A stretch of 55,176 nt of DNA from Gammaproteobacteria bacterium (GTDB lineage: Bacteria; Pseudomonadota; Gammaproteobacteria; Steroidobacterales; Rariloculaceae), in contig JAJDVG010000034.1 of the NCBI GenBank assembly GCA_022826245.1, positions 1 through 55,176 of the forward strand. The letters are read 5' to 3'. Below are positions 1-55,176 of the stretch, piece after piece. The notes under the pieces were generated by a model, which was not told where the DNA came from, ran no database searches, and saw only the letters and a program-made list of their open reading frames with translations. How positions within the stretch are numbered: position 1 is the first letter of the stretch; every line of letters starts with the position of its first letter. The translations under genes and the position numbers were made by a program.

Positions 1-263
1 CGCAGCGTCAATTGACCATTGATTCGGCGCTGCAAATCTGCTTTCCTTAACCTCACGAGATGTGGCCCCTCCTGCTCGGCATTGTCGAAGTTCGCAATCT
101 CAACAATACCAGCAGTGACGCCCATCTCGCCCTATCTCAACACCACCTCAGCCGGAAATTTCTGCAACATTGGGGCTAACAAGCCGACACCGGAGTTACG
201 CTTTCGGAATCCGGTCAATCTCGCGAGTTTGACCCTGCGGCTGTTCGCGTCAATCCGCCGCGA
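1..263. other. No recognisable gene at left edge
   Basis: No ORF here has a start signal, a family motif or the strong third-position GC bias of the neighbouring genes, and base composition is more AT-rich than the rest of the window. It lies next to a toxin-gene remnant, so it may be decayed mobile or toxin-antitoxin DNA, but nothing identifies it. The sequence is cut by the window edge. Confidence 0.4.
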
Positions 264-407
264 TTATCGCGCCCGCCACGGGTTCTCCCGGCGCAATCGC
301 TCGAGTCGGGCGAAGTCGTTGTCGTAGGACGCCAGCGCGGCATCGTGGATGAACGCCAGTGCGGCAAGGTGGACATCGGTAGTCAGGTTGCCGGCGGTGC
401 CAGCGCC
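264..407 (-). pseudogene. VapC-type PIN toxin remnant (C-terminal part only)
   Basis: The minus-strand reading holds only the last third of a PIN-domain ribonuclease. It has the AGNLTTDVHLAALA block, with the acidic Mg-binding residue, followed by the YDNDFARLERL region that ends PIN domains. The same block (AGNLTTDAHIAALA) occurs in the intact vapC at 3003-3446. The N-terminal half, including the first catalytic Asp, is absent: upstream of about 407 the frame runs into sequence unlike any PIN domain. No vapB lies beside it. It is a dead fragment, probably of an older vapBC module of the same subfamily. The boundary at 407 is where similarity stops, not a start codon. Confidence 0.7.
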
Positions 408-452
408 AGGGAGACAGTTATTTCGTGCCATCGTACCTACCAACTGGGAGTA

Positions 453-479
453 TTGCGGCCTCGGAGGCAAGCATAAAAT
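453..479 (+). promoter_or_regulatory. Possible sigma-70 promoter for the LuxR-type regulator
   Basis: A TTGCGG box (453-458) and a TAAAAT box (474-479) are separated by 15 bases, about 45 bases before the GTG start at 524. The spacing is short and the -35 box is imperfect, so this is only a candidate. Confidence 0.3.
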
Positions 480-523
480 GCGCCCGTATCGTATGCCTAC
501 GCGGCAGTCGTTAAGGAGCAAGT

Positions 524-1672
524 GTGGCGAATCCGCTAGATGCCTTCGACCGCATCCTCGCGGCGCTGCACGGAGCCGCTCTCGACGGCGCCCACTGGCC
601 AGCCACCGCCGCGCTGATCGACGAGGCCTGCGGCGCCGTGGGCAACGCGCTGGTGGTCGGCGAATGGTCCGGCGACGACGTGCGCATCTGCTTCGCCCAG
701 TATCTCTACCGCGGCGAGCTTCGACAGGACCTGGCGCGCGAGTATTTCGACGTCTATTACCCGCACGACGAAGGGCGGCGCCGCCTCAGGGTGCGGCCTG
801 CCGGCCAACTGTTCCATAGCCGCGATTTGTACACCGAGACGGAGTTGAGAAAGTCGCCGGCGTACAACGAGGGATTGCGCCGCTGCCGAGGCCAGAACGG
901 CTTGCAGGGGCGTCTCGACTGGCAGAGCGGCCTGCGTGTCGTCTGGGCCGTCGGCGACCCGATCGCAAGCGGCGGCTGGCAGTCCGCTCAACTCGATCTG
1001 CTCGAGTCTCTGGTTCCGCATGTCCGCCAGTTCGTCCGCGTCCGCCAGGCGCTGGTTGGCGCCGATGCGCTGGGCGCCAGTATGGTGAGTCTGCTGGACA
1101 ACAGCCGGATCGGCGTCCTGCACCTGGACCGCGAGGGGCGCGTGCTCGCGGCGAACGACCCTGCGCAGGATATCCTGCGGCGCGGCGACGGCTTGTCTGA
1201 CCGCGACGGCGCGCTACGCGCCTCGTTGCCGGCGGATCACGGCCGATTGCAGAGGCTGTTGAAGCGTGCGCTGCCGAACCTTGAGTATGGGCTGCCGGCA
1301 GGCGGCTCGATGACGATCCAGCGCCCCTTGCTTCGGTCGCGGCTGCAGCTTTACTTACACCCCGTGGATCCCGCGCAGGCGGACTTCGGGGCTCGCCGTG
1401 TGGCAGTCCTGGCGCTGGTGGTCGACCCGACGCGCCGTTCGCGCGTCGACCCCGTCCGTGTGTCGGCGCTGCTCGGCCTGACGCCGTCGGAGGGCCGGGT
1501 CTCGGCGCTGCTGGCCGAGGGCCTGGCGGTGCGCGAGATCGCCGCGACCGCGGGCTTCAAGGAGAGCTACGTCCGATTCCTCCTGAAGCAGGTCTACAGG
1601 AAGCAGGGTCTGTCCGGGCAAGTCGCCCTGGTGCAGCGGGTCCTGGCGACCTGCTCCCTGGCGCTGCGTTGA
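524..1672 (+). CDS. PAS/LuxR-type helix-turn-helix transcriptional regulator
   Basis: A DNA-binding transcription factor of 382 residues. The C-terminal segment (about 317-374) is a LuxR/GerE HTH with the pattern LTPSEGRVSALLAEG, then VREIAATAG and the recognition helix. The middle (about 187-230) has a PAS-like sensory segment (NSRIGVLHLDREGRVLAAN). The N-terminal 180 residues match no family I know. No phosphoacceptor receiver domain or autoinducer-binding domain is visible, so the signal is unknown. The start is GTG at 524, chosen because AAGGAG lies at 513-518 with normal spacing. It stands alone on the plus strand upstream of the sterol-methyltransferase-like gene. A regulatory link to that gene is possible but rests on adjacency only. 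Confidence 0.8.
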   Translation: MANPLDAFDRILAALHGAALDGAHWPATAALIDEACGAVGNALVVGEWSGDDVRICFAQYLYRGELRQDLAREYFDVYYPHDEGRRRLRVRPAGQLFHSRDLYTETELRKSPAYNEGLRRCRGQNGLQGRLDWQSGLRVVWAVGDPIASGGWQSAQLDLLESLVPHVRQFVRVRQALVGADALGASMVSLLDNSRIGVLHLDREGRVLAANDPAQDILRRGDGLSDRDGALRASLPADHGRLQRLLKRALPNLEYGLPAGGSMTIQRPLLRSRLQLYLHPVDPAQADFGARRVAVLALVVDPTRRSRVDPVRVSALLGLTPSEGRVSALLAEGLAVREIAATAGFKESYVRFLLKQVYRKQGLSGQVALVQRVLATCSLALR

Positions 1673-1904
1673 CGGTTCCCAGGCCGGCAACGGCGCTTCG
1701 CTTCCGGGCTCCTTCGCTTCCATGCCGATGCGGCATACCTCAAAACTGGGATATGACTCGGACAAGGTCCTGTCGTTATAAGGCGCAAGCCAATAGAAGC
1801 CTCACCTTGATCCTGGATGTCCCCCACCCGAACAGTAGCCGCCCCGGGGCGCGTCGGGCAGATCACCGGCCTCCATGCCGTCGCCGCGTTAGCCCTCCTG
1901 TGAA

Positions 1905-2894
1905 ATGCCCGGTTTGCGAAAAGGCACAGTGATTCCTCCCCGCATCACGCCAGCCAGAGTCCATAGGTACAAGGCGGGCCAGGCTGCGGGCGACCATCAA
2001 GCGACAGCAGATCGTTACTACGACATGGTGACCGACCTCTGCGAGTTCGGCTGGGGCCGGTCCTTTCACTTCGCTCCGCGCCGCCGGGGCGAGAGTTTCA
2101 AGGCATCTCTGGTGCGGTACGAGCAATTTCTCGCCGACCGGCTGGAATTGAAACCGGGCATGGAAGTCCTCGACGTGGGGAGCGGCGTGGCAGGGCCGAT
2201 GCTCACGCTGACGCGGCATACCGGAGCCAGCTTTGTAGGAGTCAACATCAACGCCTACCAGATCCAGCGTGCCAGGCGCCACACGCGTCATCATTTCGAA
2301 TTGTGCCGCTTCGTCAATGCCGACTACATGGAAATGCCCCTGGACGACTGCATGTTTGACGCGGCGGTCGCGATTGAGTCCACGCGGCACGCACCGGACA
2401 GGGCAGGCGTGTTCGGAGAGGTCTACCGCGTGCTGCGTCCGGGAGCCCGGTTTGCGGGTTACGACTGGTGCATGACCGACAAGTACGATCCAGCCAACGC
2501 GCAGCACCGCCGCATCAAGGAGGACATACTGGCCGGCGCCGGCCTGGTCGACCTGGGTTCTGCCTCCGAAATCTGCGACGCGCTGCGCCAGGCCGGGTAC
2601 GAGATCGAGGAAGCGCGCGACAGGGCGGTTGAGTCGGATTCGGAAACGCCCTGGTATCGTTCTCTCCAGGGTCGCGATTTCAGCTTCACCGGCATCCCAC
2701 GCACGCCTTGGGGCCGCTCTTTGGTGAATGGAGCCTTGCGCGTCGGAGAGGCATTGCGCCTGGTCCCCGAGGGCTCAGTCGAGGTCAGCTCGTTCCTGAA
2801 TGCAGGGGCGGATGCGATGGTCATGGGCGGTGAGACCGGGATCGTCACGCCGAACTTCTACTTTCTTGCCCGGAAACCCGGCGGTCACTCGTAA
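1905..2894 (+). CDS. Sterol 24-C-methyltransferase-like SAM-dependent methyltransferase
   Basis: A class I SAM methyltransferase of about 329 residues. Residues 47-62 carry the motif FGWGRSFHFAPRRRGE, resembling the Erg6/SMT aromatic 'region I' (YGWG-SFHF) just before the SAM-binding motif. SAM motif I is VLDVGSGVAGP (88-98), followed by VGVNINAYQIQRAR, nearly the same wording as eukaryotic sterol 24-C-methyltransferases. The C-terminus (FLNAGADAMVMGGETGIVTP, then NFYFLARKP) matches the SMT C-terminal domain. The resemblance is therefore to the sterol-alkylating subfamily rather than to generic UbiE-like enzymes. No squalene-hopene/oxidosqualene cyclase or other sterol gene is in the window, so the substrate (sterol, hopanoid or other lipid) is unproven. 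ATG at 1905 has a weak ribosome-binding site; GTG at 1929, after AAAAGG, is an alternative. Confidence 0.8.
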   Translation: MPGLRKGTVIPPRITPARVHRYKAGQAAGDHQATADRYYDMVTDLCEFGWGRSFHFAPRRRGESFKASLVRYEQFLADRLELKPGMEVLDVGSGVAGPMLTLTRHTGASFVGVNINAYQIQRARRHTRHHFELCRFVNADYMEMPLDDCMFDAAVAIESTRHAPDRAGVFGEVYRVLRPGARFAGYDWCMTDKYDPANAQHRRIKEDILAGAGLVDLGSASEICDALRQAGYEIEEARDRAVESDSETPWYRSLQGRDFSFTGIPRTPWGRSLVNGALRVGEALRLVPEGSVEVSSFLNAGADAMVMGGETGIVTPNFYFLARKPGGHS

Positions 2895-3002
2895 GCCGGA
2901 ACAAAGTGCAAGGATTCCCAATTCATCTTCATTCGCTATCCCGTAGAGCGCTCGCTGCGGTTCTGCTGTGGTGTTGCGCCGATGGTTTCGTTGCCCGGGC
3001 GA

Positions 3003-3446
3003 TCAGCCGGGAGCGGGTTGGTTCAGCGGGTTGACCCACTTTACGTTGGGGAAACGGCCGAAATCGGCATCGTTCGAATAGACGGTGTAACCGTGTTCCA
3101 CTGCCAGGGCGGCGATATGGGCGTCCGTGGTCAGGTTGCCCGCGGCGCCGGAGGAATTCAGCAGGTCTTTCACGAGTGGCCAGTGGGTCTGCGTGGGTAC
3201 GACGATGCCGACGTTGGGTTGTTCCAGCCATCGGTCGACGTAGTTCACGGCTTCCTCTAGATTGAGCGGGTTGGAGAACACGCGCCGGCTGGTTGTCAAT
3301 CGGACGAACCCGAGCATTGTCGGATAGCACAGGCCCACGGGATTCGCCGATGACAGCACATCGTCCAGCCAGGTGTTGGCGGCTCCGTGGAAAGCGCTTG
3401 TCTCGTCGACTGCGTAGACGAGCAGATTGACATCCGGAAGGATCAA
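3003..3446 (-). CDS. vapC: VapC-family PIN-domain ribonuclease toxin
   Basis: A 147-residue PIN-domain toxin, the usual VapC length. Members are Mg-dependent RNases that cut tRNA or rRNA and block translation. The first catalytic Asp is in MILPDVNLL. The later acidic residues are in the NLTTDAHIAALA and YSNDADFGRF blocks. The start is a TTG at 3446 whose bases overlap the TGA stop of vapB (TTGA), which implies translational coupling within a bicistronic vapBC operon. Toxin and antitoxin ends are intact and no frameshift is seen, so the module looks functional. A truncated relative lies at 264-407. Confidence 0.88.
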   Translation of the reverse strand: MILPDVNLLVYAVDETSAFHGAANTWLDDVLSSANPVGLCYPTMLGFVRLTTSRRVFSNPLNLEEAVNYVDRWLEQPNVGIVVPTQTHWPLVKDLLNSSGAAGNLTTDAHIAALAVEHGYTVYSNDADFGRFPNVKWVNPLNQPAPG

Positions 3447-3700
3447 CGCTCTTCGTCTGCAAAAGCGCCCGTTTCCAGGTCATCGATCAAGGCGTTCAGG
3501 CGTGTCGGATCGATTCCCGGCTTCAGCCCAAGCTTTCTCGTGGGAGTAGTGAACATTTTCGGCTTCGGGGGAGTCGACTTTGCCTGCACGCCGAGCCTCA
3601 GCAAGTGGTTGAGCGCGGCCTTGAAGCTCAGACCCTCGCGCTTGCGCATCGCTTCGACCTGCGCCGCCAGATCGTCATCAATGGTCACGGTTGTACGCAT
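3443..3700 (-). CDS. vapB: VapB-type antitoxin with ribbon-helix-helix start
   Basis: An antitoxin of 85 residues. The N-terminus MRTTVTIDDDLAAQVEAMRK is the typical MetJ/Arc ribbon-helix-helix opening used to bind the operator. The C-terminal tail, ending LIDDLETGAFADEER, would wrap and neutralise VapC. The start is placed at ATG 3700, not at upstream in-frame codons as far as 3814, because the RHH fold begins there. A consensus promoter ends only 7 bases upstream, which leaves no room for a leader, and there is no Shine-Dalgarno, so the transcript is probably leaderless. The stop overlaps the TTG start of vapC. Autoregulation by the VapBC complex at the palindrome in the promoter is the expected mechanism. 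Confidence 0.85.
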   Translation of the reverse strand: MRTTVTIDDDLAAQVEAMRKREGLSFKAALNHLLRLGVQAKSTPPKPKMFTTPTRKLGLKPGIDPTRLNALIDDLETGAFADEER

Positions 3701-3707
3701 GATTGTC

Positions 3708-3735
3708 ATCATAAGCATCAATGTATTGATGTCAA
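3708..3735 (-). promoter_or_regulatory. vapBC promoter with overlapping palindromic operator
   Basis: On the minus strand TTGACA (3730-3735) and TATGAT (3708-3713) are separated by 16 bases, a near-consensus sigma-70 promoter in unusually AT-rich DNA. Inside it is a perfect inverted repeat with 7-base arms, CATCAAT-GT-ATTGATG (3716-3731), which fits a VapB ribbon-helix-helix operator that would occlude RNA polymerase. The predicted transcription start falls at or next to the A of the vapB ATG (3700). Confidence 0.75.
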
Positions 3736-3922
3736 TGATTGTTTTCGCGAGGGCAGAATTGCGGTGAAGGAATTCGCGGTGGCGTAAGTCCCAGGAACGT
3801 TTGCCGGCGCTCATTTGCGGATCGCGCGCGCTTCGTGGCTTGGGTACGATGGACTTGAAGGGAACGAAGGCTGTAAGTCATCGAGACGCAGCCGGCGCGG
3901 CGCGAGTTTAACGGAGAGCGCA

Positions 3923-5026
3923 ATGAGAGTAGGCGTACCCAGAGAGATCAAGGACAACGAGAACCGCGTAGCCATGACGCCTGACGGGGTTCGGACACTC
4001 GTCAACGCGGGTCATGAGGTGACGGTCGAACTGGACGCGGGCCTGGGTTCGGGCTTTGCCAACGAGGATTTCACGGCCGCGGGCGCTGCGCTTGCCACCG
4101 CGGCCGGAACCTGGGATTCCGATCTCGTGATCAAGGTCAAGGAACCGATGCCGGCAGAATACCGCTATCTCGACCGCCAGATCGTGTTCACCTATTTCCA
4201 TCTGGCGGGTGTCGACCCGAAGCTGACCGACGCACTGCTCGCCGGCGGCACGACGGCTGTGGCCTATGAGACCGTCGAAGACGAACAGGGACGACTGCCG
4301 CTGCTCGCGCCAATGAGCGCCGTGGCGGGCAGCATGGCGCCGATTGTCGGCGCCTGGTACCTGGCGCGGTTCAACGGCGGGCGCGGCACGTTACCGGCCG
4401 AAATACTCGGCCAGGGCCATGGCGAGGTGGTCGTCGTCGGCGACGGGATCGTCGGCGGCCATGCAGCCCGGGTCGCAGGCGCCATGGGGGCGCACGTCGC
4501 GCTGTTCGGCCGGAGCGCGCAACGCGCCGCCGAACTCGAAGCGATGGCGCCAGGTATCGAATACATGGTGTCGGACAACGGTCGCCTGGCGGAATGCATC
4601 GAACACGCCGACATGCTGATCGGCGCAACTCTCGTCAAGGGCGCCCGGGCGCAGCATGTCGTCTCCGAGGCGATGGTCAGGCAGATGCCCGACGGCGCGG
4701 TGATCGTTGACGTCAGCATCGATCAGGGCGGCTGCGTAGAGACATCGCGGCCGACATCGCACGCCGATCCGGTGTTCACGAAACATGGCGTGACGCACTA
4801 TTGCGTGACGAACATGCCCGGCGCCTATCCGCGCACGTCGACGCTGTCCCTGACCGCCACGACGCTGCCGTACATCGAACGCCTCGCGAACGGCGGCGCT
4901 GCCGCCGTCCTGGACGATCCGTTGTTCGCGAAGGGTGTGAATACCTGCTCAGGAGCAGTGACTTACCGGCCCGTCGCCGAGGCGTTGGATCTCATGGAGC
5001 ACTTTCGCGAGCTCGATGACCTGTAA
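3923..5026 (+). CDS. ald: Alanine dehydrogenase
   Basis: NAD-dependent L-alanine dehydrogenase, interconverting alanine with pyruvate plus ammonium; 367 residues, normal for the family. The N-terminus MRVGVPREIKDNENRVAMTP is diagnostic of the AlaDH/PNT N-terminal domain. The Rossmann nucleotide-binding loop is VVVVGDGIVGGHAA (a variant of the common GGGVVG). The C-terminal block with VTHYCVTNMPGAYPRTST is also characteristic of Ald. ATG 3923 is chosen over the in-frame extension back to 3815 because it follows GGAGAG at 3913-3918 and matches the family start. It is monocistronic and stands divergent from vapBC. The deviations in the NAD loop are worth noting but the enzyme appears complete. 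Confidence 0.92.
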   Translation: MRVGVPREIKDNENRVAMTPDGVRTLVNAGHEVTVELDAGLGSGFANEDFTAAGAALATAAGTWDSDLVIKVKEPMPAEYRYLDRQIVFTYFHLAGVDPKLTDALLAGGTTAVAYETVEDEQGRLPLLAPMSAVAGSMAPIVGAWYLARFNGGRGTLPAEILGQGHGEVVVVGDGIVGGHAARVAGAMGAHVALFGRSAQRAAELEAMAPGIEYMVSDNGRLAECIEHADMLIGATLVKGARAQHVVSEAMVRQMPDGAVIVDVSIDQGGCVETSRPTSHADPVFTKHGVTHYCVTNMPGAYPRTSTLSLTATTLPYIERLANGGAAAVLDDPLFAKGVNTCSGAVTYRPVAEALDLMEHFRELDDL

Positions 5027-5058
5027 TCGCGGGCTCTCCCAATTTGCCGCAAACCCAA

Positions 5059-5168
5059 GGGGAGTCGCACTATCGGCCGCTTGAGACCCTCGCGCGCAGG
5101 GATGCGCGCGCGGAGCGTACAGGGAGGTATTCACCGCGTGTCTCAAGCAAGCGATGGTGCGACTCCCC
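5059..5168. repeat. 110-bp inverted-repeat element, copy A
   Basis: A 29-base arm starting GGGGAGTCGCAC (5059-5087), a 52-base core (5088-5139) and an inverted arm ending GTGCGACTCCCC (5140-5168). The outer 12 bases pair perfectly and 25 of the 29 arm positions are complementary. The core includes a GCGCGC-rich hairpin. The same element occurs at 43679-43788 (opposite core orientation), 52414-52523 and 55118 onward, always exactly 110 bp where complete. It has no coding capacity and behaves like a MITE or REP-type element. Its right end lies 12 bases before the NAT start codon, so it may influence that gene's leader. Confidence 0.85.
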
Positions 5169-5180
5169 GCCAATTTCGTG

Positions 5181-6014
5181 ATGCGCTCAATCGATCTTGA
5201 AGCCTATTGCCGACGCATCGGCTACGACGGTCCGCGCGAGCCGGACCTCGCCACGCTGCGCGAGCTGCATCGCCGCCACGCGACGGCGATCCCGTTCGAG
5301 AACCTGCACACGCTCATGGGGGAGCGCGTGGCGCTCGACCCGGAGTCGCTCGAGCGCAAGCTCATCCATGCCGGGCGGGGCGGCTACTGCTTCGAGCAGA
5401 ACCGGCTCTTCGCCGAAGTACTCGAGTCGCTCGGCTACACCGTCGAGTCGCTCGCGGCGCGCGTCGTCTTCAATCACGAGCACGAGCCGCTCGGACCGCG
5501 CACACACATGGTGCTGCTCGTACATATCAAAGGGCGGACGCATGTCTGCGACGTCGGTTTCGGCGGCCTCACGCTGACCGGACCGCTGCGGCTCGAGACC
5601 GACATCGAGCAGGCGACGCCGCACGAGTGGTTTCGCCTGTTGCGCTCCGAACCGATCTACAGCCTGCAGGCGAAGCTCGGCGCCGATTGGCGCACGCTCT
5701 ACCTGTTCGATCTGCAGCCGCAGTTGCCGATCGACTTCGAGGTCGCGAATCACTACGTGTCGACGCATCGCGATTCGTTCTTCCTGACGACACTCATGGC
5801 CGCGCGGCCGGCGACGGGCTGCCGCTACGGGCTCTTCAACACCGAGTTGACGGTTCGCCATACGGCCGGCGGCGCGGACCGCAGCAAGCTCGCGTCGGTC
5901 GGCGAGCTCAAGGACGCTCTGGCGGACCTGTTCCGCATCGAGCTGCCGGGAGGATCGAAACTCGACGCGGCTCTTGCCGGCATCATCGAACGGGCCGAAC
6001 TTGGCGGAGATTGA
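5181..6014 (+). CDS. nat: Arylamine N-acetyltransferase
   Basis: A cytosolic enzyme of 277 residues that transfers acetyl from acetyl-CoA to arylamines or hydrazines. The Cys-His-Asp triad is readable: Cys70 in RGGYCFEQN, His109 in RTHMVLLV and Asp124 in CDVGFGG, at spacings like the canonical C69/H107/D122. The N-terminal helical part (SIDLEAYCRRIG, then IPFENLHTL) fits the family. The start at 5181 is chosen because the in-frame codon at 5154 lies inside the repeat element. The gene opens the long plus-strand run of catabolic genes that continues to 17 kb. Arylamine acetylation would suit a locus handling aromatic compounds, but co-regulation is not shown. Confidence 0.92.
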   Translation: MRSIDLEAYCRRIGYDGPREPDLATLRELHRRHATAIPFENLHTLMGERVALDPESLERKLIHAGRGGYCFEQNRLFAEVLESLGYTVESLAARVVFNHEHEPLGPRTHMVLLVHIKGRTHVCDVGFGGLTLTGPLRLETDIEQATPHEWFRLLRSEPIYSLQAKLGADWRTLYLFDLQPQLPIDFEVANHYVSTHRDSFFLTTLMAARPATGCRYGLFNTELTVRHTAGGADRSKLASVGELKDALADLFRIELPGGSKLDAALAGIIERAELGGD

Positions 6015-6156
6015 AGTCCGGGATGTTTGCGTGCGCGGCAGCCCGGATCGGGCGTCAATCCGGGCGCATCGATGTCGCTACGGGGGCGCTTGTCCTGGAT
6101 CGCGAGGCGCGCCTAAACTGGCGTTTTCCCGCGCGGCACATGAAATCGGAGGTCCC

Positions 6157-7683
6157 ATGAGAACAACCATTGCCGCCATCGGTGCGGGCGTTGCCCTGTC
6201 GATAGGCGTCCAGGCCGCTCAGGCGCAGGAGGTCGAGACCGGATCAGCGTGCGAGGCGCTCGCGGACCTAACGCTCTCGGAAGTGATTTCGCTCGAAGCG
6301 GAATCCGTACCGGGCGGGCCGTTCTCGACGCCGAGCTTCGGCGGACAGCAGGTCGTCAACGATCTGCCCGCCTTCTGCCGCGTCAGGGGCGTCGTGGATC
6401 CCGCGATCAACTTCGAGGTCTGGCTGCCCGAGCCCGATGCCTGGAACGGGCGGTTTCAGGCGGTCGGCGGCGGCGGTTTCGCGGGCGTCATCAGCTACGG
6501 CGCCATGGTGCCGAACATCCAGACCGGCTATGTCACGGCGTCGACCGATACCGGCCACGTGGCGAGCGATCTCGAGTGGATCCACGACGAAGGCCTGCTG
6601 CGCGACTACGGCTATCGCGCGATCAACGAGATGACCGCGAAATCGAAGGCGGTCCTCGGCGCCTACTACGGCCGGCCGGCCGACTACAACTACTTCAACG
6701 GCTGCTCGACGGGCGGGCGGCAGGGCCTCATGCAGGCCCAGCGTTTCCCCGACGACTACGACGGCATCGTCTCCGGCGCGCCGGTCAACCACTTCGTCGC
6801 CACGCATTACACGCAGCTATGGATCGCGCTTGCCGCGAAACCCGTCGGCGACACGCTGCTGACGCCGACGGAGCTGTCGGTCGTCAACAGCGCGGCCCTC
6901 GCGCAGTGCGACTCGATCGACGGCGTCGAGGACGGCGTCATCGAGGATCCGCGGATGTGCACGTTCGACCCGGGCACGCTGCAGTGCTCGTCGGGCGCGA
7001 GCAGCCAGTGCCTGAACGCCGAGCAGGTCGAGGCCGTGCGCAAGATCTACGCCGGGCCGAGCAACCCGAGGACCGGCGAGCACCTGCACCCGGGCCTTGT
7101 GCCGGGCAGCGAGCTGAGCTGGGTACTCGTGGCCGGTTCGGACCTCGCGCCCATTCCCGCCGAATACTTCAGCAGGAGCGTCTTCAACGACCGCGGCTGG
7201 GACTGGCGTACATTCGACTTCGATGCCGATGTCGAGCGCAGCTACGAAGCCACGGGCGAGGCGCTGGTTGCCACCGATCCCGATCTCGGCGAGTTCCGCG
7301 ACGCGGGCAACAAGCTCATCCTCTATCACGGCTGGAACGACCAGGTCATCTTCCCGGAGGGGTCGATCGACTATTACGAGCGTGTGGCGGCGACCGTCGG
7401 CAGAGGTTCGGACGGCGGCATCGGCGAGACGCGGGACTTCTTCCGGCTGTTCATGGCGCCGGGCATGCAGCATTGCCGCGGCGGTCCGGGACCGAGCCAG
7501 TTCGATGCGCAGGCCGCGATCGAAGCCTGGGTCGAGGAGGGCATTGCGCCGGACCGTATCGAGGCGAGCCTCGTCGAGGACGGGGACGTGACGCGTACTC
7601 GGCCGTTGTGTCCGTATCCGGAAACCGCGCGGTACATCGGCGGCGACAGCAACCAGGCCGAGAGCTTCGCCTGTTCGCAGTAA
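6157..7683 (+). CDS. Exported tannase/feruloyl esterase family hydrolase
   Basis: A secreted serine esterase of 508 residues. It begins with a signal peptide (MRTTIAAIGAGVALSIGVQA, cut after AQAQ). The nucleophile is Ser184 in NGCSTGGRQG, the variant GCSxGG elbow of the tannase/feruloyl-esterase family, in which the Cys before Ser pairs with a Cys beside the catalytic His. The acid and base are visible in YHGWNDQVIFPEG and APGMQHCRGGPG; the HC pair fits that disulfide arrangement. Substrates in the family are gallate or ferulate esters, or PET-like MHET in relatives. GGAGG at 6149-6153 precedes ATG 6157, which replaces a longer in-frame extension. Downstream genes could consume the released phenolic acid. 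Confidence 0.85.
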   Translation: MRTTIAAIGAGVALSIGVQAAQAQEVETGSACEALADLTLSEVISLEAESVPGGPFSTPSFGGQQVVNDLPAFCRVRGVVDPAINFEVWLPEPDAWNGRFQAVGGGGFAGVISYGAMVPNIQTGYVTASTDTGHVASDLEWIHDEGLLRDYGYRAINEMTAKSKAVLGAYYGRPADYNYFNGCSTGGRQGLMQAQRFPDDYDGIVSGAPVNHFVATHYTQLWIALAAKPVGDTLLTPTELSVVNSAALAQCDSIDGVEDGVIEDPRMCTFDPGTLQCSSGASSQCLNAEQVEAVRKIYAGPSNPRTGEHLHPGLVPGSELSWVLVAGSDLAPIPAEYFSRSVFNDRGWDWRTFDFDADVERSYEATGEALVATDPDLGEFRDAGNKLILYHGWNDQVIFPEGSIDYYERVAATVGRGSDGGIGETRDFFRLFMAPGMQHCRGGPGPSQFDAQAAIEAWVEEGIAPDRIEASLVEDGDVTRTRPLCPYPETARYIGGDSNQAESFACSQ

Positions 7684-7839
7684 CTGCGGCGCAGGCTTCT
7701 CGAGAGGTGCGTGGCCAGTGCCGCGACGGCATTGTCGCCCTTGCCGCTCGTCCGCCGGCGCTTGTAGAACCGCCTTGAACCGATACGTTCGGCGCGTCCG
7801 GAATTCGATGGCGTTCGCGGGAAAAGGCGTAGCGCTCCG

Positions 7840-9324
7840 ATGAGCGGCGCCGACGTCATCGTAGTCGGCGGCGGCAACGCGGCACTGTGCGCCGCGCTCG
7901 CCGCGAGCGAGGCCGGCGCCAGGGTCACCGTGCTCGAGCGCGCGCCCGAGGAGGAGAGCGGCGGCAACAGCCGCTTTACCGCGGGGTCCATTCGCTTCGC
8001 CTACTCGGGCCTCGACGAACTCCGGGAAGTCCTGACCGACCTCGGTAGCGAAGAACTCGCGACCACCGACTTCGGCAGCTACTCCGAGGACGAGTTCTTC
8101 GACGACATGTTCCGGGTCACCGACTACCGGTGCGACCCGGATCTCGTCGAGTGTCTCGTGACGCGGTCGAAGGATACGCTCGTGTGGATGCGCGAGGCCG
8201 GCATCCGCTTCGTGCCGATCTACGGCCGCCAGGCGTTCAGGGTCGACGGCCGGTTCAGGTTCTGGGGCGGGCTCACGGTCGAGGCATCGGGCGGCGGTCC
8301 GGGGCTCGTCGACGGCCTGACCGCGGCCTGCCGCAAGCGCGGCATCGAGATCGCCTGCGGCGCCCGCGTCGTCGATCTCGATTTCGACGGCCGCGCCGTC
8401 ACGGGCGTCATCGTCAGGCGCGCCGGCGGCCGTCCCGAAACGCTTCCCGCGCGAGCCGTCATCCTCGCGTCCGGCGGTTTTCAGGCGAATCCCGAGTGGC
8501 GAACGCGCTACCTCGGTCCCGGCTGGGAGCTCGCCAAGGTGCGCGGCACGCGGTTCAATACCGGCGACGGCATTCGCATGGCGCTCGCGATCGGGGCGGC
8601 GCCCTACGGCAACTGGTCGGGCTGCCACGCCGTCGCCTGGGATCGCAATGCGCCCGAATTCGGCGACCTCGCGGTCGGCGATCAGTTCCAGAAGCACTCG
8701 TATCCGTTCGGTGTCGTCGTGAATGCCAACGGCAGGCGCTTCCTCGACGAGGGCGCGGATTTCAGGAACTACACCTACGCGAAATACGGCGCGGAGCTGC
8801 TAAGACAACCCGGTCAGTTCGCCTGGCAGGTTTTCGACGCGAAGGTCAAACATCTGTTGCGCGACGAGTACTCGATAAGGCAAGTCACGCGCGTGCGTGC
8901 CGACTCGCTCGATGCGCTCCTCGACGCGATGGAGGGGGTGGATCCGAAGGCGTGCAAGGCCGAGATCGCAAGCTACAACGCGGCCGTCAGGCAGGACATC
9001 GCCTTCAATCCGAATGTGAAGGACGGGCGCTGCACCGAAGGTCTCGCCGTCGACAAGTCGAACTGGGCGAACACGATCGACACGCCTCCGTTCGAAGCCT
9101 ACGCCGTGACCTGCGGGATCACGTTCACGTTCGGAGGCTTGCGAATCGACACCGACGGCCGCGTCCTCGATACGGATTTCGAACCGATTCCGGGACTTTA
9201 CGCGGCGGGCGAACTCGTCGGCGGGCTGTTCTTCCACAACTATCCCGGTGGAACGGGCCTGCTCGCCGGAGCGGTATTTGGCCGGATCTGCGGCGCATCG
9301 GCCGCGCGTTCCCTGTCAGGCTGA
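7840..9324 (+). CDS. FAD-dependent TcuA-like tricarballylate dehydrogenase
   Basis: A flavoprotein of 494 residues in the fumarate reductase/succinate dehydrogenase group. The N-terminal dinucleotide fold VIVVGGGNAALCAALAASEA, then ERAPEEESGGNSRFT, is the wording typical of TcuA, which oxidises tricarballylate to cis-aconitate. The C-terminal FAD-contact region GLYAAGELVGGLFFHNYPGG is also canonical. No signal peptide is present, so it is cytosolic. The next genes encode a tricarboxylate transporter and a PrpF-type isomerase, which supports a tricarboxylic-acid substrate. The partner TcuB (Fe-S/heme) is not in the window. Steroid delta-dehydrogenases share the fold, so the exact substrate remains open. 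Confidence 0.8.
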   Translation: MSGADVIVVGGGNAALCAALAASEAGARVTVLERAPEEESGGNSRFTAGSIRFAYSGLDELREVLTDLGSEELATTDFGSYSEDEFFDDMFRVTDYRCDPDLVECLVTRSKDTLVWMREAGIRFVPIYGRQAFRVDGRFRFWGGLTVEASGGGPGLVDGLTAACRKRGIEIACGARVVDLDFDGRAVTGVIVRRAGGRPETLPARAVILASGGFQANPEWRTRYLGPGWELAKVRGTRFNTGDGIRMALAIGAAPYGNWSGCHAVAWDRNAPEFGDLAVGDQFQKHSYPFGVVVNANGRRFLDEGADFRNYTYAKYGAELLRQPGQFAWQVFDAKVKHLLRDEYSIRQVTRVRADSLDALLDAMEGVDPKACKAEIASYNAAVRQDIAFNPNVKDGRCTEGLAVDKSNWANTIDTPPFEAYAVTCGITFTFGGLRIDTDGRVLDTDFEPIPGLYAAGELVGGLFFHNYPGGTGLLAGAVFGRICGASAARSLSG

Positions 9325-9457
9325 TGCAACGCCGGATTTCGAAATCGCCTTTCGGCGCAATCCGAGTGCCGTAGCGGGAGCGCACGACGCGGCGGGAACC
9401 TGCGGCCTGTGGGTCACGCTACCGGTGCTCCTTGCGGGCGCCGACTTATCCGCCACC

Positions 9458-9487
9458 TTGACGATCAACGCTCAATCTGACGTTAAT
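9458..9487 (+). promoter_or_regulatory. Candidate promoter for the aldolase/transporter genes
   Basis: TTGACG (9458-9463) and GTTAAT (9482-9487) are separated by 18 bases, about 30 bases upstream of the CAGGAG ribosome-binding site of the exported aldolase gene. The 194-base gap after the flavoprotein gene also suits an internal promoter. Confidence 0.4.
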
Positions 9488-9518
9488 AGCGGCACGGGAC
9501 ACGCCACAGGAGATGCCC

Positions 9519-10358
9519 ATGTCCGCACTACGATGGCTCCGCTGCGCTACGGTGCTCGCCGCGGCCTTTTCAGCGGCCGCAAGCGCGCAGGAGACCCGGA
9601 TCTACAACACGGTCAAGACGAAGCTCGACGCGGGTCAGCAGGTCGTCGGCGGTACGGTCACGTCTGCCGACCCGAACATCTACTGTGCGATGGCGAATTC
9701 GGGCTACGACTTCGTCTGGATCGAGATGCAGCACAGCCCGCTGACCTACCAGGAAGTCGCGCGCATGATCTGGGCCTGCCGGGACGCACCGGCGATCCCG
9801 TTCGTGCGGATTCCCGACGCGACGGCCGGCGACATCCAGAAGGCGACCGACATCGGCGCGCTCGGGATCGTCGTGCCGCTCGTCGATACGGTCGAGAAGA
9901 TCAGCGACGCGGTCCGCTATACGAAGTTCCCGCCGGACGGCGTGCGCAGCCTCGGCGGCGGGCAGTACCGCGCGCTCTGGGGCGATGACTACCGCGCGAC
10001 GGCCAATGACAACATCGTCATCGTCGCGATGATCGAGTCGCCGGCCGGCGTCGCGGTCGCCGAGGGGATCGCGGCAGTCGAAGGCGTCGACATCGTCATG
10101 GCCGCGAGCACGGATCTCGGCAGCTTCTCCGGACTGAGCCAGGGAACGCCCGAGTACGAGGCGATGGTCACGACGATCCACGATGTAACGCTCGCGGCCG
10201 GACTCAAGCTCGGCGGCCCGCAGGCCTGGCGCGACCGGCACGGATTCAGTTTCTTCCAGGGGCCGCCCGACACGACGCTGCTCAGGCTGGGTGTCGAGAC
10301 CTCGTTGCAGGCCTCCGAGACCGGCGTCGCTCCGATCGAAGGCGCCGAGGACGACTGA
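9519..10358 (+). CDS. Exported HpcH/HpaI-family aldolase
   Basis: A 279-residue TIM-barrel protein of the HpcH/HpaI (2-keto-3-deoxy-acid) aldolase family. Family marks are WIEMQHSPLTYQE near the N-terminus, the IVVPLVDTVEKI strand, the metal-ligand Glu in MIESPAGV, and GVDIVMAAS. Unusually, it starts with a cleavable signal peptide (MSALRWLRCATVLAAAFSAA, cut after ASAQ), whereas characterised members are cytoplasmic. ATG 9519 is preferred to ATG 9513 because CAGGAG (9507-9512) is then 6 bases away. It lies between the flavoprotein and the TctC gene. The reaction may be cleavage of a hydroxy-oxo acid, but periplasmic use of such chemistry is not established, so function is tentative. Confidence 0.8.
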   Translation: MSALRWLRCATVLAAAFSAAASAQETRIYNTVKTKLDAGQQVVGGTVTSADPNIYCAMANSGYDFVWIEMQHSPLTYQEVARMIWACRDAPAIPFVRIPDATAGDIQKATDIGALGIVVPLVDTVEKISDAVRYTKFPPDGVRSLGGGQYRALWGDDYRATANDNIVIVAMIESPAGVAVAEGIAAVEGVDIVMAASTDLGSFSGLSQGTPEYEAMVTTIHDVTLAAGLKLGGPQAWRDRHGFSFFQGPPDTTLLRLGVETSLQASETGVAPIEGAEDD

Positions 10359-10457
10359 GCGTGACCGAGGCTGACCGAGCATGGCGGAAACGGACTCGCT
10401 ACAAGTGCAAGCGGCGTCGTCATGGTAATGCCGGTCTTGCGACTGTGAAGTGAGTGC

Positions 10458-11552
10458 ATGACGGTGAAGCAGGCATCAAGGCGGGACGTACTCGGCGCTG
10501 CGCTCGCGGCGCTCGCCTTGCCGGGCGCAAATCTGCGCGCCGCCGACTTCAGCGGCCGCGTCATCGAGATGCTGATCCCGTTCAAGGAGGGCGGCGGTTC
10601 GGACACCTGGGGCCGCTTCAACGCGCCTTATCTGTCCCGCTACCTGCCGGGGCGACCGACCGTCGTGGTCCGCAACGTGCCGGGCGGCGGGTCGATCACC
10701 GGCGCGAACCGCTTCGCGGCCCGCGCTCGGCCCGACGGGCTGACCGTGCTCGGCACCTCGGCATCGACGCAGTTCCCGTATCTCATGGGCGACCCGCGCG
10801 TGCGTTACGACTATCGGGACTGGCGCGTGCTCATGGCCTACGGCACGGGCGGGGTGGTCTATGTCTCCTCGCGGCTTGGGATAACGGACCATACGGGGCT
10901 CGCGCGGATCGCCGCAGAGCCGCTGCTCTACGGCAGTCAGGGGCCGACATCGCTCGATCTCGTCCCCGTGCTCGCTTTCAAGCTGCTCGGGCTCAACGTG
11001 CGAACGATCTTCGGAATCAGCGGCCGCGGCGCCGGTCGGCTCGCGTTCGAGCGCGGCGAGCTCAATATCGATTACCAGACCTCGACCGCGTATCTGCGCA
11101 ACGTCGTGCCGTTGATCGAGCAGGGCGATGCCGTGCCGCTCTTCAGTTGGGGCACGCTCGACGACGAGGGCGGGCTCGTCAGGGATCCGAGTTTTCCGGA
11201 CCTGCCGCACTTCGGCGAGGTCTACGAGGCCGTTCACGGCCGCGCGCCGAGCGGTATCGCCTGGGAGAGCTGGTTCGCGTTCTTCACGGCCGGCTTCCCG
11301 GCCCAGAAGCTGCTCGTCGCACCGAGAGAGACGCCCGACGACGTCGTGCTTGCCTATGAAGACGCCGTACGCGCGTACCGGCGCGACCCGGAGTACCTGG
11401 CCGGCAAGCCAGCGGCGCTCGGCGCCTACGAGCAGGTCACGGGCGCGGCCGCCCAGACGATCTATGAGCTTGCGACCGACGTGCCGCAGAGTGCGATCGC
11501 CTGGGTCAGGGACTGGCTCAGGGACGACTTCCGCGTCAGCCTCGAGGGTTGA
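10458..11552 (+). CDS. Tripartite tricarboxylate transporter substrate-binding protein (TctC/Bug family)
   Basis: A periplasmic solute-binding protein of 364 residues. A Tat-like signal is at 7-30 (SRRDVLGAALAALALPG). The mature start FSGRVIEMLIPFKEGGGSDTWGR contains the conserved P-F-x-x-GG-x-D-x-x-R block that contacts the carboxylate ligand in Bug proteins. VVVRNVPGGGSITGANRFAA is the second canonical block. It is directly followed, with overlapping stop/start bases, by the membrane subunits, so it is a true transporter component rather than an orphan Bug protein. The ligand is likely a di- or tricarboxylate (citrate, tricarballylate, aconitate or an aromatic ring-cleavage acid), judging by the flanking enzymes. 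Confidence 0.85.
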   Translation: MTVKQASRRDVLGAALAALALPGANLRAADFSGRVIEMLIPFKEGGGSDTWGRFNAPYLSRYLPGRPTVVVRNVPGGGSITGANRFAARARPDGLTVLGTSASTQFPYLMGDPRVRYDYRDWRVLMAYGTGGVVYVSSRLGITDHTGLARIAAEPLLYGSQGPTSLDLVPVLAFKLLGLNVRTIFGISGRGAGRLAFERGELNIDYQTSTAYLRNVVPLIEQGDAVPLFSWGTLDDEGGLVRDPSFPDLPHFGEVYEAVHGRAPSGIAWESWFAFFTAGFPAQKLLVAPRETPDDVVLAYEDAVRAYRRDPEYLAGKPAALGAYEQVTGAAAQTIYELATDVPQSAIAWVRDWLRDDFRVSLEG

Positions 11553-11554
11553 TC

Positions 11555-13636
11555 TTGCTCGAGGCGCTGACCGCCGCAATCGCCAATCTCGCCACCGTCG
11601 AGCACGTACTTTTTCTCGGCGTCGGGGTCGTGCTCGGCCTGACGGTCGGCGTCTTTCCCGGTCTCGGCGGTATCGCTGGACTGTCGCTGCTCATGCCGTT
11701 CCTGTACGGCATGGACACCGTGTCGGCGCTCGCGATGCTGATTGGCCTCGTCGCGGTCATCCCGACATCGGATACCTTCACGTCCGTGCTCATGGGCATC
11801 CCGGGGTCGAGCGCAAGCCAGGCGACCGTGCTCGACGGCTTTCCGCTGTCGCAGCAGGGCGAGGCCGCGCGGGCGCTCGCCGCGGCGTTCGGTGCGTCGC
11901 TCTGCGGCGGTCTCGTCGGCGCCCTGATCCTGACGTTCTTCGTGCAGATCGCACGGCCGCTGATCCTGACGTTCGGCTCGGCCGAGCTCTTCATGCTCGC
12001 TGTGCTCGGTCTCTCGATGGTCGGCGTGCTGTCGGGCAGCGGTCTGTGGAAGGGGCTTGCCGCCGCGGGACTCGGCATGACGATCGGGTCGATCGGCGCC
12101 GCGCCCGCGACCGGCGAGTTCCGCATCACGTTCGGGATCGATTATCTCTACGACGGATTGCCGCTCGTCGTCGTCGGCATCGGGCTATTCGCGTTTCCGG
12201 AGATCATCGACCTGCTGCGCAAGGGCCGCCCGATCGCGAGCGGCGGGCGGCTCACGGGAAGCTGGGCCAACGGGCTGCGCGATCTCGTCAGGCACTGGGC
12301 GCTCTGCCTGCGCTGCTCCGCGCTCGGCACGATCATCGGCGCGATTCCCGGGCTCGGCGGTACGGTCGTCGACTGGATCGCCTATGGCCACGTCGTGCAG
12401 GTCGCGAAGGACAAGTCGGGCTTCGGCAAGGGCGACATCCGCGGCGTGCTGGCGCCGGAGTCAGCCAACAATGCCAAGGAGGGCGGCGGCCTGATGCCGA
12501 CGCTGTTGTTCGGAATCCCGGGATCGGGCGCCATGGCGGTGTTCCTCGGCGGCATGGTGCTGCTCGGGATCGAGGCGGGACCCGCGATGGTGTCGAGCGA
12601 TCTCGACCTCACGTACACGATCGTCTGGTCGCTCGCGCTTGCGAACGTGCTCGGCGCCGGGCTCTGCATCGTGCTCGCCCGGCCGATCGCCCGCCTCACG
12701 ACGCTGCCGTTCAACTACCTTGCGCCGTTCATGATCGTCGCGATCAGCTTCGCCGCTTTCCAGGCGACGCGCGATCTCATGGACCTCGCCGCCTTGCTCG
12801 GCGTCGGCGCGATCGGCGTCGTGCTCAAGCGGTTCGCCTGGTCGCGCCCGGCGTTTCTGATCGGTTTCGTGCTGGCGCCGCAGGCGGAGGGCTATCTGAA
12901 TCTGGCGGCGCAGTTCTACGGCTGGCAAATGCTGCTCCGGCCGGGCGTGCTGATCATTCTCGCGATTACGGTCGTCTCGGTATTTCTCGGGGCGCGCCAG
13001 GTCCGGCGCGGCGCGGCGACGGTCGCGGTCGACAGCGACGTGAGCGGGGATGGCGCCGTGGGCGGGGCGGGCGCAGCGAGCGGGGATGGCGCCGTGGGCG
13101 GGACAGGCGCAGCGAGCGGAGCGGCGGCGATTCGCGCGACTGGCGCGGCGAACGGCTCCGGCTCGCCGGTCGATCCTCGTCCGCAACTCGCCTTCGTCGC
13201 GGTCACGGCCGGGATGGTCGTCTACGCTGTCGCGAGCAGCCTGCAACGCTCGCCGCTCGCGTGGATGTTTCCCGTCATCATCGGGATCGCGACGCTGCTC
13301 GCCTGCCTTGCGATCGGCGGCCTGCTTGTGTTCGGTGCACCCGACGGCAAGCTCAACTTCGATGCCGAGCAAGCATCGGGGACTGCTGCAGGGAGCACGA
13401 TTTCGGCCCAGTTCGCATGGATCGCCGGGTTCGTCGCGGCGACCGCGCTCGCCGGTTTCGTGATCGCGTCGGCGCTCTGGCTCGCGCTGTTTCTGAGGCT
13501 CAGGGCCGAGGCGGGAATCGTCCGGGCCTTGCTGCTTGCGGCCGCTGCGTCGCTCGGATTCCTGGCCGTCGAAAGCCTGCTCGTCGTCGAACTGCCGCGC
13601 GGCTTGGTGCAGGTCTGGTGGGGATCGGTGCCGTGA
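11555..13636 (+). CDS. tctA: Fused TctA-TctB membrane component of a tripartite tricarboxylate transporter
   Basis: A membrane protein of 693 residues. The first about 490 residues are TctA: GVVLGLTVGVFPGLGGIAGL near the start and IPGLGGTVVDWIAYGH are the paired family signatures, with about 12 hydrophobic helices. After a Gly/Ala/Ser linker with a 12-residue tandem repeat, the last about 150 residues hold four helices like TctB. TctA and TctB are normally separate polypeptides, so this is a fusion. TTG 11555 gives the family start MLEAL with GAGGG 6 bases upstream. TTG 11549, overlapping the tctC TGA, is an alternative and either way implies coupling to tctC. It acts in the inner membrane as a cation-coupled carboxylate importer. 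Confidence 0.85.
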   Translation: MLEALTAAIANLATVEHVLFLGVGVVLGLTVGVFPGLGGIAGLSLLMPFLYGMDTVSALAMLIGLVAVIPTSDTFTSVLMGIPGSSASQATVLDGFPLSQQGEAARALAAAFGASLCGGLVGALILTFFVQIARPLILTFGSAELFMLAVLGLSMVGVLSGSGLWKGLAAAGLGMTIGSIGAAPATGEFRITFGIDYLYDGLPLVVVGIGLFAFPEIIDLLRKGRPIASGGRLTGSWANGLRDLVRHWALCLRCSALGTIIGAIPGLGGTVVDWIAYGHVVQVAKDKSGFGKGDIRGVLAPESANNAKEGGGLMPTLLFGIPGSGAMAVFLGGMVLLGIEAGPAMVSSDLDLTYTIVWSLALANVLGAGLCIVLARPIARLTTLPFNYLAPFMIVAISFAAFQATRDLMDLAALLGVGAIGVVLKRFAWSRPAFLIGFVLAPQAEGYLNLAAQFYGWQMLLRPGVLIILAITVVSVFLGARQVRRGAATVAVDSDVSGDGAVGGAGAASGDGAVGGTGAASGAAAIRATGAANGSGSPVDPRPQLAFVAVTAGMVVYAVASSLQRSPLAWMFPVIIGIATLLACLAIGGLLVFGAPDGKLNFDAEQASGTAAGSTISAQFAWIAGFVAATALAGFVIASALWLALFLRLRAEAGIVRALLLAAAASLGFLAVESLLVVELPRGLVQVWWGSVP
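13043..13114 (+). repeat. 36-bp tandem repeat encoding the TctA-TctB linker
   Basis: Two head-to-tail 36-base units (13043-13078 and 13079-13114) differ at only a few bases. Each encodes SGDGAVGGAGAA or the Thr variant SGDGAVGGTGAA. It lies exactly at the junction between the TctA-like and TctB-like parts, so it probably lengthened the linker after fusion and could vary in copy number by slippage. Confidence 0.85.
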
Positions 13637-13733
13637 TCCCGGTGTGGCAACCGTTGAGCGCCGAGTCCGGTCAAGCTGTCAAGCCGGCATGGTCGGGATT
13701 CGGGACGATCGGGATGCCGATCGCGGAACGGCG

Positions 13734-14816
13734 ATGACACAGCGCGCGATACCCTGCCTCTTCATGCGCGGCGGCACGTCGCGGGGACCCTACTTCCTGG
13801 CCACCGATCTGCCGGCCGATGCGCGGAAGCGCGATCGCGTGCTGCTGGCGGTCATGGGCTCGCCAGACGCGCGGCAGATCGACGGCATTGGCGGCGCGGA
13901 TTCGTTGACGAGCAAGGTTGCGATTGTCGGTCCGTCGACCGAGCCCGGTGTCGACGTCGACTACCTGTTCGCGCAGGTCGCGATCGACAGGCCGATCGTC
14001 GACACGGAGCCGTCCTGCGGCAACATGCTCGCCGGCGTCGGGCCGTTCGCCGTCGAGCGCGGCCTGGTCCGGGGCGGCGATCCCGAGACCACGGTCACGA
14101 TCCGCAGTGTCAACACCGGCGCACGCATCCGCGCCATCGTGCAGACCCCCGGCGGACAAGTCGGCTACGACGGCGAGCAGGAGATTGACGGCGTGCCCGG
14201 TTCCGCAGCGCCGGTCCGGCTCGAGTTCATCGACATCGTCGGAGCGAAGTGCGGCTCGATGTTCCCCACCGGACATTCCAGCGAAACCATCGCGGGAGTT
14301 GCCGTTACGTGCATCGACGTTGCGATGCCGATGGTCATGATCGCGGCAGCGGATTTCGGACTCACCGGCTACGAAACCGCTGCGTTGGCGGCCGACAGCG
14401 GGCTCATGACAAGTCTCGAACAGATCAGACGGGAGGCCGGCCGCCGCATGGGGCTCGGAGACGTCCGCGACAAGGTCGTGCCCAAGGTCGCGCTGCTCGC
14501 ACGGCCGCGGTCCGGCGGGCTGATCAGCTCGCGCTATTTCACGCCGGATACGCTGCATGCGGCCCATGCGGTCACGGGTGGAATCTGCGTCGCCGCCTGC
14601 GCGCTGACGCCGGGAACGGTCGCCGGTCCGCTCGCAGACCCGGCTGCGGTGAGCGAGGGCCGCTGCGTCATCGAGCATCCGTCCGGCGTGCTCGAGGTAC
14701 GCCTCGCGACATCGGGCGAGGGCGACGCGCTCACGATCGAGTCGGCCGGAGTCGTGCGCACGGCGCGCAAGATTTTCGACGGTAGAGTACTCGTACCCGC
14801 GAGCGTCTGGCCCTGA
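13734..14816 (+). CDS. PrpF-family isomerase, 4-oxalomesaconate tautomerase-like
   Basis: A cytosolic isomerase of 360 residues with the diaminopimelate-epimerase-like fold of PrpF proteins. The N-terminus IPCLFMRGGTSRGPYFLATD, then GSPDARQIDGIGGA and LTSKVAIV, matches 4-oxalomesaconate tautomerases (GalD/LigU type) more closely than 2-methylaconitate isomerase PrpF. DVDYLFAQV and PSCGNMLAGVGPFAVE are further family blocks. GalD acts in gallate degradation, which would connect with the upstream tannase. A PrpF/aconitate isomerase role would instead fit the TcuA-like flavoprotein and tricarboxylate transporter. The sequence alone does not decide. ATG 13734 is chosen from the conserved start; an in-frame extension to 13536 overlaps the transporter gene. 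Confidence 0.82.
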   Translation: MTQRAIPCLFMRGGTSRGPYFLATDLPADARKRDRVLLAVMGSPDARQIDGIGGADSLTSKVAIVGPSTEPGVDVDYLFAQVAIDRPIVDTEPSCGNMLAGVGPFAVERGLVRGGDPETTVTIRSVNTGARIRAIVQTPGGQVGYDGEQEIDGVPGSAAPVRLEFIDIVGAKCGSMFPTGHSSETIAGVAVTCIDVAMPMVMIAAADFGLTGYETAALAADSGLMTSLEQIRREAGRRMGLGDVRDKVVPKVALLARPRSGGLISSRYFTPDTLHAAHAVTGGICVAACALTPGTVAGPLADPAAVSEGRCVIEHPSGVLEVRLATSGEGDALTIESAGVVRTARKIFDGRVLVPASVWP

Positions 14817-14955
14817 CATATACTGCGGGCGCGAAGCCAACGGCGCGGGTCGAACAAGCTCGGCGCCGATTGAAATGACGGCGCGGCGAACGGCGCGAGG
14901 ATCGCTGATCCGGGAGCAGGCGCCGGTGGGATGAAAGGCGGCAGGGCTGGGGATA

Positions 14956-16983
14956 ATGGAACGAACGATGGCGAAACGAACGACGACTCGAGCAACGGCA
15001 AAGGGCGGTGTGGCGACAGCGCGGCGCTACGCGAGGACGGTGCTTGCAACGCTGGCGGCGTTGCTTGCTGTCCCTGCCGCACAGGCTCAGCACGGCGCGG
15101 TCGATGGCGAGTGGCGTTTCTATAACGGCGACAGCGGCGCGACCAAGTACTCGCCGCTCGATCAGATCGACCGGGACAACGCCGCGCAGTTGCAGATCGC
15201 CTGGCGGCGCCCGCCCGTCGATGCATCGATTCTCGACCAGGCGCCGGACCTGCGCTACGGCAACAGCTTCCGGGCAACACCGATCATGGTCGACGGCGTG
15301 CTCTACGCGCCGAACCCGATCGGCTTCGTCGAAGCGTTCGATGCCGGTACGGGCGAGACGATCTGGGTCGAGGAACCGTTCGCGGGCGGCGCCGAGGGCT
15401 ACCGCGGCACGGGCACGCGCGGCGTCTCCTGGTGGGGCGAGGGCGAGGAGGCGCGCATCCTCCTGCAGCGCGGCGAATACCTCATGGCGCTCGATCCCGC
15501 GACCGGCGAACGCATCGAGCACTTCGGCGACGGCGGGCGCGTGAACCTGAGCGATGCCCTTCCGGGCGGGCTCGTGCATGCCTGGAGCGGTATTCCGTTC
15601 GTCGCGCGCGACGTCGTCGTGGTCGGCCATACGACCAACGACACGTTCGCCGCGATGGAGGCTCCCCGCGGCGACACCCGCGCCTACGACGTGCGTACGG
15701 GCGAGCTGCGCTGGGTCTTCCACGTCATCCCGCAGGGCGGCGAATTCGGCGTCGAGACCTGGGAAGACGGTTCCTGGGAGTACACGGGCCACGGTTCCGT
15801 CTGGTCGATCTTCAGCGCCGACGAGGAGCGCGGCATTCTCTACATGCCGATGTCCTCACCGACCAGCGACATGTACGGCGGCCACCGTCCGGGCGACAAC
15901 CTCTACGCCCAGGCCGTCGTTGCTGTCGAAGCGGAAACCGGCGAGCGGCTCTGGCACTTCCAGACGATCCGCCACCCCCTCTGGGACTACGATCTTCCGG
16001 CCGCGCCGGTGCTCATGGACATCACCGTCGACGGCCGCGACATCGAGGCGGTTGCCGTGGTCACGAAGCAGGCGTTCGTCTACGTGCTCGACCGCGTGAC
16101 CGGTGAACCGGTGTGGCCGATCGAAGACCGGCCCGTGCCGCAGTCGGACGTACCGGGCGAGGTGACCGCGGCGACGCAGCCGTTTCCGACGAAGCCGCCG
16201 CCGTTCGACCTGCAGGGCTCCACCGAGGACAACCTCATCGACTTCACGCCCGAGCTTCGCCAGGAGGCGCTCGAGATCGTGTCGCGCTATACGATCGGAC
16301 CGCTGTTCACGCCGCCGACGATCCGCGACGACGGTCCGGGCGGCAATCTCGGCACGATCCAGTTGCCGGGCTCGCAGGGCGGCGCCAATTGGCACGGCGC
16401 GGCATTCGATCCCGAGACGCAACGCTTCTACGTACCTTCGGAGACCGGTCCGTTCGTGGCCGACATCGAGCCCGGCGATCCCGACTTCACGAACCTGCGC
16501 TACGTCAAGGGAACGCGGCTGTGGATGGGCGGACCGCAGGGGCTGCCTTTGTTCAAGCCTCCGTACGGGCGCATCACGGCGTATGACATGAGTGCCGGCG
16601 GAATCCTCTGGCAGGAGCCGAACGGGCAGGGGCCGACCGATCATCCGGCGATCCGCCATCTGAACCTCGGTCCGCTGGGCAATCCGGGACGTCCGGCGCC
16701 GCTACTGACCAGGACGCTGCTCTTCGCGGGCGAAGGTTCCGACGCGATGATCGTTGCCGGCCGACTCCAGCCCGGCCAGCCGCTCGAGACCGCGCCGAGC
16801 TACGGCGAACCGATCTTCCGCGCCTGGGACAAGGCGACCGGCGAAATCGTCGCCGAGATCGATCTGCCGGCCGGCACGACCGGTGCGCCGATGACCTACA
16901 TGCACGAGGGCAGGCAGTACATCGTTGTTGCCGTCGGCGGCAGAGAGGTCGCTCCGGAGTGGATCGCCCTGAGTCTGCCGTAG
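14956..16983 (+). CDS. Exported PQQ-dependent dehydrogenase (eight-bladed quinoprotein)
   Basis: A periplasmic quinoprotein of about 675 residues. After a long basic N-region a hydrophobic signal (TVLATLAALLAVPAAQAQ) is followed by the family opening DGEWRFYNGDSGATKYSPLD. Repeated propeller blades carry W-docking motifs such as GLVHAWSGIPFVAR and VWSIFSADEERGILYMP. The segment HPLWDYDLPAAPVLMDITV is strongly conserved in glucose-dehydrogenase-type PQQ enzymes. There is no N-terminal membrane domain and no heme-binding CxxCH, so it is a soluble form needing an external acceptor. It would oxidise an alcohol, polyol or aldose to the aldehyde or lactone. ATG 14968 is a possible alternative start. 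It is the last gene of the plus-strand run. Confidence 0.87.
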   Translation: MERTMAKRTTTRATAKGGVATARRYARTVLATLAALLAVPAAQAQHGAVDGEWRFYNGDSGATKYSPLDQIDRDNAAQLQIAWRRPPVDASILDQAPDLRYGNSFRATPIMVDGVLYAPNPIGFVEAFDAGTGETIWVEEPFAGGAEGYRGTGTRGVSWWGEGEEARILLQRGEYLMALDPATGERIEHFGDGGRVNLSDALPGGLVHAWSGIPFVARDVVVVGHTTNDTFAAMEAPRGDTRAYDVRTGELRWVFHVIPQGGEFGVETWEDGSWEYTGHGSVWSIFSADEERGILYMPMSSPTSDMYGGHRPGDNLYAQAVVAVEAETGERLWHFQTIRHPLWDYDLPAAPVLMDITVDGRDIEAVAVVTKQAFVYVLDRVTGEPVWPIEDRPVPQSDVPGEVTAATQPFPTKPPPFDLQGSTEDNLIDFTPELRQEALEIVSRYTIGPLFTPPTIRDDGPGGNLGTIQLPGSQGGANWHGAAFDPETQRFYVPSETGPFVADIEPGDPDFTNLRYVKGTRLWMGGPQGLPLFKPPYGRITAYDMSAGGILWQEPNGQGPTDHPAIRHLNLGPLGNPGRPAPLLTRTLLFAGEGSDAMIVAGRLQPGQPLETAPSYGEPIFRAWDKATGEIVAEIDLPAGTTGAPMTYMHEGRQYIVVAVGGREVAPEWIALSLP

Positions 16984-17123
16984 AGCCGGCCGACAGCCCC
17001 ACTGCATGGACCCGAAGCTCGTCTTGCCAAAGCGCCGGTCAGCTTCGATTCGGAGTTCGGCCGCCCGCTGACAGCGGGGCCGGGTAGCAGTTCGCAGCGG
17101 TGACTGTGTCCGGACCCGTACGA

Positions 17124-17900
17124 TCACTCGGGCCCGCGAACGCGAACGGCGATTCCCCCGCTGTCGGGCGTCAGGAAACGGCCGCCCATCAAACCGCCCG
17201 TGATGCGCGCCGTGAAGGGCGTACCCGGATACGAACGCTCGCGCGTGCTGATCTGAACCCAGGTGCCGTTGTTTTCGGTCAGAAAAACAGCGAACCCCGA
17301 CAGGTTGCGGCGTACGTCAACAACCGTGACCCCGATGCCGTCGTCGGAAACAGCATCGTCGACCGCTGCGGCCTCGTCAGTCTGCGTGGTCGGCGAAGCG
17401 TCCACCGCCGGAGAATCGTCAGTATCGGTCGTTCCCACGCCTTGCCGCGCGAGGCGATCCCGCAAGCGGCGCCAGAAGGGTCGGCGCGGCCGTTCTTCGG
17501 CGGGTTCGACCGTCTGCACCGATCCGGTGTCCGGCTCGATTCGCTCGGCTGGAGTTGCGGTTCGGGCAGGCGCCGCGGCCCGCTCGGCAGGAGTTGTCGT
17601 TCGGGCAGGCGCCGCCGCACGCTCGGCCGGAATTGTCGTTTGGGCAGGCACCGTTGCCGCGTCCGCCGGGGGTATGTCGTTGCTGTCGCCGTCGGCTTGC
17701 CGCGCACCGCGCTGCAGCCTGTCGTAGCAAGCCAGCCGCTCGGCATCGGCGCTCAAGGCCGCGCAATCCTCGAGACCGCTCGCAAGTTCCTCCTGGGTAT
17801 AAGCGGCGGTCAGCGGTACCAGCGCTAGCAGTATCCCGGGTCCGATATTGGGCAGGTGACGGCCTGAACGGCTGAGAGGAAACGGGTAAACGGTCGCCAT
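17124..17900 (-). CDS. Exported repeat-containing protein with DAERLACYD motif, function unknown
   Basis: A 258-residue protein with a hydrophobic N-terminal segment (about 18-33). Next comes CAALSADAERLACYDRL, a short two-Cys motif seen at the mature N-terminus of various proteobacterial envelope proteins, including type VI-associated ones. Residues 86-120 are a Pro/Ala/Thr-rich region of about three 13-residue repeats (ARTTTPAERAAAP). A basic RRPFWRRLRDRLARQG patch precedes an acidic stretch. The C-terminal 70 residues (VVDVRRNLSGFAVFLTENNG, then WVQISTRERSYPGTPFTARI) resemble the small beta domain that accompanies this motif elsewhere. No ribosome-binding site is clear at ATG 17900. It is isolated and convergent to the PQQ gene, and I assign no function. 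Confidence 0.65.
   Translation of the reverse strand: MATVYPFPLSRSGRHLPNIGPGILLALVPLTAAYTQEELASGLEDCAALSADAERLACYDRLQRGARQADGDSNDIPPADAATVPAQTTIPAERAAAPARTTTPAERAAAPARTATPAERIEPDTGSVQTVEPAEERPRRPFWRRLRDRLARQGVGTTDTDDSPAVDASPTTQTDEAAAVDDAVSDDGIGVTVVDVRRNLSGFAVFLTENNGTWVQISTRERSYPGTPFTARITGGLMGGRFLTPDSGGIAVRVRGPE
17541..17645 (-). repeat. 39-bp tandem repeat within the envelope-protein gene
   Basis: Nearly three head-to-tail 39-base units encode AQTTIPAERAAAP, ARTTTPAERAAAP and ARTATPAER. The units are similar at the DNA level, which indicates recent duplication of a Pro/Ala-rich spacer. Confidence 0.8.
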
Positions 17901-18305
17901 CAGGGTGATTTCACGGCCTGGTCACAGCGTTGCGACAATTCGGGTCTGGCCGATCATAGCCGTTGCGCCGCGGCGAAGTCATCTAACGGATGCCGGCAAG
18001 CTCACTGGAGTCAACGTGCAGTCATCCGCCGCCACCTTGCCCGGAAACACGGTCGTTCGGAACCTTTTCCCCATCGGACGGCGAGCGTTAACGGCGATTG
18101 TGTCTCTGTCGCAACAATAACCGTCACTTCGGTTGACGCTGACTGGCGGGCATGGGTAGCATCCCCGCGCGTTCGAGTGCCTGACAATCTGACTTTTGTC
18201 CCGGCGATCCACCGGGGCGATACCCGCTTTGTCGACACAGGCACCCGCGTGCATAGGGTGAAGAGAACAATCGCGAATCGTTAGAGACCAAGGGAGAGCA
18301 AAAAC
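17901..18305. other. 405-bp intergenic region between divergent genes
   Basis: This gap separates the minus-strand envelope-protein gene from the plus-strand TonB receptor. A GGGAGAG ribosome-binding site (18292-18298) serves the receptor. No riboswitch consensus (cobalamin, TPP or other), Fur box or near-consensus promoter was recognised, although a receptor of this size is usually regulated. Confidence 0.5.
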
Positions 18306-21278
18306 ATGAAACATCGACTATTGGCCAGGCTACCGGTCGGCGCACTTGCGTCGGCTTGCGCCGCGATCCTCGCTCCGCCGAGCGTGATGGCTCAGGATGG
18401 CGGTGAACTTGAAGAAATCGTCGTAACCGGCTCGTTCATCAGCCGCCCGGCGGACCGGCCACAGCCGGTCCAGATACTCGATGCCGCCGAGATTCGCGCG
18501 GGCCAGCGCGTGACCGTCGCCGAGGTCGTGCGCGACATGCCGCAGATCTCCACGGCCAACGTCACAAGCAACTGGCAATCGGCCACGAACAGCATCAACA
18601 TGCGCGGCCTGGGCAGCCGGTCGACGCTGGTGCTCCTGAACGGTCAGCGCATGACGATCGATGCCAATGCCGGTTCGCAGGTTGACGTCAACAATCTCGC
18701 GCCGAGCATCATGCTCGAGCGCATCGAGATGCTGCTCGACGGCGCCTCGGCGCTGTACGGCTCCGACGCCGTCGCGGGCGTGATCAATTTCCTGAGCCGC
18801 GATACCTTCGAGGGATTCGAATTCAACGTGTCGAGTCAATGGGCGGAGACTCAGACCGACACGCCCGAAATCGTCACCTCGGGAATCTTCGGCACCGGCG
18901 ACAGTGACTCGCACCTCGTCATGGCCTTCGAGATGCAGCGCCGCGATGACAAGCTGCAGGAAGAAGACCGCTTCGGGCCCGAACGCCTTTCGACCGGCCT
19001 GATCACGGCGCTGTGGAACCCCGGTACCTTCCTCGCCGCGCCGGGCGCGCCCCGGCCGGGTTGGCACCGCGACCCGCTGTGCAGCAGCCCTGAGATCGGC
19101 GGTACGCCCGACACCAGCGACATTACCGATCCGGCGGGCTTCATCAGCGGCCCGTTCTGTCGCGGGCTGTTGAGCCTGCAGCGCACGAATACGCCGGAGC
19201 AAACGGCGCTGACCGGCATGGCCGTGTTCACGCAGGATTTCTCCGGCGGAGGGCTGGACCGCTTGCGCGTCGAGACGAACTTTGCGCGCGCCGAATCGCA
19301 GTCAAGCTTCGGCACCGGCGTCCCGCTGCTGTCGCTGCCGAGCGTATCCGGCCAGATTCCCGTGCTGCCGAGCACCAATCCGGGCGTGCTGGACGCGCAC
19401 GTACGCTCGGGCGGTACATTTCCGGTGCAGGACTTCGGCCGCGTGTTCAGCCGTCAGTTGAGTCCTCTCGACGGCGATGACGCTTCGCTCGACAGTGCGA
19501 GCACCCAGAACACCTACCGCGTCGCCGCAAGCCTCGAAGGCGCGTTCAGCGATACCTGGAACTGGCGGTTCACGGGCACGTTTTCGCAGAACGACCAGCG
19601 CAACAATCCGAACGATACGATCACGGACCGCTACATGCGGGCGCTGCAGGGCTACGGCGGGCCGGCGTGCAAGTGGAACTTCGTGCAGGGCGCACTCAAC
19701 GATCCGAACATTCAGCGGGGCGTCGGAAGCTGCCAATACTGGAATCCGTTTGCGAGCCGACTGATCGCCGATCCCACCGACGAAAGCCCGATCGATCCGA
19801 GCGATCCGAACTCGCCGCCGAAGCGCACGCTCTACAACTCGCCCGAACTGCTCGACTGGATGATGTTCGGCGGCCAGGACATCAACGAATCCCGGTTCAC
19901 GTCCTTCGAGTTCCTGACCACGGGCGAACTGTGGGAGATGGCTGGCGGTGCGACGGGCATCGCGCTCGGCGCACAGGTCCGCAATCAGGAACTCAAGGTC
20001 GGCGTCGACCAGATCCAGAAGGACGGCGGCTTCGGCTTCAGTCCGCAGATCCTGAGAGACTGGAACGCGCAACGCGACACCGAAGCCTTCTTCGCGGAGC
20101 TGGTCATGTTTCCGCACGAGGATTTCGAGATCGATATCGCCGCGCGCCGGGAAGAGACGCTGGGCATCAGTTCCACGGAACCGAAGCTCTCGCTGCTGTG
20201 GACGCCCGCGGACAATCTCTACTTCCGCGCGACCGCAGGCTCGTCTTTCCGCCTTCCTTCGGAGAATCACCTGTTCGGTATCGGTCCGGGTTCGGTCGCG
20301 CGCGACACGATCGGCGGCGAGGTCACGCAGGCCGTCGGCATCGCGGTCGGTAACTCGAACCTGCGCCCCGAGACCTCGGACAACTTCACGGTCGGCTTCA
20401 CATGGGACATCACCGACAACTTCACGGTGGATCTGACGTACTGGGACTACGAGTTCACGGATCTCGTCGCCTCCACGAACGCCGAGACGACGCTCAGGCT
20501 CGACCTGGCCGATGGTTGGGTCAACGCGGGTCCGAACAATTCCAATCCCGTTTCTCGCGAGGACAGCCCGCATCCGTTGTTCCCGGGGCGGCCGAACGAG
20601 TATTGCGAGGTCACCCGCGGCTGGAGTTTCATTGACGAGAATGACGATGAGCAGGCCGATATTCCGCTGCCGGAAGGTTGCGTGACCGGGTTCGACTTCG
20701 AGATCTTCCGCTCGAGTTGGCAGAACCAGGAAGTCATCATCACGAACGGCTTCGACCTGACGCTCGATTGGCGCAGGGACTTCGGTCAGCACCGTGTGGG
20801 GGCGCGCTTCATCGGGTCCTTTACCGAGGAATACTCCGGTATCGACCTGGTCAATGACGACGGCGAGACGCCGCAGTATGCGGGCCGCGTGGCCGGCAGG
20901 CTGCGCAACGTCGTCGGGACCAATGCCGATGGCGTCTCCGGCGTGTCGGGCAGCAACCCGGACCTCAGGGCCAACCTGATCCTGACGTACGGTGTGGGCA
21001 ATCACAACCTCCGAGGCACGATCCGCTACACGTCGGGCATCGAAAACGTCGATCCGAATCCGCTGGAATCCCGGTGGGATGAGGGCGCCTACACGCAACT
21101 CGACCTCGTCTATGATTGGGATGTGCCGCTGAGCCGACCGGCGACCCTGTCGTTCGCGATGATCAACGCGACTGACGAGGAGCCGCCGCTGAACCCGAAC
21201 GGCCTGGTCACGTATACCCAGAGCCTCTACGACGGCCGCGGACGCATGTTCCGGCTCATGTGGAATCAGGGCTTCTGA
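18306..21278 (+). CDS. TonB-dependent outer-membrane receptor
   Basis: A 22-stranded outer-membrane transporter of 990 residues. The signal peptide (1-29) ends at SVMAQ. The TonB box EEIVVTG is at 36-42. The plug domain follows, with VTVAEVVRDMPQIS, INMRGLGSRSTLVLLNGQRM and IEMLLDGASALYGSDAVAGVINF. The C-terminus ends in Phe (RMFRLMWNQGF), the usual BAM signal. The plug form (EIVVTGSFI, then ADRPQPVQILD) is common in receptors of marine and sphingomonad-like bacteria for carbohydrates, siderophores or hydrophobic ligands. The barrel gives no ligand clue. It is monocistronic with a strong terminator 46 bases downstream. Confidence 0.93.
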   Translation: MKHRLLARLPVGALASACAAILAPPSVMAQDGGELEEIVVTGSFISRPADRPQPVQILDAAEIRAGQRVTVAEVVRDMPQISTANVTSNWQSATNSINMRGLGSRSTLVLLNGQRMTIDANAGSQVDVNNLAPSIMLERIEMLLDGASALYGSDAVAGVINFLSRDTFEGFEFNVSSQWAETQTDTPEIVTSGIFGTGDSDSHLVMAFEMQRRDDKLQEEDRFGPERLSTGLITALWNPGTFLAAPGAPRPGWHRDPLCSSPEIGGTPDTSDITDPAGFISGPFCRGLLSLQRTNTPEQTALTGMAVFTQDFSGGGLDRLRVETNFARAESQSSFGTGVPLLSLPSVSGQIPVLPSTNPGVLDAHVRSGGTFPVQDFGRVFSRQLSPLDGDDASLDSASTQNTYRVAASLEGAFSDTWNWRFTGTFSQNDQRNNPNDTITDRYMRALQGYGGPACKWNFVQGALNDPNIQRGVGSCQYWNPFASRLIADPTDESPIDPSDPNSPPKRTLYNSPELLDWMMFGGQDINESRFTSFEFLTTGELWEMAGGATGIALGAQVRNQELKVGVDQIQKDGGFGFSPQILRDWNAQRDTEAFFAELVMFPHEDFEIDIAARREETLGISSTEPKLSLLWTPADNLYFRATAGSSFRLPSENHLFGIGPGSVARDTIGGEVTQAVGIAVGNSNLRPETSDNFTVGFTWDITDNFTVDLTYWDYEFTDLVASTNAETTLRLDLADGWVNAGPNNSNPVSREDSPHPLFPGRPNEYCEVTRGWSFIDENDDEQADIPLPEGCVTGFDFEIFRSSWQNQEVIITNGFDLTLDWRRDFGQHRVGARFIGSFTEEYSGIDLVNDDGETPQYAGRVAGRLRNVVGTNADGVSGVSGSNPDLRANLILTYGVGNHNLRGTIRYTSGIENVDPNPLESRWDEGAYTQLDLVYDWDVPLSRPATLSFAMINATDEEPPLNPNGLVTYTQSLYDGRGRMFRLMWNQGF

Positions 21279-21324
21279 GGGCTTGACCCGATCCGACCGG
21301 TTCACGCCGGTTTGTCTTGTGGCG

Positions 21325-21355
21325 CGGCCCCGCTGTAGATACTGCAGCGGGGCCG
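21325..21355 (+). terminator. Rho-independent terminator of the TonB receptor gene
   Basis: A perfect 11-bp stem, CGGCCCCGCTG (21325-21335) with CAGCGGGGCCG (21345-21355), has a 9-base loop and is followed by a short T tract (TTTT within 8 bases). Confidence 0.75.
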
Positions 21356-21549
21356 TGCGCTTTTCGGGCATCGCCCTGGCCGATCGCGCCACCTTGCCGT
21401 TGCGGCCGGCCCGGCGCCTTCAGGGTATCGCGCGGCGGGTTTGATTTGTCGCGATGCGCAAACTAAAGTTTTGCGGGACCTGCGTCGAGCCCGGCCCATG
21501 GGGGCATTAGCGTCCGTACCCGACAACAACAAGTGAAGGATAGAGCCGC

Positions 21550-22413
21550 ATGAGTTTCATCTATTTCCTTGGCCGTTTTCATGTGCTCGTCCTGCATGTG
21601 CCGATCGGCATCATCATTGCGATCGTCGTGCTCGAAGCGCTGGCGCGGCGCGAGAAGTACCGGCATCTCGAGGCGGCTTCGCCGTTTCTGTGGGGCGCGG
21701 CGGCCCTCACGGCCGTCGTCACGGTCGTGCTCGGCTATTTCCACTTCGCCGAGGGCAGCTTCGGCAGCGCGTCCGGCGTGCAGCATCGGACCTTCGGCAC
21801 CGCGCTCGGCGTGCTGATCGCGGTCGTCGCCGTGCTCAGGCTCAGCAAGTTCGCGTCGAACTACGCGCCGGTGTACTTCCCGGCATCGCTGCTGGCGCTG
21901 TTGCTCGTGCTGATCACCGGCCACTACGGCGGCAATCTGACCCACGGTTCGACATATCTTGTCGAGTATGCGCCGCAACCCGTCCGCTCGCTCGCGGGCC
22001 TCGGGCCGAGGCGTCCGCCCATCACCGACATCGCGATGGCCGATCCGTTTCTCGACATCGTCGCGCCGATCCTGCGGCAGCGCTGTACGGACTGCCACGG
22101 CACGGACACGACCGAGGCCGATCTCGACATGACGACCCATGCAGCGCTCATGCGCGGCGGCGAGACGGGCGGCACGGTTTCAGTCGGTAACCCGCAGTTC
22201 AGCGAACTCATGAATCGCATCACGCTGCCGCCCGAGGACGAAGCGTTCATGCCGGCGGAAGGCAACACGCCGCTGACGCCCGGGCAGGTGCAGATTCTCG
22301 AGTGGTGGATTCAGACCGGCGCTCAGACGGGCGTCACGCTCGGCGAATCGGACATCGAGGTCAGCGCCGAGATCGAGGCGCTGCTGAACGCGGAACTGGG
22401 TATCGAGGGCTGA
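21550..22413 (+). CDS. DUF2231-like membrane protein with C-terminal cytochrome c domain
   Basis: A 287-residue protein with about four N-terminal membrane helices (near 11-31, 44-65, 84-98 and 108-125), matching the DUF2231 type of membrane domain. A periplasmic tail follows. Its CTDCH (179-183) is a covalent c-heme site, with a likely Met axial ligand in EAFMPAEGNTPL. The tail resembles the 'planctomycete cytochrome c' (PSCyt1) domain in which FLDIVAPILRQRC precedes the heme motif. It probably passes electrons in the periplasm, but its partner is unknown. AAGGATAG precedes ATG 21550. The stop is 12 bases from the convergent transglycosylase gene. Confidence 0.82.
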   Translation: MSFIYFLGRFHVLVLHVPIGIIIAIVVLEALARREKYRHLEAASPFLWGAAALTAVVTVVLGYFHFAEGSFGSASGVQHRTFGTALGVLIAVVAVLRLSKFASNYAPVYFPASLLALLLVLITGHYGGNLTHGSTYLVEYAPQPVRSLAGLGPRRPPITDIAMADPFLDIVAPILRQRCTDCHGTDTTEADLDMTTHAALMRGGETGGTVSVGNPQFSELMNRITLPPEDEAFMPAEGNTPLTPGQVQILEWWIQTGAQTGVTLGESDIEVSAEIEALLNAELGIEG

Positions 22414-22425
22414 CCGGATCCGGCT

Positions 22426-23055
22426 TCAGCCGAGGCGATCCTCGCAGCCCCTGAGCTGGGCGCCCCATTCCTTCGCCCGGTAGTCGACGCGGCGCGCGAC
22501 GTCGAGCAGCCAGCCCTTGCCTGCATGAGTGTTGCGGCTCCAGCCGCCCGGACCTTCGTGGTAGGCGAGGTATTGATTGTAGGGGTCCCACTTCGAGATG
22601 CCGGCCGCTTTCTGCGACTTGTCCGTGTACCAGCCGACGAAATCGATCGCGGCACGGAAATCGTCGCGATCGGCGAAGCGGCGGCCCGTCTCGTCCCTGT
22701 ACTGCTGCCAGGTGCTTTCGAGCGCCTGGGCGTAGCCGTAGGCGTCCGACGGGCGCTTCCAGGGGATGAATCCGAGCAGCTTCGTGCGCGGGGGTCTCGC
22801 ATCGAACTGGAACGTGGACTCCTGGCGGACGATGGCCATCTGCACGTGGATCGGCGTGCCCCATCGATCTTCGGAAGCCTGTGCGGCCCGGTACCAGCGG
22901 CGCTTGTCGTCGAAGATCAGGCAGATGTTCTCGACGTTGGCCGGCGGCGCGGTCGCGCAGGCGGCGACGATCAGCGTCGTCGATATTGCAAGCAGCAGTC
23001 GTGCCGGGCGCACGGGCGAAAACGCACCCCAGCGGCGGCGCCACGCGTGACGCAT
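22426..23055 (-). CDS. Lytic transglycosylase (SLT-like) lipoprotein
   Basis: A 209-residue lipoprotein that would cleave peptidoglycan glycan strands. The lipobox LIVAAC ends at Cys33, giving a lipid-anchored mature protein. The SLT-like fold shows the catalytic Glu79 in AIVRQESTFQFDARP, then AYGYAQALESTWQQY and YLAYHEGPGGW. These are the ES, GYAQ-type and AYN/YHEG-type motifs of family 1 transglycosylases. The start is ATG 23055 with GGGA upstream; a GTG at 23067 is an alternative. It faces the PepSY gene divergently. Confidence 0.87.
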   Translation of the reverse strand: MRHAWRRRWGAFSPVRPARLLLAISTTLIVAACATAPPANVENICLIFDDKRRWYRAAQASEDRWGTPIHVQMAIVRQESTFQFDARPPRTKLLGFIPWKRPSDAYGYAQALESTWQQYRDETGRRFADRDDFRAAIDFVGWYTDKSQKAAGISKWDPYNQYLAYHEGPGGWSRNTHAGKGWLLDVARRVDYRAKEWGAQLRGCEDRLG

Positions 23056-23288
23056 TGGAGTTCCCACGGCGCCGATCCTAGCACGAAAGCCGGGTCGCCC
23101 TCACGCGCGACGCTGGAACCGTACGGTCCGGTATCCCGGGGCACAGGCGCCGCGGCGTTGCAATGGCGAAGCTCTACGGGCTTGATTAAACTGCCGGACG
23201 ATCGAACGCAGCGTACTGCAACCGATCCTCCAACGAGGAGTTCGCCGCGCCGCGGCATTCTCCGGGAACCATCCGAAGAAGAACCGAC

Positions 23289-24275
23289 GTGCTTGATCCC
23301 TCCGACCCAAATCGCGACGGCCCGAACCCAACGCTGCCGCGAAGATCGGTCTGGCAGCGCTGGGTCCACAGGCCCCAGGGCCTCGGGTTTCGCAAGGCGC
23401 TGCTGCAGGTCCATCTTTGGCTTGCGATCACGATCGGCGCCTACATCGTCGTCGTGAGCGTCAGCGGCAGCGCCGTCGTGTTCAGGCGCGAACTGGGCAT
23501 GTGGCTCGTGCCGCGCACGGTGCCCGAGGCCGTCGGCATCCCGCTTGCCGGCGACGGTCTGCGCGAAGCGGTCGAGCGTGTCTACTCGGACTACGAGATC
23601 CTTGCGGTCGTCGAACCGCAGCGGCGGCCCGACGAGCCGGTGTACGTGCGACTGTCGCGCGACGGCGCCGAATCGTCGCGCCAGTTCGATCAGTTCACCG
23701 GCGTCGACATGGGCGACACCTACCCGCTGCCGATGCAGATCATGGAATGGTTCGTCGACCTGCACGACAACCTGCTCGCCGGGCAGACCGGGCGGACCAT
23801 AAACGGGATCGGCGGCCTGTTCGTGCTCGTGATCGTGTTTTCGGGCGCGGTTCTGTGGTGGCCGGGACGGAGCCACTGGCGCCAAAGCATGATCGTGCGT
23901 CCATCGCGAAAGGACCGGCCATTGACATGGCAACTGCACAGCGCGCTCGGATTCTGGGCGTTCGCGATGCTGCTGGTCTGGGCGCTGACGGCAGTCTACT
24001 TCGCGTTCCCCGAGCCTTTCGAGTGGCTCATGGACTCGCTCGATACGGACAGCTCGGACTTCGAGCGCCCGGGTGAGCAGGCGCTGTTGCTGCTCATCGA
24101 TCTGCACTTTGGCCGTTTCGGCGGACTCGGTGTGCGCACGTTCTGGGTGCTGATCGGCCTGATCCCCGCGGCGATGTTCATCACGGGTTTCATCGTCTGG
24201 CGGCGGCGCGTGAACCGCCGGGGGCGCGCCGGGGAATCTGCGCCGCAAGTCACCGGCCGTCCCCGCGGCAATTGA
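23289..24275 (+). CDS. PepSY-associated transmembrane protein
   Basis: A 328-residue inner-membrane protein of the PepSY-TM (PiuB-like) family. It has the classic first helix opening KALLQVHLWLAITIGAYIVV, an SGSAVVFRRELG stretch, two large periplasmic segments and three more helices (near 175-192, 220-239 and 285-305). EWFVDLHDNLLAGQTGRTIN contains the conserved LHxxLLxGxxGR block, whose His residues are thought to handle metal or heme in ferric-reductase-like members. The start is a GTG at 23289. The basic N-terminal tail is cytosolic. Many relatives sit beside TonB receptors and help reduce siderophore-bound iron. A receptor is 2 kb upstream, but with two genes between, so a link is weak. 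Confidence 0.85.
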   Translation: MLDPSDPNRDGPNPTLPRRSVWQRWVHRPQGLGFRKALLQVHLWLAITIGAYIVVVSVSGSAVVFRRELGMWLVPRTVPEAVGIPLAGDGLREAVERVYSDYEILAVVEPQRRPDEPVYVRLSRDGAESSRQFDQFTGVDMGDTYPLPMQIMEWFVDLHDNLLAGQTGRTINGIGGLFVLVIVFSGAVLWWPGRSHWRQSMIVRPSRKDRPLTWQLHSALGFWAFAMLLVWALTAVYFAFPEPFEWLMDSLDTDSSDFERPGEQALLLLIDLHFGRFGGLGVRTFWVLIGLIPAAMFITGFIVWRRRVNRRGRAGESAPQVTGRPRGN

Positions 24276-24301
24276 AATCTACCGGTCGGAGGCTGTCCGG
24301 A

Positions 24302-25015
24302 TCAGAGCACCGTAGCGCTCACGATCATCGTCGGCATGACCTCGAGCGAGTCGAGATAGGCTTCGCCGTTGTCCCACAGGCGCGTCTGGTTCAGGCCGCC
24401 GGTCGGATCGCCGACCTGCAGGAAGTTGTCCACGGCATTCATGCCGTCGACGACCTTGCCGAACACGGTGAAGTTGTATTGCGGGTCGGCCAGCCGGTTG
24501 TTCTCGATGTAGTTGATGAACACCTGCGTCGAGTTGGTGTTCGGTCCGGCCTTGGCGAACGCGAGCGTGCCGCGCTCGAGCGCGAACAACGTCGGGTCGT
24601 CGTCGAAGTTGCGGTTCTGCCAGGCCCGGTGCGGGTCACGCCAGTTGATGCCGAACTGGGCGACGAAACCCGGTACGACCCGCGATATCGGAATGTCGTC
24701 GTAAAAACCCGATTCGACGAGTTCGACGAACCGTTGCGCCGCGTTCGGCGCCGCCTCGGGATACACCTCGATGGTCACGTTGCCCGCGGTCGTTTCGAGC
24801 TGCACGAGCTGCGCCTGTGTCAACTCCGGCGCGTCGGCCTCCTTTCCGGGCAGCGGCGCGAGGTCGAGAGCGAGTTCGCGAGGCGCGCTCACTGCGGCTT
24901 CCCCGGAAACGTCCGGCGACTCCACGTCCGGAGCCGGTGGCGTCGGCGACTCGCAGGCGCTGAGGGCAAGCCCAAGGCAGGCCGCGCAGATCGAAAGCGG
25001 CTTGAGGCGATGCAT
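24302..25015 (-). CDS. Cyclophilin-type peptidyl-prolyl isomerase lipoprotein
   Basis: A lipoprotein of 237 residues with a lipobox ending at Cys21 (LGLALSAC), an acidic Pro-rich tether (about 22-60) and a C-terminal cyclophilin domain. Cyclophilin marks are ITIEVYPE-like strand VTIEVYPEAAPNAAQRFVEL, FYDDIPISRVVPGFVAQFG, and LAFAKAGPNTNSTQVFINY (catalytic-loop block with Q and F). It would speed proline isomerisation in envelope proteins. ATG 25015 is chosen because AGGAG lies 9 bases upstream and the lipoprotein signal begins there; an in-frame extension to 25234 has neither. Confidence 0.9.
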   Translation of the reverse strand: MHRLKPLSICAACLGLALSACESPTPPAPDVESPDVSGEAAVSAPRELALDLAPLPGKEADAPELTQAQLVQLETTAGNVTIEVYPEAAPNAAQRFVELVESGFYDDIPISRVVPGFVAQFGINWRDPHRAWQNRNFDDDPTLFALERGTLAFAKAGPNTNSTQVFINYIENNRLADPQYNFTVFGKVVDGMNAVDNFLQVGDPTGGLNQTRLWDNGEAYLDSLEVMPTMIVSATVL

Positions 25016-25157
25016 GGTGTGGCTACTCCTGTGCGGTCGACCGGCACGGCGCCGCTGATCGCGATGTGGTTTACAGGGGACAATTCGGCTCCGTGCTGGC
25101 AATCGGTATCGTCGTGACTGATACTCACGCGTGCCACTATAGCGAGGGGCGTTCATC

Positions 25158-26060
25158 ATGCAAGTCATTCGCGGGAGAACCCATTTGTCACGACGAAAGC
25201 TGCTCGCGGCACTCGCGGCGTCCCCGGCGCTCATGGCCGGGTTTCAGGCGGCGCAGGCGCTGGAACCCGGGGTCCGCCAGGGCACGCTCAGGCTCAGCGT
25301 CATGCCGCAGGTCTGGGGCGATCTCGATCTCGGCATCGAGGAGCGTTGCGAAGTGCTCGCGGCGCTCGGTTTCGCCGGCATGGACCTGCCGCAGCCCGAC
25401 CAGATTCCGATACTCGATGACCACGGGCTTCAGCCGTCGATGATGGTCGGCACCGGCACGACCTTCGCCGACGGCCTCATACGCCGTGAGCTGCACGACC
25501 GGATCGAGGAGGCGACGCACGCGGGTATCGAGATGTGCGCGAGCGTCGGTTGCCCGAATCTCATCGCACTGCCCGGAGAACGGCGCGGCATGTCGCGGGA
25601 GGAGGGCGCCGATCACGCCGTCGAGATCCTGTCGCGAGTCGCGCCGTACGCCGAGGAAAACGGCGTTTATGTCTGCATGGAGATCACCAATTCGAAGGTC
25701 GCCGCGGACAACCGCACGGACCAGGTGTTCGACGATATCGAGTGGGGCTTCGATGTCTGCCGCAGGACCGGGTCGCCCAACATCAGGATCGTCTACGACT
25801 TCTACCACGTGCAGATCGCCAACGGCGATGTCGTCAGGACCATGCGCGACAATCTCGACCTGATTTGCCATGTCCATGTCGCGGGCGTGCCGTCGCGCGG
25901 CGAGATCGACGACACGAGCGAGATGAACTACAGCTACATCGCCCGGGAAATCGTCGACATGGGTTACGAAGACTTCGTCGCGCTCGAGTACCGCCCGACA
26001 CCCGGCCGCAACCCGCTCGTGAGCCTCGCGGTCTGCTACGACATCATGACGTCGGCTTAG
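25158..26060 (+). CDS. Exported TIM-barrel protein, hydroxypyruvate isomerase/xylose isomerase-like
   Basis: A 300-residue AP-endonuclease-2/xylose-isomerase-like TIM barrel. It carries a Tat-like signal (LSRRKLLAALAASPALMAG) ending AQA. The barrel strands include VCMEITNSK (metal Glu), IVYDFYHVQIANGD (Asp and His) and HVHVAGVPSRGEID, then VALEYRPT (second Glu), which is the metal-binding set of hydroxypyruvate isomerase relatives. Such enzymes are normally cytoplasmic, but Tat-exported relatives are common near sugar-oxidising genes. GAGGGG (25144-25149) precedes ATG 25158. It converges with the redoxin gene, separated by a hairpin. Substrate unknown. Confidence 0.82.
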   Translation: MQVIRGRTHLSRRKLLAALAASPALMAGFQAAQALEPGVRQGTLRLSVMPQVWGDLDLGIEERCEVLAALGFAGMDLPQPDQIPILDDHGLQPSMMVGTGTTFADGLIRRELHDRIEEATHAGIEMCASVGCPNLIALPGERRGMSREEGADHAVEILSRVAPYAEENGVYVCMEITNSKVAADNRTDQVFDDIEWGFDVCRRTGSPNIRIVYDFYHVQIANGDVVRTMRDNLDLICHVHVAGVPSRGEIDDTSEMNYSYIAREIVDMGYEDFVALEYRPTPGRNPLVSLAVCYDIMTSA

Positions 26061-26099
26061 CGACGTCCGACGCAAGCGCTCCGGCCAGGCGACATTTGC

Positions 26100-26120
26100 G
26101 CTGCCGGAGTGCCCGGCAGC
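26100..26120. terminator. Hairpin between convergent genes
   Basis: GCTGCCGG (26100-26107) pairs perfectly with CCGGCAGC (26113-26120) around a 5-base loop. An alternative 10-bp stem uses 26076-26085 with 26103-26112. It lies in the 84-base gap between two convergent stops, but no T tract follows, so termination is inferred. Confidence 0.35.
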
Positions 26121-26144
26121 GTGTTCAACTGCGGGACGTGCCGC

Positions 26145-26768
26145 TCAGTCGAGCATCTCCAGCGCGTACCGGAGTGTCCCCGGGCCATCGACGCGTTCAC
26201 GGTACGACTCGATGAATACCTTGCCGACGATCTCGCCGTCCGGAGTCAGCACGAACACGCCAGGGTGCGGAATGCCGTAGGCATCGTCGCCCGGTTCGTA
26301 GTCCTCGTTCAGAATTCCGAGCGCGAGAATCGTCGCCGCATCGATATCGGAGATGAACGGGTAGGTGATGCCGGCCGCATCGACGAACTGCTGTTGCAGC
26401 TCCGGCGCGTCGTAGGTAACGACGACGATCCCGACGCCCGCTGCCGCGAAGTCCTCAACACTGTTCTGCAACTGCCCGAGCTGCGTTCTGCAGAAGGGTC
26501 ACCAGTCGGCGGAGCGCACGGCGAAGAACGCGAGACCCCTGTCTCCCATGAATTGCCCGACGCCCGTGATTTCCTGGCCCTGATAGAGAGCGCGTATCCC
26601 GGGGAACGCCGCGCCGATGGGCAGGCCCGGATCGAACGAGTCGTTGTCCTCGGAAAGGAAGATGTCGCCAAGATCCGGCGGTTGCGCCGCGAGTTCGCTC
26701 ACGAGCGCATGACCCATGACGACCGCGATTGCGGCGGCTGAGGTCAACAGGTTGATCGACTTCTTCAT
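26145..26768 (-). CDS. Exported redoxin-family selenoprotein (UPFC redox site, in-frame TGA)
   Basis: A thioredoxin-fold AhpC/TSA-like protein of 207 residues if the TGA at 26499-26501 is read as selenocysteine (residue 90). The signal peptide is MKKSINLLTSAAAIAVVMGH, cleaved near ELAAQ. The fold then reads RGLAFFAVRSADW-U-PFCRTQLGQLQ. Cys-containing relatives have C-x-x-C exactly here (ADWCPFC), so TGA replaces the nucleophilic Cys and leaves the resolving Cys93. The frame continues without interruption (VGIVVVTYDAPELQQQFVDA, PHPGVFVLTPDGEIVGKVF) to a normal stop, and a SECIS-like hairpin follows the TGA. The role is probably periplasmic peroxide or disulfide chemistry. The start is ATG 26768, from the signal peptide. 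Ordinary gene calling would split it at 26499. Confidence 0.87.
26464..26495 (-). promoter_or_regulatory. Bacterial SECIS-like hairpin downstream of the redoxin UGA
   Basis: Counting from the base after UGA, UUCUGCA (+4 to +10) pairs with UGCAGAA (+29 to +35), and G11 can wobble with U28. A small upper stem (G15-C25, C16-G24) closes a 7-base loop AGCUCGG. Placement and a G near the 5' side of the loop match general rules for bacterial SECIS elements, though the loop lacks the Escherichia coli-like GGU. Confidence 0.6.
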
Positions 26769-26874
26769 GGCTTGAGCCTCACAGTGCGATGCGCCCGGTG
26801 GCGGGTCGCGATGTATCCGCTGTCGATGATCGTACGCCGGGCCGTGCGGCGCAAGGCCCGTGGGCGACCTCCGG

Positions 26875-26902
26875 TTGCGATGCTGCTTCGATGTGGTATC
26901 TA
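26875..26902 (+). promoter_or_regulatory. Candidate sigma-70 promoter for the GST gene
   Basis: TTGCGA (26875-26880) and TATCTA (26897-26902) are separated by 16 bases, with the predicted transcription start about 25 bases before ATG 26935. Confidence 0.5.
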
Positions 26903-26934
26903 ATCCGCCGACACACAGCAAACGGGCAGGATTA

Positions 26935-27951
26935 ATGGACAAGGCAGAACTCAGGCAATTGGTCGACGCGGCCAACACGCGATACACGGACCCGGAACGC
27001 AACAGAAACATCAACGAGAAGCCCGGCGAGCCCCCGCGCTTCGAGGTCTATCACTTCTTCATGTCGATGTGCTCTTACAAGGTCCGGGGCGTGCTCGACG
27101 AGAAGGATGCGAGTTACGTCTCCCATGACATCGACATCCTGCCGCCCAACATCCAGAACTACTTTCCGGAATATGTCAGGCTCAGGGTCAAGGGCGGCGA
27201 AGCGATCCCGCAGCCGCTTGTCGACGGTTACACGGGGCGTTCATCCACGGAAACCGAAGGCTTCGATCCCTGCGTCGTCCCGACGGTCGTCGATCACGAG
27301 GCCGGCAGGGTCCTCGTCAACTCCAAGGCGACGTGCCTCTATCTCGATTCCGCTATTGACGGGGGCACGGAACTCGTGCCGAAGGACATCGAGGCCGAGG
27401 TCATCGCGCAGATGGATGTCGTCGATCGCACGCCGCACGTCGCGCTGCTCTACGGCGCCAATCCCGAGGGCGACGGGCGTCCAGACTTCGTTACGGAGAT
27501 GATGAAGACCGCCCATGACGTCAAGATCGCGAAGCTCCGCGAGAACATGGCCCTTGTGCCCGATGACCCCGTGCTCGTGCCGGCCTACGAGCACAAGATC
27601 GTCAAGGAGCAGAAGGCCAAGGCGTTCGTGCGGACCGAGAGCGACATGCGCGTGGCGCTTGCCGAGTTCAAGGCGCTCCTCGCGGATCTGGAAAAACAAC
27701 TCGAAACGACCGGCGGCGAGTGGCTCTTCGGCGACCGGTTCACGATGGCCGATCTCTTCTGGGCCGTGAGCCTGTTCCGGATCAAATGGCTGGGCCTCGG
27801 TTACATCTGGGCGAGCGCCGACGGCGTGCATCTGCCGCGCGTGGAGGCTTACGGACGACGCCTGTTCGCCCGGCCGAGCATCGAGCGTTCGACGATCCAC
27901 TGGCCCAATGCGCCCCCCTCGGAGCACGTGATGGAGTTCTACGGGGGCTAG
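26935..27951 (+). CDS. Glutathione S-transferase, tetrachlorohydroquinone dehalogenase (PcpC)-like
   Basis: A 338-residue GST-superfamily enzyme, longer than the usual 220-250. The thioredoxin-like N-domain has FMSMCSYKVRGVLDEK, with Ser44 and Cys46 placed like the catalytic Ser/Cys pair of PcpC (MSICSMK). YFPEYVRLRVKGG also echoes PcpC, as does the C-terminal ARPSIERSTIHWPN. PcpC uses glutathione and its Cys to dehalogenate chlorinated hydroquinones; maleylacetoacetate isomerases are close in sequence. Extra residues lie at the N-terminus and around 200-240. ATG 26935 follows a GGGCAGGA ribosome-binding site. It is divergent from the redoxin gene. The real substrate could be any quinol, halogenated aromatic or enol acid. 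Confidence 0.8.
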   Translation: MDKAELRQLVDAANTRYTDPERNRNINEKPGEPPRFEVYHFFMSMCSYKVRGVLDEKDASYVSHDIDILPPNIQNYFPEYVRLRVKGGEAIPQPLVDGYTGRSSTETEGFDPCVVPTVVDHEAGRVLVNSKATCLYLDSAIDGGTELVPKDIEAEVIAQMDVVDRTPHVALLYGANPEGDGRPDFVTEMMKTAHDVKIAKLRENMALVPDDPVLVPAYEHKIVKEQKAKAFVRTESDMRVALAEFKALLADLEKQLETTGGEWLFGDRFTMADLFWAVSLFRIKWLGLGYIWASADGVHLPRVEAYGRRLFARPSIERSTIHWPNAPPSEHVMEFYGG

Positions 27952-27963
27952 CCGGGCGCGGCT

Positions 27964-28890
27964 CTAAAGCAACTCCTCGATCTGTTCGAGCTGCTGCAGC
28001 AGCACGTTGGCGCGCGCGTACACCTGCGTCGGGAAAATCCTTCCCGGCGTTTCGAGCGTCGGGAAGACATCTTCTGCGTCGAGCGTGCTCGAGACGAGCG
28101 CCAGACCACCGACGAGGATCGTGGAGATGTCGTAGACATGGCCCGGTTCGACGTCGTCGGGAATGTTCCGCCGCGGGCTGATGTGCAGTGTCGGGGCGCC
28201 GGACACGTCGCCGATCCGCCCGAGGACTTCGGCGCACTGCAGCAGCACACCGTAGACGTCGCCCGGACGCTTGTAGCCATCGAAGGGGGGCGCGTCGGGC
28301 AGGAGTTCCGATTCGCCGAGATGAGAGAGAATGCCCGCGGCGAAGACGGCTGCCAGTGTCACCTGGCCGAACACATCGGGCGGGCGGGGCGGTGCGCCCA
28401 TGAGCAGATTGACCTGGCGGTTGGTATCGAGCAGCGTCATGAACGTGCCGGTTGCGGATGAACGCGTGGGCGGAAATACGTCGGCCTCGGTCTCGATGCC
28501 GAGGGCGCGCTTGACGGCTCGGACCTGATCGAGCGCCTGTTCCACGACCACGATCGTGTGGGCCGGGGTCAGTTCGCCCTCCGGCACTGGCGGCGCTGCC
28601 ATGCGTTCGGCGTCGGCCTGCTCCTGCGCCAGTTGGTTCAACTTGCGAAACAGCGACTGGGCCTGGAAATACACGACGTGCTGGGACACGTCCGACGCCG
28701 GCAGGCGCGGACTGTCGTCAAACGGGCGCCCCATGACTTCCCGAACCAATTCGACTTCTTCGGCGACCATCGCCGCCACGGCGAATACGTCCGGGTTGTC
28801 GATCGTCTGCGCCCAGGCCGTCGAACCCATGGACAGCCCGAGGCAGAGCGGCAGCACGAAGCGGTGGATGTGTAATTGATCTTGTTTCAT
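27964..28890 (-). CDS. Exported protein of unknown function
   Basis: A 308-residue protein with a signal peptide (HRFVLPLCLGLSMGSTAWAQ). The mature part is mainly helical (VAEEVELVREVMG, then FQAQSLFRKLNQLAQEQADA), with a conserved-looking second half (LLQCAEVLGRIGDVSGAPTL, then ISTILVGGLALVSSTL). No catalytic or metal motif is seen and I do not recognise the family. ATG 28890 is chosen because the signal peptide starts there; an in-frame extension to 29130 does not look coding. It is convergent with the GST gene and divergent from pdxJ. Confidence 0.7.
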   Translation of the reverse strand: MKQDQLHIHRFVLPLCLGLSMGSTAWAQTIDNPDVFAVAAMVAEEVELVREVMGRPFDDSPRLPASDVSQHVVYFQAQSLFRKLNQLAQEQADAERMAAPPVPEGELTPAHTIVVVEQALDQVRAVKRALGIETEADVFPPTRSSATGTFMTLLDTNRQVNLLMGAPPRPPDVFGQVTLAAVFAAGILSHLGESELLPDAPPFDGYKRPGDVYGVLLQCAEVLGRIGDVSGAPTLHISPRRNIPDDVEPGHVYDISTILVGGLALVSSTLDAEDVFPTLETPGRIFPTQVYARANVLLQQLEQIEELL

Positions 28891-28996
28891 TGCGGCGGTT
28901 CCAGCGAGGGGACTTCGTACGATCATACGACTATACCCTACGAACGTGGCAACGCCGGTATGCAGCCGCAGGCGAAGCGATTCGAGCAGATCCACG

Positions 28997-29025
28997 TTGG
29001 CATCGACGCCGCACGTTACTATATT
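28997..29025 (+). promoter_or_regulatory. Sigma-70-like promoter for pdxJ
   Basis: TTGGCA (28997-29002) and TATATT (29020-29025) are separated by exactly 17 bases, with a leader of about 50 bases to the pdxJ ATG at 29081. Confidence 0.6.
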
Positions 29026-29080
29026 CGCCGCACATGCCCGAACGAGTGCGACGCAGGTGGTCGGGGGTGGACATAGTGGG

Positions 29081-29818
29081 ATGAAGACCAGTCTCAGCAT
29101 CAACGTCAACAAGGTTGCACTGCTTCGCAACCAGCGCGATATCGGCTATCCGAGCGTGGTCGGCGCGGCCAGGCAAATCATCGCCGCCGGCGCCCACGGC
29201 ATCACCGTCCATCCGCGGCCCGATCAGCGCCACATTCGTCCCGGCGACGTCTCGGATCTGCGCCGCCTGATTGCCGATGAATTGTCCGGGAGTGTCGAGT
29301 TCAACATCGAAGGCAATCCGACGGACGAGTTGCTCGAGATCGTCCGTGAGGCCTGCCCCGATCAGGTGACGCTCGTTCCGGACGATCCCGATCAACGGAC
29401 CTCCGATCATGGTTGGGACCTCGCCGCCGATGGCGAGCGCCTGAAGCCGATCGTCGCAGGGCTCAAAGAGGCGGGCATGCGCGTCAGCCTGTTCATGGAC
29501 CCCGATCCCGGCGCGATGCAGCTCGTGGCCGCCTGCGGCGCCGACAGGATCGAACTCTACACCGAGTCCTATGCGACGGCGCACGCCGCGGGCGACTGCG
29601 AAGGCGTACTTGCCGGTTACGTCGCGTCGGCCGAAGCGGCCATCGCCAACGGGCTCGGCGTCAATGCCGGCCACGACCTGAACCTCGACAACCTGCCGCT
29701 GTTCCGCCGCAGCGTTCCTGAACTCGCAGAAGTCAGCATCGGCCACGCGTTCACGTCCGATGCCCTGGAGCTTGGCTACAATGGCGCCGTTGCCGCGTAT
29801 CTCGCTGCGCTCGGCTGA
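29081..29818 (+). CDS. pdxJ: Pyridoxine 5'-phosphate synthase
   Basis: A cytosolic TIM-barrel enzyme of 245 residues that makes pyridoxine 5'-phosphate from 1-deoxyxylulose 5-phosphate and 3-amino-2-oxopropyl phosphate in the DXP-dependent vitamin B6 pathway. Signature blocks are LSINVNKVALLRNQR, GITVHPRPDQRHI (catalytic His), VEFNIEGNP (Glu), VTLVPDDPDQRTSDHGW, IELYTE and VNAGHDLNLDN. Length and motifs are normal. ATG 29081 matches the family start; its ribosome-binding site is weak. It normally sits with recO, era and acpS in gammaproteobacteria, but here it is alone among accessory genes. Confidence 0.95.
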   Translation: MKTSLSINVNKVALLRNQRDIGYPSVVGAARQIIAAGAHGITVHPRPDQRHIRPGDVSDLRRLIADELSGSVEFNIEGNPTDELLEIVREACPDQVTLVPDDPDQRTSDHGWDLAADGERLKPIVAGLKEAGMRVSLFMDPDPGAMQLVAACGADRIELYTESYATAHAAGDCEGVLAGYVASAEAAIANGLGVNAGHDLNLDNLPLFRRSVPELAEVSIGHAFTSDALELGYNGAVAAYLAALG

Positions 29819-29851
29819 AGCGGCGCCAAGCCGAATTCGGAGGTGAGCAAA

Positions 29852-31333
29852 GTGCGCATGGTCCGGGTCCTTCCGCTTACCGCCGTCGCGTTCGCCGCGG
29901 TGGCATCGGCGCAGACAGACGCAACCACGTCGGCGCCAGATGTCGCCGGCGATCTCTCGGCAGCTCCGACAAGGGCCACTTCCGTCGATGGCGCGTACAT
30001 CTCGTGGCGCGAGCACATCGTCGATGACGAAGCGTCGTCGGGCATCGAGCTGCGCGGCAGCGACGGCCTCGTCCTTGCCGATCTCGACGGCGACGGGCAT
30101 GTCGACATCGTTTCCGTCCACGAATCCGATGACCAATACGACGGAGTACCGGAAGGTCATGTGCGTATCGCCTTCGGCAGCGCGGACCCGGATCGCTGGG
30201 AACTCGTCACGCTGGCCGAAGGCACCGAAGCGGGCGCCGCCGAGGATGTTGCCGTGGCCGATCTAAACGGTGACGGACACCTCGACATCGTAGCGGCCTG
30301 CGAGCTCGCCCACCTGATCTACTTCGAGAATCCCGGTGCCGATGCCCGAGCCGGGCACTGGGAACGGATCATCCCGAGCGTGGCGTCCGATCGCGGTTCG
30401 TTCATCCGGGTGTTCCTTGCCGATCTCAACGGCGATGGCCGCCCCGAAGTGGTCACGGCGAACAAGGGCGCCCAGGATCCGACCCGGGCGGCTCAGGAGC
30501 CAAAGCAGATCTCGTTTTTCGAGATCGCGGGCGCACCGCTCGACGACTCATCGTGGATCGAACACGTACTGACCGAGGCGCCATGGCCGATCAACGCGCG
30601 GCCACAAGACCTCGACGGCGACGGAGATGTCGACGTGGTCGGCGGCTCGGTCGCGGAAGGCCGCATGATGTGGTTCGAGAACCGGACCGGCGACAGCGGC
30701 TTCAGCTTCGTCGAACACCCGATCGCTCCGGTCGAGGCGCCGACATCCGGTCGCGGTACGGTCGAGCCACCCATTGTCAACGGCTTCAACCTGGATTTCG
30801 CGGATCTCAATGGCGACGGGCGGCTCGATGTCGCCACCTTCGACACGCTGCGGCTGATCGGCCTCGGACCCGTCTGGCTCGAACAGCCGGAGGAACCGGC
30901 CGGTTCCTGGCGCCTGCATCGAATAGGCGCATACGCGCCCGACCAGCTCGTTGGATTCGCGCTTGCGGACATCGACGGCGACGGTGACCCCGATCTCATG
31001 ACGGGCGGTTACAGCTTCGGTTCTCGGACGGCCGACGGAGGAGCTTCGCCGAGCGATGCCCTGGGCCGGCTAGCATGGTTCGAGAACGACGGCAGCGCCG
31101 GCTTTTGGCCGCGACACGATTTCTCGCGCCGCCAACGCGGCATGTTCGACAAGTTCGTACCGCGCGACATGGACGGCGACGGCGATATCGATTTCGTCTC
31201 CACGCGCGGCAACAGCGGCAGTTACGACGGCGTGTTCTGGCTCGAGCAGCTTCGAAGTGCGGAGCCGCGTCGCGCCTTCGAGCCCGCCCGAACGGTCGAC
31301 AGTCCCGAAGTGCCGCTTCCGGCCGGCGATTGA
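29852..31333 (+). CDS. Exported FG-GAP/VCBS-repeat protein
   Basis: A 493-residue periplasmic or extracellular beta-propeller-like protein. A signal peptide (MRMVRVLPLTAVAFAAVASA) is followed by seven calcium-binding repeats of the form DxDGDGxxD: ADLDGDGHVDIV, ADLNGDGHLDIV, ADLNGDGRPEVV, DLDGDGDVDVV, ADLNGDGRLDVA, ADIDGDGDPDLM and DMDGDGDIDFV. Two intervening WFEN segments recur at blade edges. Such proteins bind Ca2+ and act in adhesion, carbohydrate binding or as scaffolds, and the ligand cannot be read. GTG 29852 has GGAGG (29839-29843) 8 bases upstream; GTG 29843 is in frame but too close to it. Confidence 0.85.
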   Translation: MRMVRVLPLTAVAFAAVASAQTDATTSAPDVAGDLSAAPTRATSVDGAYISWREHIVDDEASSGIELRGSDGLVLADLDGDGHVDIVSVHESDDQYDGVPEGHVRIAFGSADPDRWELVTLAEGTEAGAAEDVAVADLNGDGHLDIVAACELAHLIYFENPGADARAGHWERIIPSVASDRGSFIRVFLADLNGDGRPEVVTANKGAQDPTRAAQEPKQISFFEIAGAPLDDSSWIEHVLTEAPWPINARPQDLDGDGDVDVVGGSVAEGRMMWFENRTGDSGFSFVEHPIAPVEAPTSGRGTVEPPIVNGFNLDFADLNGDGRLDVATFDTLRLIGLGPVWLEQPEEPAGSWRLHRIGAYAPDQLVGFALADIDGDGDPDLMTGGYSFGSRTADGGASPSDALGRLAWFENDGSAGFWPRHDFSRRQRGMFDKFVPRDMDGDGDIDFVSTRGNSGSYDGVFWLEQLRSAEPRRAFEPARTVDSPEVPLPAGD

Positions 31334-31378
31334 GCCGTCCTGCTGCGCGAGCGCATCGCCGCAAAGGGGGGGATAAAC

Positions 31379-32251
31379 ATGTTTCGAAGCGTGGGTCATA
31401 TCGTTGCCGTGGCCGTAGTGCTCACTGCCCCGCCGCAGGCGGCTGCCGAGCTCATGAACGAGGACGCCCCCGTCATCGTCGGTCACTATGCCCTGAACGT
31501 GACGAGCATCGAAGAGCACTTGCGGTTCTGGGTCGACACGCTCGGCGGGACCGTTGCCGACTTCGGCGACAGCGACATCGCCGTGATCGAGTTTCCGGAT
31601 ATCTACATCGTATTGCGCGAGTCCGCACCGACGGGTCCCACGCGCGGCACGACCTTCGATCACATCGGTTTCGCCGTGCCCGATGTGCCGGCATTGACGA
31701 CCGAGGTCGTGGCCAACGGCTACGCGTTGACAGTCGGCCGCGAACCCGCTCCGGGCGAGACTGCAAGCCCCCCAACCGCGGGCAACTACGGTCGATTCTC
31801 CTACCTGCTCGGCCCCGACGGCGTCAAGGTCGAACTCGTTACGAGCAGCGAGGAGAACCCGCCGCCGATCACGCACCACCACGTCCATTTCGTCAACGAA
31901 GAGTTCGTCGCGATGCAGCAGTGGTACATGCGCGCGTTCGACGCGACGCTGAGGCCCGGACAGACCGACTTCTTCATCGGCGCCAACCTGCCCGGCGTCG
32001 GCTACATGCTGAACTTCTTCAGTTGGTTGCCTGACGAGGAGCTCGTCGGGACCGAAGGCCGCGCCGTGGGCCGCGTCGGTTTCGAGGTCAGGAATCTCGA
32101 AGCGTTCGTCGAAGGGCTCGAAGCGAAAGGCATCACGCTTTCGCGCCCCCTGCGACGGACCGACGAACTTGGCGGTATCGCGGTCGCAACTATCGTCGAC
32201 CCCTGGGGCACGGTCATCGAACTCACCGAAGGTCTGCGCGACCGCCGGTAG
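31379..32251 (+). CDS. Exported two-domain VOC (glyoxalase-like) protein
   Basis: A 290-residue protein of the vicinal-oxygen-chelate superfamily. A signal peptide ends at PPQAAAE. Two VOC modules follow: YALNVTSIEEHLRFWVDTLG with FDHIGFAVPDV and VKVELVTS in the first, then HHHVHFVNEEFVAMQQWYMR with GRVGFEVRNLEAF and WGTVIELTE in the second. Metal-ligand His and Glu positions look preserved in the second (HHVHF and VIELTE). VOC enzymes include glyoxalases, extradiol dioxygenases and epimerases; export of one is unusual. The ribosome-binding site is a purine run, AAAGGGGGG. Convergent with the redox operon at its end. Confidence 0.82.
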   Translation: MFRSVGHIVAVAVVLTAPPQAAAELMNEDAPVIVGHYALNVTSIEEHLRFWVDTLGGTVADFGDSDIAVIEFPDIYIVLRESAPTGPTRGTTFDHIGFAVPDVPALTTEVVANGYALTVGREPAPGETASPPTAGNYGRFSYLLGPDGVKVELVTSSEENPPPITHHHVHFVNEEFVAMQQWYMRAFDATLRPGQTDFFIGANLPGVGYMLNFFSWLPDEELVGTEGRAVGRVGFEVRNLEAFVEGLEAKGITLSRPLRRTDELGGIAVATIVDPWGTVIELTEGLRDRR

Positions 32252-32365
32252 CGTTGGAATACGGCCGCCGTCCCGACGTTCCGGGAAGGGAAACGGTGTT
32301 CAGCCGAGTGTTTCGCCGGCACCTACAGGCTGCCGGTCCCGCTCCCGGGAAGGAGGAACGCCGCC

Positions 32366-32875
32366 TCAGGAGGCCGGGAGCAACTCCATGACCTCGGTTG
32401 CGAGCTCCGGGTAGGTGATCGGCCGCTTGTGGATATGCACGCGGTTACCGGCCGTGTCGAAGATCAGCGTCATCGGCATCTCGCCGTACCAGGAATCGAG
32501 CACGGCCTCATAGAACGTCTCGTCTACCGTCGATGCGAGCAGGACCGGAAACGGCGGATCGAAGTTCTGCAGAAACTCCCGGATGTCGGCCATTTCCTCG
32601 GGGTAGTTCATCGAAACCGCCAGAACCTCCAGCCCGTCGTCCCGGTAGCGGTTGTAGACATCGATGATGTCGGGGAACTCACGCAGGCAGGGCGGGCACC
32701 AGGTCGCCCAGAAGTTGACGACCACGACCTTGCCTTCGTTCTCTGCAACGAGCGCGGCAAGATTCTCCGGCGTGACCACGGGAATTTCCTGCGCTCCGGC
32801 AGCGAGCGAGCAGGCCGCGGCAACGGCGGCGCATGAAGAAACGAGCCAACGGGGTCTGCCGATTGTCGCCTTCAT
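32366..32875 (-). CDS. TlpA-like periplasmic thiol-disulfide oxidoreductase
   Basis: A 169-residue thioredoxin-fold protein with a signal peptide (ending LAAGAQE) and the redox site WATWCPPC (Cys60, Cys63), followed by LREFPDIIDVYNRY. The cis-Pro loop GEMPMTLIFD is intact. TlpA/ResA-type proteins reduce disulfides in the periplasm, for instance in cytochrome c maturation or copper-site assembly. It is the last gene of a minus-strand operon with the thioredoxin-like protein (35-base gap) and the rhodanese (2-base gap further up). The operon starts 257 bases from, and divergent to, the UGSC selenoprotein gene. Confidence 0.9.
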   Translation of the reverse strand: MKATIGRPRWLVSSCAAVAAACSLAAGAQEIPVVTPENLAALVAENEGKVVVVNFWATWCPPCLREFPDIIDVYNRYRDDGLEVLAVSMNYPEEMADIREFLQNFDPPFPVLLASTVDETFYEAVLDSWYGEMPMTLIFDTAGNRVHIHKRPITYPELATEVMELLPAS

Positions 32876-32910
32876 GAGCCGAACCTCGAGTCGATTGTTT
32901 GCTGTGACGT

Positions 32911-33471
32911 CTAGGGAGTGTTGTCTGCCATCATCAGCTCGGTGGCGTCCACGACGCGACCGAACTCCTCGGCACGGATATCTGCGACGTTGTCGACGAC
33001 AAAACGATTGACGGTCACGAGAAACGTGTTGTCGATCTCGGGGTTTATTTCGTAGAGGCGCATCGCGACGTCTCGCGGACCCCGCCTGAACACGACCAGC
33101 GGAATCTCGAGCCCGGCCGACGCGCTGAGCTCCTCCAGCCAGGGCGAGGCTTCTTCGCCGGCCACGATCGCGGCCACGGCCTTGAAGTCCTCGTTCTTGT
33201 GGCGCAGGTACAGTTCGTCGAGTTGCCTGATCAGTTCCGCAGTCTCGTCGCCTGTGTCGCGAAAGAATGCCAGCACGTTCGGCACGTCCTGGAACTCGCA
33301 GACGTAGCAGATACGCTGGCCGGCGTATTCGCCCGTGACGTCGAGCACGGGTATCGAGGCCGTCGGTGAACCGATCTCAAGCCCGGAAATCGAACTCTGT
33401 GCCCAGGCCGCCGTGGCGACGAGCGCGGCGCAGCAGGTCAGGCCCGCAATTCTTGTTGTTGTTGGCGTCAT
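32911..33471 (-). CDS. Exported thioredoxin-like protein with CYVC site
   Basis: A 186-residue exported protein. The signal peptide ends AAWAQ. Near the mature start is GEYAGQRICYVCEFQDVPNV, a CxxC (Cys55, Cys58) at the position of a thioredoxin-fold active site. The pattern VLAFFRDTGDETAELIRQLD, then FKAVAAIVAGEEAS and LEIPLVVFRRGPRDVAMRLY, also fits a thioredoxin fold, with the cis-Pro in IPLVV. It differs from TlpA in lacking the WCxxC tryptophan. It lies between the rhodanese (2-base gap) and TlpA genes on the minus strand. Probable role: periplasmic thiol exchange with a partner encoded nearby. Confidence 0.75.
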   Translation of the reverse strand: MTPTTTRIAGLTCCAALVATAAWAQSSISGLEIGSPTASIPVLDVTGEYAGQRICYVCEFQDVPNVLAFFRDTGDETAELIRQLDELYLRHKNEDFKAVAAIVAGEEASPWLEELSASAGLEIPLVVFRRGPRDVAMRLYEINPEIDNTFLVTVNRFVVDNVADIRAEEFGRVVDATELMMADNTP

Positions 33472-33473
33472 CC

Positions 33474-33968
33474 TTACAAATCCTCTTCGACAGCGAGCCC
33501 CGCGGTTTCAAAGCCGAGATCGAGCCACTCGAACCATCCGCCTTCGAGCACCTTGACGTCGAGATAACCGACCAGACCGAGTTTCTGGGCCATGTCCACG
33601 GAGTCTTCGTGGTCGTTGCAGGCGCAGTAGATCACGAGCGTCTTGTCGCGCGGCAGGGTGACCGGGAGGCTCAGTTCATGGACCCAGGGGAAGTTGACCG
33701 ATCCCGGAATGCGCTCGTCTTCGAAGATGAGTTCGGCCGCCGTGTCGACGATGACGATTTCGTCCGATTCTTCATCCATCAACGACTTCAATTCGTGCGG
33801 CGACATGAAATCGGGTACGTAGACGTAGCCCTCGATACACTCGCCGTCGACGAACACGCAATCCTCGAAGTCGTCGTCCTGCGCCAGCGCAGAACCTGCC
33901 GCGAGCAAAGCGCTCACCAATCCAACTGCCAACAACGAGGGTCGTCCGCCAGCGCTGCGCGTCATCAT
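33474..33968 (-). CDS. Exported rhodanese-like protein
   Basis: A 164-residue single-domain rhodanese with a signal peptide (SLLAVGLVSALLAAGSALAQ). The domain reads IVIVDTAAELIFEDERIPGS, VNFPWVHEL, then the active loop KTLVIYCACNDHED with the persulfide-forming Cys115, and VKVLEGGWFEWLDLG. A second Cys two residues later in the loop (CAC) is unusual. An extra Cys pair occurs near the mature N-terminus (EDCVFVDGECIEG). It would carry sulfane sulfur in the periplasm. AAGGAGGA precedes ATG 33968. It is the first gene of the three-gene redox operon and is divergent from the selenoprotein gene. Confidence 0.87.
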   Translation of the reverse strand: MMTRSAGGRPSLLAVGLVSALLAAGSALAQDDDFEDCVFVDGECIEGYVYVPDFMSPHELKSLMDEESDEIVIVDTAAELIFEDERIPGSVNFPWVHELSLPVTLPRDKTLVIYCACNDHEDSVDMAQKLGLVGYLDVKVLEGGWFEWLDLGFETAGLAVEEDL

Positions 33969-34145
33969 GGTCCTCCTTGCATCCGCCGTACTCGCGCCGA
34001 TGCGCGGGCAGCGGAGGCGTTAAGACAATCATCTATGGTCGCCGGAATGCCGCGTCACGTCAACGCAGGGGCCGGTTCGGAGTTCTTCTCGAACGGGTCC
34101 CGGAGCGGTCGATGACAACGGTGAAAGCGGCATGACGAGCGTGTG

Positions 34146-34171
34146 TTGCCCGCCCTGCGTTTCGGTATAGT
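34146..34171 (+). promoter_or_regulatory. Candidate promoter of the UGSC selenoprotein gene
   Basis: TATAGT (34166-34171) is a good -10 box about 50 bases before the AGAGGGG ribosome-binding site. The best -35-like box, TTGCCC (34146-34151), is only 14 bases away, so the -35 assignment is doubtful. Confidence 0.35.
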
Positions 34172-34225
34172 ATTGGCTCTCTTCGAACGTCCAAAAACTT
34201 GCTTTTCGCGCAGAGGGGTATGGCC

Positions 34226-36001
34226 ATGCGGTTGTTCAGGCAGGCAATTCTGACGGCAGGGGGAATGCGCGCACGGCGCTTCAGGCGCCTGGGACTGGGT
34301 CTGGCGCTTGCGTTCGGCGGGGCCTCGGTCCTGACCGAAGCGGCCGCGCAGACGGATGAGCGGCTCTATACCGTTCATAACCCCACGGGTATTGCGCCCC
34401 CGATCGAGCGCAGGGCCATGGCGCCGCGCCCGGAGAGCCTCGACGGCAAGACGATCTATCTCGTCGACGTGACCTTCAATGGCGGCGATCTGTTTCTCAT
34501 GGAGATGGAGAAATGGATGAAGGCCAACATGCCCGAAGTCAACGCGATCTATCGCGTCAAGCGGGGCGCCTACAGCCGGGACGACCCGGAACTGTGGCGG
34601 GAGATCCAGTCCGTAGATGGCCTCATGGTGATGGCCATAGGCCATTGAAGCACCTGTGCGCCGGCGGTCGTCGGCCATGTTGCTGAAGTTGAAGCGAATT
34701 ACGGAATTCCGGCCGTCGGCGTCATCGTCGACGCTCTCACCGACCTCGTGCAGGACAAGGCGCTCGAGGAGGGCATGCCCGGCCTGCGGCTCGCGTTCAC
34801 GCACACGCCCGTCGGCGGCAAGACGCCCGCGGAGCTTGCCGGGTACATCGCCGGTTACGACCCGGTCAACAATGTCCCCCTCATGGAGGAGATCGTCGGT
34901 CACCTGACCCGTCCCCTCAACGAAGAGGAGCTGACGACGGGAATATTCGAGCGGACGAAGCGCGATTTCATCGGTCCCGACACGCGGGACAACCTGCAGC
35001 GCTACTTCGATGACCGGTTCTGGAGCGACCAGCTGCCGATCATCATGCCGACCGAGGAGCGCGTCAACGCGATGCTCGCCGGCACGTCGCGCGACCGCGA
35101 CGAGGTCATCGGCCAGATGCGCGTCACGGGGACGCGCGAGGCCTGGGAGTACACGGTCGAGACGGCCGCGATCAACGCGGTCATGGCGGGCGCGAAACCC
35201 GAGCATTTTCCCGCGATACTCGCGCTTGCCGGAACGCGCACCAACGCGCGCTCGAGTTCGACCTCGTCGATGACGGCCATGGGCGTTTTCAACGGGCCGA
35301 TCGTCGATGAACTGCTGCTGAATTCAGGGACCGGCGCGCTCGGGCTCTACGACAACGCCGGTGCGCTGATCGGGCGCGCCTGGGGGCTGTTGTCGGGGAA
35401 CGTCACGGGCGGTTCCGTGCCCGGCCACACCTATCTCGGTGTGCAGGGCAACCCCATGAGCGCTGTGCCAGCCGTGTTCGCGGAGAACGTCGACGGGTTG
35501 CCCGAAGGCTGGGATCCGTTGCATGTGCAGAAAGGCTTCGCCAGTGACGAGAGCGTCGTCAGCACGTTCTCGGGCTGCCAGAGCCAGAACACGATGATGG
35601 TCCTGCGGGACGAGGACTGGGAGTGGGTGCTGCAGCGCTTCATCGGCGGTCTGGGTCCGCCGAATCGCGGCTCCAAGATGCTCCTCATCGACCCGGCCGT
35701 GACGGCGCCGTTCCTGCGCTTCGGCTTCGACACCAAGGAAAAGCTCATCGACTGGGTCAAGCAGAACGTCACGACGCCGAAATACCACTACTGGCTCGAC
35801 CAGGAGGTCATCAACTACAAGCTCGGACCGGCCCGCGCGGGACGAGAGCCTTACGCGACGTGGCTGAGCCTGCCCGATGACGCGCCGATCCCCTACCTCG
35901 AGAGGGTCGAGGTCGTCGTCGTCGGCGGCAGCGGCAATATCAGGTGGAGCGTCAACGAATGCGGCTACAGCAGAAGCGTGGCCGTGGACGACTGGCGGTA
36001 A
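34226..36001 (+). CDS. Exported UGSC-family selenoprotein (in-frame TGA at residue 141)
   Basis: A 591-residue protein if TGA 34646-34648 is decoded as selenocysteine. After an N-terminal signal (RRLGLGLALAFGGASVLTEA, cut near AAAQ), residues about 48-180 match my recollection of UGSC (seleno)proteins: VHNPTGIAPP, APRPESLDGKTIYLVD, then LMVMAIGH-U-STCAPAVVGH and YGIPAVGVIVDAL. Here the U-G-S-C motif is U-S-T-C (Sec141, Cys144). The frame is open across and after the TGA for another 450 residues. It includes AINAVMAGAKPEHFPAILAL and a C-terminal region of unknown role. A SECIS-like hairpin with a GGUC loop follows the TGA. ATG 34226 has AGAGGGG 7 bases upstream (ATG 34220 is closer). The biochemical function of the family is unknown. 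Conventional calling would split it into two ORFs. Confidence 0.88.
34656..34678 (+). promoter_or_regulatory. Bacterial SECIS hairpin with GGUC loop after the UGSC UGA
   Basis: GCCGGC (34660-34665) pairs with GUCGGC (34670-34675) in a 6-bp stem with one G-U, closing a 4-base loop GGUC (34666-34669). A lower GUG/CAU stem (34656-34658 with 34676-34678) adds three pairs beside a bulged C. The loop G-G-U falls at +18 to +20 after UGA; in Escherichia coli fdhF the equivalent GGU is at about +19 to +21, so spacing and loop agree closely. Confidence 0.75.
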
Positions 36002-36040
36002 CAGGACTCGCGTCGATCCGAAGCAAGTCAGGGTCAGGAA

Positions 36041-36073
36041 GCGGCCGCTCGCGGGGACCCCGCGAGCGGCCGC
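36041..36073. terminator. Perfect 16-bp palindrome, probable bidirectional terminator
   Basis: GCGGCCGCTCGCGGGG (36041-36056) and its exact complement (36058-36073) flank a single base, in the gap between the convergent selenoprotein and MFS genes. A TTTT tract follows 7 bases later on the plus strand. It would terminate both transcripts. Confidence 0.75.
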
Positions 36074-36091
36074 GTACGGTTTTGGACGCGA

Positions 36092-37471
36092 TCAGGTGCT
36101 TGCGGCCGAGGGCTGCAGGTCCGGCACCTCCGACTCTTGCGTTTCCGCCTCGGCCGGGATCGCCCTCTCAGGCTTGAGCTTCAGCAACAGCAGCAGTCCG
36201 GCGGCGACGAGCGAGCCGACCGACATGATGATCGCGACGGTCGGCAGGCCGACGCCGCCCTCGAACAGCAATCCCGCGATGATTGGCGCGAGCACGGAGC
36301 CGCCGCGCCCGACGCCGATTGCAAAGCCTGTACCGAAAGCCCTGACGTGGGTCGGAAACGCCCTGGCGAACATCGCGTAGAGCCCGACGATCGCGGCGTT
36401 CGTGAAGAAGCCGGCGAACGCGCTGATCATCGCCAGCCGCTCGAGGTCGGCCGGCGACCGACCGAAAATGGTGACCAGGACGGTCGACAGCACCAGCGCG
36501 CTGATCGTCAATCCCTTCACGCCGAAGCGCAGCGTCAGGAAGGCGAGCACGGCGCCGCCCGTGGCGCCGCCGACGTTGGTCCAGACCAGAACGCCCCCGG
36601 CCTGGGAGATGTCGAAGCCCATGCGCACGACGATCTCCGGTATCCACTTGACGATGAAATAGAACGTCGTGATGTGCAGGAAATACGCCACGGTCAGCAG
36701 TGTGGTAATGCGGACCAGCTCCGGCGAAAAAATATCGCCGATCGAACGTTTGCGCTCTTCGAGCTTCACCTCGGGCAGCGCTGCGATAGCCTCATGTCCC
36801 ATGCGCCTGAGCGTCGCGTTGATCTGCTCGAGCGCGCCCGCGGGCTGCTTGCGCGCGAGCCAGTGGATCGACTCCGGCACGAAGAAGTAGACCAGCGGGA
36901 TGAAAGCCGCCGTGACCGCCGCGCCAAAATAGAACACGTAGCGCCAGTTTTCCTCGTTCCCGCCCAGCAATACCGCGACGATCATGCCGCCGACCACGGC
37001 TCCGATCGGATAGCCGATCGACATGATGGAAACCGCGAAATCGCGTCGCCTGTTGTTCGAGAATTCCGCGGCGGTGGCGGTAATCGCCGCCAGCATCCCG
37101 CCGATGCCGAGACCCGTCAGGACGCGCCAGATCGAAAGATCGATCAGGCCATAGACCTGCGTCGCCATGAACATGCCCACGGTCATGAGCACGAGGCAGG
37201 CCAGAATCGTCTTGCGCCTCCCGATCTTGTCGGCCACGCCGCCCAGCAACAGCGAGCCGATCGCCATTCCGATCAGTTCCATCGACAGCACGATGCCGAG
37301 TTCCGCCCGGTTGATGCCCCACTCCCTGGCAATACCCGGCGATGCGAAGCTGATCGACAGCACATCGAAACCGTCGAGCGCGCAAAGGCTGAGCGTCAGC
37401 GCGACAGCAACGATCTGCAGAACACTCATCGGTGAATTGGCGAGCGTGTCGCGCGGATCGGTCATATTCAT
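36092..37471 (-). CDS. MFS transporter, aromatic acid:H+ symporter (AAHS) type
   Basis: An inner-membrane transporter of 459 residues with 12 predicted helices. AAHS marks are LDGFDVLSISFASPGIAREW in helix 1 (the DGFD motif of PcaK-like carriers) and the loop 2-3 motif GGVADKIGRRK. The A-like motif repeats after helix 8. The family imports benzoate, hydroxybenzoate, gallate and related acids with protons. That fits the phenolic-ester hydrolase and tautomerase at 6-15 kb, though the genes are 20 kb apart. ATG 37471 is chosen over 37540; ATG 37465 is equally possible. It follows the CNNM gene on the same strand with a 122-base gap. Confidence 0.87.
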   Translation of the reverse strand: MNMTDPRDTLANSPMSVLQIVAVALTLSLCALDGFDVLSISFASPGIAREWGINRAELGIVLSMELIGMAIGSLLLGGVADKIGRRKTILACLVLMTVGMFMATQVYGLIDLSIWRVLTGLGIGGMLAAITATAAEFSNNRRRDFAVSIMSIGYPIGAVVGGMIVAVLLGGNEENWRYVFYFGAAVTAAFIPLVYFFVPESIHWLARKQPAGALEQINATLRRMGHEAIAALPEVKLEERKRSIGDIFSPELVRITTLLTVAYFLHITTFYFIVKWIPEIVVRMGFDISQAGGVLVWTNVGGATGGAVLAFLTLRFGVKGLTISALVLSTVLVTIFGRSPADLERLAMISAFAGFFTNAAIVGLYAMFARAFPTHVRAFGTGFAIGVGRGGSVLAPIIAGLLFEGGVGLPTVAIIMSVGSLVAAGLLLLLKLKPERAIPAEAETQESEVPDLQPSAAST

Positions 37472-37593
37472 CGTTGTTTTCCCATCCTCAGGGTTCCGCG
37501 AGCGGCGGATTGTGACGCGCAAGCCTAGCATTTTCTGCATGCGGCTACCCGGACGCGGACGCGATCCTCAGGCCGCGACCTTTCGATGTCCCG

Positions 37594-38922
37594 CTACGGC
37601 GTGGATTTCCCGGCGTCGCGGCGCTCCACGAGCATCCGCGTCACATGGCGTTCCTCGACCGTTTTCGCGGTCAGATGGAACGCACCTTCGGTGATCTCAT
37701 CGCCTTCGGCCGGTATTCGGCCAAGCCGCTCCATCATGAGTCCGGACAGCGTGTTCGCTTCGATCTGGAAATCCGTCTGAAAGCCGAGGTCACGCTGCGC
37801 GTCGGACAGCGGCATGGAGCCGTCGACGATCCACCGGTTCGCGCCGAGCCGCTGCACGGCGAACGGCGATTCGACCGTGTCCTTCTCGTCGAGGATTTCG
37901 CCGACGACTTCTTCGAGCAGGTCCTCCACGCTGACGATGCCGACGAATTCGCCGTATTCGTCAGCGACGATCGCGATGTGCTCGCGTTGCTGGCGCAGGG
38001 TATCGAACGCGCGCGACACCGTAATGGTTTCGGGAATGACGAGCGGTTCTCGCGCATAGGATCGCAGTTCAGACCACGGTGCTTCCCGTCCCTGAAGCAT
38101 CGCTTCGAACAGGTCCTTGCCGAGCACGATGCCGATGACGTTCTCGCTGCCGTCGCCTTCGACGACCGGGAATCGCGAGTGCCTGCTTTGCCGGATGACG
38201 GCCGCGTTGTCGTGGGGTGTGGCGCTGAGGTCGAGCACCTTGACCCGGTTGCGCGGCAGCATGACCCAGCTTACGGGGCGTTCGTCGAACTCGATCAGAT
38301 TGTTGAGCATGGCGGCGCTCTTGGTCGGAATTTTTCCGTGCGCTTCCGACGTTGCGACGACGCCCTTGAGGTCCCGCATCGTCAGAACGTCGGCGTAGCT
38401 CGCCTCGGCGACGCCGCAGAGTCTGAGGACGCTGCGCGAGGCGCGGTCGAGCGCCCAGGTCAACGGAAAGGCAAGCACGTAGAAGAACTGCAGCGGCCAG
38501 GCGGCCAGCATCGATACGGGTTCGGCCTGGCGGATGGCAAGCGACTTCGGCACCTGCTCGCCGATCACGATGTGCAGCGACGAGAACACGAGAAAGCCGA
38601 CGATGAACGCGATCTGGTGGATCGCGTCCTCGGGCAGGCCCCACAGGCTCAACACGGGTTCGAGCAATGCGGCCACGGCCGGCTCGCCGATCCAGCCGAG
38701 ACCGAGCGAAGCCATCGTGATGCCGAGTTGGCACGCCGCAAGATAGGGCTCCATCTTGTCCTGCATGGCCAGTGACATGCGGGCCGTGAATCGGCCGGAA
38801 GCCGCTTCGCCTGCCAGCCGCGAGCCCTTCGCCTTGACCAGCGCGAATTCGGCGGCCACGAAGAAGCCGTTGGCGAGCAGGAGAAGAAAGATAGCGGCAA
38901 GACTGATGCCGATCATGTCCAT
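37594..38922 (-). CDS. CNNM/CorC (HlyC-type) membrane protein
   Basis: A 442-residue protein with three domains in order. The first is a DUF21/CNNM membrane domain (1-180) with [19 protein letters not shown] and [13 protein letters not shown]. The second is a pair of CBS domains (about 205-330) with [14 protein letters not shown] and [20 protein letters not shown]. The third is a C-terminal CorC/HlyC domain (about 350-430) with [18 protein letters not shown] and [19 protein letters not shown]. The family moves Mg2+/Co2+ or responds to nucleotide through the CBS pair. Older 'hemolysin' labels are not functional evidence. All domains look complete. Confidence 0.92.
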
Positions 38923-39077
38923 TTGCGTCGTTGGTTCCTGTGGAGATTCGGGAAGCGAACCATTAGGGCAGAAACGGCCCCGGGTGTCGATAATCCGACG
39001 GGGCCGTCACGGCCGTTTCAGTGGATGAGCGCTGGTGTCGCGCGCGTCGGGCCCGCCCGGAGGCACGGGCCGGCCCG

Positions 39078-39104
39078 GCGGCGGAACGTTTTCGGTTCCG
39101 CCGC
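39078..39104 (-). terminator. Hairpin downstream of the SYLF-domain gene
   Basis: GCGGCGGAAC (39078-39087) pairs perfectly with GTTCCGCCGC (39095-39104) around a 7-base loop, about 30 bases beyond the stop of the minus-strand SYLF gene. There is no T run, so it may be a weak or Rho-assisted terminator. Confidence 0.45.
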
Positions 39105-39132
39105 GAGGATGTTGCGAGAGCGGCGCTGCGCG

Positions 39133-39726
39133 TCAGTTCGGTGTGGAGACCGGCAGCACGGAGCGGAAGTTGTACTTCTGTCCGGCGATCGTAGCCTGAG
39201 CCATCAAGCCGCCGATGGCCAAGGTGAACACACGCAGACCGTTTTGATACGAGCCGTTTGCCAGCGCTCGTCCGGCGCCGGAGGCGCCGACGGTTGCCTG
39301 GCTACCCTGGGTTCCGGACGACGTTTGTGCACTTGCCGCGACTGCGACGGCGGCTGCCGAGGCGTCAAATTCGAAGTTTCCACGAGTGAACTCGTCGTAG
39401 GCCCAGCGGTCCTCGAAGAATATGATCTGCCGGTAAGCCTGTCCGCCGGCCTGCAAGCCGATGGAGACGTCGATGAGCCGGCTGAAGCCGGTGACTTGCC
39501 CGTTAACGTACACCTGGCCGCGGCCGGTGGCCGCGCCGACGCCGAGACCGCCTCTGGCGATGCTGTCCCAGACGGCGAAACCGTAGGCGGAGTCGAAGTA
39601 CGGACCCACCTCCGGAACCTGCCGGAACATCTCGATCGCTGCGGAGAAGTCTTCGACTTGCTGGGCGAGCCCAGGGCCTGACGCACCAACGAGCAACAGG
39701 GCTAGAATCCATTTTCTGGAAACCAT
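39133..39726 (-). CDS. SYLF (Ysc84-type) lipid-binding domain protein
   Basis: A 197-residue exported protein. The signal peptide is MVSRKWILALLLVGASGPGL, ending AQQ. The mature domain matches the SYLF/Ysc84 fold: YGFAVWDSIARGGLGVGAAT, then GRGQVYVNGQ, DVSIGLQAGGQAY, IIFFEDRWAYDEFTRGNFEF and DASAAAVAVAAS. SYLF domains bind phosphoinositide-like lipids in eukaryotes, and the bacterial proteins are exported with unproven roles. ATG 39726 has AAGGAGGAGG directly upstream; in-frame codons up to 39774 lack one. It is divergent from the TRAP binding-protein gene. Confidence 0.87.
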   Translation of the reverse strand: MVSRKWILALLLVGASGPGLAQQVEDFSAAIEMFRQVPEVGPYFDSAYGFAVWDSIARGGLGVGAATGRGQVYVNGQVTGFSRLIDVSIGLQAGGQAYRQIIFFEDRWAYDEFTRGNFEFDASAAAVAVAASAQTSSGTQGSQATVGASGAGRALANGSYQNGLRVFTLAIGGLMAQATIAGQKYNFRSVLPVSTPN

Positions 39727-39888
39727 AACGCCTCCTCCTTTACGGACTGACTCCCACTTCAAGCCCGTGAACATGTGAAGTGCAATAAGTGCACGTCGAG
39801 TTTACATGGATTTGCGGCGCGATCCGAGCCCCGCATGCACTGGCCGCGAGCGCGCGACAGCTTGCGCGAGTGCGGCCGCGTCTGCACC

Positions 39889-40929
39889 ATGGGTCAAATG
39901 GCTCGGTCCAGACGACGTTTTCTCAAGGCTTCCGCCGCACTGGGCGCCACCGCGATCTCCGGCGCATGGCCTGCGCCGGCCGTCAGGGCGCAGCGAACAG
40001 GCGCGGCGGACCGTCCCTTTCGCATCGTCATGGCCGGTTACGGCCCGCCGACGACGAGCTTCAGCCTCGCGCTCAAGCGCATCGGCGACAGGCTCGAGGC
40101 GCGGTTCGGCGACGAAGTCGAGGTGCGCTACGTCTACAACATCCTCGATCTCGGCTATCGGGCGCTCGACATCCTGTGGCTGGTGGAGCAGGGCGTGCTG
40201 ACGCTCGGCTACCAGTCAAGCAGCTATCTGGCGAACCGTGTGCCGGATCTGGAGCTCGTGGACCTGCCGTTTCTCTTCACCGAAAACCCGACGGCGCGCG
40301 CTGCCATGGACGGCGAACTTGGCCGGCATCTCACGGAGGCCATCGAGGCTCGAACGGATTTCCGGGTTCTCGGCTACTTCGAGAACGGGCTGCGCCACGT
40401 ATCCAACCGGCTCAGGCCCGTGCGCTCGCTTGCGGACCTTCAGGGCATGGCAATACGAGTGCTGCCCAGCCAGGTACACGCGCGCGCCTTCGAATTGCTC
40501 GGTGCGAGGCCCGAGATCATGGACCTCACCGAGGCCATAGCGCGAATCATGGCGGGCACGCTCGATGCCCAGGAGAATCCGTTTGCCAACACGGTGACCT
40601 ATGGCGTCCACCGGTTCCACCGCTTTCATACCGCAAGCAGACACTCGTATATTTCCCGTCCCATCTTCGTGCACCGTCAGACGTTTGACGCCTGGCCCGA
40701 CGCGCTGCAGGCGGAGCTGCGTTCGGCCGTGAGGGACGCCGTCGAATTTCAGCGCGGCCTCAAGGACGGCGAGGAGATATCCGCGGCCGAAGCGATCCGC
40801 GCGGCCGGAGGCGAAATCATCGAGCTCGCGCCGGAGGAGACGGCGGCATTCATCGAGGCCGTAAGACCCATCTACGCCGAGGCGAGAGACCGGCACCCGC
40901 GCGAGTTGCTTGAATTGGTCGGTTTGTAG
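39889..40929 (+). CDS. TRAP transporter DctP-family substrate-binding protein (orphan)
   Basis: A periplasmic binding protein of 346 residues. It has a Tat signal, with the twin-arginine SRRRFLKASAALGATAISGA near residues 5-25. DctP-fold marks include DLPFLFTENPTARAAMDGEL, RPVRSLADLQGMAIRVLPSQ (with the ligand-carboxylate Arg) and AIARIMAGTLDAQENPFANT. No DctQ or DctM membrane subunit is in the window, so it either uses one encoded elsewhere or has another role. The start could be ATG 39889 or 39898; an in-frame extension to 39775 does not resemble a signal peptide. Confidence 0.85.
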   Translation: MGQMARSRRRFLKASAALGATAISGAWPAPAVRAQRTGAADRPFRIVMAGYGPPTTSFSLALKRIGDRLEARFGDEVEVRYVYNILDLGYRALDILWLVEQGVLTLGYQSSSYLANRVPDLELVDLPFLFTENPTARAAMDGELGRHLTEAIEARTDFRVLGYFENGLRHVSNRLRPVRSLADLQGMAIRVLPSQVHARAFELLGARPEIMDLTEAIARIMAGTLDAQENPFANTVTYGVHRFHRFHTASRHSYISRPIFVHRQTFDAWPDALQAELRSAVRDAVEFQRGLKDGEEISAAEAIRAAGGEIIELAPEETAAFIEAVRPIYAEARDRHPRELLELVGL

Positions 40930-41053
40930 TCGGCCCGAGTCACTATTCCCGAGCCGAGAACGGTCGATCCCCGCGATCGCCGGGTGCGCCTGCGATAACC
41001 CCGGCCGGCGACCGCCAGGTACGGTCGTGGTGCTCCGGGCGCCTTTTCCCGAG

Positions 41054-41932
41054 TCAGTTCACGATATCGATCGGATACGGTTGCGGCGGCACGGCGGGCA
41101 CGAGCGTTCCCATCTGCTCGATCAGCGCGGCAAGCTCGGCGCGCCGATTGTCGGGACTGGGATGCGAACTCAGGAACTCGGGCGGTCGCGATTCGCCGAG
41201 CGCTTCCATCTTGCGCCACACGCTGACCGCGCCTGCCGGGTCGTAGCCGGCGCGCACGGCCAGTTCCATGCCCATGCGGTCCGCCTCGGATTCGGCCGTG
41301 CGGCTGTTCGGCAGCGTGATCGCCACCTGTGCGGCGAGCGCCGCGGCTGACAGCGCCGCGGGATTGTTCTCGTCGCGTTCTCTTGCGGCCACCGCCACCC
41401 CCAACCGGGTAAGCAGCGCGAGCGACATGCGCTCGGCCGTGTGATTGGCCAGCGCGTGCGAGACCTCGTGGCCCATGATGTGGGCCAACTCGTCGTCCGT
41501 CAGCTCGAGGCGTAAAATCAGACCGCTGTAGACCGCCATCCGGCCGCCGGCCATGCACCAGGCGTTCACGGTCTGCGGATCGTCGACGAGCGCGACGCTC
41601 CACCGCCAGTCGGCTGTATGCGGATACCGCTGCACCGCTGCGGCGACCACGCGCCCGGTGATTTCCTCGACGCGCCGCTCGAGCGCCGGATCGTCGAGCA
41701 GCTTGTCCTCGTCGTCGAGGTCGCGCACCGTTTGAACGTAGGCGTTCGCCGACTCGGCGATCGCGACCTCGGGCGAAACGATCATGAGCTGTCGGCGCCC
41801 GGTCGGGCTCGTGACGCATCCGGTCACGAACGCGAGCAGCACGACCAGCACGCAGGAGCGGCCGGAAACCGGATTCGCGGCGCGTTTCGGGAAGAAACGG
41901 TCGAGTTGGAGAGAAATCGGGTGGAGTCTCAT
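41054..41932 (-). CDS. M48-family zinc metalloprotease lipoprotein
   Basis: A 292-residue lipoprotein with lipobox FVTGC (Cys39). The zinc site is MGHEVSHALANH (HExxH) with the third ligand Glu in RTAESEADRMGMELA, the standard M48B arrangement of LoiP/YcaL and BepA-like proteases. FLSSHPSPDNRRAEL is the conserved C-terminal motif. It would degrade misassembled outer-membrane proteins. ATG 41932 lies 11 bases after AGGAGG; an upstream in-frame extension to 42079 overlaps the neighbouring promoter region and lacks features. It is divergent from the NHL-repeat gene. Confidence 0.9.
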   Translation of the reverse strand: MRLHPISLQLDRFFPKRAANPVSGRSCVLVVLLAFVTGCVTSPTGRRQLMIVSPEVAIAESANAYVQTVRDLDDEDKLLDDPALERRVEEITGRVVAAAVQRYPHTADWRWSVALVDDPQTVNAWCMAGGRMAVYSGLILRLELTDDELAHIMGHEVSHALANHTAERMSLALLTRLGVAVAARERDENNPAALSAAALAAQVAITLPNSRTAESEADRMGMELAVRAGYDPAGAVSVWRKMEALGESRPPEFLSSHPSPDNRRAELAALIEQMGTLVPAVPPQPYPIDIVN

Positions 41933-42180
41933 CGGGGCGGCGCCTCCTGACCGGTTTGCAGCGGCAGTTTGCACATTGGACAGCGTCGCGCCGATTTCTA
42001 CTGCATACGCAAGCGGCGGGCAAGTCCCGGACGACCGGTTGTCGGCCCGGCGCGATCGATGCCGGACCGCGGTCGGCAAGCCGTCGCCGGCGAGGCGATC
42101 TGCCGCCTCATGAAGCGCGATATCAGCCGTGGGCTGCTACACTCGGACGCAGACGGAATCGCTGCCGGGGGGATCAAATC

Positions 42181-43470
42181 ATGACGACGACTTCGAGAAT
42201 CGCGGGCATGTTCGCGTTGCTGCTTGCTGCCATGTTCACAGCCACGTTCGCGGCAATCGATGCGCGCGCGCAGGCCGTGCCGAGCTACATCTTCGACCCC
42301 ACCTGGCCGCAGCCTTATCCGAACAACTGGAAGATCGGCGGAGTCACGGGGCTGGCCGTCGATGCCAACGACAACGTCTGGGTGCTGAACCGGCCGAACG
42401 ACCTGACGGCCATCGAGTTGCACGCGGAGCATTCGCCGCCGCTCGCGTTGTGCTGCGTCAGGCCGCCGTCGATGATCCACATCGACAGGGACGGCAACGT
42501 CATCGGTTCGTTCGACGCTCCGCAGGGACACGGCATGGACGTCGACAGCGAGGGGTTCGTCTATATCGGCCAGGACACCGTGCGCAAGTACGATCCGGGG
42601 ACCGGTGAAGTCGTCGCCGAAGTGGCCCGCACGCCCGAGCGCGAGAACGGCGCGCCCGTCGGCTTGCGGCCGGCGCCCGACCGTGCTCCGGGCGAAGGCG
42701 GCGTCGGCGCGGTGTTCCGCTTCCTGCCGCAGTCGAGAGGCCCGGGACCGGATGCCGCGGCGCTGGCCATGCGCGCGGAAGCGCGCGCGGCGTTCCGTGA
42801 GACGTATCCGCCCGAGACACCGATGATCGTCGGCGGGCTCGAGGAAATCCGCATCATCGAGGCGGACAACGAGATGTACGTGGCCGACAACTATCTCGGC
42901 GGCCGCGTGCTCGTCTTCGACCTCGATACCTTCGAGTTCAAGCGCGGCTGGGGCGCCTACGGCAAGCCACTGGCCGAGATCAGCACGGACGACGCAGATC
43001 ACGAGTACACGCCGAACGGGCCGATGCCACCCGAATTCGTCGGCCACCTGACGATCAACGTCTCCAACGACGGCCTCGTCTACGCGGCCGACCGCAACGC
43101 CAACCGGATACACGTGACGACGAAGGAAGGCGAGTTCGTCGACGAGTTCATCATCGCACCCGGAACCGGCGTCGGCGGCTCGACGGGCGGCGTTGCGTTC
43201 TCGCCGGATGCGCAGCAGCGGTTCCTGTACATCTCCGATCTCACGAACAACCGAATCTGGTTCCTCGACCGTGCGACGGGCGAACTCGTCGGCGAGATGG
43301 GCAACATGGGCGAAAACGGCGGCCAGTTCTTCGGGCTGCACATGATTGCGGTGGATTCGGAGGGCAACATCTACACGGGTGAGGTTTTCGCCGGCGAGCG
43401 CGTGCAGCGCTTCGTCCCGGCCGACAGCCCGAAGGGCCAGTTGCTCCAGCAACTGGCGGAGATGGACTGA
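42181..43470 (+). CDS. Exported NHL-repeat beta-propeller protein
   Basis: A 429-residue exported protein with a signal ending ARAQAVPS. Multiple NHL-type blades occur: TGLAVDANDNVWVLNRPND, HGMDVDSEGFVYIGQDTVRK, LTINVSNDGLVYAADRNANR and HMIAVDSEGNIYTGEVFAGE. Related propellers include peptidyl-alpha-hydroxyglycine lyase-like proteins, but no lyase metal site was identified. A loop with two adjacent Cys (LALCCVRPPS) lies near residue 95. The ribosome-binding site is GGGGGATC upstream of ATG 42181, and the much longer in-frame extension is rejected because the signal peptide starts here. Confidence 0.83.
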   Translation: MTTTSRIAGMFALLLAAMFTATFAAIDARAQAVPSYIFDPTWPQPYPNNWKIGGVTGLAVDANDNVWVLNRPNDLTAIELHAEHSPPLALCCVRPPSMIHIDRDGNVIGSFDAPQGHGMDVDSEGFVYIGQDTVRKYDPGTGEVVAEVARTPERENGAPVGLRPAPDRAPGEGGVGAVFRFLPQSRGPGPDAAALAMRAEARAAFRETYPPETPMIVGGLEEIRIIEADNEMYVADNYLGGRVLVFDLDTFEFKRGWGAYGKPLAEISTDDADHEYTPNGPMPPEFVGHLTINVSNDGLVYAADRNANRIHVTTKEGEFVDEFIIAPGTGVGGSTGGVAFSPDAQQRFLYISDLTNNRIWFLDRATGELVGEMGNMGENGGQFFGLHMIAVDSEGNIYTGEVFAGERVQRFVPADSPKGQLLQQLAEMD

Positions 43471-43516
43471 GCCGGTCTGGCGCAAACGTCAGGGCGGGGG
43501 AACGGTGCTTGATTGC

Positions 43517-43788
43517 GGGGAGTCGCACTACGGGCCGCTTGAAACGCGTGGTCAATTAGTCCAGGCAGGGTCGTCGTTCGCGTTGTCGCGGTGTTGCGGG
43601 GAGTCGTACTACGGGCCGCTTGAAACGCGTGGTCAATACGTCCAGGCAGGGTCGTCGTGCGCGTTGTCGCGGTGTTGCGGGGAGTCGTACTACGGGCCGC
43701 TTGAAACACGCCGTTAATACATCCCTGTAGGCTCCGCGCGCGCATCCCTGCGCGCGAGGGTTTCAAGCGGCCCGTAGTACGACTCCCC
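43517..43788. repeat. 81-bp tandem array ending in a 110-bp inverted-repeat element, copy B
   Basis: Three direct 29-base arms (43517, 43598, 43679), each followed by a 52-base core, give an exact 81-base period. An inverted arm at 43760-43788 closes the last unit into a full 110-bp element (43679-43788). Its two arms are perfectly complementary over 29 bases. The first two cores are nearly identical to each other but only diverged relatives of the last core, which matches cores A and C in reverse orientation. The array fills most of the 379-base gap between the NHL gene and the DUF6152 gene. Confidence 0.9.
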
Positions 43789-43849
43789 TTTGCTTGTCGC
43801 GGTTTGAGCCTCGTGTCGATGGTGCGACCGCAATGCTCCGCAGGGTGGG

Positions 43850-44881
43850 CTACTCGAACTGGAGGTGGCGGCGCGCGGTCTCCGGGTCGCAGGGCAGCTC
43901 GGTGAATTCGTGTTCTGGGATCAGGGTGTAGCCGCCCTCGCGGGTGACGGGCTCGGTGAGGTAGACGGGGTCCTCGACGGTGTATGAGACGCGCTTGACG
44001 TAACCGTCCGGCTCGAGCCAGTAACGTTCCGTGATGCGTTTGCGGTCGCTCGAGTCGATGCCGCGCGTCAGGCCCCAGCGCGTCGGGCTGAAGCCTGTCG
44101 TTTCGACGATGAGGGTGCCGTCGTCCTCGAAGCGGCCGACCGAGTGGCCGAGGATGTTCGGTTCGTGGTCCGCGGGCGGCGCCGAGCCGTCGAGGTGGAT
44201 GGTCCGGGTCAGCGGCGACTGGTCCTTCTCGATGACGATGCGGTCCGCTTCGACGATCCAAAGATGCGTGTAGGGCGAGAGAATCAGCCCCGGTAGGCCC
44301 GTCGTTTCGCAGTCGAACGAGGGGTTGGCGTCGGGATCGAAGGCATCGACCTGTGCCTGACCCGCAGCCGTGACCGGCCAGCCCGTGGGCGGACCGAATC
44401 CGCCGACAAGCGCCTGTCGCAGCGTTCCGATGCGGTTCCAGTGGCCGGAGAAGTCCGTCGAGCCCGCGAGCGGCCGCCGCAGCGGGTTGCCGCCTTCGCT
44501 CTCCGGGATGCGGAACGAGTAGAACGTCTCGCCGTCGGTACGCGTGACGCTGTCGAGCAGCCCGAATTGCCGCTCGGGATCGCGGTTCGGGTTCGCGACA
44601 ACGACGACGCGGTCGCCTGGCGCGAACGTGTCCTCGGTCCAGCCGAAGCGCTTGAGACCCGCGACGGAATGACCCTCGTAGGTCCAGGTCGTCTCGCTGC
44701 CGTCAGCGTTTACGGCGAGCACTTCCATGTAGACGTGGGGGCTGCGCCAGGAAACTTCGGTGACCGTGCCCTCGACCTCGAAGGTCTCGTCGAGCAGGAA
44801 CGGCGCCCGCGAGTGGTGGGCGTGCGCTGCAAACGCGGCGAGGATCAGGAAGCTCGAACAGATAGCGTGTGTCTTGGTCAT
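43850..44881 (-). CDS. Exported DUF6152-type protein
   Basis: A 343-residue periplasmic protein with a short signal ending AAHAHHS. The mature start HHSRAPFLLDETFEVEGTVT and SWRSPHVYMEV is the conserved N-terminal module of DUF6152 proteins, an OB-like fold with a His pair right after cleavage. The second half (about 140-343) includes TDFSGHWNRIGTLRQAL and ETTGFSPTRWGLTRGIDSSD, a segment often fused to this domain. Function unknown. It starts 20 bases after the IorB-like gene on the same strand, so it is probably its co-transcribed accessory, as often seen beside molybdenum or PQQ oxidoreductases. Confidence 0.78.
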   Translation of the reverse strand: MTKTHAICSSFLILAAFAAHAHHSRAPFLLDETFEVEGTVTEVSWRSPHVYMEVLAVNADGSETTWTYEGHSVAGLKRFGWTEDTFAPGDRVVVVANPNRDPERQFGLLDSVTRTDGETFYSFRIPESEGGNPLRRPLAGSTDFSGHWNRIGTLRQALVGGFGPPTGWPVTAAGQAQVDAFDPDANPSFDCETTGLPGLILSPYTHLWIVEADRIVIEKDQSPLTRTIHLDGSAPPADHEPNILGHSVGRFEDDGTLIVETTGFSPTRWGLTRGIDSSDRKRITERYWLEPDGYVKRVSYTVEDPVYLTEPVTREGGYTLIPEHEFTELPCDPETARRHLQFE

Positions 44882-44901
44882 CGTCGTGGTCCCGTCAAGG
44901 T

Positions 44902-47307
44902 TCAGTCCCGGCTCAGATCGTACTGGCTGTAGGGCAGATCGCGAAAACGCCTGCCCGTGATCTGGAAGATCGCGTCGCCGATACCCGACTGAACGGATGT
45001 CGCGCGGTCATGGCCCATGCCGATGAGCCAGTGATCGGTTTCGAAGAAGCGGATGTTGATTTCGGGCGGATCCTCGTCGATACGCGACAGCGAGAACGTG
45101 TCGAAATTCGTTTCGACGATCCGCCCGTCGGCGACCGTGCAGGCCTGGTGCATCGCGTCATTGTAGAACCACGTGATCTGGCCTTCGATCTGCTTCCTGA
45201 CCGAAAGCGGATTGACGAGACCGAAGCCCGTTTCGTGCGCGACATCGACGCGCTCGAGCCGGACGCGGCCGCCCGGACTGATCGAGACCGTGTGCACCAT
45301 CGCGCTGATCGTTGCCGAGCGGCCCGTCTCGGCGCCCCGTTCCTCGAGACCGATCGCGCGCGCCGTGCCCGGAGGTAGCGGCGTGCCCCAGCCCGACATC
45401 TCCGCGGCCATGTCGAGCGCGCGGATCATGTCGTCCCTGTGGGGAATGTCGCTGCGAGCGATGAGTTCGCGACGGTACAGGTAGGGGTCCCGGCCGGCGG
45501 TCCGTGCCAGTTCGTCGATGAACGATTCCCGGTAGAACTCGTGCGCGGCCTGGCTCACGCCGCGGCGCGTACCGACGGGCACGTGGAAATCGGTTTCGTG
45601 GTTCGAGAAGCGGTAGTGCGGGGCGTGGTATCTCGATGCGCCGCCGAAGGATGCGGTCGGCCCGAAGCCGTCGTCCTGCATGGCGATGCGGACTTCGAGC
45701 GCGAGCGGCCAACCGTCCTCGTCGAGTCCCGCCCTGAGCCGCGCCATGCCCATCGCGCGATAGGTCGTGCCGATGAAGTCCTGTTCCCGGGTCCACAACA
45801 TGTGTATCGGCGTGCCTCGATTGGCATTGGCGACCGCGATGGCCTGTTCTGCCTGGGGTCCGTTGCCGTTCCTGCCGAAGCCGCCGCCGAGATGGCACAT
45901 GTGCAGGTAGACCTGCTCCTCGGGGATGCCCGTGATCTGCGACGCGCTGAAGCGCGTTTCCTGGGGACTCTGGTCGCCGATCCAGATGTCGACGCGCTCG
46001 TCCGTTACGAGCACGGTCGCATTGCCGGGCTCCATGCGGGCGCGCGGCAGGTAGGGGGTCGAGTAGGTCGCTTCGACGATCTGCGCCGCGGCGGCGAAGC
46101 CCGCGTCGATATCGCCCTCGTCCACGCGCACGGTCCCGGGGACGGCGAGCGAGTCGAGCAGCGCCTGGCGCATGTTCTCGGTGTTGAACGCGGTGTTGTC
46201 GGGCGGGATCGACCAGTCGATCGGCATCTGGTCGAGCGCGGTCTTTGCCTCGTACCAGGTGTCGGCGACGACCGCTACGCCCCCGCTGAAGATTCGGCCG
46301 CGCGTCAGCGCCGGGTCGGGAATCGGGAGCTGTACGGCCGAGTGCACGCCCGGCAGGTCCCGGATCGCGTCGAATTCGTAGTCGGCGACATCGCCGCCGT
46401 AGACCGGGCAGGCTCTCACGGCGGCCCACTTCATGCCGGGAAGGTTGACGTCGATGGCGTAGACGGTCTCGCCCGTGACCTTCATCGGCACGTCGAGGTT
46501 CTTCTGCTCGGTACCCATGAGCGTCCATTCGCTCGGCGGCTTGATCGAGATCGATTCCGGGTTCGGGTGCGGGGTCCGGGCGGCCCGGGGCGCGACCGCG
46601 CCGTAGGTCGTCGTGCGTCCGCTCGCCGCATGGGTGATGACGCTGTCGCGTGCCGTCAACTCCTGTACGGGTACGTCCCATTCGTTGGCGGCCGCGAGCA
46701 GCAGCCGTTCACGCGCCTCCGCGCCCGCGAGCTGCAGGTAATAACGGCCGTCCTTGACCGAAGCAGCGGCATTGGTCCGCATGCGGCGATAGAGGCTATC
46801 CGGAATGCCGAAGACGCCCGTCCGGGCGCGGTTCCCGAAACCGGGTTCGCCGCCGCCGTCGGGGTCGCGCGCGCCGCCGCCCATAACCTCGAGCGTCCAT
46901 TCCGGCGCCATCTCGCGCGCGTCGCGGTTGGCGGACGCGTACTCCGGTCGCACGCGGCTCCAGTCGCACTGCAGCTCTTCGCAGACCATCATCGCGTTCG
47001 AGGTCCACACTCCCTGGCCAAGCTCGGTCTGGGCGATACGGATCGTCACCGTCTCGTCGGGATCGATGACGATCCAGGCATTGACTTCGGGTGTGTCGGA
47101 GTCCTCGTACCAGACCGCGCCCGAGCGTCGCTGGGCATCCGCGGATCGCGGCGGCAGCCAGAAACCGAGCACGAACGCGCCCTTGGCGGCTGCGGCCATC
47201 GCGAGGAATTCGCGGCGGTCGACGCGCCCATCGCCCGCTTCGCTCGCGCGCATCGGCTCGCGTCGATCGGCAGTCGCGCGGACGGGGCAACCGCCGTTGC
47301 CGGTCAT
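44902..47307 (-). CDS. Molybdopterin-binding oxidoreductase large subunit, IorB-like (xanthine oxidase family)
   Basis: An 801-residue periplasmic catalytic subunit of the isoquinoline 1-oxidoreductase/aldehyde dehydrogenase type. It has a Tat signal [20 protein letters not shown]. Family blocks follow: [20 protein letters not shown] (Moco contact), [40 protein letters not shown], the [15 protein letters not shown] region with the catalytic Glu one helix turn on, and [20 protein letters not shown] 47307 overlaps the stop of the Fe-S subunit gene (ATGA), indicating coupled synthesis of the heterodimer. The substrate is likely an aldehyde or N-heteroaromatic. A cytochrome c electron acceptor, often the third subunit, is not in the window. 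Confidence 0.88.
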
Positions 47308-47768
47308 CGCTCCACCCTCATGAGTTCGGCGGCAAGGTGGATCGCCTGCCGGACGCGGTAGTAGGTGCTGCAGCGGCAGGCGTTGGTCACCGAGGCATCG
47401 ATGTCGGCATCCGAAGGCGCGGGGTTGCCGTTCAGAAGCGCCAGCGCGCTCATGATCATGCCGGACTGGCAATAGCCGCACTGCGGCGCATCGAGTTCCT
47501 TCCAGGCGAGCTGTATCGGGTGGCCGCCGTCGGGCGAGACGCCTTCGATGGTCGTGATCGCTCGCCCGGCCGCGGCCTCGGCGGGAACGCTGCAGGAACG
47601 GACCGGTTGGCCATCGATATGTACGGTGCAGGCGCCGCAGGCTCCGATACCGCAACTGAATTTCGTGCCCGTGAGCCCGAGACGGTCGCGGATGACCCAG
47701 AGCAACGGCGTCTGCGGATCGGCGTCGACGCTGTGCGTCACTCCGTTGACTTCGAGGTCGAAGGCCAT
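47304..47768 (-). CDS. [2Fe-2S] subunit of IorAB-type molybdenum oxidoreductase
   Basis: A 154-residue electron-transfer subunit with eight cluster-ligand Cys in two groups. Cys39, 44, 47 and 59 ([16 protein letters not shown] region) form the plant-ferredoxin-type cluster. Cys97, 100, 131 and 133 ([10 protein letters not shown] and NACRCSTY) form the second. That layout matches IorA, CoxS and similar subunits. It has no signal peptide, as expected for co-export with the Tat-bearing large subunit. ATG 47768 follows AGGAG. It starts 67 bases after the DUF305-LVIVD gene, so the four genes to 43850 are probably one transcript. Confidence 0.92.
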
Positions 47769-47835
47769 CGCTTCATCGGCTCCTGCGGTGCAACGTCGGC
47801 CCGGACCCGCGCGAGGAGTCGACGCGCGCCGGGCG

Positions 47836-50475
47836 CTACAACAGACGCTCGGCGAGCGCTTCGAGCGTGCTCGCAAGTCCCAGCAGACGACCGCGCGACG
47901 CGGTGCTCAGACTTTCCCCGGCAGGCGGCAGGGACTCGGCCAGGCGCGCGAGTTCGTCAGCCGTCGCGGCCGTGTCCTGGCCACTGTCGGCAAGGATCTC
48001 CTCGGCGCGGTCAAGCGCGTCCCTGAGTGCGTCCTCCTCGGCAGCCCCGACGATCCCGCTGCGGGCGAGCTGGTCGAGGTAGGCGTGCGCGACAACCGGT
48101 TCGGCCGGCCAGACATGCTGCCGTTGCTGCTGCGGATTGCTGACCGCATCGGGCGCCCTGAGCGAGGCGGCCGCGATTTCGTTGCTCGTAAGGTACTGGC
48201 TCGGCGTGAGCGCGAATACATCGAAGCCACGGGCGATTTCGGTACCGTAGACATGGCCGCCGTACCAGTACGCCGACCAGTAGCCGCCCATGACGAGCCC
48301 TTCGCCGTTGATGGGGCCGCGATCGAAAAAGGCGATCTCGACGGGGTTCGACGAGTCCGTGAAGTCGATGACCGTGATGCCGCCCTGATACCAGGCCTGG
48401 ACGAAAATGTCGCGGCCGGGAACCGGGACGAGCGAGCCGTTGTGGGCCACGCAGTTTTCCAGATCGGACTGGGGCGCCGGCAACTTGAAGTAGCTGCGAA
48501 ACTGCAGTTCGCGGTCGACGATGTCGTAGATCGCGTTCGCGCCCCAGTTCTGCGGATCCGACGCGCGGCAGCGCGGCCGGCCGCCGCCGCCCCATTCGTC
48601 CGTGAATATGACCTTGTTGCCGTCGTTGTTGAAGGTCGCCGAGTGCCAATAGGCGAAGCCCGTATCGATCACTTCGTGCACGCGGACGGGATTTACGGGA
48701 TCGGAGATGTCCAGAAGTATGCCGTTGCCCGAGCAGGCGCCGGCCGCAAGACCGATGTCCGGGTACGCGGTGATGTCGTGACAGGAATCGGTTTCGCGCG
48801 TCCGCTGTGTGCCTTCGCCGTGGTCGCCGCCTTCCCAGAGTCCTGCGATGACGCCCGAATCGGGATCGGAAAATACATAAGGACGGTTGACGATCTCCGC
48901 CTCGCCCGGGTTTGCGACCGGAATCCGGATGACGTCGATCCGGAACAGCGCCGTCTCGGGATTCTCGAACGGCGATTCGTCCGAGCAGCCCTCGAGTTCG
49001 TCTTCGGGACGCACGCGGTTCGTGCCGGATCCGTATACGTAGATGTTGCCGTCGTCGTCGGGATCGGTCACGACCGTGTGGGTGTGGGATCCGCGGCAGG
49101 TCTGTACCGCGCCGACCTGTCTCGGCAGCCTGAAGTCGCTGACGTCGAAGATCCTGATACCCCGGAAGCGTTCCTCGCTCGCGACGTCCGCCACGCCCTG
49201 CAGACCGCAGTCGAGCCGTCCGCGGGTCTGCTCGACGGACAGGATCAGCAGATCGCCCACGATCGAAACGTCGCCCTGACCGCCCGGGCACACGACCGAA
49301 CTCAGAAGTTCCGGAGCGCGCGGATCGCTGATGTCGTAGGCGTTGAAGCCGTGATAGTTGCCTGCAACGACCACATCGCCGGCGAAAACGAGATCGGTAT
49401 TGCCGAAATTGAGCAGGCTCGGTCGCGGCCCGTCGTCATCCTCGTCGGCTTCGTCGCCGTCGTCGGCCGCCGCTTCCTCGTTGTCGGCGCCGTCGGCAAG
49501 GGCAAGCTCCGCCTCCGCTTCGGCAGCATCGGCGCCGGCTTCTCCCGCAACGGCCGCGTCTTCGTTCGCGGCCGCCTCGACTGCTTCGGCGGCCGGCGGA
49601 GCTTCGGCCTGCGCAGGCTCCTGCGCCTGCTCGCTCTCGCCGTCGCGGCGCCCCCCGCGCCCGGGCATCGGCCGACCTTCGGGATACTCCGGATCGAAGA
49701 AGCCCGCGGGCTTCGGCAGCGACACGAGGAGTGACATGTTGAGCGAGACCTGTTCCGCGTCGTCGAAGCCGGCGGCGAGGTCGACTCTGGGATCGGGCGA
49801 GAATCCCGCCAGCATCGCGTCCATGCGGTCGATCTCGGCGCTCTGGTCGGCGTTGATGTCCGAGGTGAACTGGTAGAGGACCGTATCCTGAGCGGTGCCC
49901 GGTTGCTCGAGGAGGTCATCGACCATTTCGAGCGCGCCCTCGTGATGCTCGATCATGAGTTCGAGAAACAGCGTATCGAACGAAGCGCCATCGGCAGCGG
50001 CAAGCTCCTCCATCTGCTCCGGCGTCGCCATCCCGGGCATGAGTTCGGCATCGTGATGGCGATGCGCGTCGGGCTCGGGGACCTCGAGGTCCCGTTCGCG
50101 CAACCAGTCCTCCATCATCGCGATCTCGTCTTCCTGCGACAGCGCAATGCGCTGCCCGAGCATACGGATCGCCTCGCGCTGCGTGCGCTCAGGCACGAGC
50201 ACCGTCATGTCCAGCGCCTGGGCGTGGTGGCCGATCATGCCCTGCATGAAGCTCACGTCGGCGGCCGTGAATCTGAGGCCCGCGAGATCCGTGGCTTCTT
50301 CAGGGGTGATCAGCCTGCTTTCCTGACCGGGCGCGCCGGGTTGCACGATCGGCGCCTGGGCGGATGCCTGCGCGGCCGCGACAAGCGACGCGGCGGCGAT
50401 GAGCGCCATGCTTGCCGGGCGCAGCGCGATGGGCGGCGCGAAGCGGACTGTTGAATTGGGGCTGTTGTTACTCAT
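47836..50475 (-). CDS. Exported DUF305-LVIVD fusion protein
   Basis: An 879-residue exported protein combining two recognisable modules. Residues about 40-230 are DUF305, with paired His motifs [18 protein letters not shown] and [13 protein letters not shown], which in relatives are linked to metal (copper) binding. An acidic Ala/Glu-rich linker (about 275-345) follows. The long C-terminal part has LVIVD-type beta-propeller repeats ([45 protein letters not shown] and [15 protein letters not shown]). The last 100 residues are helical. The order is unusual but intact. It heads the probable IorAB operon, which suggests a role in cofactor or metal handling for it, but this is inference. Confidence 0.85.
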
Positions 50476-50691
50476 GGCGGCGGTTGGTCCATGGAAAGCG
50501 AATGAGGTACGGGATGGTTAGCGGGCTCGCGCCCTTTTGGCTTAGTATGCCTCAAGCAAGTCCGGGATAGACAACGTAGCGTCTTGCCGGGCCACACTAT
50601 CCATCCATTCTCGCCGCCGTGTCCGCCGATCGATTGATGCCGCCTCCCGCTTCGATCCCCGCACAGGAGCAGTTCCTGACTCGATAGCACC

Positions 50692-52347
50692 ATGGACGCC
50701 GGCGAACGCGAATCGATCGAATACGACGTCGTTGTCGTCGGTGGCGGTCCAGCCGGACTCGCAACGGCCATTCGCCTGAAACAGCAGGCTGCGGCGGCGT
50801 CGCTCGACGTCGAGGTCTGCGTGCTCGAAAAGGCCGCGGAGATCGGTGCCCACAGCCTGTCCGGTGCCGTGCTCGATGGCCGGGCGCTCGATGAACTGCT
50901 GCCGGGCTGGCAGCCGCAGACCGCATCGTTCGCGACTGCCGTCACGCGCGACGAGTTCCGCCTCCTGCTCGGCGAATCCATGTCGCTGCGGTTGCCGGGC
51001 ATTCTCGTACCGCCGGGCATGCATAACGCGGGGATGCATATCGTGAGCCTCGGCGCGCTCTGCCGCTGGCTCGGCGAGCGGGCGCTCGAGCTTGGCGTCG
51101 ATCTCTTCCCGGGTTTCGCCGCCGCCGAACTGCTCGTCGACGACGACGGCAGCGTCCGCGGAGTCGTGACCGGCGACCGGGGCATCTCGAGAACCGGCGA
51201 GCGCAAGGCGAGCTACGAGCCGGGCATGGCGCTCATGGGCAGGCAGGTCGTGCTCGCGGAAGGCTCGCGCGGTCATCTGGCGAGGCGCCTGATCGAGGAG
51301 CGCGGGCTTGCCAAGGGCTGCGACCCGCAGCACTACGCCATCGGCCTCAAGGAAGTCTGGGAGATCGAGCCTGCCCGTCACGAGCCCGGCAAGGTCGTGC
51401 ACGGCGCCGGCTGGCCGCTGTCGCCGAACGCTTCGGGCGGGTTCTTCTGCTATCACTACGCGGATGCGCAGGTCGCGATCGGGATCATCGCCGATCTCAA
51501 CTACACCAACCCCTGGCTCGATCCCTACGAAGAGTTGCAGCGCCTGAAACGCCATGCGCTGTTTCGCGACATGCTGAGCAACGGGCAGCGCATCGCCTAC
51601 GGCGCGCGCGCGATCACGAAGGGCGGCTTCAACTCCCTGCCGAAGCTCTCCGTGCCCGGTGCGCTCATCGTCGGTTGCGATGCCGGCACGCTGAACTTCG
51701 CCAAGATCAAGGGCATCCACACGGCAATGAAGTCCGGCATGGTCGCGGCGGACACGATCGTCGATGCCTGGCAAGGCCGCGACGAGGCGGCGAGGGAGCT
51801 TGACGGCTACAGGGACCGGCTCATGGCGAGCTGGGTCGGGGACGAGCTGCGCCGCGCCCGCAACGTGCAGTCCGCGCTTCACAAGTGGGGCGTGTTGGCC
51901 GGCAGCGCCTTCGTGTTCGTCGACCAGACGCTGATGCGCGGCAAGGCGCCGTGGACCGTTCGCGATCGCACGCCCGATCACGAGGCGCTCAAGTCCGCCG
52001 CGGATTCGAAACCGATCCGCTACCCGCCGCCCGACGGCGTGCTGAGTTTCGACAAGCTGACATCGGTGTATTTCTCGGGGACCAATCACGAGGAGGATCA
52101 ACCGAGTCACCTGACCTTCAGGGACGAGGCAGTTTCGGTCGAGTACAACCTGCCCGTGTTCGACGCGCCCGAGCAACGCTACTGCCCGGCAAGGGTCTAC
52201 GAGATCGTCCGGGACGACGGCAGGGCGCGCCTGCAGGTCAATGCCCAGAACTGCCTGCACTGCAAGGTCTGCGACATCAAGGACCCACGCCAGAACATCG
52301 TCTGGATACCGCCCGAGGACGGCGGACCGGCCTACACCAACATGTAA
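50692..52347 (+). CDS. Electron transfer flavoprotein-ubiquinone oxidoreductase
   Basis: A 551-residue membrane-associated FAD/[4Fe-4S] enzyme that passes electrons from ETF (fatty acid and amino acid oxidation) to ubiquinone. FAD fold: DVVVVGGGPAGLATAIRLKQ, then CVLEKAAEIGAHSLSGAVL. Quinone/FAD region: GCDAGTLNFAKIKGIHTAM. The C-terminal cluster binds through Cys in QRYCPARVYEIV and NAQNCLHCKVCDIKDP, ending PPEDGGPAYTNM, as in canonical ETF-QO. Length is full. The etfAB genes are not adjacent here. It is transcribed alone, divergent from the DUF305-LVIVD operon, and an inverted-repeat element lies just downstream. Confidence 0.95.
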   Translation: MDAGERESIEYDVVVVGGGPAGLATAIRLKQQAAAASLDVEVCVLEKAAEIGAHSLSGAVLDGRALDELLPGWQPQTASFATAVTRDEFRLLLGESMSLRLPGILVPPGMHNAGMHIVSLGALCRWLGERALELGVDLFPGFAAAELLVDDDGSVRGVVTGDRGISRTGERKASYEPGMALMGRQVVLAEGSRGHLARRLIEERGLAKGCDPQHYAIGLKEVWEIEPARHEPGKVVHGAGWPLSPNASGGFFCYHYADAQVAIGIIADLNYTNPWLDPYEELQRLKRHALFRDMLSNGQRIAYGARAITKGGFNSLPKLSVPGALIVGCDAGTLNFAKIKGIHTAMKSGMVAADTIVDAWQGRDEAARELDGYRDRLMASWVGDELRRARNVQSALHKWGVLAGSAFVFVDQTLMRGKAPWTVRDRTPDHEALKSAADSKPIRYPPPDGVLSFDKLTSVYFSGTNHEEDQPSHLTFRDEAVSVEYNLPVFDAPEQRYCPARVYEIVRDDGRARLQVNAQNCLHCKVCDIKDPRQNIVWIPPEDGGPAYTNM

Positions 52348-52413
52348 CAGCGGACGGGTGTAGCGGTGTAGATGCGGGTACGCAACCGCACCCTTGGCTT
52401 ACCACCAACGCAA

Positions 52414-52557
52414 GGGGAGTTGCACGACCGCTTGCTTGAAACCCACGCGCGCCGGGATGCGCGCGCGGAGCCTACATGGATGTATTCACGGCGTGTTTCA
52501 AGCAAGCGGTCGTGCGACTCCCCGCAACGAAGTCTGCGACCCATGGTGCGACTCCCC
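52414..52557. repeat. 110-bp inverted-repeat element, copy C, plus an extra right end
   Basis: The left arm (52414-52442) and right arm (52495-52523) match in 28 of 29 complementary positions around a 52-base core. The core has a TACAT-GG-ATGTA hairpin and the shared GCGCGC-rich hairpin. GCAA lies directly outside both ends, which could be a 4-bp target duplication. An additional copy of the outermost 12 bases, GTGCGACTCCCC, stands alone at 52546-52557. Element C fills the gap between ETF-QO and the ankyrin gene. Confidence 0.85.
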
Positions 52558-52583
52558 GCACGTGCTACCTCAGCATCGCGCCT

Positions 52584-54161
52584 CTATTGAGAAGTGAGCG
52601 AGAGAATCGCGGCGACGTCGTCGTGCACGCCGCCGCCGCGGGTCAGGCGTCCGGTAGCCGCATCGACCGGTGTCTGGCCGATCGCGTCGACGATGTCGAC
52701 CTCGGCGCCGCGCTCGATCATGAACTCGACGACGCGCGTCCAGCCGCGGCCGGCGGGGGAGTAGAGCGCCGTCTGGCCTTCGCGGTCCGTCATGCGGCTC
52801 AGGCGCGCGATGCGGGCGCTGCGGCTCGTGATGTCCGTGACGCGGGCGTTGATGTCGGCGCCCGCGGCCAGCAGGATCTCGAACGAGGCGATGACCTTGT
52901 CCTCGATGAATTCGTCCGTCGCGAAACGCGGCGAGCGGTTGCTGCCGAAGTTGATGTCGCGCACGCCGATACCGGCGGCCGCCATGAGGGGGGTCACGCC
53001 CATGACGTTCGGCAGGTCGACATGGGCGCCGTGCTCGAGCAACAGGCGCATCGCCGCGTGGTCGTGCGTGATCGCGGCGCGCAAGAGCGGTGTCGCGCCG
53101 GTCGTGAGCAGGTCGTCAGTGAACCGCTGGCTGTTGCCGCCGCGGCCGAGGCGGTGCATGTTGAGCTGCGTGTTCACGTCGACACCGGCTGCGAGCAGCC
53201 GCCGGACGATATCCATCGCGCTCGTGTGCATCGAAGCAGTGGCGCCGGGAATCGTATCCGTGCCCGAAGTGCGTAATCCACCGAGCACTTCGCGCGAAAC
53301 GTAGGTGTTCATGTCGACGGCGAGATAAAGCGGAGTGCGCCCCCACCAGTCCGACAGGTGTGGGTCGGCGCCGGCATCGAGCAGCAGCGCAGCCGTGTCG
53401 AACTCGTAATTGTCGATCGCGATCATGAGCGGGGTGATGCCGTCCGGGGTCGGCCGGTCCACGTGCTCGCCGCCCGCCAGGATCGCGGAGGCGCACTCGG
53501 TACAGCCGGAACGCGCGGCGTAGAGCAGCGGCGTCAGACCGCCCGTCGGCCGGTACTGCGCGCGCGGTTCAGACGTGATCTGCGAACCCCAGTCGTTCGC
53601 CAATGCACGGGCGCCGACATCGGCGCCGCTGTCGATGAGCAAACGCACGATCCCGGCATGCCGCGCTTCGGCCGCCCACATCAGCGCCGTCTGACCGCGC
53701 CAGGACTCCAGCGCGTTGACGTCGGCGCCGTACTCGACGAGCAGCCTTGCGATCTCGAGCGAGCCGCTGCGCGCGGCGAGCATCAACGCCGTCTGACCGT
53801 CGAGATTCGGAGATTCGGGATTCGCTCCGGCTTCGAGCAGCATGGCGACGAGCCCGGGATGGGCGACCTTGACGGCTTCGGCGAGCGGGCTCGAGCCGTA
53901 GCGATTGACCGCGTCCGCGCTTGCGCCGCGATCGAGCAGACTGGCCGCGAGTTCCGTATCGATGCGGTAGACGGCCCAATGCAGCGGTGTCGTGTCGTCG
54001 CCCTGCGCCGCGTTGACGTCGGCGCCCTCGGCGATGAGTTCGAGCGCAGATTCGCGGTTGCCTTGCTGAATCAGGTCCGCGAGCGTGCTCTGGGCCGCGG
54101 CCGTTCCGAATACCAGGGAGCCGGATATCGCAAGCAGCAGGTTTCTTGTATCGAGTTTCAT
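52584..54161 (-). CDS. Exported ankyrin-repeat protein
   Basis: A 525-residue protein with a signal peptide (LLLAISGSLVFGTAAAQ) and about ten ankyrin repeats across most of its length. Examples are GDDTTPLHWAVYRIDTELAA, YGSSPLAEAVKVAHPGLVAM, DGQTALMLAARSGSLEIARL and GQTALMWAAEARHAGIVRLL. Some repeats are longer and interrupted (about 205-320). Ankyrin stacks mediate protein binding. Periplasmic versions often accompany catalases or other stress enzymes. GGGAG precedes ATG 54161. It follows the MBL hydrolase gene by 12 bases on the same strand, so the two are probably co-transcribed. Confidence 0.88.
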   Translation of the reverse strand: MKLDTRNLLLAISGSLVFGTAAAQSTLADLIQQGNRESALELIAEGADVNAAQGDDTTPLHWAVYRIDTELAASLLDRGASADAVNRYGSSPLAEAVKVAHPGLVAMLLEAGANPESPNLDGQTALMLAARSGSLEIARLLVEYGADVNALESWRGQTALMWAAEARHAGIVRLLIDSGADVGARALANDWGSQITSEPRAQYRPTGGLTPLLYAARSGCTECASAILAGGEHVDRPTPDGITPLMIAIDNYEFDTAALLLDAGADPHLSDWWGRTPLYLAVDMNTYVSREVLGGLRTSGTDTIPGATASMHTSAMDIVRRLLAAGVDVNTQLNMHRLGRGGNSQRFTDDLLTTGATPLLRAAITHDHAAMRLLLEHGAHVDLPNVMGVTPLMAAAGIGVRDINFGSNRSPRFATDEFIEDKVIASFEILLAAGADINARVTDITSRSARIARLSRMTDREGQTALYSPAGRGWTRVVEFMIERGAEVDIVDAIGQTPVDAATGRLTRGGGVHDDVAAILSLTSQ

Positions 54162-54173
54162 GCGCCGCTCCCG

Positions 54174-55088
54174 CTAGACGATGTCGGGCATGAGTTTGTT
54201 GTGGTGTGCCCAGAACCCCTTGTGCATGTCGTAAAGCAATCGGTAGGGATCTTCGAAGGTCCGGCCGAGGTTGTCGAGCACGCCGGTGGTGAGCATGTCC
54301 TCGGCCGTCTCGCCGAGCCTGACGTGCTCGACCATGCGCTCGAAGAGCTCGAGCATGAGGTCGTGCTCGGCCTGAAGTTCGGCGCGACCGATTACCGGGC
54401 CGTAGCTCGGCACGAAGCGCGTGTCGGCGTCGCTGCGATCGAGCAGCAGCGCGAGCGAGTCCACGCGTCCGCCGAGCCAGCCTCCGCCGAACCAGTCGAA
54501 TACGGGATCGCGTACCGGGGCCGCGACATCGCCGACGGCGACGACATTGAGATCCGGAAAGGCCACATAGAGATCGCCGTCGGTATGGGCCAGGATCATG
54601 TAGCCGTACTCGATGCGCTGCCCGCCGATGGTCGTTACGCCTTCGGTAAAGACGGTCTCCGTCGGCAGCGCCGCGCTCGGCAGAGGCTGCTGGTAGCGGT
54701 CCTCCGTCGGCAGGTACCAGCCCGCGGTCAGGCGCTGGCGCGTCTTTTCGTGCGCGAATATCGTCGCGCCGCGTTCGCCGAGCGCCTGGTTCGAGCCGAC
54801 CTGGTCGAGATGCCAATGGGTGTTGAAGACCGCAGTGACCGCCTCGTCCGAAAGCTCGTCGAGCGTTTCGAGCACGGCGGCGCCGGACGCGGCGGCGCCG
54901 GTATCGACGAGCACGCGGCCTTCACCGGTCTCGAGCACGAGGATGTTGCCGCCGGCGCCCTCGATCAGCGCAAGCTTCGGCGAGACCTGCGATACCGCGA
55001 GGCCGCCGGCCGCGATGGCGCGCCCGGGCCACGGCAGCAATGCGGCGCCTGCGATGCCCTTGAGGATGGAGCGGCGGTCGGTTCGCAT
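54174..55088 (-). CDS. Exported MBL-fold hydrolase with THWHLDQ active site
   Basis: A 304-residue metallo-beta-lactamase-fold protein with a Tat signal (DRRSILKGIAGAALLPWPGR). The metal motif is THWHLDQVGSN, that is HxHxDQ rather than HxHxDH, followed by YMILAHTDGDLYVAFP (third-ligand His) and VVAVGDVAAP (bridging Asp). The last metal-2 ligand His of the canonical motif is replaced by Gln, as in some alkylsulfatase/quinoprotein-relay-type relatives and variant hydrolases. Substrate unknown. It is the first gene of a pair with the ankyrin protein. Start ATG 55088 has only a weak ribosome-binding site but begins the Tat signal. Just upstream is element D. Confidence 0.83.
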   Translation of the reverse strand: MRTDRRSILKGIAGAALLPWPGRAIAAGGLAVSQVSPKLALIEGAGGNILVLETGEGRVLVDTGAAASGAAVLETLDELSDEAVTAVFNTHWHLDQVGSNQALGERGATIFAHEKTRQRLTAGWYLPTEDRYQQPLPSAALPTETVFTEGVTTIGGQRIEYGYMILAHTDGDLYVAFPDLNVVAVGDVAAPVRDPVFDWFGGGWLGGRVDSLALLLDRSDADTRFVPSYGPVIGRAELQAEHDLMLELFERMVEHVRLGETAEDMLTTGVLDNLGRTFEDPYRLLYDMHKGFWAHHNKLMPDIV

Positions 55089-55117
55089 GTCTTGATTGAG
55101 GTCTGTCGCGGTGTGTC

Positions 55118-55176
55118 GGGGAGGCGTACTGCGGGCCGCTTGAAACCCTCGCGCGCAGGGACGCGCGCGCGGAGCC
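55118..55176. repeat. Left part of a fourth 110-bp inverted-repeat element, copy D
   Basis: A 29-base arm (55118-55146, beginning GGGGAGGCGTAC) is followed by the first 30 bases of the shared core, cut by the window edge. The full element would end near 55227. The bases before it (TGTCGCGGTGT) match the end of the diverged cores in array B, so it may also have been part of an arm-core array. Confidence 0.8.

Follow-up and report, generated by a model that had tools for sequence, protein, structure and literature searches.

A predicted selenocysteine-containing UGSC fusion protein with a likely relationship to glycine and proline reductases

Within a 55,176-nucleotide stretch of gammaproteobacterial DNA (Rariloculaceae; the whole of this stretch is here called the window), a gene of 591 codons on the forward strand (34226..36001) carries a single in-frame TGA at codon 141 (34646..34648), which very likely encodes selenocysteine (Sec). 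The gene is a variant of a known family and very likely a genuine selenoprotein gene. It joins a UGSC domain (residues 50-205, 34373..34840), which resembles the Sec domain of the glycine and proline reductase proteins GrdB and PrdB, to a C-terminal domain of about residues 252-591 (34979..35998) for which neither Pfam nor NCBIfam holds a model. As the best explanation of these features we lean, by a modest amount, towards a single-chain protein with Sec at position 141 that would act as a reductase of glycine/proline-reductase type, fuelled by thiols and located outside the cytoplasm.

Codon 141 and its reading as selenocysteine

The preliminary description had reported a 591-codon frame broken by a TGA at 34646-34648, with about 450 coding residues beyond it. 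Translation bore out both statements: the conserved frame ends at TAA 35999-36001, its one internal stop is the TGA of codon 141, in the surroundings GH-U-STC-AP, and 450 residues follow in the same frame. The further statement that no plausible start lies past the TGA was only partly right, since GTG 34748 opens an ORF of 417 codons. Upstream, an in-frame ATG at 34220, itself preceded by a GAGGGG stretch, is an equally good alternative start for the fusion. TGA serves as a normal stop for 4 of the 11 other window genes checked. Among the best 120 of 2326 matches listed, 119 database proteins are 400-445 amino acids long and hence too short to extend back to codon 141, so that the database entries of the nearest relatives mostly start downstream of the selenium site.

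We compared 119 UGSC rows taken from loci around homologues, some rows being one gene represented twice, and column 141 held a TGA in 100, a cysteine codon in 18 and a gap in one. Homologues with cysteine at this position had been named beforehand as a check, and besides these 18 rows we found P0002, a protein of 593 amino acids that is 75% identical to the fusion over its full length. The window's genome also encodes two paralogues (43 and 39% identical), each of which likewise has a single TGA, placed at this motif, and the TGA is retained in orthologues from three further genomes (G001, G002 and G009). An assembly error is very unlikely, because these orthologues and paralogues all keep exactly one TGA. 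In a tree of 70 rows (56 Sec, 14 Cys) representing nine named phyla, Sec and Cys have interchanged at least five times, all five interchanges being forced by well-supported branches, and the window protein, P0002 and a relative from Terriglobia (L037) form one fully supported group.

In the genome of the window, selA, selB, selD and tRNA-Sec all scored over their cut-offs, on contig C5. Across the genomes compared, selA was over its cut-off in 30 of 34 Sec-type genomes versus 2 of 16 Cys-type genomes (Fisher p = 3e-7). One of the four Sec-type genomes without selA, G069, is that of L037, which is the closest of the named relatives from outside the window's genus; incomplete assembly may explain these four misses. 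The two Cys-type matches came from G078 (L049), which shares its record series with the Sec-type L058, and from G060 (L090), a genome that has GrdB genes.

Past the TGA, the GGUC-loop hairpin of the preliminary description is present at 34660..34675 (GCCGGC-GGUC-GUCGGC), a predicted bacterial SECIS element with a 6-bp stem and its loop at 34666-34669. Taken alone this hairpin is unremarkable (z -0.97, with equal or better folding in 32 of 200 shuffles; p = 0.057 when synonymous codons are shuffled), and no Rfam family reached its gathering score within the window. As a family trait the hairpin is strong, marking Sec genes and not Cys genes. Over the stretch 12-36 nt past codon 141 in 110 distinct rows, median folding was -10.4 kcal/mol in 92 Sec rows versus -4.3 in 18 Cys rows (p = 1.3e-8), and 44 of the 92 Sec rows but none of the 18 Cys rows reached p <= 0.05 against synonymous-codon shuffles. 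Within the U-S clade, 132 of 150 pair cells (88%) form, with 15 pair types, versus at most 103 of 150 and 13 types when slid; the GGUC loop occurs in 23 of 25 distinct rows of the clade, and eight Cys relatives retain 1-4 of the 6 pairs.

The UGSC domain, its relatives and the C-terminal domain

The fusion scored 78.3 bits on the Pfam UGSC model PF24696 (residues 50-205; gathering score 25) and 54.2 bits on the NCBIfam UGSC equivalog NF041046, below that model's cut-off of 125 bits; the stand-alone UGSC protein of L023 reached 130.4 bits on the latter. The family likeness proposed earlier thus stands at the level of Pfam and falls short at that of the equivalog. In place of a literal U-G-S-C motif the fusion has U-S-T-C, and its earlier reading as a variant is supported; U-S-T-C is not an isolated case, since it occurs in 31 of the 119 rows (a few being the same gene twice) and is the commonest motif among fused rows. 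Like members of PF24696 and NF041046, the fusion has a UGSC domain with a UxxC motif, which in the family holds Sec or Cys; it differs from them in its U-S-T-C, its score below the NCBIfam cut-off, its C-terminal domain and its predicted signal peptide. The second cysteine of the motif, Cys144 (34655..34657), is the probable resolving cysteine and is replaced by another residue in 7 of 118 rows. Fusions of L080 and L082 (Dehalococcoidia/Chloroflexi) have U-S-G-A or U-P-G-A, with the Sec codon kept and the second motif Cys lost, and are left unexplained by a simple Se-S resolving mechanism. On the Chloroflexi contigs L084, L086 and L089, three to five UGSC fusions lie close together, which suggests substrate diversification. 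The structural matches listed in a search for thioredoxin-fold chains were Rossmann-like or receiver-like.

Comparison of profiles by hhalign (74 UGSC rows against 6 GrdB-type rows) aligned the two domains with a probability of 96.8 over 69 columns, Sec falling on Sec and Cys on Cys. A repeat run gave 96.5, which became 95.4 with the Sec column masked and 93.8 with both Sec and Cys columns masked, and the unmasked score of 68.5 compares with at most 17.9 in 60 column-shuffled controls and 23.3 in a reversed control. Because the match is robust to masking and to these controls, the UGSC domain and the Sec domain of GrdB/PrdB are most likely distantly related, a kinship that we regard as likely from profile similarity. 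GrdB and short PrdB-like proteins of fusion-bearing genomes have U-x-x-C followed by E-x-x-G-x-P at the same spacing as in UGSC proteins; in the window protein this spacing is one residue longer. A stand-alone UGSC relative weakly matched TIGR01917 around its motif (E = 0.065), and direct scans of the fusion protein itself (P0001) returned the Pfam UGSC family only, with no Grd or Prd model of NCBIfam up to E = 1.

In glycine and proline reductases, the selenol attacks a substrate carbon that has been activated by the pyruvoyl group of GrdE or PrdA. When we compared the C-terminal domain with an alignment of four GrdE sequences, the probability of a match was 0.3. Since the C-terminal domain bears no similarity to GrdE, activation would have to use other means if the chemistry is shared. 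The likeness to GrdB (PF07355, TIGR01917) and PrdB (TIGR04483) therefore lies in the Sec domain profile, the UxxC motif and its spacing to E-x-x-G-x-P, whereas the fusion differs in having no direct family match, a partner domain unlike GrdE and a single chain. Short PrdB-like proteins with U-P-x-C (L118-L121, L123) occur in genomes that also carry UGSC fusions, and L118 scored 176 of 300 bits on the PrdB model TIGR04483, under its cut-off. A parallel is offered by the fluoroacetate operon of Synergistota, for whose GrdB-related proteins a non-glycine substrate has been proposed; the abstract on that operon mentions neither a UGSC domain nor the C-terminal domain (PMC10838667).

The long C-terminal extension noted beforehand is present, although it is better described as a separable domain, found as its own gene beside stand-alone UGSC genes. 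In G006, G013, G018 and G021 it forms an independent ORF adjacent to a separate UGSC gene that itself carries a TGA, and adjacent split pairs of the two also occur in G644, G778 and G812. The domain is widespread and uncharacterised, and two stand-alone copies that we scanned matched no Pfam or NCBIfam family. D268, R384 and E420 are invariant in the alignments made; over 70 fused rows, these three and position 141 are among ten invariant positions when Sec and Cys are counted as one. Structure prediction was confident for the full fusion (pLDDT 94.6, pTM 0.92) and for the C-terminal domain alone (90.7), and the model of the latter found no good match among solved structures. In G640 (C1) two copies of the C-terminal domain form a close pair for which no UGSC match is listed among the 3 candidates scored out of 18, and in L093 a second copy (9996-10985) lies behind the fusion.

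Predicted export and neighbouring genes

The N-terminus of the fusion, MRARRFRRLGLGLALAFGGASVLTEAAA, is hydrophobic and passes a crude signal-peptide rule of our own, and the N-termini of its orthologues are similar as judged by eye. This makes the signal peptide proposed in the preliminary description plausible, and the protein is probably exported, as far as its sequence indicates. The predicted signal peptide would span residues 1-41 (34226..34348), with a twin-arginine stretch (RRFRRLGLG) and an end at AAA before Q. Export is not a trait of the family, because neither paralogue in the window's genome begins with a signal peptide.

Just upstream of the fusion and in the opposite direction, the reverse strand encodes three proteins with signal-like N-termini: a rhodanese-like protein of 164 amino acids (33474..33968), divergent from the fusion; a CYVC protein of 186 amino acids (32911..33471) that belongs to no Pfam or NCBIfam family; and a TlpA/ResA-like thioredoxin of 169 amino acids (32366..32875). 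In the window's genus this trio adjoins Sec-type fusions that are predicted to be exported, and it recurs with exported fusions in three genomes outside the genus, export in these relatives being judged by eye from N-termini. In L037, relatives of the trio follow an exported U-S-T-C fusion (58, 56 and 36% identity for rhodanese, CYVC protein and thioredoxin). They follow an exported U-G-S-C fusion in L138 (Gammaproteobacteria) and lie within 5 kb of another in L135 (Terriglobia), both fusions having a TGA at the motif. The CYVC protein was found in 6 of 23 fusion-bearing genomes and not in the other 17; of these six, all have the rhodanese adjoining it and five the thioredoxin, while four have a fusion within 5 kb. 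On the stretches examined, the trio of L136 and the rhodanese and CYVC protein of L137 are accompanied by no fusion. Distant relatives of the CYVC protein (L139, L140, L141; 28-32% identity) carry a TGA in frame in place of the second Cys codon (CYVU), and the CYVC protein therefore seems to be a member of an unnamed CxxC/CxxU selenoprotein family without a Pfam or NCBIfam model. Elsewhere in the window, a TonB receptor is encoded at 18306-21278.

Our survey of neighbours took in up to four proteins per locus within 2.5 kb, which gave 211 proteins from 69 loci. A flavoprotein resembling thioredoxin reductase (TrxR) occurred at 15 of the 69 (E <= 1e-41, the L043 flavoprotein used as query being included) and was not found near the fusion at the other 54, with at most four neighbours per locus considered. 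These TrxR-like neighbours have a CASC, CATC or CDWC motif and all lie on the fusion's strand, 12 of the 15 within 250 nt. The flavoprotein beside L043 matches Pyr_redox_2 of Pfam; from this match and its CATC motif, we take it to be thioredoxin-reductase-like. Further neighbours include TctC receptors (5 of 104 and 9 of 98 neighbour proteins), other solute-binding proteins, two GntR/FCD regulators and SelA (3 of 98), and the uptake and regulator genes look like regulated uptake feeding a reductase. SelD-type genes lie beside L055 (9713-11998) and L061 (9914-10954), one of them with a fused Pyr_redox_2 domain, and SelA genes lie near UGSC fusions in three members of A5, as if the fusion were a main customer of selenocysteine synthesis.

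Proposed function, alternatives and significance

A Sec domain resembling that of glycine and proline reductases, joined to an uncharacterised domain, makes it moderately likely that the fusion is a reductase. Given its profile similarity to GrdB and PrdB, the UGSC domain would be the catalytic selenol domain, and the C-terminal domain may bind and activate a small, probably anionic substrate through the conserved D268, R384 and E420. Sec141 would attack the substrate, Cys144 would resolve the selenium adduct by forming a Se-S bridge, and the bridge would then be reduced again. Relatives without a signal peptide may draw the electrons from the adjacent TrxR-like flavoprotein and the exported form from the adjacent TlpA-like thioredoxin, with the neighbouring CYVC protein and rhodanese as putative further carriers of thiols or sulfur. 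A bolder proposal, to which we give slightly less than even weight, is that UGSC fusions are an unrecognised single-chain branch of the GrdB/PrdB superfamily, spread over at least eight phyla including aerobic lineages, in which a new substrate-activating domain replaces the pyruvoyl subunit and a periplasmic version is driven by its own thioredoxin-CYVC-rhodanese relay.

The UxxC motif and the thioredoxin-like or TrxR-like neighbours would also fit a general thioredoxin-type protein that reduces disulfides or peroxides and to which the C-terminal domain adds only specificity. Zhang and Gladyshev made this guess for UGSC proteins, and we consider it unlikely here. A different thought comes from the three genomes outside the window's genus in which exported fusions are again accompanied by an exported rhodanese and CYVC protein. 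The exported form might act on sulfane sulfur, persulfides or a compound of a metal or metalloid, with the rhodanese as donor or acceptor of sulfur and the fusion as the reducing partner. The best NCBIfam model for the window rhodanese, that of a rhodanese-related (seleno)protein, agrees with such a role at 68 of 115 bits, under the cut-off; yet among the loci of the first comparison, where this type alone was sought, the window-type rhodanese was seen only beside window orthologues and in L037, and in L135 and L136 the trio sits among genes that look by eye like quinoprotein dehydrogenases, leaving this role quite improbable.

Quinoprotein-like genes, read by eye, adjoin the trio in both L135 and L136, and the L135 stretch combines an exported fusion and the trio with two cytochrome-c-like and two quinoprotein-dehydrogenase-like genes (also read by eye). 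Together with a PQQ-dependent dehydrogenase in the window itself (14956-16983, forward strand, 588 bits), 17 kb from the fusion, this could point to the assembly or protection of periplasmic quinoprotein dehydrogenases and c-type cytochromes; but two of the three copies in the window's own genome have no signal peptide, and neither in the window nor in L037 did we identify a quinoprotein gene as an immediate neighbour of the fusion; we hold such a role to be very unlikely. That there is no selenoprotein at all, the TGA being erroneous, the sign of a pseudogene or a genuine stop that separates two genes, could appeal to the ORF opening at GTG 34748 and to the weakness of the window hairpin taken singly, but is already contradicted by the TGA conserved in orthologues and paralogues, the Cys homologue, the family-wide hairpin and the co-occurrence with selA, and is scarcely credible.

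The architecture of the fusion is probably not new, since a fusion of UGSC to a conserved domain called Unknown_1 was reported in 2008 by Zhang and Gladyshev, who presumed a thioredoxin-like fold and gave no function (PMC2398784). Unknown_1, also seen there as a protein by itself, is probably the C-terminal domain of the window fusion; the passages on that fusion describe no export, relation to GrdB or donor genes. A 2026 review lists a UGSC-containing protein within a group whose functions it calls largely uncharacterised, and names truncated annotation as a general problem (PMC13188914). Other literature containing the word UGSC offers, where the word occurs, lists or counts. Three things are new here, namely the reading as a GrdB-type protein, the finding that the partner domain is separable, and the donor genes of two kinds in the neighbourhood.

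If the reductase reading is right, the link to glycine and proline reductases turns a redox protein of unknown role into testable chemistry, selenol attack followed by dithiol recycling, and points to likely electron donors. It also suggests that many entries named hypothetical protein are C-terminal pieces of selenoproteins, a length shared by 119 of the 120 nearest matches listed. The exported member would be a GrdB-like selenoenzyme working outside the cytoplasm.
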